Source of the DNA: Paracoccus jeotgali
Lineage (GTDB): Bacteria; Pseudomonadota; Alphaproteobacteria; Rhodobacterales; Rhodobacteraceae
Direction of reading: 5' to 3'
Assembly (NCBI RefSeq): GCF_002865605.1
Contig: NZ_CP025583.1
Span: 724,501 to 788,500 of the forward strand
DNA length: 64,000 nt
Shown: positions 1 through 64,000 of the stretch, piece after piece
Layout: each line of letters starts with the position of its first letter
Position numbering within the stretch: position 1 is the stretch's first letter
The notes under the pieces: generated by a model
What the model was told of the DNA's origin: nothing
The model's input: only the letters and a program-made list of their open reading frames with translations
Database searches by the model: none
Program-made: the position numbers and the translations under genes

Positions 1-1351
1 CCAGCGGCAGGTCATACACCACCATCGCGCGGCTGCCGGCATAGGTCAGGTCCATCTGGATGCCGCGCCGGTCCTGACAGAGCTTCAGCACGTCGCCCAG
101 ATATTCGTCGGGGACCATGATCGTGGCTTTGATGCGCGGCTCTTCGATATGATCGACCAGGGTCAGGTCGGGCATGTCGGCGGGGTTGTGCAGTTCGCGC
201 ACCTCGGCGTCGCGCATGTGCAGGCGGAAGACGACGCTTGGCGCGGTGGTGATCAGGTCCAGATCGTATTCGCGTTCCAGACGGTCGCGGATCACCTCTA
301 GGTGCAGCAGCCCGAGGAAGCCGCAGCGGAAGCCGAAGCCGAGCGCGGCCGAGGTCTCCATCTCGTAGCTGAAACTGGCGTCGTTCAGCGCGAGTTTCTC
401 GATCGCCTCGCGCAACCCCTCGAAATCATTGGCATCGACCGGGAAAAGGCCGCAGAACACCACCGGCTGCGCGGGTTTGAAACCGGGCAGGGGCTTGGTG
501 GCGGGCTTTTTCTCGTGCGTGACGGTGTCGCCGACGCGGGTGTCGCGGACCTGCTTGATCGAGGCGGTGAATACGCCGATCTCGCCCGGTCCCAGTTCGG
601 CGATGTCTACCATCTGCGGGGTCAGCACGGCCAGCTTGTCCAGCCGATAGCTGGCGTTGGTCTGCATCATCTTCACCTGGTCGCCACGGCGGATCACTCC
701 GTCCATGACCCGGATCATCACCACGACGCCCAGATAGGCGTCATACCAGCTATCGACCAGCATCGCTTTCAGCGGCGCGTCGCGGTCGCCCTTGGGGGCG
801 GGCAGGCGGGTGACGATGGCCTCAAGCACGTCGGGGATGCCGAGGCCGGTCTTGGCGCTGATCGGGACGGCGTTGCTGGCGTCGATGCCGATCACATCCT
901 CGATCTGTTCCTTGACCCGGTCTGGTTCGGCGGCGGGCAAGTCGATCTTGTTCAGCACCGGCACGATTTCATGATCCGCGTCGATGGCCTGATAGACATT
1001 GGCCAGCGTCTGCGCCTCGACCCCCTGGGTCGCGTCGACCACCAGCAAGCTGCCTTCAACCGCGCGCATCGAGCGGCTGACCTCGTAGGCGAAGTCGACA
1101 TGGCCTGGGGTGTCGATCAGGTTCAGAACATAGGTCCGGCCATCCTTTGCGGGATAGGCGATGCGGACGGTGTTGGCCTTGATGGTGATGCCGCGCTCGC
1201 GCTCGATATCCATGCTGTCCAGCATCTGCGCCTTCATGTCGCGTTCGGCGACGGTGCCGGTCAGCTGGATCAGCCGGTCGGCCAGCGTGGATTTGCCGTG
1301 GTCGATATGCGCCACGATCGAGAAATTGCGGATGAGGTCAAGGTCGGTCAT
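1..1351 (-). CDS. lepA: Elongation factor 4 (LepA), 3' end off window
   Basis: Translational GTPase that acts on the ribosome and is thought to remodel stalled or mistranslocated complexes. About 450 of the usual ~600 residues are visible; the C-terminal part lies beyond position 1. The protein starts [20 protein letters not shown], so the G1 loop AHIDHGKST is at residues 14-22, followed by the switch region RERGIT, the G3 motif DTPGH and the G4 motif NKID. LepA-typical segments such as FCGLFPVD and [11 protein letters not shown] follow. These order and motifs distinguish it from EF-G and TypA. The ATG at 1351 begins directly at the conserved N-terminus. It is read in the same direction as no visible neighbour upstream; the next minus-strand gene starts at 2212, 81 bases away. 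Confidence 0.97.
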
Positions 1352-1432
1352 GAGCCGCCTATACAGGGCCGCCGCGGGCGCGGGAAGAGGGTTTGCGCGA
1401 TGCCGGAACGGCGCGCGTTCCGGACGCCCGCG

Positions 1433-2212
1433 TCAGGCCAGAAAGGCGGCCACGCAATCGGCCACCAGCCGCGGCTGTTCGGCATGAAGCCAGTGCCCGG
1501 CATCGTCGATCTTGCGCAGTTCGGCCTGCGGGAAAAAGCGGCGGATCGCGGCCTCGCCCTCGGCCTCGATATAGTTTGAGCGGGCGCCGCCGACGAACAG
1601 CGTCGGCCCGTCAAAGCTGCCCTGCGGGGCGTTTTCGGGCCAGCCGGTGATCTGCGTCATCAGTTCGTGCAGCACCGGCAAGTTCAGCTTCCAGCGCGCC
1701 GGATCGGCTTTCAGGTCGAGGCTTTGCAGCAGGAAGGCGCGCACGCCCGCCTCGTCCACCTTGGCAAGTCTTTTATCGGCGTCCGAGCGCAGTTTCAGGC
1801 CCGACAGGTCCAGATCCTGCATCGCCTCGATCAGCCGGATCTGGCTGTGCTCATAGGCCAGCGGCGCGATGTCCAGCACCACCAGACGACGGATCAGCGC
1901 CGGCTGGGTCAGCGCCAGCAGCATCCCCGCCTTGCCACCCATGGAATGCCCGACCAGATCGGCCGTGCCGCCATGCTGCGTGATCACATCGGCCAGATCC
2001 TGCGCCATCGCGGCATAAGAGTGATCGGGGTCGTGAAACGACTCACCATGGTTGCGCATGTCGACCGAGATCACGCGGCGGCTGTCCTCCATCCGCCGGG
2101 CCAGCCCGCCGAGGTTCTTGGCCGAGCCGAACAGCCCATGCGCCAGCAGCACCGGCGGCAGGCGGCTGTCGCTGCCCGAAACGATCACATTCAAGCTCTT
2201 GTCATCCGTCAT
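1433..2212 (-). CDS. Alpha/beta-fold hydrolase (YbfF/ABHD11-like esterase)
   Basis: A 259-residue single-domain alpha/beta hydrolase. The oxyanion-hole segment HGLFGS is at residues 25-30, the nucleophile elbow GHSMGG places the catalytic serine at about residue 90, and the C-terminal DAGHWLH gives the catalytic histidine at about residue 240. The HGLFGS and DMRNHGES segments match the YbfF/ABHD11 esterase group, which hydrolyses short acyl esters and acyl-CoA in vitro. There is no signal peptide, so it is cytoplasmic. The substrate cannot be read from the sequence. It precedes lepA on the same strand with an 81-base gap, and is divergent from the small membrane protein gene at 2283. Confidence 0.88.
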   Translation of the reverse strand: MTDDKSLNVIVSGSDSRLPPVLLAHGLFGSAKNLGGLARRMEDSRRVISVDMRNHGESFHDPDHSYAAMAQDLADVITQHGGTADLVGHSMGGKAGMLLALTQPALIRRLVVLDIAPLAYEHSQIRLIEAMQDLDLSGLKLRSDADKRLAKVDEAGVRAFLLQSLDLKADPARWKLNLPVLHELMTQITGWPENAPQGSFDGPTLFVGGARSNYIEAEGEAAIRRFFPQAELRKIDDAGHWLHAEQPRLVADCVAAFLA

Positions 2213-2282
2213 GCGCGCAGGTTAGCCGGGCTGGCCCGCCGTTGCCAGCCCGACTATGCTGGCCGGCATTGCAGGAGGTGCG

Positions 2283-2666
2283 ATGACGCCGTTGAACGTC
2301 AGAAGCTGGGCCGAAGAGGTGGCGGTCCTGATGGCCTCGCGCCTCGGTGGCGTCAGGCGGGGCGAGGTGGTGACGCTGGACGTCATGCTGCGGCGCCGGG
2401 GCCGGGCGCTGCCGCGCAAGCTGTATCGCAAGGCGGTGATCCTGCGCGATGCCGAGGCCGTCACCAACATCCCCAAGATCGCGCGGCAGACTAATTTCGC
2501 CCCGGCAGCCCAGGCCCATGCCGATCTGGTCGCCTATCTGAAACCCTTTGGCCGGCTGACGCGGGTGCAGGAACGGGCGACGAACTTCGCCGCCTCGGTG
2601 GTGTTCGGGCTGCTGGTTCTGGGGGCGGTGATCCTGTGGGTTCTGGTCTGGCGCGGCTGGCTGTAA
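2283..2666 (+). CDS. Hypothetical C-terminally anchored membrane protein
   Basis: A 127-residue protein I do not recognise. The start at 2283 is preceded by a strong Shine-Dalgarno AGGAGGT at 2272-2278; an upstream ATG at 2256 in the same frame has no such site. The first ~100 residues are soluble and rich in Arg/Lys, and a single hydrophobic segment (about residues 104-123, VVFGLLVLGAVILWVLVW) ends the protein just before RGWL, as in a tail-anchored or single-pass protein with a cytosolic domain. It is followed by miaB 55 bases later on the same strand, so the two may be co-transcribed. Confidence 0.75.
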   Translation: MTPLNVRSWAEEVAVLMASRLGGVRRGEVVTLDVMLRRRGRALPRKLYRKAVILRDAEAVTNIPKIARQTNFAPAAQAHADLVAYLKPFGRLTRVQERATNFAASVVFGLLVLGAVILWVLVWRGWL

Positions 2667-2721
2667 CGGACTTTGCTTTGCCCGCGATCTCGGCTAGAAG
2701 CGCGCGCAAAGGATACCCCCA

Positions 2722-4035
2722 ATGGCCGAACCGAAAAAGCTCTTCATCAAGACCTATGGCTGTCAGATGAACGTCTATGACAGCGCGCGCATGGCCGAGG
2801 CGATGGGCGCGGACGGCTATGTCCTGACCGAGGATCAGGGGCAGGCCGACATGGTGCTGCTGAACACCTGCCATATCCGCGAAAAGGCGGCCGAGAAGCT
2901 GTATTCCGATCTGGGCCGGCTGAAGCCGCTGAAGGCCGACCGCCCCGACCTGAAGATCGCCGTCGCCGGCTGCGTGGCGCAGGCCGAGGGGCAAGAGATC
3001 GTGAACCGGATGCCGCTGGTCGATCTGGTCGTCGGCCCGCAGACCTATCACCGCCTGCCCGCCATGGCGCGGGGCGAGGGGCCGGCCGTGCTGACCGAGT
3101 TCCCGGCCGAGGACAAGTTCGACCACCTGCCCCAGACCCGCAACACCCGCCGCGCGCCCACGGCCTTTCTGACCGTGCAGGAAGGCTGCGACAAGTTCTG
3201 CGCCTTTTGCGTCGTGCCCTATACCCGCGGGGCCGAGGTCTCGCGCCCGGTCGAGCGGATCCTGGCCGAGGCGCGGGATCTGGTCTCGCGCGGGGTGCGC
3301 GAGCTGACCTTGCTGGGGCAGAACGTGAATGGCTGGCACGGGCTGGGGCCGGACGGGCGCGAATGGCAGTTCGGGCGGTTGATCCGGGCGGTGGCCGAAA
3401 TCGACGGGCTCGACCGCATCCGCTATACCACCAGCCATCCCAACGACATGGGCGATGACCTGATCGCCGCCCATTGCGACGAACCGAAGCTGATGCCCTA
3501 TCTGCATCTGCCGGTTCAGTCCGGCTCTGACCGGGTGCTGAAGGCGATGAACCGCAAGCACCATGCCGCCGACTATCTGCGCCTGATCGAGCGCATCCGC
3601 GAGGCGCGGCCGGACATCCTGCTGACCTCGGATTTCATCGTGGGCTTTCCCGGCGAGACCGAGCAGGACCACCAGGACACGCTGCGCCTGATCGAGACGG
3701 TGGGTTACGGCATGGCCTACAGCTTCAAATACTCGCCCCGTCCCGGCACGCCTGCCGCAGGCCGCGACGAGGTCGCGCCCGAGGTCGCGGACCGCCGCCT
3801 GCAAGAGCTGCAGGCGCTGCTGACCAGGCAGCAAAAGGCCGCGCAGCAGGGCATGGTCGGGCGGCGTGTCGGGGTGCTGATCGAGAAGAAGGGCCGCGAG
3901 GCCGGGCAGATGATCGGGAAATCGGACTATCTGCACTCGGTCTTCGTCGAGGCGCCCGAGGCCGCGATCGGCGCGCTGGTGCAGGTCGAGATCACGGAAT
4001 CGGCGTCGAACTCGCTGGCGGGGCGGCTGATCTGA
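2722..4035 (+). CDS. miaB: tRNA-2-methylthio-N6-dimethylallyladenosine synthase MiaB
   Basis: Radical SAM methylthiotransferase that adds the 2-methylthio group to i6A37 in tRNAs reading UNN codons. At 437 residues it is full length. The N-terminal UPF0004 domain carries the auxiliary cluster cysteines at residues 14 (TYGC), 50 (NTC) and 84 (AGC). The radical SAM CxxxCxxC is GCDKFCAFC with cysteines 156, 160 and 163, and the C-terminal ~65 residues form the TRAM RNA-binding domain. The start ATG at 2722 leads directly into the conserved N-terminus. The stop overlaps the next ATG by one base (TGATG at 4033-4037), implying translational coupling to the SMR transporter gene. Confidence 0.97.
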
Positions 4036-4367
4036 TGCCGATCTGGCTGTGGCTGGGGGGCGCCATCATCCTCGAGGTCGTGGGCACGACGGCACTGCAG
4101 CAATCGGCGCAGTTCACCCGCGTGATCCCGACGCTGATCATGGCGCTGTGCTATGGGCTGGCCTTCTACGCGCTGTCGGTGGTCGTGCAGTCGATGCCGA
4201 TGGGGATCGTCTATGCGATCTGGTCGGGGGCCGGGATCGCACTGATCTCACTGATCGGGGCGCTGTTTCTGCGCCAGCATCTGGACCTTGCCGGGCTGAT
4301 CGGGATCGGGCTGATCACCTCGGGCGTGGTGGTCATCAACCTGTTTTCCGGCGCCGGGCCGCATTAG
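4035..4367 (+). CDS. SMR-family multidrug efflux protein (EmrE/SugE type)
   Basis: A 110-residue small multidrug resistance protein with four predicted membrane helices in the inner membrane. The essential proton/substrate-binding glutamate of the family is Glu14 in helix 1 (AIILEVVGTT). Helix 4 carries the conserved GLIGIGLITSGVVVINL segment that packs the dimer. Family members export quaternary ammonium cations, polyamines or guanidinium by proton exchange; which of these applies here is not visible. It overlaps the end of miaB by one base and has no partner SMR gene, so it presumably works as a homodimer. About 140 bases with no recognisable feature separate it from the convergent gene ending at 4507. 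Confidence 0.92.
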   Translation: MPIWLWLGGAIILEVVGTTALQQSAQFTRVIPTLIMALCYGLAFYALSVVVQSMPMGIVYAIWSGAGIALISLIGALFLRQHLDLAGLIGIGLITSGVVVINLFSGAGPH

Positions 4368-4506
4368 GCCGGGGCGCCTGCTCGGGTTGCTTGACCGCAG
4401 AGGGGCGGAGACCCGGTTTCGATCCGACCCCGACCTGATCGGCCTGCACGCGTCGCGCCGCATGAGACGCTGACACATGCGCTAACCGCGTAACCCCTAG
4501 GCCGCC

Positions 4507-4956
4507 TCAGCCCGCCTTGTCGCCCGCATCCGGCTTGATTGCCGGGCGCATCGGCTCCGAGAACACGGGCGAGCTGTGCTGCGCCGTGACTTCGGGCGAG
4601 GGCGAGGTGGTCAGGCGGCTGGCGACCGGCGGGGTGGCCGCGGCGACGGCCTGCGGGTCGGGCGGGGGCGGCGGTTCGGCGGGACGCGCCTGCGGTTCGG
4701 GTGCAGGCGCCTTCACGTCCGAAACCGGGCGGCGGAACATCAGCAGGTTGTGGAACAGCGTCGTGCGACCGGTCAGCCCGCTGCGCTCTTCCGAGGGCAG
4801 GGTGTCGGCGCGCAGATACTCCCACCCCTGGGCGGCCTCGGCGTTGATCGCGGCGGTGACCGCCAGCGCAAAGCGGTCGGACGGAGTCTTTGCCCCGCGC
4901 GCCTTCTCGCCCTTCATCGGGGCAGGAACGGCCTTGTATTCATAGCTCTGGCTCAT
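4507..4956 (-). CDS. DUF4177-like protein with proline-rich tail
   Basis: A 149-residue protein starting MSQSYEYKAVPAPMKGEK. The first ~75 residues resemble the small DUF4177 fold (YEYKAV ... GWEYLRADTLPSE ... LLMFRR), whose function is unknown. The remaining half is low-complexity and rich in Pro, Ala and Ser, probably unstructured. The ATG at 4956 is chosen because the conserved domain starts immediately there; the reading frame is open further upstream to 5061 but that part is not conserved-looking. It lies 73 bases downstream of gatB on the same strand and may be its last operon member. Confidence 0.72.
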   Translation of the reverse strand: MSQSYEYKAVPAPMKGEKARGAKTPSDRFALAVTAAINAEAAQGWEYLRADTLPSEERSGLTGRTTLFHNLLMFRRPVSDVKAPAPEPQARPAEPPPPPDPQAVAAATPPVASRLTTSPSPEVTAQHSSPVFSEPMRPAIKPDAGDKAG

Positions 4957-5029
4957 CGAACATCCCGGAGTCGCGGTTTCGGTCGAGGGTCTTGCCGCCG
5001 GCCCGGCCAGTGGCGCGGGCCGGTGCGGG

Positions 5030-6544
5030 CTATTGCCCCAGCTTCTGCGCCACCAACTCATTCACCGCCGCCGGGTTCGCCTTGCCGCCGGTAGCTTTCA
5101 GCACCTGACCGACGAACCAGCCGGCCAGCTTGGGGTTGGCCTTGGCCTTTTCCACCTGCGCCGGGTTTTCGGCGATGATGCGATCCACGGCGGCCTCGAT
5201 CTCGCCCAGATCGGTGACCTGCTTCATGCCGCGCGCCTCGACGATCTGCGCCGGGTCGCCGCCCTCGGTCCAGAGGATATCGAACAGGTCCTTGGCGATC
5301 TTGCCGGAGATCTCGCCCTTGGCGATCAGGTCGATGACCCCGCCAAGCTGATCAGCCGAGACCGGCGACTCGCCCACCCCCATCCCCTGCTTGTTCAGGC
5401 GGCCGAACAATTCGTTGATGACCCAGTTCGCCGCCATCTTGCCGTCGCGGCCATTGGCCACGGCCTCGAAGAAGTCGGCGTTCTCGACCTCGGCCGTCAG
5501 CACGACGGCGTCGTATTCCGACAGCCCAAGATCGCGCACGAAACGCGCCTTCTTGGCGTCGGGCAGTTCCGGCATGGTGGCGTTGATCGAATCGACCCAA
5601 GCCTGCTCGATTTCCAGCGGCAGCAGGTCGGGATCGGGGAAGTAGCGGTAATCATGCGCCTCTTCCTTGGACCGCATCGAGCGCGTCTCGCCCCGGTCGG
5701 GATCGTAGAGCCGGGTTTCCTGGACCACCTGCTTGCCGTCCTCGATCAGCGCGATCTGGCGGCGGGCCTCGTATTCGATGGCCTGCTGGATGAAGCGCAG
5801 CGAGTTCATGTTCTTGATCTCGCAGCGGGTGCCGAGATGGCTGAAATCCTGCGTCTCCTGATACCGCTCATAAGCGCCGGGCTTGCAGACCGAGACGTTT
5901 ACGTCGGCGCGCAGATTGCCGTTCTGCATGTTGCCGTCGCAGGTGCCCAGATAGCGCATGATCTGGCGCAGCTTGCTGACATAGGCCGCGGCCTCTTCGG
6001 CGCTGCGGATGTCGGGGCGGCTGACGATCTCCATCAGGGCGACGCCGGTGCGGTTGAAATCGACGAAGGACATGTTGGGGTCCATGTCGTGAATCGACTT
6101 GCCCGCATCCTGTTCCAGATGGATCCGCTCGATCCGCACACGGCGGGCGACGCCGGGGGCGATGTCGACGATGATCTCGCCCTCGCCCACGATGGGGTGG
6201 TAAAGCTGGCTGATCTGATAGCCCTGCGGCAGGTCGGGGTAGAAATAGTTCTTGCGATCGAAGGCGCTGAACAGGTTGATCGCGGCCTTCAGCCCCAGTC
6301 CGGTGCGCACCGCCTGTTCGACGCAATATTCGTTCAGCACCGGCAGCATGCCGGGCATGGCGGCATCGACAAAGGCTACATTGCTGTTCGGTTCGGCCCC
6401 GAAAACGGTCGAGGCGCCGGAAAACAGCTTGGCCCGGCTGCTGACCTGGGCGTGAACCTCCAGCCCGATCACCAGCTCCCAGTCAGAGGTCGCGCCGGCG
6501 ATGCGCCTGGCTTCGGGGGCGGTAAATTCGAGATGGTCGAGCAT
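5030..6544 (-). CDS. gatB: Aspartyl/glutamyl-tRNA amidotransferase subunit B
   Basis: GatB of the GatCAB complex, which phosphorylates and transamidates misacylated Glu-tRNA(Gln) and Asp-tRNA(Asn). The 504-residue length is typical. The N-terminal [12 protein letters not shown], the central MEIVSRPD and CEIKNMNS, the ETRLYDP and the [13 protein letters not shown] motifs are all present, and the C-terminal YqeY-like helical domain ends at KLGQ. The ATG at 6544 is preceded by AGAGG. gatA and gatC are not in this window, as is common in this order, where the subunits are dispersed. The DUF4177-like gene follows 73 bases downstream. Confidence 0.97.
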
Positions 6545-6654
6545 GAGAGCCTCTTGTCGCGGGTTGGTCGGGTTCTAGGCAAAACGCCGCTGCGCGACAA
6601 GCATCACCTGCAAGGGGTGCGGGCCCATGCAGGCGATGCCCGGCGCGGGTGCGG

Positions 6655-8037
6655 TCAGCGCAGCGCGGCGAGAATGCGCGCCCAGCTTCGCGCGCCCTTG
6701 GCGAAGCTTTCGACGTCGTATTTCTCATTCGGGGAATGGATGCGGTCATCGTCGCGGGCAAAGCCCACCAGCAGCGAATCCATGCCCAGCAGGCGCTTGA
6801 AATCGCCCGCCACGGGGATCGAGCCGCCCATGCCGATGAACACCGCCTCGCGGCCCCATTCCTGACCCAAGGCCTCTCGCGCGGCGACAAAGGCCGGGTC
6901 CGAGACATCCATGACCGAGGCGGGCGAGCCGCCATGTTCGGCGAATTCGACGCTGCAATCCTCGGGCAGGAAGCTGCGGACATGGTCGCGGAACGCCTTG
7001 CGGATGGCGGCGGGGTCCTGGGTGCCGGTCAGGCGGAAGCTGACCTTGGCGCGCGCCTCGGCCGGCAGCACGGTCTTGAAGCCGTCGCCGGTATAGCCGC
7101 CGGTGATGCCGTTGATCTCGGCCGTGGGTCGGTTCCACACCATCTCGAGCGGCATCCGCCCCTTTTCCCCGACCGGGTGCTTCAGGCCGACGCGCTGCAG
7201 GAACTCGGCCGCGTCGAAATCCAGCCCCTCCCAGTCGCGGCGCTGGGTGTCGGTCAGATCGGTGGTGCCGTCGTAAAAGCCGGGCAGGGTGACGGTGCCG
7301 TCCTTGTCCTTCAGCGCCGCCAGCGCGTTGCACAGGATCTGGATCGGGTTCGCCGCCAGCCCGCCGAAGCTGCCCGAATGCAGGTCGCGGTCGGCGCCCC
7401 GGACGATGATCTCCTCGCCCACCAGGCCGCGCAGCTGGGTCGAGATGGCGGGGCGGCCATCGGCGTAACGCGCGGTGTCGCAGATCAGCGCGAGGCTCTG
7501 CGACAACTCGTCGCGGTGTTCTTCGAGGAAGGGGATCAGCGAGGGCGAACCGGACTCCTCCTCGCCTTCGAACAGCAGCGTCAGCCCGCGCGGCAACTCG
7601 CCATGCACCGCCTTCCACGCCCGACAGGCCTCGAGGAAGGTCATCAACTGGCCCTTGTCGTCGGACGCGCCGCGACCGCGAATGACCTTGCCGGCGGGCG
7701 TATCCTCGACCGCGGGTTCAAAGGGCGGGCGGTCCCACAGATGCAGCGGATCGACCGGCTGGACGTCATAGTGACCATAGAAAAGCAGCGTGCGTTCAGT
7801 GCCTTGCGGCGTCGAGGCAACGACCATCGGATGCCCATTGGTGGGGCGGATATCGGCGGTAAAGCCCAGACCCACCAGCTCGTCGCGCAGCCATTCGGCG
7901 GCCCGCTGCACATCGGCGTCATGCGCCGGATCGGTCGAGATCGAGGGGATGCGCAGGAACCCCATCAGCCGGTCGATCGCCTGGGGAAGATCGGCGTCCA
8001 GCCGGTCGAGGATTTCATCGAGTTTCGCGTCGGTCAT
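6655..8037 (-). CDS. M20 family dipeptidase
   Basis: A 460-residue zinc exopeptidase of family M20, related to carnosinase/DUG1-type dipeptidases. The metal-binding motifs are in order: GHYDVQPVDP (first His/Asp), GRGASDDKG (bridging Asp), GEEESGSPS (catalytic Glu and ligand Glu), with later DLHSG and the C-terminal HSPNEKYD that carries the last zinc histidine. An inserted dimerisation domain lies at about residues 210-360. There is no signal peptide, so it acts in the cytoplasm, probably on dipeptides. It lies 110 bases upstream of gatB on the same strand and is divergent from hemA. Confidence 0.93.
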   Translation of the reverse strand: MTDAKLDEILDRLDADLPQAIDRLMGFLRIPSISTDPAHDADVQRAAEWLRDELVGLGFTADIRPTNGHPMVVASTPQGTERTLLFYGHYDVQPVDPLHLWDRPPFEPAVEDTPAGKVIRGRGASDDKGQLMTFLEACRAWKAVHGELPRGLTLLFEGEEESGSPSLIPFLEEHRDELSQSLALICDTARYADGRPAISTQLRGLVGEEIIVRGADRDLHSGSFGGLAANPIQILCNALAALKDKDGTVTLPGFYDGTTDLTDTQRRDWEGLDFDAAEFLQRVGLKHPVGEKGRMPLEMVWNRPTAEINGITGGYTGDGFKTVLPAEARAKVSFRLTGTQDPAAIRKAFRDHVRSFLPEDCSVEFAEHGGSPASVMDVSDPAFVAAREALGQEWGREAVFIGMGGSIPVAGDFKRLLGMDSLLVGFARDDDRIHSPNEKYDVESFAKGARSWARILAALR

Positions 8038-8119
8038 GGTCTCCTGACTCTTTCACTTAGTCTTTTCGTCCGGTATCTGTCTGGCACAAAAGGGAAATTA
8101 CCCCTGTCCCTTTGCCGGT

Positions 8120-8133
8120 TTGACCCTTATCAA
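8120..8133 (+). promoter_or_regulatory. FNR/FnrL box upstream of hemA, with class II -10
   Basis: The sequence TTGACCCTTATCAA matches the FNR consensus TTGAY-N4-RTCAA in every half-site base. A CATGAT -10 hexamer lies at 8155-8160. Class II FNR sites centre 41.5 bases before the transcription start; from the centre at 8126.5 this predicts a start at about 8168, seven to eight bases after that -10 and 26 bases before the hemA ATG. FnrL control of hemA is established in Rhodobacter, so activation of hemA under low oxygen is the likely role here. Confidence 0.75.
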
Positions 8134-8193
8134 TGTGGGGTCCGCTCGATCTGACATGATCGCCCCCAGCATAGCAAGGCAAGGGACCCCGCG

Positions 8194-9423
8194 ATGGATT
8201 ATGAATCAGCCCTCGATCTGGCCATCGGCAAGCTGCACGATGAAGGCCGTTATCGCACCTTTATCGACATCGAACGCCGCAAGGGTGCCTTTCCGCATGC
8301 TGTCTGGACCCGCCCCGACGGGCAGGAACAGGAAATCACCGTCTGGTGCGGCAATGATTATCTGGGCATGGGCCAGCATCCCACGGTCCTCGCCGCCATG
8401 CACGAGGCGCTTGACGCGACCGGCGCCGGCTCTGGCGGGACGCGCAACATCTCGGGCACGACGATCTATCACAAGCGGCTCGAGGCCGAGCTCGCCGACC
8501 TGCACCAGAAGCAGACGGCGCTGGTGTTCAGCAGCGCCTATATCGCCAATGACGCCACGCTCTCGACCATGCGCAAGCTGTTTCCGGGGCTGATCATCTA
8601 TTCGGACGAGCTGAATCACGCCTCGATGATCGAGGGGATCAAGCGCTTCGACGGCGCCAAGCGGATCTTCCGCCACAACGACACCGACCATCTGCGCGAA
8701 TTGCTGGCCGCCGACGATCCGCAGGCGCCCAAGCTGATCGCCTTCGAATCGATCTATTCCATGGATGGCGATTTCGGCCCCATCGCCGCGATCTGCGATC
8801 TGGCCGACGAATTCAACGCTCTGACCTATCTGGACGAGGTTCACGCCGTCGGCATGTATGGTCCGCGCGGCGGCGGCGTCGCCGAACGCGACGGGCTGTG
8901 CGACCGCATCGACATCTTCAACGGCACGCTGGGCAAGGCCTTCGGCGTGTTCGGCGGCTATATCGCGGCCAGCGACAAGATGGTCGACGCGATCCGGTCC
9001 TATGCGCCGGGCTTCATCTTCACCACCTCGCTGCCGCCGGCGGTGGCGGCCGGTGCCGCGGCCTCGATCAAGCTGCTGAAAAGCGCCGAGGGGCAGCGCC
9101 TGCGCGACGCCCAGCAACTGCATGCGCGCATCCTCAAGATGCGGCTCAAGGGGCTGGGCATGCCGATCATCGACCATGGCAGCCATATCGTGCCGGTCCA
9201 TGTCGGCAACCCGGTGCATTGCAAGCTGCTGTCGGACATGCTGCTGCGCGATTGCGGCATCTATGTGCAGCCGATCAACTTTCCGACGGTGCCGCGCGGA
9301 ACCGAACGGCTGCGCCTGACCCCGTCGCCGGTCCACACCACCGATCAGATCGACCGGCTGGTTCAGGGCCTGAATGCGCTGTGGTCGCAATGTGAACTCA
9401 ACCGTTCGACTTCGGTGGCATGA
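8194..9423 (+). CDS. hemA: 5-Aminolevulinate synthase
   Basis: Condenses glycine and succinyl-CoA to 5-aminolevulinate, the first committed tetrapyrrole step of the C4 (Shemin) pathway found in alphaproteobacteria. At 409 residues it matches the bacterial family. It starts [20 protein letters not shown]; the [13 protein letters not shown] and [11 protein letters not shown] segments bind substrate, and the PLP lysine is residue 248 in [12 protein letters not shown]. The ATG at 8194 follows a GGGACCCCGCG leader. An FNR-type box at 8120-8133 suggests FnrL-dependent induction under low oxygen, matching hemN and fnrL three kilobases away. Confidence 0.97.
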
Positions 9424-9539
9424 CCCCGCGCATGGGGTGAACCTCTCTCGCGTCTGTGATAACCTTGCCTTAAAGAAGATATGCAAATCTGCGATTCGCG
9501 CAGGTTGCAACGGGCAGAATAAAAACAGGACAGGCGTGA

Positions 9540-10817
9540 ATGATCGGGCTGCCGGCTAAGTCTTTGCCACAGCATGACTCTGCTGCTGATGCAGGGCTGC
9601 ACCTTGATGACTCGCCGCTGGGCGACATCATGCGTGGCGAGCGTGCGACCTTGGGGAAATCCCTTCTGGATGTGCAGCGCGAATTGCGCATCCGCGCCAG
9701 CTATATCGCCGCGATCGAGAATTGTGATATCTCGGCCTTTGACGCGCCCAGCTTTATCTCGGGCTATGTGCGGTCCTATGCGCGCTATCTGAAGATGGAC
9801 CCCGATTGGGTGTTCCAGCGCTTCTGCGCCGAATCTGGGTTCCAGCCGACGCATGGCATGTCCGCGCTGGCCGCCGGTCCCAAGCCGCAGCGGCGGCCAT
9901 CGGACCCGGCCGAGGCGCTGGCCAACCCGCGCGCGCTGTTCATCCCGCAGCGCGAATCCTTCTGGTCCTCGGTCGAGCCGCGGGCCATCGGCTCGCTGCT
10001 GGTGCTGATCGCGGTGGTCAGCGGGTTGGGCTATGGCGGCTGGTCGGTGCTGCAGGAATTGCAGAAGGTGAACCTGACCCTCGGCGATCAGGCCCCCGGC
10101 GTCACCGCCAGCCTCGACCCGGCCGAAGGCGCCGCCCGTCCGATCCCCGGCGAGATCGAGGATCTGGCGCTGAACCTGCCACAGCCCGAAGGCCTCGACC
10201 GCATCTATCGCCCGCAAGTGCTTGAAGTGCCTGTGCTGACGGCGCGGGACGGGCCCATCGCCTCGATCGACCCGGAACTGCCCAGCCTGACCGAGCTTGC
10301 CGGCCTGCCGGGCGATCCGCCCCCCGCCGGCACCGATCCCGCAGCCCCGACCGATTCGCGGCAACTGGCCCGTTCCACCGATTACGGCCCGCAGCTTCCC
10401 GCGGACCAGATGGCGGTCCGCACCGTCGCACCGGATGCGCCGGAACTGGAATTGCTGGCCGCGCGCCCGGCATGGGTGCGCGTCACCTCGGCCGATGGGA
10501 CGGTGCTGCTGGAAAAGACCATGGATGCCGGCGAACGCTTTGCGCTGCCCAATCTGGAACAGCCGCCGGTCCTGCGGGCGGGAAACTCTGGCGCGGTCTA
10601 TTTCGCGGTGAATGGGCGGACCTATGGCCCCGCCGCGCCCGGCGCGCAGGTGGTCAAGGATATCGAGCTGTCGCCCGCCAGTCTGACCGCGCGTTTCGCC
10701 TTTGCCGATCTGACCCAGGACGCCGATCTGGAGCGTATGGTCGCCTCGGCCGCGGTCGATCCCGGCCTGCTGCCCCCCGCCGCGCCGGGGACGGATCAGC
10801 CGGTGACGCTGGAATAG
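9540..10817 (+). CDS. RodZ-like helix-turn-helix membrane protein (DUF4115)
   Basis: A 425-residue bitopic membrane protein with RodZ architecture. An N-terminal XRE-type helix-turn-helix covers about residues 30-105 (MRGERATLGKSLLDVQRELR ... SGYVRSYARYL), followed by a charged linker, one membrane helix at about residues 146-168 (AIGSLLVLIAVVSGLGYGGW) and a long periplasmic part rich in Pro/Ala ending in a DUF4115-like beta domain (WVRVTSADG ... FAVNGRTYGP). RodZ links MreB to the cell-wall elongation machinery; in this order the homologue is often described only as a helix-turn-helix protein. AGGACAGG precedes the ATG. A strong terminator follows at 10861. Confidence 0.85.
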   Translation: MIGLPAKSLPQHDSAADAGLHLDDSPLGDIMRGERATLGKSLLDVQRELRIRASYIAAIENCDISAFDAPSFISGYVRSYARYLKMDPDWVFQRFCAESGFQPTHGMSALAAGPKPQRRPSDPAEALANPRALFIPQRESFWSSVEPRAIGSLLVLIAVVSGLGYGGWSVLQELQKVNLTLGDQAPGVTASLDPAEGAARPIPGEIEDLALNLPQPEGLDRIYRPQVLEVPVLTARDGPIASIDPELPSLTELAGLPGDPPPAGTDPAAPTDSRQLARSTDYGPQLPADQMAVRTVAPDAPELELLAARPAWVRVTSADGTVLLEKTMDAGERFALPNLEQPPVLRAGNSGAVYFAVNGRTYGPAAPGAQVVKDIELSPASLTARFAFADLTQDADLERMVASAAVDPGLLPPAAPGTDQPVTLE

Positions 10818-10860
10818 GAAAAGGTCGAGATCTAGCCGACAAGGCGCTGATATGAAAAGC

Positions 10861-10889
10861 AAAGGCCGGATCGCTGATCCGGCCTTTTG
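10861..10889 (+). terminator. Rho-independent terminator after RodZ-like gene
   Basis: Inverted repeat AAGGCCGGATC / GATCCGGCCTT with a 3-base loop followed by TTGTT. It lies 43 bases after the RodZ-like stop codon and ends that transcript before the convergent hemN. Confidence 0.85.
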
Positions 10890-10938
10890 TTCATAGCGGT
10901 GGATGCGGCAACTTCCAACTATCGTGGATAACATACTG

Positions 10939-10970
10939 AAAGAAAAGGGCCGGATCACAGACCCGGCCCT
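10939..10970 (-). terminator. Rho-independent terminator after hemN
   Basis: Read on the minus strand, AGGGCCGG / CCGGCCCT arms with an 8-9 base loop are followed by TTTTCTTT. The stem begins 18 bases after the hemN stop codon, so it ends the hemN transcript. It faces the plus-strand terminator at 10861, the usual arrangement between convergent genes. Confidence 0.8.
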
Positions 10971-10988
10971 GTCATTGTCTCCGGACGA

Positions 10989-12347
10989 TCAGATCGCCGT
11001 CGAATGCCCCGTCGTCGCCACGTCATAGGCATCGAACATCCGCGCGATCATCCGGGTCAGCGGGCGGCCGTGCAGCGGGACGTTCAGGCTGCCATCCGGC
11101 TCTTGCTGGACCATATCCTCGAACCGCGACAGGATCGGCGCGAAGATCTGCGCCAGACCGCTGGCGTCAAGGCCGAAGCTGTCCTTCATCTCGCCGGCAT
11201 CGACGCGGAAATCGCACATCAGTGCCTCGATCATGCGCGCGCGCATCACGTCATCGGGGCTGAAGGCATGGCCGCGCGTGACCGAGATCCGGCCCTCGCG
11301 GACCGCCTTGGTATAGGCGCCGGTGGCGGGCGCGTTCTGCGCAAAACCCTGCGGATAGCGCGAGATCGAGGACGCGCCGAGCCCGACCAGCACATCGGCC
11401 TGATCGTCGGTATAGCCCTGGAAGTTGCGCCGCAGCGTGCCGTTCCGCTGCGCCACGGCTAGCCCGTCGCCGGGGCGGGCGAAATGGTCGATGCCGATCT
11501 CGTCATAGCCATCGGCCAGGAACAGGTCGCGGGCGGTGTTGAACAGACCCAGCCGCGCCTCGGGCGAGGGCAGGGCGTCGGACGGGATCATCACCTGCCG
11601 CTTGGCCATCCACGGCACGTGGGCATAGCCATACAGCGCCACCCGGTCCGGCGACAGTGCCAGCAGCTTCTGCACCGAATCCGAGATGCGGACGCTGTCC
11701 TGATGCGGCAGGCCGAACAGGATGTCGGCATTGACGCTGGCGATGTCATGGACGCGGATCATCTCGACCGCCTGCGCGGTCAGTTCGAAGCTCTGCTCGC
11801 GGCCGATGGTCTTCTGGATCTCGGGGTCGAAATCCTGGACGCCGATGCTGGCGCGGGTCAGTCCGGCCTCGGCCAGTGCATCCAGCCGCGCCTCGTCGAT
11901 CTCGTTGGGGTCGATCTCGACCGAGAACTCTGCCCCCTCGGCCAGAGGGAAGGCGTCGAAGATCGCGCCCGCGACCCGGCGCATCATCTCGGGCGGCATC
12001 AAGGTCGGCGTGCCGCCGCCCCAATGCAGCCGCGACAGCTCGATCCCCGGCGCGAGCCGGTCGCGAAGCTGCGCGATCTCGGTCAGCAGCACCTCGGCAT
12101 AGGCGCGGACGGGGTCGTCCGACTGCGTGCCCTGGGTGCGGCAGGCGCAGAACCAGCACAGGCGCCGACAGAAGGGCACATGCAGGTAAAGCGAGATGGC
12201 GCTGCCCGGCGCGATGGCCGCCTGCCACGCCGCCACCTCGGCCGGGCCGATCGCCGGCTTGAACTGGGTGGCGGGCGGATATGATGTATAGCGCGGCACA
12301 CGTGCGTCAAACAGCCCGAGCCGCGAGAGTTGCGATTCCTGTGTCAT
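10989..12347 (-). CDS. hemN: Oxygen-independent coproporphyrinogen III oxidase
   Basis: Radical SAM enzyme converting coproporphyrinogen III to protoporphyrinogen IX without oxygen. From the ATG at 12347 the protein is 452 residues, as expected, and begins MTQESQLSRLGLFDARVPRY, aligning with the HemN start (PRYTSYP). The cluster cysteines are in FCRRLCWFCAC at residues 60, 64, 67 and 69. HWGGGTPT and EIDPNEID follow, and the HemN C-terminal domain is complete. The frame stays open further upstream to 12530, but that region lies inside fnrL. No Shine-Dalgarno is visible before 12347, and an FNR box at 12382-12395 is centred 41.5 bases before it (see findings). Divergent from fnrL. Confidence 0.95.
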   Translation of the reverse strand: MTQESQLSRLGLFDARVPRYTSYPPATQFKPAIGPAEVAAWQAAIAPGSAISLYLHVPFCRRLCWFCACRTQGTQSDDPVRAYAEVLLTEIAQLRDRLAPGIELSRLHWGGGTPTLMPPEMMRRVAGAIFDAFPLAEGAEFSVEIDPNEIDEARLDALAEAGLTRASIGVQDFDPEIQKTIGREQSFELTAQAVEMIRVHDIASVNADILFGLPHQDSVRISDSVQKLLALSPDRVALYGYAHVPWMAKRQVMIPSDALPSPEARLGLFNTARDLFLADGYDEIGIDHFARPGDGLAVAQRNGTLRRNFQGYTDDQADVLVGLGASSISRYPQGFAQNAPATGAYTKAVREGRISVTRGHAFSPDDVMRARMIEALMCDFRVDAGEMKDSFGLDASGLAQIFAPILSRFEDMVQQEPDGSLNVPLHGRPLTRMIARMFDAYDVATTGHSTAI

Positions 12348-12381
12348 GGGGATAGCTTTAGCGCGCGAACAGGAAGTCACA

Positions 12382-12395
12382 TTGATGCAAGTCAA
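12382..12395. promoter_or_regulatory. FNR box between hemN and fnrL, over the fnrL start codon
   Basis: TTGATGCAAGTCAA fits TTGAY-N4-RTCAA. It covers the likely fnrL ATG (12385-12387), so bound FnrL would sit on the beginning of its own coding sequence and could repress it. Its centre (12388.5) lies 41.5 bases from the hemN A of ATG at 12347, the canonical distance for FNR class II activation in that direction. The fit to consensus is direct; the regulatory effect is inference. Confidence 0.7.
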
Positions 12396-13161
12396 GGCCA
12401 CCAATTCAGGGGTGACGCCGCAGCCGTTTTCCGACGCCGGGACCGAGCGCTGCAGCGATTGCCCCATCCGCACCCGTGCCGTCTGCGCCAATTGTGACGC
12501 GGACGATTTCACTGTGCTGGAAGACGTCAAATACGACCGCAGCTATCAGGCCGGACAGGTGATCGTCTGGGCCGGCGAGCGGATGGATTTCGTGGCCTCG
12601 GTCATCGAAGGGGTGGCCAGCCTGACCCAGACGATGGAGGACGGGCGCACCCAGATGGTCGGGTTGCTGCTACCCAGCGATTTTCTGGGCCGTCCGGGCC
12701 GCGACCGGGCCAGCTATACCGTCACCGCCGTCAGCGATATTCGGCTGTGCTGCTTTCGCCGCAAGCCGTTCCAGCAGATGATGACCAGCAATCCGCGCCT
12801 GCCCGCCCGCCTGCTGGAGATGACGCTGGACGAGTTGGATGCCGCGCGCGAATGGCTGCTGCTTCTGGGCCGCAAATCGGCGCGGGAAAAGATCGCCTCC
12901 TTCCTGACCATCCTTGCTCGGCGCGAGGCGTCCCAGCACCGGACCGAGCCGCAGGGCGAGATCCGGCTGACCCTGCCGCTGACCCGCGATGCAATGGCGG
13001 ATTATCTGGGGCTGACGCTGGAAACGGTCAGCCGCCAGATGTCGGCGCTGAAACGCGACGGGGTGATCGTGCTGACCGGCTCGCGAGAGGTGCTGCTGCC
13101 CGATTACGACCTGTTGCTGGCCGAAAGCGGCGACGATGCCGATGGCGGGGTGATCAACTAG
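12385..13161 (+). CDS. fnrL: Crp/Fnr-family oxygen regulator FnrL
   Basis: A 258-residue Fnr-type transcription factor. Cysteines at residues 23, 26, 34 and 37 (CSDCPIRTRAVCANC) plus Cys122 in the RLCCFRR segment provide the oxygen-labile 4Fe-4S site; the Cys122 position matches the classical Fnr ligand. The cNMP-like beta-barrel spans about 35-150, then a dimer helix, then a winged helix with ETVSRQ, whose Glu and Arg recognise TTGAT half-sites. The ATG at 12385 has AGGAAG nine bases upstream; a farther ATG at 12346 overlaps hemN and lacks a ribosome site. It is divergent from hemN and probably regulates hemN and hemA, both of which have boxes. The homologue is called FnrP in some Paracoccus. 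Confidence 0.93.
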   Translation: MQVKATNSGVTPQPFSDAGTERCSDCPIRTRAVCANCDADDFTVLEDVKYDRSYQAGQVIVWAGERMDFVASVIEGVASLTQTMEDGRTQMVGLLLPSDFLGRPGRDRASYTVTAVSDIRLCCFRRKPFQQMMTSNPRLPARLLEMTLDELDAAREWLLLLGRKSAREKIASFLTILARREASQHRTEPQGEIRLTLPLTRDAMADYLGLTLETVSRQMSALKRDGVIVLTGSREVLLPDYDLLLAESGDDADGGVIN

Positions 13162-13865
13162 CCCTGCCAGCGGGCGCGGTTGGCCTCGATCGCGGCGATG
13201 CGCGCGGGCGTGGGCGGGTGCGACAGCAGCCATGCGGGGGCGGCGGCGCGGCGACCGCCGGACATGCGGTCCAGCTTGCGAAACAGCGAAAGCTGCGCGT
13301 CAGGCCCGATGCCCGCCTTGACCAGCAGCGCGGTGGCGAAGCGGTCGGCCTCGAACTCGTCCTTCTGCGACAGCCGGGCGCTGAGGGCGCTGACCAGCAG
13401 CCCGACCAGCCACGGCCCGACAAAGGGCAGGAACCGCCCCAGCGTCATCAGCAGGATCGAGCGGATCACGTTCTGCCCGGCGAAATCGATCATCCGCCGC
13501 TGGCTGTGGCCGTGGGCGACATGGCCCAATTCATGCGCGACGACGCTGGCGATTTCCTCGGGCGTGACCTCGCCCGCCTCCATCCGGTTCAGAAAGCCGC
13601 GGGTGATATAGATGCGCCCATCCGGCGCGGCGAGGCCGTTCACGATGGGGATTTCATAGACCTGCGCCCGGATCGAGGGCAGGTCCATCGCCCGCCCCAG
13701 CCGCGCCAGCAGCGGTTTCAGCGCCGGGTGGTCGAGCGGGGTCGAGTTCTGCCGCAGCTCGGCCTTGGTCCGCCATGCAGAGAAGAACCACATGGCGAAG
13801 CCGTAGCAGAGGATCAGGATGATGGGCAGGAACTTCAGCATGGTTCTGAATATGGGCATTGCCAT
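13158..13865 (-). CDS. M48 family metalloprotease
   Basis: A 235-residue membrane-anchored zinc protease, last gene of a four-gene operon. An N-terminal hydrophobic segment (about residues 8-29) acts as signal or anchor. The HEXXH motif is VAHELGHVAHGH with His111, Glu112 and His115; the third ligand is Glu172 in EFEADRFATALL. It is shorter than HtpX or BepA and lacks their extra helices or TPR repeats. It starts 21 bases after the stop of the VWA gene, and its own stop overlaps the convergent fnrL stop region by a few bases. Substrate is unknown; its operon partners suggest a cell-envelope role. Confidence 0.88.
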   Translation of the reverse strand: MAMPIFRTMLKFLPIILILCYGFAMWFFSAWRTKAELRQNSTPLDHPALKPLLARLGRAMDLPSIRAQVYEIPIVNGLAAPDGRIYITRGFLNRMEAGEVTPEEIASVVAHELGHVAHGHSQRRMIDFAGQNVIRSILLMTLGRFLPFVGPWLVGLLVSALSARLSQKDEFEADRFATALLVKAGIGPDAQLSLFRKLDRMSGGRRAAAPAWLLSHPPTPARIAAIEANRARWQG

Positions 13866-13886
13866 GCCCCGCCGCCAGTGGCCTGG

Positions 13887-15068
13887 TCAGCCAAGCAGCT
13901 TCATCGCGCGGGTCAGCCCGTCCAGCGTCAGCGGCAGCATCCGGTTTTCAAAGATCTCGCCGATCATCCCGATCGACGGCGTGTGCCCCCAGAACCGCTG
14001 CGGCACCGGGTTCAGCCAGACGTGATCGGGCCAGGTCTCGGTCACGCGCTGCAGCCAGACCGCGCCCGCCTCGGGGTTCCAGTGCTCATTGGCGCCGCCG
14101 GGGGCGATGATCTCGTAAGGCGACATCGAGGCGTCGCCGACGAAGATGCATTTATAGTCGCGGCCGAAGCGGTGCAGGATGTCCCAGGTCGGGATCGTCT
14201 GGGTCGTGCGTCGCCGCGAATCGCGCCAGACGGATTCGTAAAGGCAGTTGTGAAAGAAGAAATGTTCCATCTGCCGGAACTCGGCGCGGGCGGCGCTGAA
14301 CAGCTCGTCGACGATGCGGATGTGATCGTCCATGCTGCCGCCGACATCCAGAAACAGCAGCACCTTGACCGCGTTGCGGCGCTGCGGGCGGGTCTGGACG
14401 TCGATATAGCCGTGATCGGCGGTGGCGCGGATGGTGGCGGGCAGGTCCAGCTCCTCTGCGGCACCGTGACGCGCCCATTGCCGCAACCGCTTCAGCGCCA
14501 CCTTGATGTTGCGGGTGCCGAGTTCAACCGAATCGTCGAAGTCGCGGAACTCGCGCCGGTCCCAGACCTTGACCGCGCGGCGGTGGCGCGAGGTGTCCTG
14601 GCCGATGCGGACGCCTTCGGGGTTGTAGCCATGCGCGCCAAAGGGCGAGGTGCCGGCGGTGCCGATCCACTTGTTGCCGCCCTGATGGCGACCGCTCTGC
14701 TCGGCCAGACGCTCGCGCAGCTTCTGCATCAGCGATTCAAAGCTGTCGCTGCCTTGCAGGGCGGCCTTGTCTTCCTCGGTCAGCAGCTTTTCGGCCAGCT
14801 TTTCCAGCCATTCGGCGGGCAGATCAGCGCGGTCCAGCAGCGCCTCGACCGGGATCTGCTCGGCGCCCGCGAAGCTTTGCGCAAAGGCGCGGTCGAAGCG
14901 GTCGATATGGCGTTCATCCTTGACCAGACAGGCGCGGGCAAAGTGATAGAAACCGTCCGGATCATACCCCGCCACCCCCGCCTGCAACCCGCCCAGCAGG
15001 TCGAGATATTCGCGCAGGCTGACCGGCACCCCGTGCTGGCGCAGGCTGTCGAGGAAGGGGCGGAACAT
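13887..15068 (-). CDS. CoxE-like VWA domain protein
   Basis: A 393-residue protein with an N-terminal helical region (MFRPFLDSLRQHGVPVSLRE) and a C-terminal von Willebrand factor A domain of the CoxE/COG3825 type. The metal-ion site motif is LFLDVGGSMDDH, about residue 245, where the usual DxSxS is DVGGS, as in its family. There is no signal peptide. CoxE-like proteins usually act with a MoxR-type AAA+ ATPase as chaperone or metal-insertion pairs, but no MoxR gene is in this operon or window. Its ATG at 15068 shares one base with the stop of the 54-aa gene (TGATG), so the frame open farther upstream is not the real start. Confidence 0.88.
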   Translation of the reverse strand: MFRPFLDSLRQHGVPVSLREYLDLLGGLQAGVAGYDPDGFYHFARACLVKDERHIDRFDRAFAQSFAGAEQIPVEALLDRADLPAEWLEKLAEKLLTEEDKAALQGSDSFESLMQKLRERLAEQSGRHQGGNKWIGTAGTSPFGAHGYNPEGVRIGQDTSRHRRAVKVWDRREFRDFDDSVELGTRNIKVALKRLRQWARHGAAEELDLPATIRATADHGYIDVQTRPQRRNAVKVLLFLDVGGSMDDHIRIVDELFSAARAEFRQMEHFFFHNCLYESVWRDSRRRTTQTIPTWDILHRFGRDYKCIFVGDASMSPYEIIAPGGANEHWNPEAGAVWLQRVTETWPDHVWLNPVPQRFWGHTPSIGMIGEIFENRMLPLTLDGLTRAMKLLG

Positions 15069-15232
15069 CAGCTCATCCGTGCGAGGATCAGCGCGACCAG
15101 CAGACCCAGCAGCACGAAAGCGAACATGTGCGCCAAGGCCCATTGCGCCCGATCCTTGGTGTCGCCGCCGACGCGCCCGGCGCGATACCAGCCAAGCGCC
15201 AGACCGAACAGGGCAAAGAGAAACACGATCAT
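15068..15232 (-). CDS. Small two-helix membrane protein, 54 residues
   Basis: Begins MIVFLFALFGLALGWYRAGR, then a short charged linker (GGDTKDRAQWA) and a second hydrophobic segment (MFAFVLLGLLVALILARMS) before the stop. Both ends are coupled: its ATG overlaps the MORN-gene stop by four bases (ATGA) and its TGA overlaps the VWA-gene start by one base. That double overlap is the main evidence that this short frame is a real gene. It is predicted to be a helical hairpin in the inner membrane. I do not recognise a named family. It may link the exported MORN protein to the cytoplasmic VWA protein, which is inference only. Confidence 0.8.
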   Translation of the reverse strand: MIVFLFALFGLALGWYRAGRVGGDTKDRAQWALAHMFAFVLLGLLVALILARMS

Positions 15233-16974
15233 GGCGAGCTTTCAGTTTGGGCGTCAGCGCCGGGGGAAACGGGCAGGGTGACGCTGTCGGACGGCATGTC
15301 AGGCACCTGCGCGGCCGCGTCGCGGGCGGCGGCGTCTTCGGCGGCGGCCCGTGCGGCGTCTTGGGTGGCGGCGTCTTCGGAGGCGGTATCTGGCGGGGTG
15401 GCATTATCCGCGGCGCTGTCCGGCCCCGCCTCTTCGCCAGAGGCCGCGTCTGTCGCGCCCTCATCCGCGCCAGCATCGTCCGGCGACGCTGCGGCATCGG
15501 TTCCGACCTCGGCACCCTGGGACCCGCCCGCCGCGCCGTCCGCCTCGGCCGGTGCCGGTCCTTCGGTGCCCACGGGACCGGCGCGGCTCAGCCGGTTCTG
15601 GTCCCATTCGCCCGAGGCGATCTGGCCGGTCACATAGCGCATGACCCCCTGACCCTGGCGCTTTCCGGCCACGAAATTGCCGGTATAGGTATCGCCCGAG
15701 GCATAGCTGGCCACGCCCTCGCCGTCGATCTGGCCGTCCTTCCAGCCGCCCTCATAGGCGAATCCGTCGGCGGTGGTCAGCCGGCCCTGACCGTGGCGCA
15801 GCCCGGCGCGGAACTCGCCCGTATAGACGGTGCCGTCGGGATAAGTGGCCTGGCCGCGCCCCTCGCGCTGGCCCTGCTTCCATTCGCCGGTATAGACGGT
15901 GCCGTCGGGATAGCTCATCCTTCCCTGACCGTCGATGCGGGCGTCGCGGAAATTGCCCTCGTATTCCATGCCGTTGGCATAGACGGCGCGGCCCTGGCCG
16001 TGGATCACGCCCTGCTGCCACTCGCCTTCATAGATGGCACCGTCGGGATAGGCGATGCGGCCCTGCCCGTGGGGCTGGTCGGCCTGCATCGCGCCTTCAT
16101 AGACCGCGCCGTCGGGATAGGTGATCCGGCCCTGACCCTGCATCGCGCCGGCCACCCAGTCGCCGACATAGACATAGCCGTCGGTGCCGGTGAAGGTGCC
16201 CTTGCCGTGGCGGCGGTCGTCGCTGAACTGGCCCTCATAGACATCGCCATTGGCATAGGTGGCCCGGCCCTCGCCCTGCCGCTTGCCGGCCCGGATCTCG
16301 CCGGAATAGAGATCCCCTGATTGCTGCGTCAGATCGCCGCGCCCGGACATCTGCCCGGCGAGCCAGGTGCCGTCATAGACCAGACCGTCGGGCATGGTCA
16401 GCTTGCCGCGCCCGGCGCGCTGCCCGTCCAGCATCTGCCCCTCATAGACCGCGCCGTCGGGATAGGTGACCCGCGCCTGACCCTGCTTGACCCCGTCGAC
16501 CCAGTCGCCTTCATAGCGATAGCCGCCGGGCTGGGTCATCACGCCCTTGCCGTGGTGCAGATAGTTGCGGAAGCCGCCCTGATATTCGGCGCCATTGGCA
16601 TAGACCGCGACGCCCTCGCCGGTGATGACGCCGTCCTTCCAGTCGCCCTCATAGGTGCCGCCATCGGCATAGGTGATCTTGCCCTTGCCGGACGGCTTGC
16701 CCTTTTCGAACCCGCCGACATAGACCGAGCCGTCGGGAAAGCGCGCCTCGCCCTGGCCCCTGATCTCGCCCTCGACCCAGTCGCCGGTGTAGACATAGCC
16801 CGAGGGCAGGGTATAGGTGCCGCGCCCATGCTGAAGCCCGCCGCGAAAGGTGCCTTCATAGACGCCGCCGGCATCGTCGCGGCGCGTCAGCACCTCGCCC
16901 GAGACCGCGCTGCTGTCCTGCGCCATTGCCGGCACTGCCAGCGCCAGCAGGGCGGCTGCGAAAGCTGCCTTCAT
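15229..16974 (-). CDS. Secreted MORN-repeat protein
   Basis: A 581-residue exported protein and first gene of the operon. An N-terminal signal peptide (MKAAFAAALLALAVPAMA) ends near residue 18. About 18-19 consecutive MORN repeats of ~23 residues (Y-x-G-x-W/F...G-x-G...PDG) run from about residue 38 to 455. The last ~125 residues are an acidic, Ala/Asp/Glu-rich low-complexity tail. MORN arrays fold as an elongated single beta-sheet and often bind lipids or proteins. GGAGG lies six bases before the ATG at 16974. Its stop overlaps the next gene by four bases. The repeats are protein repeats; their DNA copies have diverged at wobble positions. Confidence 0.9.
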   Translation of the reverse strand: MKAAFAAALLALAVPAMAQDSSAVSGEVLTRRDDAGGVYEGTFRGGLQHGRGTYTLPSGYVYTGDWVEGEIRGQGEARFPDGSVYVGGFEKGKPSGKGKITYADGGTYEGDWKDGVITGEGVAVYANGAEYQGGFRNYLHHGKGVMTQPGGYRYEGDWVDGVKQGQARVTYPDGAVYEGQMLDGQRAGRGKLTMPDGLVYDGTWLAGQMSGRGDLTQQSGDLYSGEIRAGKRQGEGRATYANGDVYEGQFSDDRRHGKGTFTGTDGYVYVGDWVAGAMQGQGRITYPDGAVYEGAMQADQPHGQGRIAYPDGAIYEGEWQQGVIHGQGRAVYANGMEYEGNFRDARIDGQGRMSYPDGTVYTGEWKQGQREGRGQATYPDGTVYTGEFRAGLRHGQGRLTTADGFAYEGGWKDGQIDGEGVASYASGDTYTGNFVAGKRQGQGVMRYVTGQIASGEWDQNRLSRAGPVGTEGPAPAEADGAAGGSQGAEVGTDAAASPDDAGADEGATDAASGEEAGPDSAADNATPPDTASEDAATQDAARAAAEDAAARDAAAQVPDMPSDSVTLPVSPGADAQTESSP

Positions 16975-17090
16975 CCGTGCCTCCGTTCTTTGGTCTTCCC
17001 TTTAGCCGAGTTGGAACCGCAGCGCAAAGCCTGCCGTTCCCCCCGGTCGCGGCCTGCGCTAGGCTGGCGCCAAAGACCAAAGGGGCAGAC

Positions 17091-18743
17091 ATGACCGACC
17101 GCATCCGCATCACGCTGGCACAGCTGAATCCGACGCTTGGGGATCTGGACGGCAACGCCGCCAAGGCCATGGACGCCTGGACGCAAGCGCGCGAGGCCGG
17201 GGCCGATCTGGTGGTGCTGCCGCGCCTGTTCATCACCGGCCACCCGCTGCTGGATCTGGCCCGCCGCCCCGGTCTGGCCGAGGCCGCACTGGCGCAGATC
17301 GAGGATCTGGCCCGCCAGACCGCCGACGGCCCGGCGCTGGCCATCGGCAGCCCGTGGCGCGACGGCGGGCGGCTGTATGACGCCTGCCTGATCTGTCAGG
17401 GCGGCCGGATCATCGCCCATGTCACCCGCCACGAGGAAGCCGATTGCGACACCTATGATCCCGGCCCGGTCTCCGGCCCCTTCGCGGTCAACGGGGTCCG
17501 CCTCGGCGTCGCCATCGGCCCGGACGGGTTCGCGCCCTCGGTCGCCGAGACGCTGGCCGAAAGCGGGGCCGAGATCCTGATCGTGCCCGATGCCAGCCCC
17601 TATCACCGCGGCGTGCTGGACCGGCGGATGAACCCGATGGTCGCCCGCGTGGTCGAAAACCGGCTGCCGCTTCTGTATCTGAACGCCGTCGGCGGGCAGG
17701 ATGAGCTGGTCTTTGACGGGGCGAGCTTTGTGCTGAACCCCGGTGCCGAGGGCGGCGCCGGGAAAGCCGCCCAGCTTGCGCCCTTTGCCGAGAGTGTGAC
17801 TCAGATCGACCTGCACCGCGCCGCGGATGGCTGGCGGGCCGAGGCTGGCACCATGGCCCAGCAGCCGGGCGAGATCGAACAGGATTACCACGCCATGATG
17901 CTGGGCCTGCGCGACTATCTGGCGAAATCCGGCTTCCGGAAGGTGCTGCTGGGCATGTCCGGCGGCATCGATTCGGCCATCGTGGCCGCCATTGCCGCCG
18001 ATGCGGTGGGGCCGGACAATGTGCGCTGTGTGATGCTGCCCTCGGAATACACCTCGCAGGCGAGCACCGACGACGCGACCGAATGCACGCGGCTGATCGG
18101 CGCGCGGCTGGCCGAGGTCCGCATCGACGGCGCGCGCGAGGCGGTCGGCGCGGGGCTGACGCATCTGATGGCCGGCACCCAGCCCGACGTGACCGAGGAA
18201 AACATCCAGTCCCGCCTGCGCGGCGTCATGCTGATGGCGCTGTCGAACAAGCATGGCGAGATGCTGCTGTCCACCGGCAACAAATCCGAGGCCGCGGTCG
18301 GTTACGCCACCATCTATGGCGACATGGCGGGCGGCTATAACCCGATCCGCGACCTCTACAAGACGCGGGTCTTCGACACCTGCCGCTGGCGGAACGAGAC
18401 CCACCGCGACTGGATGCGGGGCCGTGCGGGCGTCGTCATCCCGCCCCGCATCATCGCCAAGCCGCCAAGCGCCGAGCTGCGCCCCGACCAGAAGGACAGC
18501 GATTCGCTGCCGCCCTATGATATCCTTGACCCGATCCTGCATGGCCTGATCGAGGAAAACCTCTCCCAGCGCGACCTGATCGCCCGCGGCTTCGACGCCG
18601 CCACCGTGCAGCGGGTCGAGACCCTGCTGCTGCAAAGCGAATGGAAGCGGCATCAGGCAGCCCCCGGCCCCCTTATCAGCCCGCGCGCCCTGGGCGAAGG
18701 CCGCCGCTATCCGATGGTCAACCGCTTCCGCGAGCGCGCGTGA
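17091..18743 (+). CDS. nadE: NAD+ synthetase (NadE), glutaminase domain degenerate
   Basis: Amidates nicotinic acid adenine dinucleotide to NAD+. At 550 residues it has the two-domain layout of glutamine-dependent NadE: an N-terminal nitrilase-like domain (1-~270) and a C-terminal synthetase with the PP-loop MSGGIDSAI near residue 290 and the downstream GYATIYGDMAGGYNP. The synthetase part looks intact. In the N-terminal domain all three catalytic positions differ from family: the LPE Glu is Arg45 (LPRLFITG), the K-H Lys is Arg113 (VTRHEEAD) and the ICED Cys is Gly143 (AIGPDGF). It therefore probably uses free ammonia or another ammonia source. The start at 17091 aligns with the family. It overlaps the next gene by four bases. 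Confidence 0.9.
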   Translation: MTDRIRITLAQLNPTLGDLDGNAAKAMDAWTQAREAGADLVVLPRLFITGHPLLDLARRPGLAEAALAQIEDLARQTADGPALAIGSPWRDGGRLYDACLICQGGRIIAHVTRHEEADCDTYDPGPVSGPFAVNGVRLGVAIGPDGFAPSVAETLAESGAEILIVPDASPYHRGVLDRRMNPMVARVVENRLPLLYLNAVGGQDELVFDGASFVLNPGAEGGAGKAAQLAPFAESVTQIDLHRAADGWRAEAGTMAQQPGEIEQDYHAMMLGLRDYLAKSGFRKVLLGMSGGIDSAIVAAIAADAVGPDNVRCVMLPSEYTSQASTDDATECTRLIGARLAEVRIDGAREAVGAGLTHLMAGTQPDVTEENIQSRLRGVMLMALSNKHGEMLLSTGNKSEAAVGYATIYGDMAGGYNPIRDLYKTRVFDTCRWRNETHRDWMRGRAGVVIPPRIIAKPPSAELRPDQKDSDSLPPYDILDPILHGLIEENLSQRDLIARGFDAATVQRVETLLLQSEWKRHQAAPGPLISPRALGEGRRYPMVNRFRERA

Positions 18744-19354
18744 GCGGCTTCTCGCCCCTGACGCTGACCGGGGACCACGTCACGCTGCGCCCGCTAGATC
18801 ACGGCGATCTGGCGGGGCTGCAGGCGGCGGTCAGCGACGGGCAGCTTTGGCGGCTGTGGTATACGTCGATTCCCACCCCCGAGGGGATGGCGGCCGAAAT
18901 CACGCGCCGGCTGGCGCTGCAACAGGCGGGCAGCATGATGCCCCTGACCGTGATCGAGACGCGAACGGGCCGGGTCCGCGGCATGACCAGCTTCATGCAC
19001 ATCGACCGGGCGACGCCGCGGGTCGAGATCGGCTCGACCTGGTATGCCGCCTCGGCGCAGCGCAGCGCGCTGAACACCGAAGCCAAGCTGCTGCTTCTGA
19101 CCCATGCCTTTGACGTCGAGGGCTGCATGGCGGTCGAGTTCCGCACCCACGCCATGAACCACCGCTCGCGGCAGGCGATCGAGCGGCTGGGCGCGCGGCA
19201 CGACGGCATCCTGCGTCAGCATATGCGGATGCCGAACGGGACGATGCGCGACAGTTGCGTCTATTCGATCACGCTGGCCGAATGGCCGTCTGTCCGAGCC
19301 GGGCTGCGTTTTCGGCTGGCGGATCACGCCGCCGGGTCATCCGCCGCCCCTTGA
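18740..19354 (+). CDS. GNAT family N-acetyltransferase (RimJ/RimL type)
   Basis: A 204-residue acetyltransferase starting with GTG at 18740, which overlaps the nadE stop (GTGA). The N-terminus VSGFSPLTLTGDHVTLRPLD leads into the fold at once. Segments VEIGSTWYAASAQRSALNTE and the C-terminal VEFRTHAMNHRSRQAIERLG are typical of the RimJ/RimL-like GNAT group that acetylates N-terminal amino groups or small molecules. The acceptor cannot be told. Its stop codon at 19352-19354 lies inside the -35 element of the rnpB promoter. The second GNAT in this window (31498) is not closely similar. Confidence 0.85.
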   Translation: MSGFSPLTLTGDHVTLRPLDHGDLAGLQAAVSDGQLWRLWYTSIPTPEGMAAEITRRLALQQAGSMMPLTVIETRTGRVRGMTSFMHIDRATPRVEIGSTWYAASAQRSALNTEAKLLLLTHAFDVEGCMAVEFRTHAMNHRSRQAIERLGARHDGILRQHMRMPNGTMRDSCVYSITLAEWPSVRAGLRFRLADHAAGSSAAP

Positions 19355-19379
19355 CCCCGGCGGGTCCGGCCGCCATATC
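19351..19379 (+). promoter_or_regulatory. Sigma-70-type promoter of rnpB
   Basis: TTGACC at 19351-19356 and CATATC at 19374-19379 with a 17-base spacer. Seven bases downstream is 19386, exactly where the outer helix of RNase P RNA begins by base pairing, so promoter and RNA end support each other. The -35 overlaps the stop codon of the upstream GNAT gene. Confidence 0.75.
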
Positions 19380-19385
19380 CGCCCC

Positions 19386-19775
19386 ACGCGGATGGCCGGA
19401 TGACCGCGGGGGGTCACACCTTCGAGGAAAGTCCGGACTCCATAAGGTAACGGTGCCGGGTAACGCCCGGCGGGGGAAACCCCAGGGAAAGCGCCACAGA
19501 GAACAGACCGCCTGCCTTCGGGCCGGCAAGGGTGAAACGGTGGGGTAAGAGCCCACCGGGGGGCTGGCAACAGACCCCGCATGGCAAGCCCCACCGGGAG
19601 CAATGCCGAATAGGGATCGCGCGTCGCAAGACAGGGCCACCTTGCCCCAGCAGATCCGGGTTGGCAGCTTGACACCCGCAGCGATGCGGCGTGCAGATGA
19701 ATGGTCATCCATGGGGGATGCGGCCTCGCGGCGGTGTTTCCCGGGACAGAATCCGGCTTACAGGCCGTCCGCGTG
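19386..19775 (+). ncRNA. rnpB: RNase P RNA (class A)
   Basis: Catalytic RNA that matures the 5' ends of tRNAs. The universally conserved blocks are present: GAGGAAAGTCCGGACTCC near 19430-19445, the ACAGA-type segment near 19497-19507, and ACAGAATCCGGCTTACAGGCC at the 3' side near 19746. The ends were set by the P1 helix: ACGCGGATGGCC starting at 19386 pairs with GGCCGTCCGCGT ending at 19774, including one G-U. The length of about 390 bases is right for alphaproteobacteria. Open reading frames across it on both strands are spurious. The promoter at 19351-19379 predicts the same 5' end. Confidence 0.95.
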
Positions 19776-19837
19776 TTTCCGACCAGCCAAGGCAGGCATT
19801 TCGGCGCTGTTTTCGCCCCCATCTGCGGGATTCGCGG

Positions 19838-19865
19838 TTGACACCGGGGCGATTGCCGCTAAAAG
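19838..19865 (+). promoter_or_regulatory. Probable promoter of rpmG
   Basis: TTGACA at 19838-19843, a perfect -35, and TAAAAG at 19860-19865 with a 16-base spacer. It lies about 60 bases upstream of the rpmG start codon and downstream of rnpB, so rpmG has its own promoter. Confidence 0.6.
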
Positions 19866-19933
19866 GCGGGCTTCAGGATTTCAAAGGATTTGCGCGGTGG
19901 CCCCAGGGCGCCGCCGCAGCAGGAGCAGGAAAA

Positions 19934-20101
19934 ATGGCGAAGCCGACGACGATCAAGATCCGTCTGAACTCGACGGCCGGGACCGGGCATTTCTACGTCA
20001 CCAAGAAGAACGCCCGCACGATGACCGAAAAATTCTCGGTCAACAAATACGATCCGGTCGTTCGCAAGCATGTCGAATACAAGGAAGGCAAGATCAAGTA
20101 A
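19934..20101 (+). CDS. rpmG: 50S ribosomal protein L33
   Basis: A 55-residue large-subunit protein near the ribosomal E site. It begins [20 protein letters not shown] and contains [11 protein letters not shown] and [18 protein letters not shown]. It is the zinc-free type, with no CxxC pairs. The ATG at 19934 is preceded by GAGCAGGA; the frame is open upstream into rnpB but that part is not coding. It stands alone, with its own promoter and a strong terminator at 20133. Confidence 0.97.
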
Positions 20102-20132
20102 GATCGCCCCCTTCGACTGACCGATCCGAACA

Positions 20133-20156
20133 AACCGCGCCATGGCGCGGTTTTTT
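20133..20156 (+). terminator. Terminator shared by rpmG and convergent lnt
   Basis: A perfect inverted repeat AACCGCGCC-AT-GGCGCGGTT followed by six T in total on the plus strand. On the minus strand the same stem follows the lnt stop codon within a few bases and is followed by TGTT, so it may work in both directions. Confidence 0.9.
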
Positions 20157-21739
20157 CATGCCCGGGCTCTGGCGCGTCCGGGCCAGAGGGCGCAGGCCAG
20201 CAGCACCAGCAGAGCCGTCAGCAGCACCGGCCACGGCCCCAGTCGCAGCCACAGCGTCCGGGGCAGGGGCGCGGGCAGGGCGGCGTCGATATGGCCGACC
20301 GCGCCCAAGGGCAGCCAGTCCGTCACCCGCCCCAGCGGATCGATCGCGGCGGTGACGCCGGTATTGGCGGCCCGCATCAGCGGCAGCCCCGATTCGATGG
20401 CCCGCAGCCGCGCCTGCGCGAGATGCTGATAAGGGCCGGAGAAGGTGCCGAACCAGGCGTCATTGGTGACCTGCAGCAGCCACTCGGCGCCTTCGGTGGC
20501 GCGGATATGCTGGGGAAAGATGGCCTCGTAACAGATCAGCGGCTGCATCGGCGGCAGGCCCTGCGGGTGCAGTACCTGCGGACCGGGGCCGGGGGTATAG
20601 CCAAAGCCCTGCTGCGCGGCGAAGGCGCCGATCCCCAGCCGCGCCAGCCGGTCGCCCAGCGGGATATACTCGCCAAAGGGCACGAGGTGGAACTTGTCAT
20701 AGGTCTGCACGACCTCGCCGCCCGGCGCGACCTCGATCAGCGCGTTGAAATAGCGGCGATCCTCGGCCCGCTGGATGCCCATCAGGACCGGCGCGCCGGC
20801 GGCCTGACTGGCGACGGCCAGCGCCTCATCGGCGTTGTTCAGCAGAAAGCTGACCGCCGTTTCCGGCCAGATCACCGCGTCGGGGGCAGGGCCGGCGGGC
20901 GGGGCAGCGCTTTCGCTCAGCAGCCGGTCCCAGAAGATCTGCGCCCAGTCCGGGTCCCATTTCAGCGCCTGATCGGCGTCCGGCTGGACCAGCCGCAGCG
21001 TGATGCCGCGCGGCTGGATCGGGGTCGCAAGCCGCGCGGTTCCGGCAAGCCAGACCAGCCCCAGCAGCCCGAGCGGCAGCAGCAGGGCGGCGGCGGTCCG
21101 GCCGCGCCCCGCATCGCTTCGCCAGATCATCGCGGGAAGTGCCGCAAGCGTCAGCATCAGCGCCGACAGCCCGATGGCCCCTACCCATGCGGCGGCTTGC
21201 GCCGGCGGCGTGTCGATCCAGCCATGGCCCAGCATCGCCCAGGGCAGGCCGGTGAAGATCCAGCCGCGCAGCCATTCAAAGATCAGCAGCAGCGCAGCCA
21301 GCGCCCCCACGCGGCGCGGCCCCGGCGGTGTCAGACGCCCCGCCAGCCAGCCGGGGATGGCCCAGAACGCGCCGCCGCCCAAGGCCATGAGGATCAGCGC
21401 AAAGGGCGCCATCCAGCCGTGGATCTCTGGCTGGACCAGAAACGGCTCGGTGATCCAGCTCATGGCGAGGGCGAAAAAGCCGGTTCCGACCAGCCCGGCG
21501 CGCAAACCGGTGGCGCGGGCCGAGAGCGCGGCGGCGCTGCCATGCAGCGCCAGCGCCAGCGCCAGCAGGCTGAGAAGCCACAGCCCCCAGGGCTGCTGGC
21601 CAAGCGCGATGACCGCGCCAAGAAGCAGGAAGCCGACGAGGCGCCAGGCCTTCAGCGGCCGGCGCAGCAGGCCGCCCGGACCGGATCGCGGCGACGGGGC
21701 GCGAGGCGCGTCGTCGCGCTGCGGCCTCGTCACGCGCAT
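20156..21739 (-). CDS. lnt: Apolipoprotein N-acyltransferase
   Basis: Transfers the third acyl chain onto lipoproteins in the inner membrane. From the ATG at 21739 it has 527 residues. About eight hydrophobic segments in the first ~215 residues precede the periplasmic nitrilase domain. The catalytic triad is visible: Glu in VIWPETAVSF, Lys in DKFHLVPFGEYIP and Cys in PLICYEAIFP. A last membrane helix is at the C-terminus. The start was chosen because it lies 10 bases after the helicase stop codon; longer frames would overlap that gene. The last codons run into the shared terminator. Confidence 0.95.
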   Translation of the reverse strand: MRVTRPQRDDAPRAPSPRSGPGGLLRRPLKAWRLVGFLLLGAVIALGQQPWGLWLLSLLALALALHGSAAALSARATGLRAGLVGTGFFALAMSWITEPFLVQPEIHGWMAPFALILMALGGGAFWAIPGWLAGRLTPPGPRRVGALAALLLIFEWLRGWIFTGLPWAMLGHGWIDTPPAQAAAWVGAIGLSALMLTLAALPAMIWRSDAGRGRTAAALLLPLGLLGLVWLAGTARLATPIQPRGITLRLVQPDADQALKWDPDWAQIFWDRLLSESAAPPAGPAPDAVIWPETAVSFLLNNADEALAVASQAAGAPVLMGIQRAEDRRYFNALIEVAPGGEVVQTYDKFHLVPFGEYIPLGDRLARLGIGAFAAQQGFGYTPGPGPQVLHPQGLPPMQPLICYEAIFPQHIRATEGAEWLLQVTNDAWFGTFSGPYQHLAQARLRAIESGLPLMRAANTGVTAAIDPLGRVTDWLPLGAVGHIDAALPAPLPRTLWLRLGPWPVLLTALLVLLACALWPGRARARA

Positions 21740-21749
21740 CCTTGCCCGG

Positions 21750-24092
21750 TCAGTCGCCAGACGGCTCGACCGCGCCCGCATCGGCGGCACCGCCGACCGG
21801 CGCCGCGCCGTCACCCTTGTCGGCAGGGGCGGGTCCGGTATCGGGCGCGCCGCTGTCGGCATCGCTCAGAAGCGGGGCCTTGGGCTTGCGGCTGCGGGTG
21901 CTGCGCGGCTTGGGCGCGGGCTTGGCGGCCGCGTCCTCTGCCGGCGTGTCGGCCTGGGTTGCCTTCTCGCCGCTCTCGCCGGCCTTGTCTGCGGCCGGTT
22001 CGGCCTTGTCGGCAGCTTTGGTCCGGCTGGAACTGCGGCGAGGTTTCGGCTTGGCCTCGGTCTCGGCTTCGGTGGCACCCTCGGCCTTCACCTCACCCTC
22101 GCCCGCCGCTTCGGCCTTGGCCTTGCTGGCGGCGGGTTTGCGGGTGCGTTTCTTGGTCGCGGTCTTGGCGTCCGCCGCCTCATCCGGGGCCAAGGGCGCG
22201 GCGTCGGTCTGGTCAGGCGTGGACTCGGCGGACCGGTCCGCTGCCTCGCTGCCCTCTGCCGGTTCCTGCGTCGCGGGCTTGGCCGAGCGCGATCCGCGCG
22301 AGCGCGAGGAACGCGAGGCGCGGGCGGGCTCTTTCGCCTCGTCGGTGGCCTTCACATCCGCATCCTGCGCCGGCTTGTCCGCCACCTGCGCGGCGTCCGC
22401 CTTCGGCTGCTCGCTCTCTGCATCGCGGCTGCGGGACTTGCCGCCGCTGGCCTCTTCGGCCTCGGCGCGCTGGATGGCGGCGTCGGTCGCCGCGAGCGCC
22501 TCGGCAAAGCTCTGCATCATGAAGGGCGGCACATGGTCGCCCATCCCGGTCACCGACCCGCCATGCGAGCGGCGGTCGTTGCGGTGCCGGTCGTCGCGGC
22601 TGCGGTCGTCGCGGCGGTCGTCCCGACGATCCTCGCGGCGGTCATCACGCCGGTCATCGCGCCTGTCGTCACGGCGGTCATCGCGGCGGCGGTCCTGACG
22701 CTGGTCCTGACCGGTCTCGGCCGGTGCATCGGCCCTGGCCTCGGCCCGCGCCTTTTCCGGCAGCGGTTCGCTGCGGCGGTCGGCGGGCTTGGCCTCGGCC
22801 TGCGCGGCGGGTTTCTCGGCCGGCTGGTCGTGGCCCTCGCCCCGGCTGTCGCCACGGCGCGAGCGGCTGCCGCTGCGGCTTTTGCCGCGCGACTGGTCGT
22901 TGCGCGCGCGCGGCGCAGATCTGGCGTCGTCGGACAGCGAGAAGCCCTCGGGCGCCTCGGCGCGGGGCAGGCTGTTTTTCAGCAGGTTCTCGATCGCGGC
23001 CAGATATTTGTCGTCGGACGGCGTGCCGATGGACAGGGCGGTGCCCTGACGGCCGGCGCGGCCGGTGCGGCCGATGCGGTGGACGTAATCTTCGGCATGG
23101 CTGGGCAGGTCAAAGTTGAACACATGGCTGACCGCCGGGATGTCCAACCCGCGCGCCGCCACATCCGAGGCGACCAGAAAGCGCAGCGAGCCGTCGCGGA
23201 ACGCCTCGAGCGTGCGGGTGCGCTGCGACTGTTCCAGATCGCCATGGATCGGGGCGGCATCGAAACCATGCGCTTTCAGCGACTTGGCGACGATATCGAC
23301 CTCGGTCTTGCGGTTGCAGAAGATGATCGCGTTCTTCAGCGCCTCACCTTCGGACACGATCATCGCGCGCAGCAATTCGCGTTTCTGCTTGGCGGTCTGA
23401 TCCTTGCGGGTGGGCGTGATCTCGACCAGCCTCTGGGTGATGGTCTCACTTGCGGTGGCCTGACGCGCGACCTCGATCCGTTCCGGCGAGTGCAGGAAGG
23501 TGTTGGTGATCCGCTCGATCTCGGGCGCCATGGTGGCGCTGAAGAACAGCGTCTGGCGGTGGAAGGGAGTCAGCTGGAAGATCCGCTCGATATCCGGGAT
23601 GAAGCCCATGTCGAGCATCCGGTCGGCCTCGTCCACGACCATCACCTCGACCCCGGTCAGCAGCAGCTTGCCGCGTTCGAAATGGTCCAGCAGACGGCCC
23701 GGCGTGGCGATCAGCACGTCGACGCCGCGGTCGATCAGCCTGTCCTGCTCGCCAAAGGACACGCCGCCGATCAGCAGCGCCTTGGTCAGCCTGGTGTATT
23801 TGGCATAGGTGTCGAAGTTCTCGGCCACCTGCGCGGCCAGTTCCCGCGTCGGGCACAGCACCAGCGAACGCGGCATCCGCGCCCGGGCACGGCCACGCGA
23901 CAGCCGCGTGATCATCGGCAGCGTAAAGCTGGCCGTCTTGCCGGTGCCGGTCTGGGCGATGCCCAGCACGTCGCGGCCTTCCAAGGCCGGGGGGATCGCG
24001 CCCGCCTGGATCGGCGTGGGCTGGTCATAGCCCGCATCGGCAATCGCCTTGAGAACCTTGGGGTCAAGCTTGAGGTCGGAGAATTTGGTCAT
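21750..24092 (-). CDS. DEAD-box RNA helicase with long disordered C-terminus
   Basis: A 780-residue ATP-dependent RNA helicase (RhlE/CsdA-like), acting on structured RNA in ribosome assembly or decay. The first ~375 residues are the conserved core: Q motif DQPTPIQ, AQTGTGKT, PTRELA, VVDEADRMLDMG, FSATMAP and HRIGRTGRAG. The other ~400 residues are disordered: a basic [18 protein letters not shown] stretch, about eight DDRR repeats (bases 22590-22695), a short helical piece (PPFMMQSFAEALAATDAAI), then a Lys/Ala/Glu-rich tail. The start at 24092 precedes MTKFSDLKLDPKVLKAIADA; upstream frame sequence is not helicase-like. It lies 10 bases upstream of lnt. Confidence 0.93.
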   Translation of the reverse strand: MTKFSDLKLDPKVLKAIADAGYDQPTPIQAGAIPPALEGRDVLGIAQTGTGKTASFTLPMITRLSRGRARARMPRSLVLCPTRELAAQVAENFDTYAKYTRLTKALLIGGVSFGEQDRLIDRGVDVLIATPGRLLDHFERGKLLLTGVEVMVVDEADRMLDMGFIPDIERIFQLTPFHRQTLFFSATMAPEIERITNTFLHSPERIEVARQATASETITQRLVEITPTRKDQTAKQKRELLRAMIVSEGEALKNAIIFCNRKTEVDIVAKSLKAHGFDAAPIHGDLEQSQRTRTLEAFRDGSLRFLVASDVAARGLDIPAVSHVFNFDLPSHAEDYVHRIGRTGRAGRQGTALSIGTPSDDKYLAAIENLLKNSLPRAEAPEGFSLSDDARSAPRARNDQSRGKSRSGSRSRRGDSRGEGHDQPAEKPAAQAEAKPADRRSEPLPEKARAEARADAPAETGQDQRQDRRRDDRRDDRRDDRRDDRREDRRDDRRDDRSRDDRHRNDRRSHGGSVTGMGDHVPPFMMQSFAEALAATDAAIQRAEAEEASGGKSRSRDAESEQPKADAAQVADKPAQDADVKATDEAKEPARASRSSRSRGSRSAKPATQEPAEGSEAADRSAESTPDQTDAAPLAPDEAADAKTATKKRTRKPAASKAKAEAAGEGEVKAEGATEAETEAKPKPRRSSSRTKAADKAEPAADKAGESGEKATQADTPAEDAAAKPAPKPRSTRSRKPKAPLLSDADSGAPDTGPAPADKGDGAAPVGGAADAGAVEPSGD
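22590..22695 (-). repeat. In-gene 12-base repeats encoding DDRR units
   Basis: Within the helicase gene, imperfect 12-base units encode successive Asp-Asp-Arg-Arg blocks (one unit is EDRR). Copies vary at wobble bases, so the repeat is maintained in the protein more than in the DNA. The segment gives an alternating-charge RNA-binding tail. Confidence 0.85.
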
Positions 24093-24301
24093 GTACGCCC
24101 ATCTGCTGCGCGCATTCGCGCAGATCTGAAAATGGGACGCCGTTCCACGCCCCTCGATGGTCCGCCGGATGCGAACGCGCTTTGCCCTAGCCCAATCGCG
24201 CTGTCGCGTCAATCTTATCACGAAAAACAACTCGTGCGCAGAGGCTTTTGGAACGCTATGGGTCGGCCACGGTTGACCTGCGGCACATCAAAGGAGCGGT
24301 G

Positions 24302-26263
24302 ATGGCAATTTCCCCTGAAGCGGGGCTGACCCCGGTCGAGGCCTTCGCCCTGGTCGGCGTGGTCGGTGTGGGCGCGCAATGGCTGGCCTGGCGGTTTCGG
24401 CTGCCGGGCATCGTGCTGATGCTGCTGGCCGGGCTGGCACTGGGGCCGTTCAGCGGCATCTTCGTGCCGTCGCGCGACATCGGCCCGCTGCTTAGCCCGA
24501 TGATTTCGCTGGCCGTCGCCGTGATCCTGTTCGAGGGCGGGCTGACGCTGAATTTCAAGCGGCTGTCGGACGCCGCGCCCGGCGTGCGTCGGCTGGTGAT
24601 GATCGGCGCGCCCATCGGCTGGGTGCTGTCCTCGCTGGCGCTGGCCTTCATCGGCGGGCTGAGCTGGCAGTCCTCGATCGTCTTCGGCGGCGCGATGATC
24701 GTCACCGGCCCGACGGTGATCGCGCCCCTGCTGCGCACCGCCAAGATCCAGAGCCGCCCGGCCCAGCTTCTGCAGTGGGAGGCCATCGTCAACGACGCCA
24801 TTGGCGCCCTTGTTGCCGTGGTGGCGCTGCTGATCGTCATGGTCCGCCAGCAACAGCTGGGCGCGTTCGAGGCGATCTGGACGGTGGTCTCGGGCATCGC
24901 CTTCGCCTCGCTGGTCGGGATCGCGGCGGCCTTTGCGGTGATCCGGGCGTTCCGCGAATCGCTGGTGCCGGAATACATGAAGGTGCCGATGCTGTTCGTG
25001 CTGGTGCTGGGTGCGTTCGCGCTGTCGGACGCGGTGCTGCACGAATCCGGCCTGCTGGCGGTCACCGTCATGGGGCTGCTGATCGGCAACGCCGATCTGC
25101 CCGCCTATACCGAGATTTCCCGCTTCAAGGAGCAGGCGACGACGCTGCTGCTGTCGGGCGTGTTCATCCTGCTGGGGTCCAACGTCAAGCTGGCCGAACT
25201 GGAACTGCTGGATGCGCGGTTCGCGCTGCTGATCCTGGCCGTGGTGGTGCTGGTGCGTCCCGCGACGGTGCTGCTGTCGCTGGCCGGCACCGCGATCCCG
25301 ATGAAAGAGCGGATGCTGGTCGCCATGACCGGGCCGCGCGGGGTGGTGCTGCTGGCGATCTCGGGCCTGTTCGCCGAGCGGCTGGTCACGGAAGGCGTGC
25401 CCGACGGCGCGGTGCTGCAGCCGCTGGCGTTTGTGCTGGTCATGGCGACCGTGGTGCTGCACGGTTTCGCGCTGAAGCCGCTGGCGCAGAAGATGGGGCT
25501 GTCCTCGGGAGAGGTGCCGGGGGTGCTGCTGGTCGGCGGCTCGGCCTTTACCTCGGGTCTGGCCAATGCGCTGGAAAAGATGGAGGTGCGGGTCCTGATC
25601 ACCGACCCCAATCGCGGCCAGCTTCGCGCCCCGCGCGAGGCCGGGGTGCCCACCTATTACGGCGATCTTCTGTCCGAGGCGGCCGATAGCGGGGTCGAGT
25701 TCATTTCCTATTCCACCATCCTCGCCGCGTCCGACAACGACGCCTACAACACGCTGGTCGCGACCGACTTCGCCCCGCAATTCGGGCGCGATTCGATCTG
25801 GCAACTGGCGCGGGTGAAAGAGGATCGTGCCCGCCACTCGCTGCCCAGCCAGCTTGGCGGGCAGGTGCTGAATGACGGTCGGACGCTGGCGCAATATCTG
25901 GAGCTGCTGGCCGAGGGCTGGGTCTTCCGCACCACGCGGCTGACCGAGGAATATTCGCTGGACGATTGGAAAGAGGCCCGCGAAGGGGCGATCCCGCTGG
26001 CCACGCTGCGCGACGGGCAGTTCCGACTCATCGGCCGCAAGGACGAGATGCCGGACAAGCCGAATATGCGGATCGTGTCGCTGATCCCGCCCGACATCGC
26101 CGAGCGTATCCGCAAGGAGACCGAGGAAATCAGCCGCCAGCGCGAATTGGCCCGCAGCGAGGCCGAGGCGGTCCGCAAGGGCGAGGGCAATGGCAGCCAG
26201 CGCGACGATGACGACATGCCGCCGCCGAAATCCAAGTCGAAGCTGCCGGATAGCGATGGGTGA
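24302..26263 (+). CDS. CPA-family cation:proton antiporter
   Basis: A 653-residue inner-membrane antiporter. Residues ~1-410 hold about 12 membrane segments, with the PGIVLMLLAGLALGP start and the paired-acid region LFEGGLTL and QWEAIVNDAIGALVA typical of NhaP/KefB-like CPA exchangers of Na+ or K+ for H+. Residues ~415-520 resemble a TrkA-N nucleotide-binding domain (VLLVGGSAFTSGLANALEKM), suggesting cytosolic gating. The last ~60 residues are charged. AAGGAG precedes the ATG at 24302. It is divergent from the helicase. Ion selectivity cannot be decided. No Mrp-type partners are nearby. Confidence 0.9.
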   Translation: MAISPEAGLTPVEAFALVGVVGVGAQWLAWRFRLPGIVLMLLAGLALGPFSGIFVPSRDIGPLLSPMISLAVAVILFEGGLTLNFKRLSDAAPGVRRLVMIGAPIGWVLSSLALAFIGGLSWQSSIVFGGAMIVTGPTVIAPLLRTAKIQSRPAQLLQWEAIVNDAIGALVAVVALLIVMVRQQQLGAFEAIWTVVSGIAFASLVGIAAAFAVIRAFRESLVPEYMKVPMLFVLVLGAFALSDAVLHESGLLAVTVMGLLIGNADLPAYTEISRFKEQATTLLLSGVFILLGSNVKLAELELLDARFALLILAVVVLVRPATVLLSLAGTAIPMKERMLVAMTGPRGVVLLAISGLFAERLVTEGVPDGAVLQPLAFVLVMATVVLHGFALKPLAQKMGLSSGEVPGVLLVGGSAFTSGLANALEKMEVRVLITDPNRGQLRAPREAGVPTYYGDLLSEAADSGVEFISYSTILAASDNDAYNTLVATDFAPQFGRDSIWQLARVKEDRARHSLPSQLGGQVLNDGRTLAQYLELLAEGWVFRTTRLTEEYSLDDWKEAREGAIPLATLRDGQFRLIGRKDEMPDKPNMRIVSLIPPDIAERIRKETEEISRQRELARSEAEAVRKGEGNGSQRDDDDMPPPKSKSKLPDSDG

Positions 26264-26408
26264 GGGTTCGGGCGGCGAGTTGGATGAGGGGTGGTGTCGC
26301 GGCGGCTTGGAGTCAGCCATTCCGGCGCGGCCTGGTGAATGAACGGCTGTCGCGCGGTGCTTTGATCCTCGGCGCCCCTCGCATCAGGGTATGGTCGCCG
26401 CGCCCGCG

Positions 26409-27299
26409 TCAGTCGTATTGCTTCCAGCGGCGGTGGACCCAGAACCATTGTTCGGGCGTGGCGCGGATCATCGCTTCGAGGTCGTCGTTCAGCGCCTGCA
26501 TCATCTCTGGCGGCGTCGAGTGCGGGATCGGCTCGCCGACATGGACGGTGAAATCCAGCCCGTTGGGCAGCCGCCGGCCCGAGATCGGGACCAGCAGCGC
26601 CTCGTGCCGCAGCGCCAGTTCGGCGGGCGTCAGCACGGTGCGCGAGGGCAGGTCGAAGAAGCGCAGCACCTCGCCCTCGCGCGCGAACTGGTCGAAGCCG
26701 AGCGCCAGCATCCCGCCGCCGCGCAGGAATTTCAGCATCGCCGCGATTCCGGCGCGGCCGCGCGGAAAGATCGGCTCGGCAATGGCGCGCATGGCGGGGA
26801 TGTAGTGGCTGTTGAAGGCCGCGTTGTTCATCGGCCGAAACAGCGCCCCCACCGGCCAGCCGCGTCCGGCCAGCGCCGCGCGCATGGCGTCGTAATTGCC
26901 GAAATGCGCGCAGGCGAGGATCACCGGCCGGTCCGACCGGGCCGCCTCTTCCAGCGCGGCAAGGCCGGGGCCGGTCAGCGGATCGCTGCTGCGGATGCGG
27001 TCGGTGAAGGCGTCGCCGGCATAGATCTCGGCCAGCGAGCGGCCGGCATTGTCCAGCACGCCGCGCGCGATGCGGGCGCGTTCGGCCGCGTCCAGTTCCG
27101 GCATCGCCTGCGCCAGATTGCGGCGCGCGCGGCGCGTCCAGCCGGCGACGGGGCCAAGGATATGGGCAAAGACCCAGCCGACCAGCGGGATGCGCCGTCG
27201 ATAGGGCAGCAGCCGCGCCAGACCCATCACCGCCAGAAAGGCGCCATTGGCCAGCCGGTCGGTCAGGCGGGGGCGGTCGTCAGCCTCGGGCGTCGGCAT
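26409..27299 (-). CDS. Lysophospholipid acyltransferase, LpxL/HtrB-like
   Basis: A 296-residue membrane-associated acyltransferase. The family HX4D/E catalytic motif is AHFGNYDA near residue 131, and an N-terminal hydrophobic region (GAFLAVMGLARLLPYRRRIP) anchors it. Late motifs LRFFDLPSRTVLTPAELALR fit the LpxL/LpxM lipid A acyltransferase superfamily, so it may add a secondary acyl chain to lipid A or act on ornithine/phospholipids. Its ATG at 27299 lies inside the last 20 bases of the DMT transporter gene, so the two are cotranscribed. Confidence 0.88.
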   Translation of the reverse strand: MPTPEADDRPRLTDRLANGAFLAVMGLARLLPYRRRIPLVGWVFAHILGPVAGWTRRARRNLAQAMPELDAAERARIARGVLDNAGRSLAEIYAGDAFTDRIRSSDPLTGPGLAALEEAARSDRPVILACAHFGNYDAMRAALAGRGWPVGALFRPMNNAAFNSHYIPAMRAIAEPIFPRGRAGIAAMLKFLRGGGMLALGFDQFAREGEVLRFFDLPSRTVLTPAELALRHEALLVPISGRRLPNGLDFTVHVGEPIPHSTPPEMMQALNDDLEAMIRATPEQWFWVHRRWKQYD

Positions 27300-28227
27300 G
27301 GGCGGCCTCTTGTCGTGCCAAGCGCGTCTCGCGCCACCAGATATACATCCCCGCGCAGACGATGATCGAGGCGCCGATGACGGTCCAGATATCGGGCAGC
27401 ACGCCCCAGAACAGGAACCCCCACAGCGCCGCCCAGATCAGCCCGGTATAGCCGAAGGGCGCGATGGCCCCGGCCTCGGCCAGCGAAAACGCGTGGATCA
27501 GCAGCGCCTGCGACACCGCGCCGAAGACGCCGATGATCAGGAACGCCCAGAGATGCTCGAACTGGATCGCCTGCCAGAAGAACGGCACCGCGACCGTGCT
27601 CGCGACCGAGCCGACCATCACCGACCAGATCAGCGAGGTCGCCAGCGAATCCGACCGCACCACCCGCGTCAGCAGCGCGCCCGAGGCATAGGTGACCGCC
27701 CCGATCAGCGGCAGGATCGCGGCGGGGTGAAAGACCCCCGCACCGGGCCGGATGATGATCAGCGCCCCGATCATCGCGGCGAGGATCCCCATAATCCGCC
27801 GCCAGCCGATCTTTTCTCCCAGAAACAGGGCGCCCCCCAGCGTGATCAGCACCGGGTTCAGGTCCATGATCGCGGTCGTCTCGGCCAGGCCGATGAACTG
27901 GATCGCGGTGAAGAACAGCGAGACCGAGGCAAGCTGCGTCAGCGCCCGCCAGAATTGCAGCATCGGCTGGCGCGAGCGCAGGCTGGGGAAAAAGCGGCTG
28001 CGGTAAAAGATCACCAGCACCGCCAGATTGCCCATGAAGCGCGCCCAGACGACCTGTCCGGGATGATAGAACTCGCCCAGATATTTCGCCGTCGCGTCCA
28101 TCATCGAGAAACAGAACACCGCCAGCAGCAGGATCACGATGCCGCGCGACTGGTCGCCACCCTGCCGCCGCCGCATGCCGTCGCGGCTGCGCCGGAACAT
28201 CGCGAATGTCGGCGGCAGGGGGCGCAT
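27280..28227 (-). CDS. DMT-superfamily (EamA) transporter
   Basis: A 315-residue inner-membrane protein with two EamA repeats, giving ten predicted helices. Segments include VILLLAVFCFSMMDATAKYL, AETTAIMDLNPVLITLGGALFLGEKIGW (split here as two parts of the repeat) and the second repeat ending YIWWRETRLA. Relatives export amino acids, metabolites or S-adenosylmethionine; the cargo is unknown. The ATG at 28227 has no clear ribosome site; an internal ATG at 28200 is an alternative. It overlaps the acyltransferase gene by 20 bases and begins 70 bases after tkt ends. Confidence 0.85.
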   Translation of the reverse strand: MRPLPPTFAMFRRSRDGMRRRQGGDQSRGIVILLLAVFCFSMMDATAKYLGEFYHPGQVVWARFMGNLAVLVIFYRSRFFPSLRSRQPMLQFWRALTQLASVSLFFTAIQFIGLAETTAIMDLNPVLITLGGALFLGEKIGWRRIMGILAAMIGALIIIRPGAGVFHPAAILPLIGAVTYASGALLTRVVRSDSLATSLIWSVMVGSVASTVAVPFFWQAIQFEHLWAFLIIGVFGAVSQALLIHAFSLAEAGAIAPFGYTGLIWAALWGFLFWGVLPDIWTVIGASIIVCAGMYIWWRETRLARQEAAHADARG

Positions 28228-28297
28228 CAGAAAAGGACCGCGGCGGCGTTACACCGCCACGGCCCCGTCTTGTGGCGCCGACTGGGGTCGGCGAGGG

Positions 28298-30316
28298 TCA
28301 CAGCAGCGCCTTGGCCCGGTCCGCGACGGCCTCGGCGGTGATGCCGAACTCCTTGAACAGACGTTCGGCCGGGGCCGAGGCGCCAAAGCCGGTCATGCCG
28401 ACGAAATCGGACGTCCGGTCGCTGCCGCCTTCGCCCATCAGCAGCCAGTCCCAGCCCTGCCGGATCGCGGCCTCGATGCCGATGCGGACGGTGCCTTCGG
28501 GCAGCACCTCGCGGCGGTAAGCCTCGGGCTGGTCGCGGAACAGCTCCATGCAGGGGACCGAGACGACGCGGGTGGCGATGCCCTCGGCCTCGAGCGCCTC
28601 GCGGGCCTTGACGGCGACCTCGACCTCGGAGCCCGAGGCCAGCAGCACGACGCGCGGTGTGTCGGATGCCTCGCGCAGGATATAGGCGCCCTTGGCGGTC
28701 AGGTTCTCGCCGCTTTCGGTGCGCAGCAGGGGCAGGTTCTGACGCGACAGCGCCAGCACGGTGGGCGCATCATCGGTGTCGATGGCAATTTCCCAGGCCT
28801 CGGCGGTCTCGACCAGATCGCAGGGGCGCATGACCAGCGTGTTGGGCGTCGCCCGGCAGATCGCCAGATGCTCGACCGGCTGGTGGGTGGGGCCGTCCTC
28901 GCCCAGGCCGATGCTGTCATGGGTCATGACATAGATGGTGCCGATCCCCATCAGCGCCGACAGCCGCATCGCGCCGCGGGCGTAGTCGGTGAAGGTCAGG
29001 AAGGTGCCGCCATAGGGCCGGAAGCCGCCATGCAGGAAGATCCCGTTCATCGCCGCCGCCATGCCGTGTTCGCGGATGCCGTAATGGATATAGCGGCCCT
29101 TGCGGTTGTCGGGGCCGAACTTGCCCAGGCTGGGCGTCAGCGTGTTGTTCGAGCCGGTCAGATCGGCCGACCCGCCGAACATCTCGGGCAGATGCGGGTT
29201 CACCACCTCGAGCACCATTTCCGACGCCTTGCGGGTGGCGATCTTGGGGTTGCCCTCGATCGCCTGTTCCTTCAGCGCAGCGATGGCGGGAGAGAGCTTG
29301 TCGCTGACCTCGCCCGAGACGCGGCGGGCGAATTCGTCGCGCGCATCCTCGGGCAGGGCGTCGACGCGCTGCTGCCATGCCTCGCGGTCGGTCTTGCCGC
29401 GGCTGCCGATCTGACGCCATTCCGACAGGATGTCGTCGGGAATGACGAACTCGGCATGTTCCCAGCCGTAAAGGCTGCGGGTGACGGCGATTTCCTCGGC
29501 GCCAAGGGGCGAGCCGTGGGCGGCGGCGGTGTCCTGCTTTTTCGGCGCGCCAAAGCCGATGATGGTCTTGCAATCGACCAGCGTCGGGCGGCCGTCGCTG
29601 TTCTTGGCCTCGGTCAGGGCGCGGTCGATATCGGCGGCGTCGTGGCCGTCGCAGGACAACACCCGCCAGCCCGAGGCGTGGAACCGCTCGTGCTGGTTGG
29701 TGGCGTCGGACATGCTGACGCGGCCGTCAATGGTGATGTCGTTATTGTCCCACAGCACGATCAGCCGGCCCAGCTTTTGCGCGCCGGCAAGGCTGATCGC
29801 CTCTTGGCTGATGCCCTCCATCAGGCAGCCATCGCCCGAAATGACCCAGGTGCGGTGGTCGCACAGATCGTCGCCGAACTCGGCCCGCATGGCCTCCTCG
29901 GCAATGGCGAAGCCGACCGAATTGGCGATCCCCTGACCAAGCGGGCCGGTCGTCGTCTCGATCCCGTCGGCATGGCCGTATTCCGGGTGGCCCGCCGTGA
30001 TCGCGCCCCACTGGCGGAAGTTGCGGATCTGGTCCAGGGTCATCTGTTCATACCCGGTCAGATACATCAGCGCATAAAGCAGCATTGAGCCGTGGCCCGC
30101 CGACAGGATGAAGCGGTCGCGGTCGAACCAGTTGGGCGCCGAGGCGTCGAATTTCAGGTGGTTGCGGAACAGCACGGTCGCCACATCGGCCATGCCCATG
30201 GGCATGCCGGGATGGCCCGAATTCGCCGCCTGCACCGCATCCATCGCCAGGACGCGGATCGAGGTGGCAAGGTTCCAGTGCTGCGGGTCGGCCTTGCGGC
30301 GCGCGTCGAGATCCAT
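28298..30316 (-). CDS. tkt: Transketolase
   Basis: Thiamine-diphosphate enzyme transferring two-carbon units in the pentose phosphate pathway and, in autotrophs, the Calvin cycle. At 672 residues it is full length: [15 protein letters not shown], the ThDP/Mg motif [14 protein letters not shown] with WDNN, and the pyrimidine-domain [13 protein letters not shown] and [15 protein letters not shown]. The ATG at 30316 has AAGGA eight bases upstream; another ATG at 30325 is too close to that site. No Calvin-cycle genes are adjacent, so a housekeeping role is likely. The 337 bases to rplU hold the rplU promoter and a weak possible tkt promoter (TTGAAA near 30375 on the minus strand). Confidence 0.97.
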
Positions 30317-30474
30317 CTTCGGCATCCTTGCAATCTTGATCGCGCCCCTGATAGCAGGTGACGGCCCGGTTTCAAGCCAGAGCCGGCGGACGCACGCCGA
30401 CAGCGCCCGCGCCCTTGCCCGAGGCCCGCCGCCGGAAAGGCCGGGAAAAGCCGCTGCCGGACCCCGCAAAGCCG

Positions 30475-30503
30475 TTGACTTGGCCGCGCCGATCCGCCAT
30501 ATG
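30475..30503 (+). promoter_or_regulatory. Promoter of rplU-rpmA
   Basis: TTGACT at 30475-30480 and CATATG at 30498-30503 with a 17-base spacer. The predicted start near 30510 leaves a leader of about 145 bases before rplU, long enough for autoregulation, though no conserved structure was recognised. Confidence 0.65.
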
Positions 30504-30653
30504 GGCCGGACCGGCCGGGCCCATGCCTTGTGCCGGCACGTTGTTTTCAACCAACACCCTTGGCGGGTGCGCTGTCCGAAGGTGGGGCCGATAGGTCCCG
30601 AAACGCTGCCCTGACCGGCAGGACCGCGGGATGCGGGATACGAAGGAAAGAAG

Positions 30654-31031
30654 ATGTTCGCAGTTCTCAAGACGGGCGGCAAGCAGTACCGCGTTCAGGC
30701 GGGCGACGTGCTGCGCGTGGAAAAGCTGGCTGCTGAAGCCGGTGACAAGGTCCAGTTCAACGAGATCCTGATGGTCGGCGGGACCGTCGGCGCGCCCTTG
30801 GTGGACGGTGCCGGCGTGCAGGCCGAGGTCATCGACCAGATCAAGGGTGACAAGGTCATCAACTTCGTCAAGCGCCGCCGCAAGCACAGCTCGCAGCGCA
30901 CGCGCGGTCACCGCCAGCAGCTGACGCTGGTGCGGGTGACCGATGTGCTGGAATCGGGTGCCGAGAAGTCGGGCGTGAAGCCGGCGCTCGGGATGCGGGT
31001 CGCACGCGCGCAACTGGCCGCGGAAAAGTGA
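30654..31031 (+). CDS. rplU: 50S ribosomal protein L21
   Basis: A 125-residue large-subunit protein that binds 23S rRNA with L20. It begins [20 protein letters not shown], with [16 protein letters not shown] in the middle. The C-terminal ~22 residues ([20 protein letters not shown]) extend past the E. coli protein. AAGGAAAG precedes the ATG. rpmA follows 89 bases later; the pair forms the usual L21-L27 operon with a terminator at 31421. Confidence 0.97.
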
Positions 31032-31120
31032 TCTTGGGCCGGGGCGGACTGGCATGGCCCGCGACCCCGGCGAACGGAATTCAGGCCAGCAGACTGGCCT
31101 CTAACGGAAAGGACTAAGTC

Positions 31121-31393
31121 ATGGCACACAAGAAAGCAGGCGGTTCGTCCCGCAACGGCCGCGACTCGGCCGGTCGCCGTCTCGGCGTCAAGATGTATGG
31201 CGGTCAGGCCGCCATTGCCGGCAACATCATCGTCCGCCAGCGCGGCACGACCTGGTGGCCGGGCACGAATGTCGGCATGGGCCGCGATCACACGCTGTTC
31301 GCGCTGACCGATGGCGAAGTGGTGTTCAAGAAGGGCCTCAAGGGCCGAACCTTCATCTCGGTGATGCCGGCCAGCGCCGAGGCCGCCGAATAG
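31121..31393 (+). CDS. rpmA: 50S ribosomal protein L27
   Basis: A 90-residue protein whose N-terminal tail reaches the peptidyl transferase centre. It begins [20 protein letters not shown], with no cleavable N-terminal extension, and includes [17 protein letters not shown] and [23 protein letters not shown] precedes the ATG. It follows rplU by 89 bases. obgE, its frequent neighbour elsewhere, is not the next gene here. Confidence 0.97.
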
Positions 31394-31420
31394 GCCGAGC
31401 CGAACCCGGCTGATAGACAG

Positions 31421-31447
31421 GGGGATCGGTGAAAACCGGTCCCCTTT
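31421..31447 (+). terminator. Terminator after rpmA
   Basis: GGGGATCGGT-GAAA-ACCGGTCCCC followed by TTT: a ten-base stem with one G-U pair and a stable GAAA tetraloop, starting 28 bases after the L27 stop codon. Confidence 0.85.
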
Positions 31448-31497
31448 CGGCATTTCGGGCCGCCGCGCCGCGCGCCCACCCCGTCGGAGGAGAGATG

Positions 31498-32058
31498 ATG
31501 AGTGCAACCGCCCTGGCCGCGTCCGACAGGGACGCGGCGCAGCCCGTGATCCAGACCGAACGCCTGCTGCTGCGCCCGCTGCGCGCCTCGGATGCGGGGC
31601 TGATCGCCCATTACACCGCTGACCGCCGCGTTGCCGAAGGCACCCGCGCCATTCCCCATCCGCTGCCGCCGGGCGCGGCCGAGGCCTTCGTCGCCCGCGC
31701 CATGTCCGACGACCGCGACGAGGATGTCTGGGCCATTGACGGCTCGGCCCGCGAGTTGGGCGAGCTGCTGGGCGTCGTCTCGCTGACCCGGATCGAGGAT
31801 TCGCAGTCGGAACTGGGCTTCTGGGTCGGCGCTGGCTTCTGGAACACCGGCTTCGCCAGCGAGGCGGTGGCCGGGCTGGTCGGCGTGAACCCGCATGGCT
31901 CGCGCACGCTGTTCGCCGAGGTGTTTCAGGACAATCCCGGCTCGGCCCGGGTGCTGACCAATTGCGGCTTTGCCTATCTGGGCGACGCGGAAAGCTGGTC
32001 GGTGGCGCGCAATGCGCGGGTGCCGACCTGGACCTATCTGCGGCGCATGGGCGACTGA
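31498..32058 (+). CDS. GNAT family N-acetyltransferase
   Basis: A 186-residue acetyltransferase. The fold begins with ERLLLRPLRASDAGLIAHY and includes ELGFWVGAGFWNTGFASEAV and the C-terminal VLTNCGFAYLGDAESWSVAR, typical of the RimJ/RimL-like group. GGAGGAG lies at 31486-31492, five bases before the ATG at 31498; an adjacent ATG at 31495 is possible. Acceptor unknown. It follows the L27 terminator closely, so it probably has its own promoter or depends on read-through. The aldo/keto reductase gene starts 99 bases later. Confidence 0.85.
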   Translation: MSATALAASDRDAAQPVIQTERLLLRPLRASDAGLIAHYTADRRVAEGTRAIPHPLPPGAAEAFVARAMSDDRDEDVWAIDGSARELGELLGVVSLTRIEDSQSELGFWVGAGFWNTGFASEAVAGLVGVNPHGSRTLFAEVFQDNPGSARVLTNCGFAYLGDAESWSVARNARVPTWTYLRRMGD

Positions 32059-32157
32059 CGCGCGGCGCCGCCGCTTCACCTTTGCCGGCGGAACTTCTAT
32101 GAAGGCCGCTGACGACGGATTTCCCCGCCGGGGTTGCTCAGGGTGGCAGGCAGGCCG

Positions 32158-33057
32158 ATGCAGATGAACCGCTTTCAGATCGCCGACGGGGTCTCGCTCA
32201 GCCGCATCGCCTATGGCATGTCGCGCATGGCCGAGGCCGAGGATACCGGCCCCGGCGCGGTTCTGGGGCGGCTGGACGCCTGTCTGGGGCAGGGGATCAC
32301 GACACTCGATCAGGCCGACATCTACGGCGATTACCGGGCCGAGGCGATGCTGGGCGCCGCTTTCGCGCAGCGTCCCGGCCTGCGCGACAGTTTCGAAATC
32401 GTGACCAAAGCCGGCGTGGTGATGCCGGGCGGCCGCGTGGCCGGGGCGCGGCTGCGCTATTACGATACCTCGCGCGCCCATATCCTCGCCTCGGTCGAGG
32501 CGAGCCTGAAGGCGCTGCGGACGGACCGCGTCGATCTGCTGCTGATCCACCGGCCCGATCCGCTGATGGACCCGGCCGAGACCGGTGCGGTGCTGGACGA
32601 TCTGGTGCGGACCGGCAAGGCCCGCGCGGTCGGCGTGTCGAATTTCCAGCCCCACGACATGGCCCTGCTGCAGGACCACATGGTCCAGCCGCTGGTCGTG
32701 AACCAGATCGAGATCTCGCTGGCCGCGCCAGAGCCGGTGACCAATGGCGAACTGGCCTATCAGCAGCGCGCCGGCATGGTGCCGATGGCCTGGTCGCCGC
32801 TGGCGGGGGGCGCGCTGTTCGCGGGTGCGCGCCCGGCGCTGCTGGCCGTGCTGCGCGAGATGGCGGCCGAGAAGGACTGCGATATCGCGGCCCTCGCGGT
32901 GGCCTGGCTGCTGGCCCACCCGGCGGGCATCGTGCCGGTGATGGGCACCAACCGGCTGGAACGGATCGCGCGGCTGACCGATGCGCTGCAGGTCTCGCTG
33001 GACCGGCAGGACTGGTTCACGCTTTATGCCGCCGCCGTCGGCCACGAGGTGCCATGA
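32158..33057 (+). CDS. Aldo/keto reductase (YdhF-like)
   Basis: A 299-residue NADPH-dependent oxidoreductase with a TIM barrel. The catalytic tetrad is visible: Asp and Tyr in LDQADIYGDY, Lys in EIVTKAGV and His in LLLIHRPD. The later KARAVGVSNFQPHDMALLQ and VPVMGTNRLERIARL (cofactor phosphate binding) are in family order, closest to YdhF. The ATG at 32158 is chosen; a TTG at 32134 in frame is less likely. Substrate unknown. The flavin reductase gene begins 94 bases downstream. Confidence 0.9.
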   Translation: MQMNRFQIADGVSLSRIAYGMSRMAEAEDTGPGAVLGRLDACLGQGITTLDQADIYGDYRAEAMLGAAFAQRPGLRDSFEIVTKAGVVMPGGRVAGARLRYYDTSRAHILASVEASLKALRTDRVDLLLIHRPDPLMDPAETGAVLDDLVRTGKARAVGVSNFQPHDMALLQDHMVQPLVVNQIEISLAAPEPVTNGELAYQQRAGMVPMAWSPLAGGALFAGARPALLAVLREMAAEKDCDIAALAVAWLLAHPAGIVPVMGTNRLERIARLTDALQVSLDRQDWFTLYAAAVGHEVP

Positions 33058-33151
33058 CCGCCGCGGCATCAAAGGGCCGCGACCTGTGACCGACAACCGC
33101 CGACCGACGCGGCCCGACCCGCGTCCGACCCCGATCCTGACCCGAGGCGCC

Positions 33152-33643
33152 ATGACCAAATTCACCCCCGATCACCGCAACGCCCGCGCCTTTCGCGACG
33201 CGCTTGGCAGCTTTGCGACCGGCGTCACCATCGTCACCATCGCCAGCCCCGCGGGGCCGCAGGGGGTGACGGTCAACAGCTTTACCTCGGTTTCTCTGGC
33301 GCCGCCGCTGATCCTGTGGTCGCCGGGCAAGTTCTCGCGCCGGCATCACCTGTTCGCCCGCGCGCCGCAGTTCAGCGTGCATGTGCTGGCCGAGGATCAG
33401 AAACACCTCGCCGACCGCTTCACCCGCGGCGGGGCGCAGTTCGAGGGGCTGGCGCATGATCTGTCACCCGAGGGCGTGCCACAGATCCCCGGCACGCTGA
33501 CGCGGTTCGATTGCAGTCTAGAGACGGTGCATGACGCGGGCGATCATTCGCTGGTCATCGGCCGCGTGCTGCGGGTCGCCACCACGCCGGGCCAGCCGTT
33601 GATCATCGCGCAGGGGCAATGGGGCCGGCTGGACCCGTATTGA
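33152..33643 (+). CDS. Flavin reductase domain protein (HpaC-like)
   Basis: A 163-residue FMN/FAD-binding split-barrel protein. It shows ALGSFATGVTIVTIASPAGP, NSFTSVSLAPPLILW (flavin binding) and the late DHSLVIGRVLRV. Such proteins supply reduced flavin to two-component monooxygenases; no monooxygenase is nearby, so the partner is unknown. The ATG at 33152 follows GAGG; the frame open further upstream is not conserved-looking. It converges on the carboxypeptidase gene with 46 bases between them. Confidence 0.88.
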   Translation: MTKFTPDHRNARAFRDALGSFATGVTIVTIASPAGPQGVTVNSFTSVSLAPPLILWSPGKFSRRHHLFARAPQFSVHVLAEDQKHLADRFTRGGAQFEGLAHDLSPEGVPQIPGTLTRFDCSLETVHDAGDHSLVIGRVLRVATTPGQPLIIAQGQWGRLDPY

Positions 33644-33689
33644 GGGCGCGCGATCGGGGCCGGACCTGCCGACCCCGGTGAGATAGCGC

Positions 33690-35162
33690 CTACAACGAAT
33701 AGATATCGCTGAACTTTTCTTCCAGATAGCTCAGCAGCGGCTCGGGCGTGACGACGCCGTTGCTGGCCTCTTCGATCAGCGTGGGCGCCGGGATCAGGCT
33801 GCCGTGGCGGTGGATGTTCTCGCGCAGCCATTCCACGGCGGGCGTCGCATCGCCGCGCCGCAGCGCCTCGTCCAGATCGGGCAGCGCCGCGCGCATGGCG
33901 CGGTTCAGGCAGCCCGCATAGACATTGCCAAGCGCATAGGTCGGGAAATACCCGAACATGCCCACCGACCAATGCACATCCTGCAACACCCCGTTCGACG
34001 GCCGGTCGACCGCCATGCCGAAATCGCGCAGGAAGCGGGCATTCCACGCCTCTTCCAGATCCTCGGCAGCCAGACGGCCGGTGATCAGGTCGCGTTCCAG
34101 ATCGAAGCGCATCATGATGTGCAGGTTATACTGCACCTCGTCGGATTCGGTGCGGATATAGCCGGGCGCCACGCGGTTCACGCTGGCATAGAAGCTGTCG
34201 GGATCGTCGATGTTCAGCCCGTCAAAGGCGTCCGACATGCGGTGGAACAGCCATTCGGTGAAGGCACGCGAGCGGCCGATCTGGTTCTCGGCGATCCGCG
34301 ACTGCGATTCGTGGACGCCCACCGACACGCCGCGTCCCAGCACGGTAAAGGCGTGGTCGCTGTCGATGCCCAGCTCGTAATTGCTGTGCCCGACCTCGTG
34401 GATGGTCGAATAGAGGCAGTTGAACGGGTCCGAGGGCACCACCCGCGTCGTCACCCGGCTGTCCTGCCAGCGGCCCGAGCTGAAGGGATGCACGGCCAGA
34501 TCCATCCGCCCGCGCGACCAGTCATAGCCGAAGGCGGTGGCGCATTGCCGCGCCAGCCGCATCTGCGTTTCCGGCGGAAACTGCCCGTCCAGCTGCGGGG
34601 GCTGGTGATCGGCGCCCATGACATCGTCGCGCAGTTGCACCAGACGCGGCCGCATGGCGGAAAAGATCGAGGCGATCTGGGCGGCAGTGCTGCCCGGCTC
34701 GTAATCCTCGAGCAGCGCGTCATAGGCGTCGCCGCCATCGGCCAGCGCCGCGGCCTCTTCGCGCTTGAGCATCAGGATTTCCGACAGCGTCGGCAGGAAG
34801 GCCGAGACGTCCTCATCCGCGCGGGCCTCGGCCCAGATGCCCTGACCCAGCGAGGTGATCCGCGCCAGCTCGGTCGCCAGCCGCGCCGGGATGCGGGTCT
34901 GGCGGCGATAATCGCGGCCGATCAACTCCAGCATGCGGCTGTCTTCCTCGTCCTCGGGCTCGGCCCGGTCCAGCCACTCGCTGATGCGGGGATCGGTGCG
35001 GCGCTCGTGCAGGACCGACTCGATGGCGGCCATTTCCTCGGCCCGCTGCTCGGTCGCGCCGCGTGGCATCACCGTTTCCTGGTCCCAGCCCAGCCGTTCG
35101 GCAATCGAGGACAGCGCCTCGGTCGTGCTCTGAAAGTTCATCAGTGCGTCGAAATCGCTCAT
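33690..35162 (-). CDS. M32 family carboxypeptidase (Taq type)
   Basis: A 490-residue cytoplasmic zinc metallocarboxypeptidase. The HEXXH is STIHEVGHSNYE and the downstream VGVHESQSRIAENQIGRS is the M32-specific motif with the third ligand Glu nearby. The N-terminal MNFQSTTEALSSIAERLGWD and the late GYIRTESDEVQYNLHI and MFGYFPTYALGN agree with family. The ATG at 35162 overlaps the COX15 stop by four bases (ATGA), so it is coupled to that gene, although no functional link is known. Confidence 0.94.
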   Translation of the reverse strand: MSDFDALMNFQSTTEALSSIAERLGWDQETVMPRGATEQRAEEMAAIESVLHERRTDPRISEWLDRAEPEDEEDSRMLELIGRDYRRQTRIPARLATELARITSLGQGIWAEARADEDVSAFLPTLSEILMLKREEAAALADGGDAYDALLEDYEPGSTAAQIASIFSAMRPRLVQLRDDVMGADHQPPQLDGQFPPETQMRLARQCATAFGYDWSRGRMDLAVHPFSSGRWQDSRVTTRVVPSDPFNCLYSTIHEVGHSNYELGIDSDHAFTVLGRGVSVGVHESQSRIAENQIGRSRAFTEWLFHRMSDAFDGLNIDDPDSFYASVNRVAPGYIRTESDEVQYNLHIMMRFDLERDLITGRLAAEDLEEAWNARFLRDFGMAVDRPSNGVLQDVHWSVGMFGYFPTYALGNVYAGCLNRAMRAALPDLDEALRRGDATPAVEWLRENIHRHGSLIPAPTLIEEASNGVVTPEPLLSYLEEKFSDIYSL

Positions 35163-36307
35163 ATCGCGGCCTTTCGGATCGAGGTCTGGTGAGGATAGCG
35201 CGCATGGTGCCGGGCGCGCAGGATCAGCACGAACAGCACAACGGCGCCAAACTGATGCCCAAGCGCCAGGCCAAGCGGCGCGGCGTGGATGATGGTCAGG
35301 ATGCCCAGCCCGATCTGGGCCGCGACCGCCACCAGCATGACAGCGAATGCGCCCCGTGTCACCTTGTGGGGCGAGCGGCGGGCGCGCAGGAAGACGACGA
35401 CGGCGAAGATCGCCAGCAGATAGGCGACCATGCGGTGGGTGAACTGCACGAAGGCCGGGTTCTCGAACAGGTTGCGCCAGCCAAGGGCGCTGTCCCACAG
35501 CGCGGCCGGGATCCACTCGCCGCCCATCCGCGGCCAGCCGGTATATTCGCGCCCGGCGTCGATGCCGGCGACCAGGGCGCCCAGCAGGATCTGGAGAAAG
35601 GACAGGTGCATCAGCCCGGTGGACATGGAAAACAGCTTGCCCTCGCCCGCGCGCCTCGCCCGCAGCAGCTCCGCCTCGGACCGCGAGAGGTCCATCGCAT
35701 ACCATGCGATCAGCCCGAGGATCGAGAAGGCGAGGCCCAGATGGACGGCCAGCCGATAGCTGGCGACATGGGTCAGCGCGGTGGTGGCGACGCCTGAATG
35801 GACCATCCACCAGCCGATGGCGCCCTGCAATCCGCCCAGCACGCCCAGCCCCAGCAGGCGCGGCGTCCAGCCGTTCGGGATGCGCCTGGTCGCCCAGAAG
35901 GCCACGAAGCCCACCGCCCAGACCAGCCCGATCAACCGGCCCAGCAGGCGGTGCGACCACTCCCACCAATAGATCCATTTGAAGCCGGCCAGATCCATGT
36001 CGGAATTGAGCTGGCTGTATTGCGGGATCTGCTTGTAGGCGTCGAACTCGGCCTGCCACTCGGCGGCGTTCAGCGGGGGCAGGGTGCCGGTCACCGGCTT
36101 CCATTCGACGATGGACAGCCCCGATCCGGTCAGCCTTGTCGCCCCGCCAAGCGCGATCATCGCGGCGACAAGGATGAAGATCAGCACCAGCCAGGCGCGG
36201 ATCGCCCGCCGCGCGCCTTTCGGCGCGGCATCTATCAGCCCGCCCGCGACCGGGGCCGGGCGCGGCGTGTCAACGGTGACGTCCTGAAAAACCGGGCGTT
36301 TGGCCAT
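35159..36307 (-). CDS. ctaA: Heme A synthase (COX15/CtaA)
   Basis: Oxidises the C8 methyl group of heme O to give heme A for aa3-type oxidases. The 382-residue protein has eight predicted membrane helices in two four-helix halves. Heme-ligand histidines sit in WEWSHRLLGRLIG, LTHVASYRLAVHLG, FTHRMVAYLLA and LALGHQFGAVV. GGATRLTGSGLSIVEWKPVTG is the hallmark N-terminal loop. The ATG at 36307 is used; a GTG at 36313 is possible. Its presence implies a heme-A cytochrome oxidase elsewhere in the genome. Confidence 0.96.
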   Translation of the reverse strand: MAKRPVFQDVTVDTPRPAPVAGGLIDAAPKGARRAIRAWLVLIFILVAAMIALGGATRLTGSGLSIVEWKPVTGTLPPLNAAEWQAEFDAYKQIPQYSQLNSDMDLAGFKWIYWWEWSHRLLGRLIGLVWAVGFVAFWATRRIPNGWTPRLLGLGVLGGLQGAIGWWMVHSGVATTALTHVASYRLAVHLGLAFSILGLIAWYAMDLSRSEAELLRARRAGEGKLFSMSTGLMHLSFLQILLGALVAGIDAGREYTGWPRMGGEWIPAALWDSALGWRNLFENPAFVQFTHRMVAYLLAIFAVVVFLRARRSPHKVTRGAFAVMLVAVAAQIGLGILTIIHAAPLGLALGHQFGAVVLFVLILRARHHARYPHQTSIRKAAI

Positions 36308-36380
36308 AAGCACTTTACCTGTGACATGCGGAAATAGGTTGTCAGCCTGTTACCCAATCGGCGCCGTGCCGTCCAGCCGG

Positions 36381-36841
36381 TCAGGGTGCCGCAGGTTGGG
36401 GCGCAGGCTGGGCCGGGGCCGGGGTGGCAGTGGCGGCCTCGGCCGGAAGCGAGCCCAGCACGCAACCGCTGCGGGCGTCGAAATCGCCGGGATAGTCAGG
36501 CAGGCGGTCGGGCTGCGCCAGCTCGAAGGTCGCGCAGACGCGCCAGTGCCGGGCGTCGATCCGCTCATAGCGATAGGCCGCGCCGGTATAGGGGTCGGCC
36601 AGCGGCGGTGGTTCCGGGCAGTAAGGCGCGGGGGCGGGGTGTCGGGCAGGCGGCCCAGCCCCTCGGCCAGGCAGGCGATATGGGCGCTGATCTGGCGCAG
36701 ATCGGACAGGCGGTTCAGGTCGCGCTTTTCCATGCGGGCCTGCATCGGTCCGCCGCCGATGACCAGCCCCGCGATCACCGCCAGCACCGCGCAGACCGCG
36801 ATCGTGGCCGCCGCGTATCCCCGGGCCTGAATCCTAATCAT
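36381..36841 (-). pseudogene. Hypothetical anchored protein, interrupted by a frameshift
   Basis: The frame from ATG 36841 (MIRIQARGYAAATIAVCAVL) has a membrane segment at residues ~10-32 and reads sensibly up to GLGRLPDTP, then turns into Arg/Pro/Ser-rich nonsense until 36350. Another frame picks up at that point with coding-like sequence (CPEPPPLADPYTGAAYRYER, DARHWRVCATFELAQ, DYPGDFDARSG) and stops at 36381. The two join if one base is restored in the G/C runs at 36628-36640. An intact gene would encode about 153 residues. It may be a sequencing error, a real lesion or a programmed shift. Family not recognised. Its start overlaps the end of the DUF5671 gene by eight bases. Confidence 0.7.
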
Positions 36842-37448
36842 TGGCCTCGTCCCGGTAATAGGCAAGGATCAGCCCCGCCACCGCCGCGACGATGGCGGAT
36901 TTGAGCGCGAAGCGAAGCGTGATCTCGCCATCCAGCAGCGCATAGATCGTCACCACGGCATCGCCCAGCAGCGTCAACACCGCGATCAGCAGCGTGATGG
37001 CGGCAAACCACCGCCGCACCAGCGACCGCCCCGCCGCCTGCGCAGCGCTCCGCCGCTGCGCCATGCGGTTCAGGATCAGGAAGACCGGCGTGAAGGTGAT
37101 CAGCACCGCCATCGGCCAGCGCAGGCCTGCGCCCGGCAGATAGGGCCGCTCGCCCGGTTCAGGCCAAAGGATCTCGACCAGCCGAAAGCCGATCTGGACC
37201 AGATGCGACGCCAGCATCCCCAGCGAGACGAAAAGCAGCCCGTATAGCAGCGCCTCGCGCGCCGAGACATAGGGCCGTGGCCGCGGCACCGGGGGCAGGC
37301 CGCGCAGCACCAGCCAGCCCGCCAGCGCGTCGGCGCGCTCGCGCTCGGCCCAGCCAGCGGCGGCCAGCGCGGCGTCGATTCCCGCCGGATCGGCCCCGCT
37401 CGCCAGGGCGCGGCGGATGAAGTCATGGATCAGCGCGCTCGGCTGCAT
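36834..37448 (-). CDS. DUF5671-like membrane protein
   Basis: A 204-residue protein. Residues 1-~50 form a soluble N-terminal region that includes two short helices (SALIHDFIRRALASG, AALAAAGWAERERADALAGW); four membrane segments follow (LLYGLLFVSLGMLASHLVQI, WPMAVLITFTPVFLILN, WFAAITLLIAVLTLLGDAVV, LKSAIVAAVAGLILAYYR). This layout resembles DUF5671, of unknown function. AGGGGGA precedes the ATG at 37448; the upstream frame is not needed. It overlaps the frameshifted gene by eight bases, so the two form an operon. Confidence 0.78.
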   Translation of the reverse strand: MQPSALIHDFIRRALASGADPAGIDAALAAAGWAERERADALAGWLVLRGLPPVPRPRPYVSAREALLYGLLFVSLGMLASHLVQIGFRLVEILWPEPGERPYLPGAGLRWPMAVLITFTPVFLILNRMAQRRSAAQAAGRSLVRRWFAAITLLIAVLTLLGDAVVTIYALLDGEITLRFALKSAIVAAVAGLILAYYRDEAND

Positions 37449-37531
37449 GGTTTCCCCCTGTGCCGCCGGATCAGGCCCAAAGCGCCACCGGCTGACAAGC
37501 GAAAAACTTTCCCGAAAGGGGATTTTTCCGC

Positions 37532-37560
37532 TTGCACCCATCGGCGGGACGACCTAAATC
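37532..37560 (+). promoter_or_regulatory. Probable promoter of tRNA-Gly
   Basis: TTGCAC at 37532-37537 and TAAATC at 37555-37560 with a 17-base spacer, about 40 bases upstream of the mature tRNA 5' end, which allows for a short RNase P-cleaved leader. Confidence 0.5.
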
Positions 37561-37600
37561 ACCGCTCACCGGCGCGAGACAGCGTCGGGATGAAACGGAT

Positions 37601-37675
37601 GCGGGCGTAGCTCAGGGGTAGAGCATAACCTTGCCAAGGTTAGGGTCGTGAGTTCGAATCTCATCGCCCGCTCCA
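37601..37675 (+). tRNA. tRNA-Gly (GCC)
   Basis: Full cloverleaf: acceptor GCGGGCG pairs with CGCCCGC, D-loop with AGGGGTAGAG, anticodon stem ACCTT/AAGGT around loop TTGCCAA giving anticodon GCC, and T arm GTTCGAATC. Discriminator T and CCA are encoded (37672-37675). It is followed by a terminator at 37689. Confidence 0.98.
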
Positions 37676-37688
37676 GTTTCACAGGTCA

Positions 37689-37712
37689 AAAGCCGGGCAT
37701 CGCCCGGTTTTT
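37689..37712 (+). terminator. Terminator after tRNA-Gly
   Basis: CCGGGC-ATC-GCCCGG extended by A-T pairs, followed by TTTTT, 14 bases after the CCA end. Confidence 0.85.
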
Positions 37713-37804
37713 CGCATTTGGGGCGATAAGTGCCTCTGCGCCAGCGGGCCGCGTGGCAGTCCGGTCCGGTGGCGCTGACAGACAGGAGGGGCTGACGCCC
37801 TAGC

Positions 37805-38053
37805 CTAATCCTCGATCTCGATGGCCAGCGCATGGATGCGCGGCACGATGTCGCCCAGGCTGCGATGGATCAGCCGGTGCCGCTCGACCCGGGACAGCGG
37901 TTTCAGGGCGGGCGCGGCGATGCGGATGCGGAAATGCGTCTGCCCGCCCTCGCGCCAGCCGGAATGGCCGCGATGCTGCTCGCTGTCGTCGATCACCTCG
38001 AGCCGGGTCGGCTGAAGCACCTGCAGGCTGTCGCGAATCTCGTCGGCAATCAT
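37805..38053 (-). CDS. BolA family protein
   Basis: An 82-residue BolA-type protein, starting MIADEIRDSLQVLQPTRLEV. It has the conserved SEQHRGHSGW-type segment (histidines thought to help hold a shared iron-sulfur cluster with a monothiol glutaredoxin), the THFRIRIAAPAL strand and RVERHRLIHRSLGD. Such proteins help distribute iron-sulfur clusters or regulate morphology. The ATG at 38053 is chosen by alignment to the family; the frame is open upstream without conservation. Divergent from the J-domain gene at 38121. Confidence 0.93.
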   Translation of the reverse strand: MIADEIRDSLQVLQPTRLEVIDDSEQHRGHSGWREGGQTHFRIRIAAPALKPLSRVERHRLIHRSLGDIVPRIHALAIEIED

Positions 38054-38120
38054 TCTGGCCCCCTTACATCCTGTTTGAAATAGCTTAGACTGCCGGCCCC
38101 AAGCAGAACAAGGCATGGAA

Positions 38121-38750
38121 ATGAGCAGCCAAGACCCATTCGGATTCGACCTCTCGGCCAAATCGGACAAGAAGCGCCGCACGCGCGGGCGGCGCGGCAT
38201 GACCGGGGCGTTTGAAACCTCGACCCGCGTCTGCGAGCGTGAGGGCTGCGAGGCGCCGGGCCAGTACCGGGCCCCGAAGAATCCGCGCAACCTCGACGAC
38301 TATTTCTGGTTCTGCAAGGAACATGTCCGCGAATACAACCAGAACTGGAACTATTTCCAGGGCCAGTCGGAAGAGGAATTCCAGGCGTTTCTGGACAATG
38401 CGACGGTCTGGGAACGTCCGACCAAGCCCTTTGGCCGCGCGGCGCAGGAACAGGCCTGGGCCCGGCACGGCGTGTCAGACCCGCTGGAGATCCTGGGCGC
38501 GAACGGCACCGATCCGTCGGTCCGGGCCGCCACCGCACGCCGCAAGCTGCCGCCGACGGAACGCCGCGCGCTGGACATCCTCGAGGCGCAGGAAAGCTGG
38601 ACCCGAACCCAGATCCGCAAGCAATACAAGGCCTTGGTAAAGGTTCTTCACCCGGACATGAACGGCGGCGACCGTTCGGACGAAGAGCGTCTGTCCGAGG
38701 TCGTCTGGGCCTGGGACCAGATCAAGGAAAGCCGCCACTTCAAAGAGTGA
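38121..38750 (+). CDS. J-domain protein with N-terminal Cys/His cluster
   Basis: A 209-residue cytoplasmic protein. The C-terminal ~60 residues form a J domain (ALDILEAQESWTRTQIRKQY, then ALVKVLHPDMNGGDR with the HPD tripeptide that stimulates DnaK). The N-terminal part has Cys38, Cys43, Cys65 and His68 (VCEREGCEAPGQY, FWFCKEHVREYN), a spacing that could bind zinc. This C-terminal J-domain layout is a conserved alphaproteobacterial protein without a well-known role. The start used is 38121 (AAGG eight bases upstream); an ATG at 38115 is possible. Divergent from bolA. Confidence 0.85.
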   Translation: MSSQDPFGFDLSAKSDKKRRTRGRRGMTGAFETSTRVCEREGCEAPGQYRAPKNPRNLDDYFWFCKEHVREYNQNWNYFQGQSEEEFQAFLDNATVWERPTKPFGRAAQEQAWARHGVSDPLEILGANGTDPSVRAATARRKLPPTERRALDILEAQESWTRTQIRKQYKALVKVLHPDMNGGDRSDEERLSEVVWAWDQIKESRHFKE

Positions 38751-38760
38751 GCGGCCGCGC

Positions 38761-39822
38761 CTAGTCGGTCAGCCCGTCATCCGGGTGCCCCTCGCGCGAG
38801 AGCATGACCGCGACCGGCCGCAGCCAAGGTATATGCGCGCAGACGATCATCACCGCGACCATGATCGGCACCGCCAGAAACATCCCCGGAATCCCCCAGA
38901 TCGCGCCCCAGAAGGCCAGCGACAGGATGATGCCAAAGCTGGACAGCCGCAGCGTCTGACCCAGCAGCATCGGGTCTATGACATTGCCGATGGCGAACTG
39001 CACCAGCGAGCAGGCAATGGCGATGAAGGCGGTCGTCCCCAGATCGCCGGTCAGCACATAAGCCAGCACGACCGAGATCAGCGTCGCCACGATGGACCCG
39101 ACCGAGGGCAGGAAGTTCAGGATGAAGGTCAGCAGCGCCACCGGCCCCGCCAGCGGCAGCAGCGCCAGCGTGAAGATCACCCAGACGCAGGCCGCCGTCG
39201 CCGCGCTGACCAGCGTCTTGACCACCAGATAGCGGTTCACCCGGCGCATGATCGAGGTGATGATCTTGCGGACCCGCAGCGCGGCCTCTTTATCGTGGTC
39301 GAGCAGGCTTTCCACCTTCAGCGGAAACCACGCCCGTTCCGCGAACATGAAACCCACGAACAGAAAGATCAGCACCGCCGCCGACAGCAGGTTCGACGCG
39401 CTGCCCGCCGCCGTCCGCATCCAGCCGGTCAGGTTGAAGTTGCGGATCGCGGTGTCCACCGTCTGCTGCGCCTCTGGCCCCAGCCATTCCAGCAGCGCCG
39501 GCAGCGCCGCCTGCATCTGTTCCGCATAGATGATCGAGGTCGTCACCACCTCGTTGATCTGGCTGACCACCGTGGCCGAGGCCCATAACAGCCCGCTGCC
39601 GATCCCGATGAGCGCCAGCGTCGTCGCCAGCCAGTTCGGCACCCGGCGCCGGGCGATGGCCCCGATGGCGTCCGAGGTCAGCGAGAAGATGATGATCGCC
39701 ACCGCAAGGCAGATCAGCATGAACCGCGCCTGAACCAGCAGGAACAGCAGCAGGGCAAAGGCGATGATGCCAAGAAAGCCGGTTTGCAGCCGTTCCCGCA
39801 GCAGTTCGTTCTGTGTCTGCAC
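38761..39822 (-). CDS. AI-2E family transporter
   Basis: A 353-residue inner-membrane protein with about eight hydrophobic segments. The first half has two helix pairs (IIAFALLLFLLVQARFMLIC, LATTLALIGIGSGLLWASA), then a periplasmic/amphipathic region, and later the family signature around LLPLAGPVALLTFILNFLP and the LLGQTLRLSSFGIILSLAFW segment. Members export autoinducer-2 or exchange Na+/H+; the role here is open. The start is GTG at 39822 with GAGGA upstream. It is 70 bases downstream of gyrA, a gap containing three imperfect copies of a 15-base unit at 39837-39880. Confidence 0.85.
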   Translation of the reverse strand: MQTQNELLRERLQTGFLGIIAFALLLFLLVQARFMLICLAVAIIIFSLTSDAIGAIARRRVPNWLATTLALIGIGSGLLWASATVVSQINEVVTTSIIYAEQMQAALPALLEWLGPEAQQTVDTAIRNFNLTGWMRTAAGSASNLLSAAVLIFLFVGFMFAERAWFPLKVESLLDHDKEAALRVRKIITSIMRRVNRYLVVKTLVSAATAACVWVIFTLALLPLAGPVALLTFILNFLPSVGSIVATLISVVLAYVLTGDLGTTAFIAIACSLVQFAIGNVIDPMLLGQTLRLSSFGIILSLAFWGAIWGIPGMFLAVPIMVAVMIVCAHIPWLRPVAVMLSREGHPDDGLTD

Positions 39823-39892
39823 CCGTGGTCCTCGTCTCAGGCTTTGGCGGCTCAGGCTTCGGCGGATCAGGCGTTGGCGTCAGGTCCGGGCA

Positions 39893-42760
<2,868 letters not shown>

Positions 42761-42842
42761 GTCTTGCGCCTCAATATCTTGTTGTGCTGCGGTATAGCAC
42801 CTACGCAGGCTTGGGTGCAACGCAAACCGGGCCGGGGGCGGC

Positions 42843-43325
42843 CTAGCTGCGGATGCCGCGCCCGCTGGCCGCCATGAGCCACATCGCGGTCAGCACCGCC
42901 GAGGCGAGGGCGTTCCACGCGGCCATGGTCAGGCCCAGGAAATACCATTGCGGCTGATCGCAGCGCACCACCGGCGCCGATTGCAGATGCGCCATCAGAT
43001 CCTCGGTCGACAGCCGCAGCATCGCGTCCATCCCGCCCGAACAGGCGGCAGGCCCCGGCCACCAGCCGGCCTCGACCCCGGTGTGATAGACGGCCAGCCC
43101 GCAGGCGATGGCGGCGGCAATGGCGCCCGCCCAACGCAGCAAGCGGCTGTCGGTCACGATCAGGCCCAGCCCGATCACCGCCGCCGCCAGATGCGGCCAG
43201 CGTTGCAGGATGCACAGCTCGCAAGGCGCATAGCCGATCATCTGAAAGCCAAGGGCCGCGATCAGCAGCAGCGCCGATCCGGCGGCGGCGGTCTGGGCAA
43301 GCTGGCGGGGGGTCAGTCGGATCAC
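42843..43325 (-). CDS. dsbB: DsbB-like disulfide bond formation protein
   Basis: A 160-residue inner-membrane quinone reductase that reoxidises DsbA. It has four predicted helices. The first redox pair is CELC ([14 protein letters not shown]), with the quinone-contacting Arg right after; the second periplasmic pair is the Cys in PAACSGGMD and in VVRCDQPQW. The start is GTG at 43325, overlapping the YqaA-like gene stop by four bases (GTGA), so the two are coupled. DsbA is not in the window. Confidence 0.9.
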
Positions 43326-43900
43326 AGGAATTTCACCACATAGAAGCCACCCAGCAGGGCGGTCAGGAACAGCGCGAACATAAGGCCAAGCCGCCGCTCG
43401 ATGAAATCACGGATCGGTGCGCCGAAGCGATAGAGCAGCCAGGCCACCAGCAGAAACCGCCCGGCGCGGGCGATGATGGTGGTCAGGATGAACAGCGGCA
43501 GGGGCAGGGCGACCGCACCTGAAAACAGCGTGATGACCTTGAAGGGGAAGGGGGTCAGCCCGGCGAACAGCACCGCCCAGGCGCCCCAGGCCTCGAACCG
43601 CGCGGCGAGGGTGGCGAACTGCCCCTCCTTCCCATAGGTGGCGAGGATGGCGTGCCCGATCGTGTCCATGAAGGCCGCGCCGATCCAATAGCCGAACAGC
43701 GCCCCCAGCACCGAACCTGCCGCGCCCACCAACGCGATCCGCGCCCAACGCGAGCGCGCGGCCAGCACCATCGGGATGATCAGCACATCGGGCGGGATCG
43801 GAAAGAACGAGCTTTCGACGAAGGCCACGAGGAACAGCGCCAGCATGGCGTCGGGCCGGGCGGCCAGCCCCATGGTCCAGTCGTAGAGCCGTCTGAGCAT
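43322..43900 (-). CDS. YqaA/DedA-related membrane protein
   Basis: A 192-residue VTT/SNARE-associated-type membrane protein. It has ALFLVAFVESSFFPIPPDVL, the DedA-superfamily FxPxP motif with the preceding Glu, and the later GLTPFPFKVITLFSGA segment with re-entrant character, then two helices. DedA relatives are linked to lipid flipping and proton-motive-force maintenance. It is upstream of dsbB and overlaps it by four bases. Divergent from the metallopeptidase gene at 44038 across 137 bases. Confidence 0.88.
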   Translation of the reverse strand: MLRRLYDWTMGLAARPDAMLALFLVAFVESSFFPIPPDVLIIPMVLAARSRWARIALVGAAGSVLGALFGYWIGAAFMDTIGHAILATYGKEGQFATLAARFEAWGAWAVLFAGLTPFPFKVITLFSGAVALPLPLFILTTIIARAGRFLLVAWLLYRFGAPIRDFIERRLGLMFALFLTALLGGFYVVKFL

Positions 43901-44037
43901 CGCGCCATTCCCGCCGCGCCGGGGTGGCGCGGTGCCCCAAATGAACCGCGATCAGGGAACCGTCAAGGCTGCCCGGGCCTTGTCGTGATGACCGGCCGGC
44001 GCAGTCGCGCGGCAGATTGAGGATGGAGAGTTCGGCG

Positions 44038-44883
44038 ATGCAGTGGCGAGGACGGCGGGGCAGCAGCAATATCGAGGATCGGCGCGGCATGACCACCGGC
44101 GGCGCGGGCGGCATCGGGATCGTGGGGATGCTCGCGGTGCTGGCCTTCGGCTATTTCTTCGGCATCGACATCTCGCCCATGGTCTCGGACGTGTCGCAGC
44201 AGCCGACCACCGGCGAGCCGCGCGAGCTGACCGCCGAGGAACGCGAGATCGGGCAATTCGTCTCGGTCATCCTGGCCGAGACCGAGGATGTGTTCGGCCA
44301 AAGCGTGCGCGAACAGGCCGGGCAGGATTACCGCGACCCGCAGATGGTGCTGTATTCCGGCGTGACCCGCTCGGCCTGCGGGGGCGCGTCCTCGCAGATG
44401 GGGCCGTTCTATTGCCCGGTCGATCAAAAGGTCTATCTGGACACCGATTTCTTTCGGGTGATGGATCAGAAGATGGGCGCGGGCGGCGATCTGGCGGCGG
44501 CCTATGTCATCGCGCACGAGGTCGGCCACCACGTCCAGAACCAGCTGGGCATCCTGCCGCGCGTCACCCAGATGCGCCAGCAGGCGACCAAGCGCGATTC
44601 GAACTATCTGTCAGTGTTGACGGAATTGCAGGCGGATTGTTTCGCGGGGATGTGGGCCAGGAACTCGGCGCAGGATCTGCGCATCGACCGCCGCGACCTG
44701 GCCGAGGCGATGGACGCCGCCGCCGCCGTGGGCGATGACGCGCTGATGCAAAGCGCCGGACGCGCGGCGGTGCCGGATGCCTTCACGCATGGCTCGTCGG
44801 CGGATCGGCAGGAATGGTTCATGCGCGGCTTTGACGGCGGGACGCTGGCCTCCTGCAACACCTTCAAGGCGGCGGGGCTTTAG
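44038..44883 (+). CDS. Neutral zinc metallopeptidase, YpfJ/KPN_02809 family
   Basis: A 281-residue protein with an N-terminal cytoplasmic MQWRGRRGSSNIEDRRG, one membrane helix (GIGIVGMLAVLAFGYFFGI) and a periplasmic protease domain. The zinc site is AYVIAHEVGHHVQNQLG (HEXXH), with the downstream ELQADCFAGMWA supplying the third ligand. CGGASSQMGPFYCP and the final Cys may form disulfides. The GR-rich start and domain order match YpfJ. GGAGAG precedes the ATG. Natural substrate is unknown. Confidence 0.92.
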   Translation: MQWRGRRGSSNIEDRRGMTTGGAGGIGIVGMLAVLAFGYFFGIDISPMVSDVSQQPTTGEPRELTAEEREIGQFVSVILAETEDVFGQSVREQAGQDYRDPQMVLYSGVTRSACGGASSQMGPFYCPVDQKVYLDTDFFRVMDQKMGAGGDLAAAYVIAHEVGHHVQNQLGILPRVTQMRQQATKRDSNYLSVLTELQADCFAGMWARNSAQDLRIDRRDLAEAMDAAAAVGDDALMQSAGRAAVPDAFTHGSSADRQEWFMRGFDGGTLASCNTFKAAGL

Positions 44884-44899
44884 GGGGCGCGCGGCCCCG

Positions 44900-45076
44900 C
44901 TACCATCTGCCGCGGCCACGCTCCAGCGTCGCCCAATCCGGCCACCAGCCCAGCTTTTCCAGCGCCAGCATCGCCAGACCTGCCGCGATGATCCCGAAAA
45001 CCAGCTTGATCCGGCGCGGTCCGGGCGGGTTTCGCACCCAGCGCGACGCCCGTATCAGCCAAGTCAGGTTGTTCAC
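44900..45076 (-). CDS. Small membrane protein, 58 residues, GTG start
   Basis: Reads VNNLTWLIRASRWVRNPPGP, then RRIKLVFGIIAAGLAMLALE and WWPDWATLERGRGRW. One hydrophobic helix follows a basic amphipathic N-terminus, typical of a bitopic inner-membrane protein. The GTG at 45076 has AGGGGGC upstream. The RASRW-NPP-KLVFG-WP-W pattern is one I recall as a conserved hypothetical in Rhodobacterales, not named. It is opposite to its neighbours and its start is 52 bases from the divergent ratA start. Confidence 0.65.
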   Translation of the reverse strand: MNNLTWLIRASRWVRNPPGPRRIKLVFGIIAAGLAMLALEKLGWWPDWATLERGRGRW

Positions 45077-45128
45077 CTCTGCCCCCTGCGTTATGTGCGG
45101 CCAGACTTGCCAGACCACGGATGCCATT

Positions 45129-45608
45129 TTGCCCCATCGTTCCGAGACGCGCAAACTGCCCTATACCGCGCAGCAGATGTATGACCTGGTCGCGGATGTG
45201 TCGCGTTACCCCGAATTCCTGCCCTGGAACAGTGCCGCCCGCATCCGCGCGCGCCAGCAGCGCGACGACGGCGCCGAGGTGATCGAGGCCGATCTGGTGA
45301 TCTCGTTCAAGGTCTTCCGCGAGCGGTTCGGCAGCCGCGTGACCCTGTGGCCCGAGGCGCTGAAGATCGACACCGAATATCTGGACGGCCCGTTCCGGCA
45401 TCTGCATTCCGGCTGGGCCTTTCGTGACCTGCCCGATGACGACCCCGCCGCACCCGGCTGCGAGGTCGATTTCTTCGTCGATTTCGAGTTCCGCAACGCG
45501 CTGCTGGCCCGCTTGATCGGCGTCGTCTTCGACGAGGCGATGTCGCGCATCGTCCGCGCCTTCGAAACCCGCGCCCGCAACCTGTACGGGGCGCCCGCCG
45601 CCCGCTGA
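45129..45608 (+). CDS. ratA: RatA/COQ10-like START-domain protein
   Basis: A 159-residue SRPBCC protein. With a TTG start at 45129 it begins as MPHRSETRKLPYTAQQMYDL, which aligns with the family N-terminus; the next upstream ATG (45093) would add a cysteine-containing piece not found in relatives. DVSRYPEFLPWNSAARI and VFDEAMSRIVRAFETRA are family hallmarks. COQ10 homologues bind ubiquinone and support respiration; RatA was described as a ribosome-association toxin in E. coli. In this ubiquinone-using lineage the COQ10 role is more likely. Confidence 0.88.
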   Translation: MPHRSETRKLPYTAQQMYDLVADVSRYPEFLPWNSAARIRARQQRDDGAEVIEADLVISFKVFRERFGSRVTLWPEALKIDTEYLDGPFRHLHSGWAFRDLPDDDPAAPGCEVDFFVDFEFRNALLARLIGVVFDEAMSRIVRAFETRARNLYGAPAAR

Positions 45609-45628
45609 CGGGGCGCCGGGCGGGAACC

Positions 45629-46729
45629 TCAGGCGGTGCGGAACCGCTTGGGCGAGAAGCTGGCCAGCACCTCGTCCGACACCGGCGAGGGCTGACCCAG
45701 CACGCCCGCCGCGCTCAGCGCGGCCAGCGCGGGCGCAGTCTGGATGCCGGTGCCACCCTGACCGGCCAGCCACCAGAAACCCGTGGCGTCGGGATCGAAG
45801 CCCACCACCGGCGCCAGATCCGGGGCAAAGCTGCGCAGCCCCGCCCATGACCGCTCGACCCGCGTGACCTCATAGGTGACGTCCTGGCTGAAGCGGTCCA
45901 GCCCCTCGGCCAGTTCCATGTCGTCCGACCACGCGTCGCAGGGGTCGGACGGCACCGCATCGCTGGGGCTGAACATCAGCTTGCCGGCCTCGGGCTTGAT
46001 ATACCAGCGGTCGGCAGCGTTCACGACCATCGGCCATGTCTCGACATCGTGACCGGCAGGGGCGGGCAGGATTGCGGCGTTGCGGCGACGCGGCACCAGC
46101 CCGACCGGCGCCAGACCCGCCAGGCCGGCCACCTGATCGGCCCAGGCGCCGGCGGCGTTGACCAGCACCGGGGCCTCGAATGTGCCTTTCGGCGTCTCGA
46201 CCCGCCACGTCCCGCCCTGATGGGTGATCGCGGTGACCGGGGCGCCGGTCTCGATCCGGCCGCCGTTGCGGCGCAGCATCTTGGCGTAACCCTGCAACAG
46301 CAGATCGGTGTCGATGGCCTGCGCGCCGCGTTCGATGGCGGCGTGGACCGCCGCCTCGGGTCGCAGGATGGGGCACAGTTGCAGCGCCTCTTCGGTGGTG
46401 ACCCGGTCCATGCCCTCGGCATCGCGCAGATAGCGTTCCAGATGCTCGGCCTCGTCGGCGCGGGCGACATGAAGCTCTCCCCTCGGGGTCAGAAGGGGCT
46501 GGTCGGAGATGCCTTCGGGGTTTTCGAACACCGCCTCGGCGATCTCGTTCAGGCGGGCGACGGCGGGGCCGCCGTAATTGCGGATGAACATCGCGGCCGA
46601 GCGGCCGGTCGTGTGATGGCCGATCATGCTTTCCGATTCGAGCAGCGTGACCTGCGCCCCCGACGCGATCAGCGCCCCCGCCGATACCCCGGCAATGCCG
46701 CCGCCAATGATGATGACATCCGATTTCAT
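45629..46729 (-). CDS. FAD-dependent amino acid/amine oxidoreductase (DadA/DAO-like)
   Basis: A 366-residue DAO-superfamily flavoenzyme. The FAD-binding VIIIGGGIAGVSAGALIASG is at residues 5-24, followed by LLESESMIGHHTTGRSAAMF and the C-terminal GFWWLAGQGGTGIQTAPAL. It resembles D-arginine/glycine oxidase-like enzymes that oxidise D-amino or N-methylated amino acids. There is no signal peptide. The ATG at 46729 has GGGACGAG upstream. It is divergent from the TAXI-TRAP operon across ~217 bases; import of an amino acid-like substrate and its oxidation may go together (inference). Confidence 0.88.
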   Translation of the reverse strand: MKSDVIIIGGGIAGVSAGALIASGAQVTLLESESMIGHHTTGRSAAMFIRNYGGPAVARLNEIAEAVFENPEGISDQPLLTPRGELHVARADEAEHLERYLRDAEGMDRVTTEEALQLCPILRPEAAVHAAIERGAQAIDTDLLLQGYAKMLRRNGGRIETGAPVTAITHQGGTWRVETPKGTFEAPVLVNAAGAWADQVAGLAGLAPVGLVPRRRNAAILPAPAGHDVETWPMVVNAADRWYIKPEAGKLMFSPSDAVPSDPCDAWSDDMELAEGLDRFSQDVTYEVTRVERSWAGLRSFAPDLAPVVGFDPDATGFWWLAGQGGTGIQTAPALAALSAAGVLGQPSPVSDEVLASFSPKRFRTA

Positions 46730-46946
46730 CTCGTCCCCGTTCCTGTCCGACCTGTCCGCGCTGTCCATGCGCCGCCACCTGCGGCCCGGCGCCGAGGCGC
46801 AGGTTGGCATGACCCAAGGCCGGTCGGCAATAGCTTGCGACAGCCCCGGTTTCCGGCGCGAAAGATGCGATGCAGCGGGCGGAAAACTTGCACTTTTGCG
46901 CGGGATGTCGAATGCTGCCCCCATTGAACCAACTGGGAGACAACAG

Positions 46947-47918
46947 ATGAAGATCATCAAGACCTTCACCGCCGCCTTCACCCTGGCCGCGCTCGCCACC
47001 GCCGCGCAGGCCGCGGAAGAGCGTTTCATCACCATCGGCACCGGCGGCCAGACCGGCGTCTATTACGTCGTCGGCCAGTCGATCTGCCGCCTCGTGAACC
47101 GCGACACCGCCGAAACCGGCATCAAATGCACCGCGCCCTCGACCGGGGGATCGGTGGCCAACGTCAACGCCATTCAGGCCGGCGACATGACCATGGGCGT
47201 GGCCCAGTCCGACATCCAGCACCACGCCTATAACGGCTCGTCCGAGGATTTCGCCGGCGACAAGAAGTTCGAGGACATCCGCGCGGTATTCTCGGTCCAT
47301 CCCGAGCCCTTCACCGTGGTCGCGCGCAAGGATGCCAATATCGGCAGCTTCGACGACCTCAAGGGCAAGCGCGTCAATGTCGGCAACCCCGGCTCCGGCC
47401 AGCGTGCCACGATGGAAGTCGTGCTGGACGCCAAGGGCTGGTCGATGAACGATTTTTCGCTGGCATCCGAACTGAAGCCCGCCGAACAATCCGCCGCGCT
47501 GGGTGACAACAAGGTGGACGCCATCGTCTATACCGTCGGCCACCCCAACGGCTCGATCCAGGAAGCCACCTCGACGGTCGAGGCCAATCTGGTCCCGGTC
47601 AACGGCCCCGAAATCGACAAGCTGGTCGAGGACAACCCCTTCTATGCCAAGGCGATCATCCCCGGCGGCATGTATGCGGGCAATGACGACGACGTCGAGA
47701 CCTTCGGCGTCAAGGCGACCTTCGTGACCTCGGCCGATGTGCCGGACGATGTGGTCTATGAGGTCGTGAAGGCGGTCTTCGACAATTTCGACCGCTTCAA
47801 GGGTCTGCACCCGGCCTTCGCCAACCTCGAACCCGAGGCGATGGTGAATGAAGGCAACTCGGCCCCGCTGCACCCGGGCGCCGAGAAATACTACCGCGAA
47901 CAGGGCTGGTTGCAGTAA
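46947..47918 (+). CDS. TAXI family TRAP transporter solute receptor
   Basis: A 323-residue periplasmic binding protein. A signal peptide (MKIIKTFTAAFTLAALATAA) is cleaved around residue 22. The mature part begins ERFITIGTGGQTGVYYVVG, the TAXI signature, with CRLVNRD and GIKCTAPSTGGSVANVNAI, whose two cysteines may pair. Homologues bind glutamate, glutamine or other carboxylates. The ATG at 46947 follows GGGAGACAACAG. A possible promoter is TTGCAC at 46888 with a weak -10 near 46911. A terminator at 47976 separates it from the permease gene, which fits higher receptor expression. Confidence 0.93.
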   Translation: MKIIKTFTAAFTLAALATAAQAAEERFITIGTGGQTGVYYVVGQSICRLVNRDTAETGIKCTAPSTGGSVANVNAIQAGDMTMGVAQSDIQHHAYNGSSEDFAGDKKFEDIRAVFSVHPEPFTVVARKDANIGSFDDLKGKRVNVGNPGSGQRATMEVVLDAKGWSMNDFSLASELKPAEQSAALGDNKVDAIVYTVGHPNGSIQEATSTVEANLVPVNGPEIDKLVEDNPFYAKAIIPGGMYAGNDDDVETFGVKATFVTSADVPDDVVYEVVKAVFDNFDRFKGLHPAFANLEPEAMVNEGNSAPLHPGAEKYYREQGWLQ

Positions 47919-47975
47919 GACGCGGCCCTGCGGATGCGTCGGGGCGTGAGAGCGCCCCGACCTGAAACCGACTGG

Positions 47976-48007
47976 ACGGCTCTGCTCTTGCGGCGGGGCC
48001 GTTTTTT
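47976..48007 (+). terminator. Terminator/attenuator between TRAP receptor and permease
   Basis: ACGGCTC and GGGCCGT form a seven-base stem (one G-U) around a 13-base loop, followed by TTTTTTG. A second inverted repeat GGGGCG/CGCCCC is at 47941-47958. Partial termination here would let the receptor be made in excess over the permease. Confidence 0.7.
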
Positions 48008-48102
48008 GTAAAGACTGAAATAAAACCGCCATGATGCGGTCGCGATGGACCAGCGTCGCAGCACGGCAAGGATGCGAAAACCGAAAACAGGGGGGACGCC
48101 AG

Positions 48103-50991
48103 ATGACACAGGACAACGATCCGACCGGCGGCCCGACCGGCGATCCCCAACCCGGCGCCACGCCGCCCCGCAAGCGGCGCGAGGACTGGCAGATGGACGC
48201 CGCCGCGGTCGAGAACGCGGCCTCGGGCGCGGGCGGGCTGTCGCAGGCCGAGATCGACGAACTCGTCGCCTCGTCCGACACCGGCGCGCGCACGCCGCCG
48301 GGCTGGGTCGGGCGGCTGATCCTGATCGTCGCCTTCTGCTGGTCGCTGTTCCAGATCTGGATCGCCTCGCCCCTGCCCTTCATGGTCAATTGGGGCATCC
48401 TGAACGATACCGAGACGCGGTCCATCCACCTCGCCTTCGCGATGTTCCTGGCCTATCTGGCCTATCCCGCCGAACGCTCGCCGGTGCAGATGGTGCTGGC
48501 GATCGGCGTGCCGGTGTTTCTGGCACTTTTGTTCATCAACGGCGCACCGCCCGGCAATGCGTGGTGGATCGGCCTTGTCGCCGCCATGCTGGTCGGGGCG
48601 ATCCTGCTGGGCAGCCCGAAAAGCCGCATCCCGCCATGGGAGTGGGTGCTGGCCATCGCCTCGGTCGGGGCGGCGCTGTATATCTATATCTTCTACCGCG
48701 AGATCAGCGGCCGGGTCGGCGCGCCCATCCGGCAGGATTTCGTTTTTGCCGTGATCGGCCTGCTGCTGCTGCTCGAGGCCACGCGCCGCTCGCTTGGCCC
48801 GGCGCTGATGATCGTGGCGACGGTGTTTCTGGCCTACAGCTTCCTTGGCCCCTACATGCCCGACATCATCGCGCACAAGGGCAACTCGCTGTCCGAGGTG
48901 GTCAACCACCAGTGGATCACGACCGAGGGCGTGTTCGGGATCGCGCTGGGCGTCTCGACCTCCTTCGTGTTCCTGTTCGTGCTGTTCGGCGCGCTGCTGG
49001 ACAAGGCCGGGGCCGGTAACTACTTCATTCAGGTGGCGTTTTCGCTGATGGGCCACATGCGCGGCGGACCGGCCAAGGCGGCTGTCGTATCCAGCGCCAT
49101 GACGGGCCTGATTTCCGGCTCGTCCATCGCCAACGTCGTCACCACCGGCACCTTCACCATCCCGCTGATGAAGCGCGTGGGCTTTTCCGCCGAACGCGCC
49201 GGTGCGGTCGAGGTGGCGTCATCCGTCAACGGCCAGATCATGCCGCCGGTCATGGGGGCCGCGGCCTTCCTGATGGTCGAATATGTCGGCATCCCCTATT
49301 TCGACGTCGTCAAGCACGCGGTGCTGCCGGCCTCGATCAGCTATATCGCCCTGGTCTATATCGTCCATCTCGAGGCCATGAAGGCCGGGATGGAGGGTCT
49401 GCCCCGCGCCTATGTGCCGGGGCCGTGGATGCGGCGACTGGTCGGCTTCGTCTTCGGCGTGCTGGTGCTGTCGGCGCTGTCGATGCTGGTCTATTACGGC
49501 ATGGGCTGGGTGCGGCCGACCGTTGGCGGCGCGGCGGGTTATGTCATCTTTGCCGCGCTGACGGCCGCCTATATCGGGCTGATGTGGGTCGGCTCGCGCG
49601 AGATCCCGCTGCGGATCGACGACCCCAACGCCGAAATCACCGAACTGCCGCTGCCCGGACCGACGGTCCGCTCGGGGCTGCACTATATCCTGCCCGTGGT
49701 GGTGCTGGTCTGGGCGCTGATGATCGACCGGCTGTCGCCCGGCCTCTCGGCCTTCTGGGCGACCGCGTTCATGATCTTCATCCTGCTGACCCAGCGGCCG
49801 CTGATGCTGATGCTGCGCGGGCAGGACCAGATGGGCGAACGCCGCATGGGCGCCGCCCTGCGCGGTGGGGTGAACGATCTGGTCGATGGCATGATCTCGG
49901 GCGCGCGCAACATGATCGGCATCGGCATCGCCACCGCGACCGCCGGCATCATCGTGGGCGCGGTCAGCCAGACCGGCGTCGGCTCGGCACTGGCCGATGT
50001 GGTCGAGGTGCTGTCGGGCGGCAACCTGCTGGCGATCCTGCTGCTGACGGCGGTGCTGTCGCTGATCCTGGGGATGGGGCTGCCGACGACCGCCAACTAT
50101 ATCGTCGTCTCGGCGCTGCTTGCGCCGGTGATCGTGACGCTGGGGCAGCAGAACGGCCTGCTGGTGCCGCTGATCGCGGTGCATCTGTTCGTCTTCTATT
50201 TCGGGATCATGGCCGATGTGACGCCGCCGGTGGGGCTGGCGAGTTTCGCCGCCGCCGCCGTGTCGGGCGGCGACCCGATCAAGACCGGGGTGGTGGCCTT
50301 CTTCTACAGTCTGCGGACGGCCGCGCTGCCCTTCCTGTTCATCTTCAACACCGACCTGCTGCTGATCGACGTGACATGGCTGCAGGGCATCTTCGTCTTC
50401 ATCACCGCCACCATCGCCATGCTGCTGTTCGCGGCGGCGACGCAGGGCTGGTTCCTGACCCGCAGCAACATCCTGGAAAGCGCGCTGCTGCTGCTGATCG
50501 CCTTCAGCATCTTCCGGCCCGGCTTCTGGATGGACATGGTCGCGCCGCCCTGGGACGACCGCCCACCCGCCGAACTGGTGCAGGCGCTGGCCGAGGCGCC
50601 GGTGGGCGAGCCCTTCCGGCTCGAGGTGGCGGGGCTGAACGATATCGGCAACCCGGTCACCTTCCGCGTCCAGATGCCCGTCCCCGAGGGCGCCACCGGC
50701 GAAGAACGGCTGCAGGCGCTTGGCGTCGATGTGATCCAGAACGGGGCCGAGGTGGTGATCGACAACGTCGCCTTCGACAGCCCGGCGCAGAAGGCGGGGC
50801 TGGACTGGGATCAGACGGTGACGCTGGTGCGCCTGCCGGCCGAGACGCCGTCGAAATACTGGATGTTCATTCCCGCCTTCCTGCTGCTGGCGGTGGTGGT
50901 CTGGCTGCAACGCCGTCGCATCGGTCCCGAAGACGGCGGCACCGGCGCGGTCCGTGACCCCGCACCCATTCAGCCCCGCGCCGCGGGCTGA
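48103..50991 (+). CDS. TRAP transporter fused 4TM/12TM permease with DUF3394
   Basis: A 962-residue inner-membrane protein fusing the small (DctQ-like) and large (DctM-like) TRAP subunits, as usual for TAXI systems. After a ~70-residue soluble, Pro/Gly-rich N-terminus come about 18 hydrophobic segments. The M-subunit includes SSAMTGLISGSSIANVVTTG, SVNGQIMPPVMGAAAFLMVE and LILGMGLPTTANYIVVSALL. The last ~190 residues include extra helices and a soluble DUF3394 domain (FRVQMPVPEGATGEERL, SPAQKAGLDWDQTVT with PDZ-like look). The ATG at 48103 follows a G-rich site. It pairs with the upstream TAXI receptor. Confidence 0.94.
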   Translation: MTQDNDPTGGPTGDPQPGATPPRKRREDWQMDAAAVENAASGAGGLSQAEIDELVASSDTGARTPPGWVGRLILIVAFCWSLFQIWIASPLPFMVNWGILNDTETRSIHLAFAMFLAYLAYPAERSPVQMVLAIGVPVFLALLFINGAPPGNAWWIGLVAAMLVGAILLGSPKSRIPPWEWVLAIASVGAALYIYIFYREISGRVGAPIRQDFVFAVIGLLLLLEATRRSLGPALMIVATVFLAYSFLGPYMPDIIAHKGNSLSEVVNHQWITTEGVFGIALGVSTSFVFLFVLFGALLDKAGAGNYFIQVAFSLMGHMRGGPAKAAVVSSAMTGLISGSSIANVVTTGTFTIPLMKRVGFSAERAGAVEVASSVNGQIMPPVMGAAAFLMVEYVGIPYFDVVKHAVLPASISYIALVYIVHLEAMKAGMEGLPRAYVPGPWMRRLVGFVFGVLVLSALSMLVYYGMGWVRPTVGGAAGYVIFAALTAAYIGLMWVGSREIPLRIDDPNAEITELPLPGPTVRSGLHYILPVVVLVWALMIDRLSPGLSAFWATAFMIFILLTQRPLMLMLRGQDQMGERRMGAALRGGVNDLVDGMISGARNMIGIGIATATAGIIVGAVSQTGVGSALADVVEVLSGGNLLAILLLTAVLSLILGMGLPTTANYIVVSALLAPVIVTLGQQNGLLVPLIAVHLFVFYFGIMADVTPPVGLASFAAAAVSGGDPIKTGVVAFFYSLRTAALPFLFIFNTDLLLIDVTWLQGIFVFITATIAMLLFAAATQGWFLTRSNILESALLLLIAFSIFRPGFWMDMVAPPWDDRPPAELVQALAEAPVGEPFRLEVAGLNDIGNPVTFRVQMPVPEGATGEERLQALGVDVIQNGAEVVIDNVAFDSPAQKAGLDWDQTVTLVRLPAETPSKYWMFIPAFLLLAVVVWLQRRRIGPEDGGTGAVRDPAPIQPRAAG

Positions 50992-51007
50992 GGAAAAAGG
51001 AAACCCC

Positions 51008-51433
51008 ATGTTCAAGACCATCCTTCTGCCGGTCGACATCCAGCACGAGATCAGCTGGCGCGAGGCGCTGCCCAAGGCGGTGGCGCTGCTCGCGCCCGGC
51101 GGTACGCTGCATGTGCTGGGGGTCGTCCACGATGTCGGTAGCGCCTGGGTCGCCAGCTATCTGCCGAGCGGATACGAGAAACGCGCCCTGAACGAGATGA
51201 AGTCGCAGCTGAACGCCCTGGTCGCGCGCGAGCTGCCCGACCTGCCCAACGTCGCCACCCATGTCGGCTATGGCCATGTGGCCGAGACCATCATCGAGAA
51301 CGCGACCAAGGTCGGCGCCGACCTGATCCTGATGTCCTCGCAACGCCCGGACGAGATGCGGACCTTCCGCGTCGGCTCGCAGGGCGACAAGGTCGTGCGC
51401 CACTCGCCGATCAGCGTGCTGGTGTTGCGGTAG
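51008..51433 (+). CDS. Universal stress protein (TRAP-associated)
   Basis: A 141-residue UspA-fold protein. It begins MFKTILLPVDIQHEISWREA and ends with the ATP-binding signature GSQGDKVVRHSPISVLVLR (G-2X-G-9X-S/T pattern). AAGGAAA precedes the ATG, which lies 16 bases after the permease stop, so it is the third gene of the TRAP operon. In Halomonas the USP TeaD, encoded with TRAP transporter TeaABC, binds ATP and tunes transport; a similar role here is inference. Confidence 0.92.
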   Translation: MFKTILLPVDIQHEISWREALPKAVALLAPGGTLHVLGVVHDVGSAWVASYLPSGYEKRALNEMKSQLNALVARELPDLPNVATHVGYGHVAETIIENATKVGADLILMSSQRPDEMRTFRVGSQGDKVVRHSPISVLVLR

Positions 51434-51542
51434 GGGGGAGAGCGGGCTGCCCGAGCGGCGGCTGCGGCTTGGGCACCCTTGGCTGAGGGGAGAAGGCTGC
51501 GCGGTTCCGCTTGAACCTGTCGCGCTGGCGCTGCGCGGAAGG

Positions 51543-52112
51543 CTACAGATCCGTCTGCGGCACGCCCGGCGTCGGCTGCGGGACCGTCCGCTCCGGCTCG
51601 GCGGGCGGCGCGTCGGGGTCTCGTTTCTGCGGCAGGAAGCGCTGCAACTCGTCCATCGGCGGGGGCGGCGGGGCATCGGCGCGGCGGCGGATGATGATGT
51701 CGCCATTGGGCAGCCGCTCGGGGCGCTCGTAATTGCCGATATCGTCCATCATCTTGCCGAGTTCATCGAAGGCCGGCGCGAATTCGTTCATGGTCGAGGC
51801 AAGCTCGTCCCCGATCCCCTCGATATGCGGTTGCAGGCGGCGGAACATGTCGCTCATCAGCCGGTCGAGGGGGCTGTCGTCCCGATCGCGCGCGGTGGGC
51901 GGCAGGGCGAGGCGGTCGCGCGGCTGGGTCTGCTGGCTGTCAGGGGGCGGCGCGTCCTGTTTCGGCATCTGCCAGCCCTGTGCGCCCGCAGCGCTTGCGA
52001 CAATCACCGCGCCGGCCATCAGCGCCGCGAACAGCAGCCCGTGACTATGCCCGACACGGCTGACCGCCGCGCGGCTGTGAAGAACGATTCTCGACTGACT
52101 TCGCTGTGTCAT
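51543..52112 (-). CDS. Hypothetical exported/anchored protein with Pro-rich tail
   Basis: A 189-residue protein not assigned to a family. A hydrophobic segment at about residues 27-45 (LLFAALMAGAVIVASAAGA) ends in a signal-peptidase-like AxGAQG, so it may be secreted or membrane-anchored. A central helical region (LDRLMSDMFRRLQPHIEGIG, DELASTMNEFAPAFDELGKM) is followed by NGDIIIRRR and a Pro/Asp-rich C-terminus. The ATG at 52112 is preferred to one 57 bases upstream. Similar proteins in this order are called hypothetical; function unknown. Confidence 0.72.
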   Translation of the reverse strand: MTQRSQSRIVLHSRAAVSRVGHSHGLLFAALMAGAVIVASAAGAQGWQMPKQDAPPPDSQQTQPRDRLALPPTARDRDDSPLDRLMSDMFRRLQPHIEGIGDELASTMNEFAPAFDELGKMMDDIGNYERPERLPNGDIIIRRRADAPPPPPMDELQRFLPQKRDPDAPPAEPERTVPQPTPGVPQTDL

Positions 52113-52184
52113 GCTGACCCCGCCATGCTCTGAACAGAACCGCCGCCGCGCGGTTCCGGTTCCGGTCACGCGCCCGAAGGTGGG

Positions 52185-52931
52185 TCAATGCGCCGTCCGC
52201 ATCCCGGCCTTGTGGGCGTCGCGCAGGCGCTGCCAGGCGTCGTTGATGGCGCGGGTGCGGGCCTCGGCCAGGCGGATCGCCTCTTTCGGCAGGCCGGCGG
52301 CGATGGCGCGGTCGGGGTGATGCTCGCGCAGCAATTCGCGCCAGCGGCTGCGGGCCTGCGCCAAGGGCGCATCCTCGGGCACGCCCAGCACGATATGGGG
52401 CGGGATGACCCGCTGCGGATCGTGGCGGGCAAGGATCACCTGCGCCCGGTCCTGCGGAATTGCAAAGATGCGGGCGATGTCGTCCAGCATGGCGCGCTCG
52501 GCCTCGTGCAGGGCGGCGTCGGCGCTGGCGACGATGACCAGCCCCTCCAGCACGTTTTCCAGCACCGGATCGCCCGGCGGGAACATCCGCGCCACGCGCC
52601 GCGCCCAGGCGTCGAAGCCGGCCACATCCTGCCGCGCCAGATCGAAGACGCGGGCCGCATTCTTTTCCTCGGATCGCGGGATGGTGAAGACGCGCCGGAA
52701 GGCCGCGACCTCGGACCGGTCGACGCGGCCATCCGCCTTGGCCATTTTCGCGCCGAGCGCGATGACCGCGATGGTGAAGGCCACCGATTTTTCCGGCGGC
52801 ACCGCCGCCCGCCGGGCACCGACAAACGCCGCCATGCGGTCGACGATCCGCTGCCAGAAGCTGCGCGGCCTTGGCAGATCGGGCGCCGGTCGGGGCAGCG
52901 ACGGCAGGACGGGAAGGGACTGGTCGGTCAT
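52185..52931 (-). CDS. DjlA-like TerB/J-domain co-chaperone
   Basis: A 248-residue protein. Residues ~45-165 form a TerB-like domain (FTIAVIALGAKMAKADGRVD, FPPGDPVLENVLEGLVIVAS, EAERAMLDDIARIF), and the C-terminal ~65 residues form a J domain with the HPD tripeptide in LLREHHPDRAIAAG. E. coli DjlA has the same order but adds an N-terminal membrane helix, which is absent here. It should recruit DnaK; client unknown. The ATG is at 52931. The previous minus-strand gene, trpA, ends 110 bases upstream. Confidence 0.88.
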   Translation of the reverse strand: MTDQSLPVLPSLPRPAPDLPRPRSFWQRIVDRMAAFVGARRAAVPPEKSVAFTIAVIALGAKMAKADGRVDRSEVAAFRRVFTIPRSEEKNAARVFDLARQDVAGFDAWARRVARMFPPGDPVLENVLEGLVIVASADAALHEAERAMLDDIARIFAIPQDRAQVILARHDPQRVIPPHIVLGVPEDAPLAQARSRWRELLREHHPDRAIAAGLPKEAIRLAEARTRAINDAWQRLRDAHKAGMRTAH

Positions 52932-53041
52932 GGCGGAATGCTAGCGGCTTTCAGACCCGCCCGCCAGCACCCAAGGCGGGCGCAGGGGGGTCCGCAGCGG
53001 CAGGTTCACCGCCGCCTCACGCGCTTGTCACCGGGGCGGGA

Positions 53042-53839
53042 TCAGCCGCGATGGGCGCCTTCGGCAAGACTGCGCACGAAGGCCAGCACCTCGTCCACGG
53101 GCTGCCCTTCGCCGATGCGCTTGACGATGGCAGAGCCGACGACGCAGCCATCCGCGATGCCCGCAATCGCCTCGGCCGCCTCGGGCGTGGCGATGCCGAA
53201 ACCGACCACGACCGGCAGGCCGGCGGCCTTGCGGATGCGGGCCACCTCGGGCGCGATGGTCGCGGCATCGGCGGCCGCCCCCCCGGTGATGCCGGTGACC
53301 GAGACGTAATACACGAAACCCGACGTGTTCGCGAGCACGGCCGGCAGGCGCTTGTCGTCGGTGGTGGGCGTGGCCAGACGGATGAAGTTCAGCCCGGCTT
53401 CCTGCGCGGGCAGGCACAGCTCGGCATCTTCCTCGGGCGGCAGATCGACGATGATCAGCCCGTCGATCCCGGCCTCGACTGCGTCGGTCAGGAATTGCTG
53501 CACCCCGCCCGGACGGCCGAAGACGACATTGTAATAGCCCATCAGCACGATCGGCGTGGTGTCGTTCTGCTGGCGGAAGGCGCGCACCAGATCCAGCGTC
53601 GCGGTGACACCGCCGCCTGCCGCCAGCGCGCGGTGACCGGCGGCCTCGATGGTGGGGCCGTCGGCCATGGGGTCGGTGAAGGGCAGGCCCAGCTCGATGA
53701 TGTCCACGCCCGCCTCGGGCAGACCGGCGAGGATCCGGGCCGAGGTCGCCGGATCGGGGTCGCCTGCCATCACATAGCTGACAAAGGCTTTCTGCTGCGC
53801 CTGACGCAGGCGGGCAAAGGTGGCGTCGATTCGGCTCAT
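53042..53839 (-). CDS. trpA: Tryptophan synthase alpha subunit
   Basis: Cleaves indole-3-glycerol phosphate to indole for the beta subunit. At 265 residues it is full length. The catalytic acids are in [17 protein letters not shown] (Glu and Asp of the family). [13 protein letters not shown] and [15 protein letters not shown] form the phosphate-binding loops. trpB and trpF are not adjacent, so trpA is separated from them in this genome. It is divergent from the beta-glucosidase gene across ~124 bases. Confidence 0.97.
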
Positions 53840-53963
53840 GCTGCTCTCCCGTTCGTTGGGGCGGGGTTAGCCCGCTGGCGGGCCGGGATCAATCCGGGGA
53901 TTGGCCCGGGCGCCGCGGGGGCCTAGGAATGGCGGGCAGAGGGACACGCGAAAGGGGCCGCCG

Positions 53964-55277
53964 GTGCTGACACGCAAGGACTTTCCGCCCGGCTTCCGCT
54001 TTGGGGTCGCGACCGCCGCCTATCAGATCGAGGGCAGCAGCTTCGGCGGCGCGGGGCCGTGCCACTGGGACAGCTTTGCGGCCACGCCCGGCAACACCGC
54101 CGGCGGCAGCGACGGGTCGCGGGCCTGCGACCATTACCACCGCTGGCCGGGCGATCTGGACCTGGTGCGCGACGGCAATTTCGACAGCTACCGATTCTCG
54201 ACAAGCTGGGCGCGGGTGATGCCGGACGGGGTCAACGTCCATCCCGAGGGGCTCGATTTCTATGACCGGCTGGTCGATGGCATGGTGGCGCGCGGGATCG
54301 CGCCGGTGCTGACGCTGTATCACTGGGACCTGCCCTCGGCGCTGTCGCTTCAGGGCGGCTGGTGCCACCGCGACATCGCCGAGCGTTTCGCCGATTATGC
54401 CTGCGCCGTCATGGCCCGGCTGGGCGACCGGATCGAGATGACCGCGACCCTGAACGAGCCGTGGTGCATCGCCTGGCTGTCGCATTTCCTGGGCAAGCAC
54501 GCGCCGGGGCTGCGCGACATCCGCGCCACCGCCCATGCCTCGCATTATTGCCTGCTGGCCCATGCCACGGCCCTGCAGGCGCTGCGCGCCGACGGGCATG
54601 GCAATCTGGGCATCGTGCTGAATTTCGAGACCGCGCACCCGGCCAGCCGCAGCACCGCCGACATGGCCGCCGCCGCCCGGCGGGACGCGATCTATAACCG
54701 CTGGTTTCTGGACGCGGTGACCGGGGCCGGCTATCCGGCGCTGGCGCTGGACGGGCTGGGGCCGCATATGCCGGCGGGCTGGCAGGACGACATGGCGCTG
54801 ATCGCCGCGCCGCTGGACTGGCTGGGGGTGAATTACTACACCCGCTCGATCCTGCGTGGGTCGGACGAGCTGTGGCCGTCGTTCAAATTCGTGCCCGGCC
54901 CGCTGCCCAAGACCGGCATCGGCTGGGAGATCCGGCCCGAGGGGCTGACCGAGTTCCTGCTGCGCGCCGCCGCCGCCGCCCCGCACCTGCCGTTATATGT
55001 GACCGAAAACGGCATGGCCGGGCTGGAGAGCCAGAAATGCGGCATAGTGGACGACACGACGCGGCAGGGTTTCATCCGCGATCACCTGCAGGCGGCGCTG
55101 GACGCGATCAAGGCCGGGGTCGATCTGCGCGGTTTCTACCAATGGTCGCTTCTGGACAATTACGAATGGGCGCTGGGTTACGGGCCGCGCTTCGGGCTGG
55201 TGCATGTCGATTACACCACCCAGATCCGCACGCCGAAGGTCTCGTATCACATGCTGCGCGAGGCGCTCAGCCGGTAA
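53964..55277 (+). CDS. GH1 beta-glucosidase
   Basis: A 437-residue family 1 glycoside hydrolase that cleaves beta-linked glucosides by retention. The start is GTG at 53964 with AAGGGG seven bases before it; the conserved FPPGFRFGVATAAYQIEG follows at once. The acid/base Glu is in TLNEPWC and the nucleophile Glu in YVTENGMAG, with ACDHYHRW and FYQWSLLDNYEWALGYGPRF as substrate-pocket motifs. It lacks a signal peptide, so substrates must be imported. No sugar transporter is adjacent. Its end overlaps the convergent M20 gene by 11 bases. Confidence 0.95.
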   Translation: MLTRKDFPPGFRFGVATAAYQIEGSSFGGAGPCHWDSFAATPGNTAGGSDGSRACDHYHRWPGDLDLVRDGNFDSYRFSTSWARVMPDGVNVHPEGLDFYDRLVDGMVARGIAPVLTLYHWDLPSALSLQGGWCHRDIAERFADYACAVMARLGDRIEMTATLNEPWCIAWLSHFLGKHAPGLRDIRATAHASHYCLLAHATALQALRADGHGNLGIVLNFETAHPASRSTADMAAAARRDAIYNRWFLDAVTGAGYPALALDGLGPHMPAGWQDDMALIAAPLDWLGVNYYTRSILRGSDELWPSFKFVPGPLPKTGIGWEIRPEGLTEFLLRAAAAAPHLPLYVTENGMAGLESQKCGIVDDTTRQGFIRDHLQAALDAIKAGVDLRGFYQWSLLDNYEWALGYGPRFGLVHVDYTTQIRTPKVSYHMLREALSR

Positions 55278-56406
55278 GCCGCCGGGCCAGCGCGTGAAAC
55301 AGCGTGACCGACGGCGCGATCAGATCGTCCGGAAAGTCGTAATCCTGCGCGTGCAGCGGGGGGCGGTCGGCGCCCGCGCCCAGAAAGATCATCGCGCAGC
55401 GCCCGCGCGATCCAAAGCGGCCGAAATCCTCGGAGGCGCGCAGCGGCAGATCGGCGTCCGAAAGCTGGAACCCCGCCGCGCGGGCGGCCTCGCCCATCAG
55501 CGCCGTCGCCTGCGGGTCGTTGACCGAGGCGGCGAAATCGTCCTGCCAGTCGAAATCCACCGCAAGCCCCCGGTCAACGGCGGCGTCGCGGACAATCCCC
55601 ATGGCCTGCTGCCGCAGATCGGCCATCCCCTCATCGGTGCTGGTCCGCAGCGTGGCCCAGATCTCGGCCTCGCCCGGTGTGATCCCGAAGGCGGGGACGC
55701 CCATCGACAGATGGGTGATGGTGACCAGCCGATAGGCTGCCTCGCCCGGCGACCCCCGCGACAGCGCCAGCAGGGCGGGCAGGATCGCGGCTAGGGCCAG
55801 CGTCGGCGTGCGCGCCTTTTCCGGCTCGGACGCGTGGGCGGTGGCGCCGGTCAGCCGCGCCCGCATCCCGACCGAGGCGCAGTTCATCACCCCTGCCTGC
55901 AACCGCGCCTGTCCCTGCGCGAGGCCCGGATAGTTGTGGATCGCAAAGCCGTAATCAAATGCGGGCAGCTGGGCATCGGCCAGCATGGCGGCGGCCCCGC
56001 TGCCATCCTCTTCCGCGGGCTGGAACAGCAGCCAGACCACGCCGCGCTGCGGGCGTTGACGCGACAGCAGCCGCCCCAGCCCCAGCACGCCGCAGATATG
56101 CCCGTCATGGCCGCACAGATGCGCCACCCCCGGCACGGTCGAGCGGTGGGGCAGGCCGTCCGCCTCGGTGATCGGCAGGGCGTCAAGTTCGGCCCGGAAC
56201 ATGACCGATGGGCCGGGTTCGGCACCGCGAAACGCCGCCAGAACGCCGGTGCCGCCGATGCCGGTCCACAACTCATCCGCGCCCAGATCGCGCAGCAGGC
56301 CCGCCACGCGGGCGGCGGTGCGATGCTCGGACCCGGACAGTTCCGGGTAGCGGTGCAGGTCGCGCCGCAGATCGGTCAGTTCGGCGATGTCGGCATTGGT
56401 CAGCAT
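55267..56406 (-). CDS. M20 amidohydrolase (AbgB/HipO-like)
   Basis: A 379-residue cytoplasmic metal-dependent amidohydrolase of the M20D group (hippurate, N-acyl amino acid and IAA-amino acid hydrolases). It has DLHRYPELSGSEH, the metal-binding AHLCGHDGHICGVLG, FQPAEEDGSGAAAML (catalytic Glu) and, near the end, LRASEDFGRFGS. The ATG at 56406 leads into MLTNADIAELTDLRRDLHRY. Its 3' end overlaps the GH1 gene. The divergent DUF4202 gene starts 44 bases upstream. Confidence 0.93.
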   Translation of the reverse strand: MLTNADIAELTDLRRDLHRYPELSGSEHRTAARVAGLLRDLGADELWTGIGGTGVLAAFRGAEPGPSVMFRAELDALPITEADGLPHRSTVPGVAHLCGHDGHICGVLGLGRLLSRQRPQRGVVWLLFQPAEEDGSGAAAMLADAQLPAFDYGFAIHNYPGLAQGQARLQAGVMNCASVGMRARLTGATAHASEPEKARTPTLALAAILPALLALSRGSPGEAAYRLVTITHLSMGVPAFGITPGEAEIWATLRTSTDEGMADLRQQAMGIVRDAAVDRGLAVDFDWQDDFAASVNDPQATALMGEAARAAGFQLSDADLPLRASEDFGRFGSRGRCAMIFLGAGADRPPLHAQDYDFPDDLIAPSVTLFHALARRLTG

Positions 56407-56450
56407 GTTTCCGACATGACATGCGCGCCCGGTCACGGCAAGATGCGGCC

Positions 56451-57035
56451 ATGAACAGCAGACTGACCGATGTATTCGCCCGAATCGATGCGGCCAACGC
56501 CGCCGATCCCAACCTGACCGACGGCCAGCCGGTCGAGCTTCTTTACGGTCAACGCATGACCGCCGAGCAGCGCGCCCTGTATCCCGACGCCGGCGAGGCG
56601 CTGCAGATCGCCTGCCGCGGCCAGCATATCGAGCGCTGGCGGCTGCCCCGCAGCGAGTTTCCCGAAGGCCGCAAGGGCTATCTGGACTGGCGCCGCGAAC
56701 AGGCCCGCCGCCATGCCGACCGCGTCGCCGGCTTCATGCGCGAGGCAGGCTATGACGACGACCAGATCGAGACCGCCGGCCGGATGATCCGCAAGGAAGG
56801 GATCAAGCGCGATGATGGCGTCCAGGCCCTGCAGGATGTCGCCTGCTTCACCTTCATGCGGCACTATATGGCGCCGTTTGCCCAGACCCAGTCGCCCAAG
56901 GACATGGACCGCATCGTCAATCTGACCGCGCGCAAGATGTCGGCCATGGCCCGCGACCGCGCCCTGCAGGAATTCGACATCCCCGAGCCGCTGGCGTCGC
57001 ATTTCCGCGATCCCGCGCCCGAGGTAACGGGTTGA
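56451..57035 (+). CDS. DUF4202 family protein
   Basis: A 194-residue cytoplasmic protein with the DUF4202 pattern: RIDAANAADPNLTDG at the start, ALQIACRGQHIERWRLPRSE, GYLDWRREQARRHADRVAGF and the late LQDVACFTFMRHYM. The clustered His/Glu/Asp residues in a helical fold suggest an HD-like metal hydrolase, but no activity is known to me. The ATG at 56451 is used. It lies 79 bases upstream of the CbpA-like gene on the same strand. Confidence 0.82.
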   Translation: MNSRLTDVFARIDAANAADPNLTDGQPVELLYGQRMTAEQRALYPDAGEALQIACRGQHIERWRLPRSEFPEGRKGYLDWRREQARRHADRVAGFMREAGYDDDQIETAGRMIRKEGIKRDDGVQALQDVACFTFMRHYMAPFAQTQSPKDMDRIVNLTARKMSAMARDRALQEFDIPEPLASHFRDPAPEVTG

Positions 57036-57114
57036 ACATCAGGCCGCGCGGGCCGACATAAGGGGCGGACGGAACGGGACCGATGGTGCAAGGTTAGACG
57101 AGGCAAGACAGAAC

Positions 57115-58062
57115 ATGGACGATCCCTACAAGGCGCTGGGCCTGACCAGGAACGCGACCCAGGCCGAGATCAAGAAAGCCTATCGCAAGATCGCCAAGAC
57201 CGATCACCCCGATCTGAACCAGGACCCCGCCGCGGCCGAGCGTTTCAAGGCCGCCGCGACCGCCTATGACCTGCTGAAAGACCCCGAGCAGCGCAAGCGC
57301 TTCGACGCGGGCGAGATTGACGCCCATGGCCAAGAGCGGCAGCAGCAGCGCTTTTATCGCGACTTTGCCGAGCGCGGCGACAACCCCTATCGCCAGTATT
57401 CGACGGCCGGGCAGGGCGATTTCTCGGACCTGTTCGAGGATCTGTTCGGCGCCCGCGGTGGGATGGGCGGCGGCATGGGTGGCATGGGTGGCGGCGGCGC
57501 AGGCGGGTTCGGGCGCGGCGCGGGCGCGCAGGGGTTTGACATGCGCGGGCAGGATCTGCGGTTCGATCTGCAGATCGACTTCATGACCGCGGCCAAGGGC
57601 GGCTCGACCCGAATCGTGCTGCCGGGCGGCGACGCGCTCGAGGTCAAGATCCCCGAAGGGGCGCAGGACGGCCAGACCATCCGGCTGCGCGGCAAGGGCG
57701 GCCCCGGCCATGGCAAGGGCGGGCCGGGCGACGCCTATCTGACGCTGCATGTGGCCGATGACCCCGACTGGCGCCGCGACGGCAACGACGTGACCATCAC
57801 CCTGCCCATCGCGCTGGACGAGGCGATCCTGGGCGGCCGCATCGCGGTCCCGACCCTGGGCGGCGAGGTGGCGATGAACCTGCCGCGCGGCTCGACCACG
57901 GGGCAGAAGCTGCGCCTGAAGGGCAAGGGGATCAAGGGCGGCGATCAATATGTCGAGCTGAAGGTGGTGATGCCGCGCCAGATCGACGACGAGCTGGCCG
58001 AGTTCATCACGAAATGGCGCGCGGACCACGCCTATGATCCGCGCAAGGGGATGGGGAGCTGA
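57115..58062 (+). CDS. CbpA-like DnaJ co-chaperone
   Basis: A 315-residue class B J-domain protein. The J domain covers residues 1-~68 (MDDPYKALGLTRNATQAEIK, HPD in AKTDHPDLNQD). A Gly/Met-rich linker (GGMGGGMGGMGGGGAGG) and two beta-sandwich substrate-binding domains follow (LQIDFMTAAKGGSTRIVLPG, KVVMPRQIDDEL); the zinc-finger of DnaJ proper is missing. It stimulates DnaK. The CbpM-like gene starts two bases after its stop, the classical cbpA-cbpM pair. Confidence 0.93.
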   Translation: MDDPYKALGLTRNATQAEIKKAYRKIAKTDHPDLNQDPAAAERFKAAATAYDLLKDPEQRKRFDAGEIDAHGQERQQQRFYRDFAERGDNPYRQYSTAGQGDFSDLFEDLFGARGGMGGGMGGMGGGGAGGFGRGAGAQGFDMRGQDLRFDLQIDFMTAAKGGSTRIVLPGGDALEVKIPEGAQDGQTIRLRGKGGPGHGKGGPGDAYLTLHVADDPDWRRDGNDVTITLPIALDEAILGGRIAVPTLGGEVAMNLPRGSTTGQKLRLKGKGIKGGDQYVELKVVMPRQIDDELAEFITKWRADHAYDPRKGMGS

Positions 58063-58064
58063 GG

Positions 58065-58421
58065 ATGGCCGACTATACCGCAGAAGACCTGATCGCCGTG
58101 ATCGATGATCTGACCGATGCGCGGCTGACCCATTATATCCGCATCCGCGCCGTGCAGCCGATGATCTCGGCGCAGGGCACCCGGTTTCGCGAGGTCGACC
58201 GTGCGCGGGTCGAACTGCTGTGCAACCTGTCCGACTGCTATGGCCTCGACGATGACGCGCTGTCGCTGGTGATGTCGCTGCTGGACGAGATGCACGGGCT
58301 GCGGGGCGAGGTGCAGGCGCTGATGCAGGCGCTGGCGCGCGAACCCGACGATGCCCGCCGCCGGATCAGCGCGCGCATCCGCGAGGTCCGCACCCCCGAC
58401 GGCAGCCCCGACCGACACTGA
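58065..58421 (+). CDS. CbpM-like chaperone modulator
   Basis: A 118-residue MerR-like protein. The C-terminal half (RVELLCNLSDCYGLDDDALS, then LVMSLLDEMHGLRGEVQALM) has the helix-plus-coiled-coil pattern of CbpM, which binds the CbpA J domain and blocks it. The position right after the CbpA gene, two bases apart and with a GAGG before the ATG, supports this. The N-terminal third is diverged from E. coli CbpM. Confidence 0.8.
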   Translation: MADYTAEDLIAVIDDLTDARLTHYIRIRAVQPMISAQGTRFREVDRARVELLCNLSDCYGLDDDALSLVMSLLDEMHGLRGEVQALMQALAREPDDARRRISARIREVRTPDGSPDRH

Positions 58422-58442
58422 CAGCGGCCAACGGCGGGAACG

Positions 58443-58916
58443 CTACTGGCTCTGCTTCAGCAGGCGCTGTTTCTGCCGGTTCCAGTCGCGCTGGGCCGAG
58501 GTCTCGCGCTTGTCCGCGACCTTCTTGCCCTTGGCGATGCCGATCTTCAGCTTCACCAGCCCGCGATGGTTGAAATACATCACCAGCGGCACCAGCGTCA
58601 TCCCCTCGCGCCCGACCGCCGCCCAAAGCCGGGCCAGTTCGCGGCGCGAGACCAGCAGCTTGCGCCGGCGACGCTCGTCATGGCCGAAGACGCCGGCCTG
58701 CTTATAGGCGGCGATATAGCTGTTGATCAGCCACAGCTCGCCATCCTCGACGCTGGCATAGGATTCGGCGATGTTGGACTGGCCGCTGCGCAGGGATTTC
58801 ACCTCGGACCCGGTCAGGACGATACCGACCTCAAGATCGCTTTCGATGAAATAATCGAACCGCGCCCGGCGGTTCTCGGCGATGATCTTGTAGTTGGGGT
58901 CTGATTTCGGTGCCAT
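58443..58916 (-). CDS. smpB: SsrA-binding protein
   Basis: Binds tmRNA and guides it to stalled ribosomes. The 157-residue protein begins [20 protein letters not shown] and has [20 protein letters not shown] and the terminal basic tail [20 protein letters not shown] that mimics the codon-anticodon duplex. tmRNA (ssrA) itself is not in the window. It converges on the CbpM-like gene with 21 bases between stops. Confidence 0.97.
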
Positions 58917-59086
58917 GACCGACCCCAGATAAGCGCAGACCCGGCCGAAGTAAAGGCGTCGCCCACGCGGCGCGACAGGGGCGCGGCAGCGCGCTTCAGG
59001 GGCGCGACAGGCTGGAAACCGCGCGCGATCCGCGCCACAACAGGCCGGGGGCCGGCCAGCACCGGCGCGGAAGAAAGGGACAGGCG

Positions 59087-60760
59087 ATGGACGGCAGCAA
59101 CAGCACGCGGCATGGCGGGCAGATCCTGGTCGATGCGCTGCGCCTGAACGGGGTCGAGCGCGTGTTTTCGGTGCCGGGCGAAAGCTTTCTGGCGGTGCTT
59201 GACGGGCTTTACGACAGCGGCATCCAGAACATCGTCTGCCGGCAAGAGGGCGGCGCCGCGATGATGGCCGAGGCCCATGGCAAGCTGACCGGGCGGCCCG
59301 GCATCGCCATCGTGACGCGCGGGCCGGGCGCCACCAATGCCAGCGCCGGCGTCCATGTCGCGCGGCAGGATTCGACGCCGATGATCCTGCTGGTCGGCCA
59401 GATCGCCCGCGCCGACCGCGACCGCGAGGCGTTTCAGGAACTCGATTACCGCCGCGTCTTCGGCGGTCTGGCGAAATGGGTGGCCGAGATCGACGACATC
59501 GCCCGCATTCCCGAATACATGGCGCGGGCCTTTCATCTGGCCATGTCCGGCCGCCCCGGCCCGGTGGTTCTGGCCCTGCCCGAGGACATGCTGTCGGCCT
59601 CGGCCACCATCGCCGATCTGCCCGCCGCGCGTCCGGTGATGAACGCGCCCTCGGACAGCGCCGTCGATGCCGTCCTGGATGCGCTGGGCAAGGCCGAACG
59701 CCCGCTGATCGTGCCCGGCGGCTCGGTCTGGTCGGCGCGGGCGGCGGATGATCTGGCCCGGCTGGCAGAGGCGTGGCAGGCGCCGGTCGCGGTGCCCTTC
59801 CGCCGTCAGGACCGGATGGACAACCGCCTGCCGCAATATGTCGGCGATCTGGGGGTGGGGATGAACCCGGCCCTGGGCGCGGCGCTGCGGCAAGCGGATC
59901 TGGTGATCTCGCTCGGCTCGCGGCTGGGCGACACGCTGACCGATGGCTATGCGCTGATGAACCCGGCCGAGGGGCAGGGGCGGCGCATCGTCATGGTCCA
60001 TCCCGACCCCGACCAGATCGGCACGCTGTGGCGCGCCGATCCCGGCATCTGCGCCGATCCGCAGGCGATGCTGGCGGCCCTTGCCAGCCGCAAGGCCACG
60101 CGCAGTTTCGCCGACTGGACCGCCGGCCTGCGCGCCGCCTACGAAGACTGGCAGCGCCCCCGCCCGACACCCGGCGCCGTGCGGATGGAGGAGGTGATCG
60201 GCTGGCTGTCCGCAAACCTGCCCGACGACGCCGTGCTGACCAATGGCGCGGGCAATTACGCGGCCTTCCTGCACCGCTATTTCCGCTTCAAGCAGGCGTT
60301 CACGCAGCTTGCCCCAACCTCGGGCAGCATGGGATACGGCCTGCCCGCCGCCATCGCCGCCAAGTTGCAGATGCCCGACCGGACGGTTATCTGCCTCGCC
60401 GGGGACGGGTGCCTGCAGATGACGGTGAACGAGCTGTCCACCGCTGCGCAGCATGGTGCCAACGTCATCGTGATCGTCGCCAATAACGGGCAATACGGCA
60501 CCATCCGGATGCATCAGGAACGACACTATCCCGGCCGCGTCTCGGGCACCGGACTTGCCGCGCCCGATTTTGCCGCGCTCGCCCGCAGCTATGGCGGGCA
60601 TGGCGAGACAGTGACGGCGCAGGCCGATTTCCTCGACGCCTTCGCCCGCGCCAGGGCGGCCGAGCGGCTGGCAGTGATCGAGCTGCGCCTCGACCCCGAG
60701 GCGCTGACCAGTTCAAGCACGCTCAGCCAGATCCGCGCGCAGGCGATGGCACGCGACTGA
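59087..60760 (+). CDS. Thiamine diphosphate-binding enzyme (acetolactate synthase-like)
   Basis: A 557-residue ThDP enzyme of the acetolactate synthase/2-oxoacid decarboxylase superfamily. The activating Glu is in [20 protein letters not shown], and the ThDP-Mg motif is [17 protein letters not shown] with [10 protein letters not shown]. There is no small regulatory subunit gene beside it, so it is probably not the biosynthetic IlvB. Possible activities are 2-oxoacid decarboxylation or carboligation, for instance on a guanidino-oxoacid; this cannot be decided. AAAGGGACAGG precedes the ATG at 59087. Confidence 0.87.
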
Positions 60761-60854
60761 GACGGAACCGGCGCGGCCAAGCGATTGTTAACTCTGTTGC
60801 CCCCTGCCGGTGCGGGGGTTACAGACATTTCAAACGCATCGCGTGGGGGTTTTC

Positions 60855-61712
60855 ATGCAGGACGATCCGCAGAGCCTGGTCTCGGTCGAGTGGCTGGCAG
60901 AGCATCTGAACGACCCGGGGCTGAGGCTGCTGGACGCCAGCTGGCACATGGCCGCCACCTGCCGCGACCCCCGGGCCGAGTTCGACTCGCGCCGGATCCC
61001 CGGGGCGCAGTTCTTCGATATCGACGCGGTGTCCGACAGCGGCAGCGACCTGCCGCACATGGCCCCCCCGCCCGAGGTCTTTGCCGCCCATATGCGCCGG
61101 CTGGGGATCGGCCCGGACGATCAGGTCGTGGTCTATGACGACGCCGACACCCACAGCGCCGCGCGGGCGTGGTGGACCTTTCGCCTGATGGGGCATGAGC
61201 GGGTGGCGATGCTGGATGGCGGGCTGAAGGCGTGGACGGCGGCGGGCCATGACCTCGCCCATGCAGAGCCGCGCCTGCGCGACCCGGTCGACTATACCCC
61301 CAGCCCGCGCCCGGCGCTGGTCCGCGATGCGGCGCAGGTCGAGGTCGCATCCCGCGACGGCGGCGAGCAGATCGTCGATGCCCGCTCGCCCGAGCGGTTT
61401 CGCGGCGAGGCGCCCGAGCCGCGTCCGGGGCTGCGCGCGGGCCATATCCCGCAGGCGCGCAACGTGCCGGTCGGCCGCCTTTATGACGACAGCGGCCGCA
61501 TGAAGCCGCTGCCGGAACTGCGCGCGGCGTTCGAGGAGGCGGGCGTCGATCTGTCCCGCCCGGTCATCACCAGCTGCGGTTCCGGCATCACGGCGGCCTC
61601 GCTCAGCCTGGCGCTGGAACGGCTGGGACATCGGGCAACTGCGCTGTATGACGGGTCCTGGGCCGAATGGGGCGCCGATTCCAACCTGAAAATCGCTACC
61701 GGAGACGCATGA
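60855..61712 (+). CDS. sseA: 3-Mercaptopyruvate/thiosulfate sulfurtransferase
   Basis: A 285-residue two-domain rhodanese. The active-site loop CGSGITA near residue 238 is the mercaptopyruvate sulfurtransferase type (thiosulfate enzymes have CRKGVTA). LVSVEWLAEHLNDPGLRLLD opens the inactive N-terminal domain and EQIVDARSPERFRGE the C-terminal one. GTGGGGG precedes the ATG at 60855. The aminotransferase gene starts one base after its stop, and aminotransferases can make 3-mercaptopyruvate from cysteine, so the two may form one pathway. Confidence 0.93.
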   Translation: MQDDPQSLVSVEWLAEHLNDPGLRLLDASWHMAATCRDPRAEFDSRRIPGAQFFDIDAVSDSGSDLPHMAPPPEVFAAHMRRLGIGPDDQVVVYDDADTHSAARAWWTFRLMGHERVAMLDGGLKAWTAAGHDLAHAEPRLRDPVDYTPSPRPALVRDAAQVEVASRDGGEQIVDARSPERFRGEAPEPRPGLRAGHIPQARNVPVGRLYDDSGRMKPLPELRAAFEEAGVDLSRPVITSCGSGITAASLSLALERLGHRATALYDGSWAEWGADSNLKIATGDA

Positions 61713-62894
61713 ATGCTGGGTAATCTGAAACCGCAAGCCGCCGACAAGATCCTGTCGCTGATGGCCGACTTCAAGGCCGACACCCGTCAGGGCAAGATCG
61801 ACCTTGGCGTGGGCGTCTACAAGGACCCCAACGGCCTGACCCCGGTCATGCGCGCGGTGAAGGCGGCCGAGCAGCGGATCTGGGAAAACCAGGCCACCAA
61901 GGCCTATACCAGCCTCGCGGGCGACCCGGAATATCGAGATGCGATGCAGCAGATGGTGCTGGGCGACACCGCCTCGGGGCGGGTGGCCTCGGTCGCGACG
62001 GTGGGCGGCACGGGCGCGATCCGGCAGGCGCTGGAACTGGTGCGGCTGGCCAACCCGGACACGGTGATCCACGTCTCCGACCCGACCTGGCCCAACCACC
62101 TTTCGATCCTGAACTTCATGGGTCAAGCCCATGAGATGTATCCCTATTTCGACAACGACACCCGCGGCGTCGCGTTCGAGGCGATGCTGGACGCGCTGGG
62201 TCGCGCCAAAAAGGGCGACGTGGTGCTGCTGCATGGCTGCTGCCACAACCCGACCGGCGCCAACCCGACCGCCGCACAGTGGGACGAGATCGCGGGCGTG
62301 CTGGAAAAGACCGGGGCGATCCCGCTGATCGACCTGGCCTATCAGGGCTTTGGCGACGGGATCGAGGCCGACGCGCAGCCCACGCGGATGATCGCCGAGC
62401 GCCTGCCCGAGGTTCTGATCGCCGCGTCCTGCAGCAAGAATTTCGGCATCTATCGCGAGCGGACCGGCATCCTGATGGCGCTGAGCGACAGCGACAAGAC
62501 GCGCGATCTGGCGCAGGGGGCGATGGCCTATCTGAACCGCCAGAACTACAGCTTTCCGCCCGATCACGGCGCGCGGATCGTCTCGACCATCCTCACCGAT
62601 GCCGAGCTGAAGGCCGACTGGCAGCAAGAGGTCGAAGAGATCCGCCAGACCCTGCTGAGCCTGCGCGAGCAACTGGCGCAAGAGCTGCGCGACCTGACCG
62701 GCACCGACCGCTTCGACTTCATCGCGCGTCACCGCGGCATGTTCTCGCGCCTCGGCGCCACGCCCGAGCAGGTCGCCGCGATGCGCCAGATGGCGGGCAT
62801 CTACATGGTCGGCGATTCGCGCCTGAACATCGCCGGCCTGAACCGCGACAGCGTTCCGGTGCTGGCCCGCGCCATCGTCGAAGCGGGCGTCTGA
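61713..62894 (+). CDS. Aromatic/aspartate aminotransferase
   Basis: A 393-residue class I PLP aminotransferase of the AspC/TyrB type. It shows KIDLGVGVYKDPNGLTPVM, GGTGAIRQALELV, HGCCHNPTGANPT, and the PLP lysine in ASCSKNFGIYRERTG, with the carboxylate-binding Arg in DSRLNIAGLN. It could act on aromatic amino acids, aspartate or cysteine. ATG 61713 follows the sseA stop with no gap, so they are cotranscribed. A strong terminator follows at 62948. Confidence 0.94.
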   Translation: MLGNLKPQAADKILSLMADFKADTRQGKIDLGVGVYKDPNGLTPVMRAVKAAEQRIWENQATKAYTSLAGDPEYRDAMQQMVLGDTASGRVASVATVGGTGAIRQALELVRLANPDTVIHVSDPTWPNHLSILNFMGQAHEMYPYFDNDTRGVAFEAMLDALGRAKKGDVVLLHGCCHNPTGANPTAAQWDEIAGVLEKTGAIPLIDLAYQGFGDGIEADAQPTRMIAERLPEVLIAASCSKNFGIYRERTGILMALSDSDKTRDLAQGAMAYLNRQNYSFPPDHGARIVSTILTDAELKADWQQEVEEIRQTLLSLREQLAQELRDLTGTDRFDFIARHRGMFSRLGATPEQVAAMRQMAGIYMVGDSRLNIAGLNRDSVPVLARAIVEAGV

Positions 62895-62947
62895 GGGTGT
62901 TTGCGAGCTAGGGCGCGCGAGTTTCAGCGTCTGAAGTGTAGAGTTGG

Positions 62948-62979
62948 CGCCGGTGCGATTGGATCGCGCCGGCGTTTTT
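62948..62979 (+). terminator. Terminator after sseA-aminotransferase operon
   Basis: CGCCGGTGCGAT-TGG-ATCGCGCCGGCG, a 12-base stem with one G-U pair and three-base loop, followed by TTTTT, 54 bases after the stop. Confidence 0.9.
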
Positions 62980-63280
62980 CGTTGTAGTGACCGAGCGGAC
63001 GGCGGTCCCCGCGCCAAGAGTCGTCTGGGCGACAGCGTTTCAGTAAAAGCAGCTAAACTCTGCGTGGAACGACCGCAGCAAATGGCAGCCGACACAGGGA
63101 TGAGTGGTCAAGGGTCTGGGGCGATCAGTTGCCAGTCGGGCCGCCTGTTTATGACCCAAGAGCTACGGAGCACCGGCATCTCCGAAACTCCACCAAACTG
63201 CAATCGCTCACCACGGTTCAGACGCGGCCCGCTGCCAAGGACGGCCAGTCACGCGGTCCCAACCGGTTATGAAACCCGCT
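62980..63280. other. Gene-free, AT-richer interval
   Basis: About 300 bases with no credible gene, RNA or repeat found on either strand. It is visibly less GC-rich than the coding regions on both sides and lacks their codon-position pattern. It lies between the sseA-aminotransferase terminator and the stop of the convergent coiled-coil gene. It may be a decayed gene or insertion remnant, but no terminal inverted repeats were recognised. Confidence 0.5.
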
Positions 63281-63619
63281 CTAGCTCGTCGGCCCCAGAT
63301 GCCGCTCGATGTAGGCGCGCAACTCCTCGATCTCTTCCGAGGCTTCCTGCATGGCGCTGCGGGCGGTGGCGAGTTCGGTGGCCGAGAAGGCGAGGCGTTC
63401 GTGCAGCGCGGCCTCGCGCTGGCCCCAATCGGTCGTCGCCTGTTCGAGCGCGGTCTCGGCCTGATGCAGATCGGCGGCAAGGCGGTCCAGCACCCCCAGC
63501 TCGGCGCGGCCGGGGCGGGTCAGGCGGTGGACCAGCCAGCAGGCGAACCAGCCCAGCAGGAAAGCCGCGCCAAGGGTCAGCGCGATGGCCATCGTCAGAT
63601 TGTCATGGGTCAGGGTCAT
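63281..63619 (-). CDS. Membrane-anchored coiled-coil protein
   Basis: A 112-residue protein with one N-terminal membrane helix (MAIALTLGAAFLLGWFACWL) and a heptad-rich coiled coil (DRLAADLHQAETALEQATTD, EELRAYIERHLGP). Function unknown. Its ATG overlaps the stop of the OmpA-family gene by four bases (ATGA), so they are translated together and it may be an accessory of that envelope protein. An internal ATG at 63592 is a possible shorter start. Confidence 0.82.
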   Translation of the reverse strand: MTLTHDNLTMAIALTLGAAFLLGWFACWLVHRLTRPGRAELGVLDRLAADLHQAETALEQATTDWGQREAALHERLAFSATELATARSAMQEASEEIEELRAYIERHLGPTS

Positions 63620-64000
63620 GGCGCCTCTGTGTCGGTTGCGGCGTCTTCGGGCCGTGCGGCGGGGCGGGGCGTGTCGGGCGTGGCGTTCAGCACGGTCGCG
63701 GGCGGCTCGATCACCGGGGGCGGGGCCAGCGTTTCGGCGCCGGGCAGCGGGATCGACAGCGTGCCGGGCAGTGCGGTCAGGCCGGTGGCATCGGCGCCGT
63801 CAGACTCGCCATCCGCCGCCGCCCCGTTGCGGCCAGCGGCGGCGCGTTCCAGGCTTGCGGCGGCGGCCTCGGGCGTGGGGGTGTGGCCGCGCAGCTCTGG
63901 CGCGGCGGGCAGGGCGGGGGCGACCGGGTCGGGGGCCAGCAGCGTCACCTCGATCCGGCGGTTCGCCTCGCGGCCCTCTTCGGTGTCGTTTTCGGCCACC
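63616..64000 (-). CDS. OmpA-family protein, C-terminal part only
   Basis: The 3' end of a gene whose start lies beyond the right edge. The first visible residues, AENDTEEGREANRRIEVTLL, are the end of an OmpA C-terminal peptidoglycan-binding domain (the ANRRIEV motif). About 105 Ala/Pro-rich residues follow, an unusual C-terminal extension after a domain that normally ends the protein. It overlaps the coiled-coil gene by four bases. The N-terminal domain and signal peptide cannot be seen. Confidence 0.85.
   Translation of the reverse strand, partial: VAENDTEEGREANRRIEVTLLAPDPVAPALPAAPELRGHTPTPEAAAASLERAAAGRNGAAADGESDGADATGLTALPGTLSIPLPGAETLAPPPVIEPPATVLNATPDTPRPAARPEDAATDTEAP

Follow-up and report, generated by a model that had tools for sequence, protein, structure and literature searches.

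The window analyzed here, a stretch of 64,000 nucleotides from Paracoccus jeotgali (contig NZ_CP025583.1, positions 724,501 to 788,500 of the forward strand), carries a nadE gene for a two-domain NAD synthetase whose glutaminase active site has been replaced. The gene, its parts and its neighbors are, in window coordinates:

15229..16974, minus strand: protein with MORN-like repeats (named by eye, without an NCBIfam match), divergent neighbor of nadE that marks the ancestral locus
17081..17085, plus strand: AGGGG, ribosome-binding-like, 5 nt upstream of the ATG (read from the sequence)
17091..18743, plus strand: nadE, two-domain NAD synthetase of 550 aa, glutaminase active site lost (NF010588)
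17091..17825, plus strand: nitrilase-type glutaminase domain, residues 1-245, catalytically dead as judged by sequence (Pfam CN_hydrolase)
17223..17225, plus strand: Arg45 at the catalytic Glu position, codon CGC (alignment)
17241..17243, plus strand: His51 at a conserved Tyr position (Tyr58 in the M. tuberculosis enzyme, by spacing; column alignment)
17415..17468, plus strand: residues 109-126, with Arg113 and a shortened loop from which six residues and the second Glu are missing (alignment)
17427..17429, plus strand: Arg113 at the catalytic Lys position, codon CGC (alignment)
17505..17540, plus strand: residues 139-150, with Gly143 followed by Pro144 and Phe147 at Glu and Trp positions (alignment)
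17517..17519, plus strand: Gly143 at the nucleophile Cys position, codon GGC (alignment)
17880..18740, plus strand: synthetase domain, residues 264-550, SGGIDS PP-loop kept (Pfam NAD_synthase, invariant columns)
18690..18701, plus strand: C-terminal segment LGEG, residues 534-537, FWLD in intact relatives (column alignment; coordinates from residue numbers)
19388..19776, plus strand: RNase P RNA, bacterial class A, 279 bits (Rfam), downstream of nadE
19937..20101, plus strand: end of a short ORF, ribosomal protein L33-like by eye
20156..21862: Lnt, 313.6 bits against the Lnt model

An Rfam search did not find the RNase P RNA in the nadE surroundings examined of four other genomes (G134, G002, G068 and G133).

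The nadE open reading frame translates into 550 residues without an internal stop, and its product matches the NCBIfam model NF010588 with 664.5 bits (cut-off 479). A profile search places Pfam CN_hydrolase at residues 6-219 and Pfam NAD_synthase at residues 268-523; this is the type F (NadE2Gln) architecture, a CN-hydrolase domain fused N-terminal to the NAD synthase domain. By its similarity to such enzymes, the protein is probably of the dimeric (NadE2) kind. The synthetase motifs are retained, including the SGGxDS PP-loop (PF02540, 227 bits), and 122 of 132 near-invariant C-domain columns are unchanged. A segment is present at the place of the extended C-terminal loop, which contacts the glutaminase domain in type F enzymes, but it reads LGEG in place of FWLD.

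The glutaminase domain was compared by phmmer with two solved two-domain NadEs, 4f4h (the best solved match) and 5kha. Arg45, Arg113 and Gly143 align with the catalytic Glu, Lys and Cys of both structures, and the alignment reveals no alternative Glu/Lys/Cys set. The human and M. tuberculosis enzymes have, besides the C-E-K triad, Tyr58 as tunnel constriction 1, a second Glu in the YRE loop, and two residues at the glutamine tunnel, Glu177 and Phe180 (PMC6946656). Spacing and motifs, rather than structure, were used to match the lost columns of the window protein to these sites. The window protein has a gap where at least 97% of 170 intact sequences have the YRE-loop Glu, and the loop after the Lys position is six residues shorter, so that the active-site surroundings are not cleanly alignable everywhere. 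A second protein (P0002, source name Paracoccus jeotgali), 96% identical to the window NadE, has the same Arg, Arg and Gly at the triad, which rules out a sequencing error and indicates that the change is not a frameshift. Thus the preliminary description was right about the full-length two-domain protein, its coordinates, the three replaced residues and the intact PP-loop with its nearby motifs; its further claim of a clean, alignable loss holds as regards the frameshift but fails in the shortened loop. As far as residues can tell, glutaminase catalysis has almost certainly been lost.

A NadE of this type is present at E < 1e-60 in 122 of 125 Paracoccus genomes, and the triad is readable in 121 of these (the match in G124 lacks the triad part). 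The Glu, Lys and Cys positions read E/K/C in 117 genomes and are changed in four, here called losers: the window's own genome (G000) with R/R/G, G133 (locus L201) with E/Q/G, G002 (L204) with G/R/G, and G068 (L205) with A/R/G. The change seen in the window protein is shared by P0002 and absent from most relatives. One locus search across Paracoccus and other Rhodobacterales gave E/K/C in all 80 loci. Among 121 protein records (120 listed from 7778 matches, plus that of the window), 118 read E/K/C, two R/R/G and one E/P/C; the last (P0024) is an alignment slip, its Lys being visible four columns earlier. In the wider family we read 59 loci, comprising the 29 best matches other than that of the window (G101, among these, belongs to Paracoccus) and 30 from the weak end: 57 were E/K/C, one was without the Lys region, and one, in another genus (G378), was E/K/G. 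Decay in the G378 gene extends over its whole length: 63 of 132 synthetase columns are changed and no PP-loop is left. This NadE2-type copy lies beside a longer NadE-like frame of ∼698 aa (L316) in which the E, K and C motifs can be recognized by eye. In this case both halves decay beside another NadE, whereas the losers of Paracoccus have kept an intact synthetase.

Other departures from the common arrangement were also seen. In three genomes (G031, L133; G146, L134; G131, L135 and L136), nadE is split over two frames or contigs, which may reflect assembly errors; the N-terminal pieces read E/K/C. Two triad-intact Paracoccus genomes (G073, L318; G136, L319) carry an extra NAD_synthase-family gene (∼125-130 bits), with no recognizable glutaminase part in the stretch read. 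Ten of 256 family genomes, taken at about one per genus, are without a strong match to this NadE; at a looser cut-off, six of the ten showed matches to the synthetase half within open frames 682-753 aa long, which may be of the octameric type.

To express the extent of the loss, we set the four losers aside and took as near-invariant all columns with at least 97% conservation among 170 triad-intact NadEs. With the window as reference (67 N-domain and 132 C-domain columns), the window protein differs at 18 N-domain and 10 C-domain columns, L201 at 14 and 6, L204 at 20 and 7, and L205 at 22 and 5; the 170 intact proteins have medians of 0 and 0, with extremes of 12 and 21 in outgroup sequences, which puts the window's N-domain change well outside chance variation. 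An intact reference adds two loop columns absent from the window, and of the resulting 69 N-domain columns the window differs at 20. Eleven more distant triad-intact relatives outside the 170, used as a control, differ at 2-21 of these 69 columns, with 21 in L308 and 15 in L311, indicating that the column count alone is not diagnostic and that the decisive evidence is the triad together with which sites were lost. On the intact reference, 14 near-invariant N-domain columns are lost in all four losers: these include the triad Lys and Cys, the Tyr six residues past the Glu position, the Glu of the post-Lys loop, the Glu directly after the Cys, the Trp four residues after it, and the NG of NGSPY. 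The triad Glu itself is retained in L201. The window's 20 lost columns have 14 in common with L201, 19 with L204 and 19 with L205 (hypergeometric p from 3e-9 to 6e-13, with columns treated as exchangeable). Replacements differ between lineages (Arg or Gln, Gly, and others), and some lost sites carry the same new residue.

Why does a domain with a dead active site persist? We compared substitution rates in the two halves of the protein. L204/L205, the only loser pair close enough for this analysis, has dN/dS of 0.20 in the N domain and 0.31 in the C domain, and nine intact pairs treated in the same way give 0.07-0.32 and 0.05-0.22, respectively. By this measure the dead domain is under purifying selection in this one close pair. 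These values, together with the identity between the window protein and P0002 (95.5% in the N domain, 97.0% in the C domain), indicate that the fold is being preserved, although under constraint that is somewhat reduced. The pairs L201/L204 (0.32 N, 0.46 C) and window/L005 (0.38 N, 0.23 C) point to weaker, apparently relaxed, constraint on some loser branches.

Relaxation of this kind, seen in the N-domain value for window/L005 and in the long N-domain branches of the losers (0.54 for the window), is what would be expected if the N domain were unimportant and persisted only because its removal needs a deletion. Such slow decay is nevertheless unlikely: the N-domain dN/dS of L204/L205 is not above that of the C domain, the four losers all retain 44 near-invariant N-domain columns, none of the four genes has acquired a stop or frameshift, and the redundant copy in G378 shows how far a dispensable NadE can drift, even in its synthetase half. 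We favor the view that the domain is retained for a structural or regulatory role. In the octameric human enzyme the glutaminase domains form the assembly core (PMC6946656), and dimeric NadE2 enzymes are described as regulated by PII and by NAD+ feedback (PMC7196632); by analogy, either function could explain why the N domain is kept. In the preliminary description, the loss of the glutaminase site is borne out by sequence; the suggestion of a relic calls for refinement, given the constraint in L204/L205 and the occurrence of more than one loss in the genus.

The loss also raises the question of where the amide nitrogen comes from. A profile search of the genome finds one NadE. The two other PF02540 matches span model positions 7-48 and 19-84 only, too short for a second, intact NadE, and short matches of that kind occur in most related genomes as well. 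Six CN-hydrolases are encoded: NadE, the Lnt of the window, a second Lnt-like gene identified by eye and broken by an internal stop (L216; G000:C1:852480-853205, minus strand), and three soluble proteins resembling nitrilases or deaminated-glutathione amidases. Against the NadE model (cut-off 479), the three soluble proteins reach 31-47 bits, and they also fall below the nitrilase and deaminated-glutathione-amidase cut-offs; among the other CN-hydrolases of the genome, these three and the window's Lnt judged by model scores and L216 by eye, none is a separate NadE-like glutaminase of types C or R.

The preliminary description had proposed that a glutaminase might act in trans, and a nitrilase-superfamily protein or an unrelated amidase could in principle feed ammonia to NadE: some NAD synthetases have a clustered or remote glutaminase subunit (PMC3376133), and the three soluble CN-hydrolases have, by eye, likely Glu/Lys/Cys residues of their own. 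By family score, however, none of them resembles the NadE glutaminase domain, and the place where a subunit would dock is still occupied by the N domain of NadE itself. With the other two CN-hydrolases being Lnt-like, the proposal is left without a good candidate in this family, and we regard supply in trans as very unlikely. Since there is no sign of a dedicated glutaminase subunit among the CN-hydrolases, the amide donor of this NadE would, on the gene content, probably be free ammonia. A Cys mutant of M. tuberculosis NadE keeps its ammonia-dependent activity. Characterized fused NAD synthetases accept ammonia as well as glutamine (PMC3376133), and the human two-domain enzyme has a kcat of 20 per s and a kcat/Km of 0.49 with ammonia, as against 3.7 and 0.45 with glutamine (PMC6946656).

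We also surveyed genes of nitrogen metabolism across the genus. The ammonium transporter AmtB (PF00909) is absent from three of 125 genomes, namely G000 and G068, which have lost the triad, and G129, in which it is intact; the other losers, G002 and G133, retain it. AmtB is thus missing from two of four losers versus one of 117 intact genomes (Fisher p = 0.0025, for a post hoc comparison of one of three families that ignores kinship). Loss of AmtB and loss of the glutamine site would both fit an ammonium-rich habitat, an association that we treat as a lead only. The species name jeotgali points to fermented seafood. PII genes occur in 123 of 125 genomes, including all four losers, and do not separate the losers from the rest. 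ELFV glutamate dehydrogenase (E < 1e-80) is found in four of four losers and in 16 of the 25 intact genomes looked at, which is uninformative.

We next consider how often the site was lost. A single ancient loss, from which all four genes would have received a shared degenerate N domain by descent or gene transfer, is suggested by the tree of the whole N domain, which groups the four losers with a support of 0.996 and in which their union is also the best tree of the approximately unbiased (AU) analysis; the lost sites, too, are almost identical and in part share the same new residue. Across 20 taxa, however, the AU test rejects joining the four on two of three partitions, the synthetase domain (p = 0.0008) and the N domain minus its active-site stretches (p = 0.0026), indicating that the grouping stems from those stretches. 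A GyrA tree of 29 Paracoccus genomes and one outgroup scatters the losers over three places: G002+G068 group with four triad-intact genomes (support 99), G133 groups with two (support 74), and G000 lies elsewhere, among deeper nodes that are weakly supported. L201 joins L204/L205 in one C-domain tree (0.857), an arrangement found neither in the GyrA tree nor in the AU analysis. The nearest N domain of each loser is that of an intact relative, except for the sister pair L204/L205. The divergent MORN-like neighbor adjoins nadE in all nine loci examined, three of them from losers, indicating that nadE is at its ancestral place; horizontal transfer of nadE is accordingly not supported. A single origin is thus highly unlikely, and the trees suggest that the same functional site was lost within Paracoccus at least twice and probably three times. 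It is scarcely credible that the N domain has been rebuilt around a new nucleophile or another amide substrate and still supplies ammonia: the kept fold is the sole point in favor, the replacements vary by lineage and form no new conserved set, and none of the four retains the second Glu.

Taken together, we consider it likely that this NAD synthetase depends on ammonia and retains its dead glutaminase domain for structural, and possibly regulatory, reasons, and that such loss has recurred in Paracoccus. A vertically inherited enzyme of the NadE2 kind would have lost its glutaminase active site; its C-terminal synthetase domain would adenylate NaAD and amidate it with free cytosolic ammonia; its N-terminal nitrilase fold would stay as a non-catalytic structural part and possibly a regulatory surface; and the same change would have arisen at least twice, probably three times, in the genus. 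A more elaborate reading is that Paracoccus lineages living on plentiful ammonium repeatedly dropped the glutamine site and repurposed the fold as a pseudo-glutaminase that serves assembly or a regulatory input such as PII docking or NAD+ feedback, uncoupling NAD output from glutamine while leaving it under nitrogen control; this is tentative, and we would not bet on it.

What has been lost, more than once and at nearly identical residues, is the activity and not the domain. As natural replicates, the loser enzymes allow one to ask which functions other than catalysis a glutaminase domain serves, and whether free ammonia suffices as the amide donor in vivo. They also illustrate that a family or domain score, here well above its cut-off, does not reveal the capacity for glutamine use.

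The available text of a family survey describes NAD synthetase glutaminases as fused, clustered, remote or absent and does not mention a fused but dead form (PMC3376133), and we found no such case in the open-access literature, outside which most subscription papers lie. One published comparison is AdgA of Rhodobacter capsulatus, an NAD synthetase from a related member of the order, compared here by published descriptions alone: a 1994 paper title (in the reference list of PMC3376133) calls it 'NH3-dependent', and a 2023 paper lists it as glutamine-dependent (PMC10037102). If AdgA also had a dead domain, the present finding would be less new. With the NadE2Gln enzymes of type F (4f4h, Azospirillum NadE2), the window protein shares the two-domain architecture, an orthologous gene and intact synthetase motifs, but it is without the catalytic Glu, Lys and Cys and the second Glu, and would not be expected to hydrolyze glutamine. 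It resembles the single-domain NadE-NH3 enzymes of type N in that free ammonia is probably its only donor; in contrast to them, it has a glutaminase domain, albeit a dead one. Carbamoyl phosphate synthetase I likewise keeps an inactive glutaminase-like domain in which the Cys is replaced. That enzyme uses ammonia only and is thought to derive from a glutamine-dependent enzyme (PMC6022934), the same course that we propose for the window NadE. Although carbamoyl phosphate synthetase I is vertebrate and mitochondrial, with a glutaminase class and a reaction unrelated to those of NadE, we propose by analogy that the window NadE works in a similar way.
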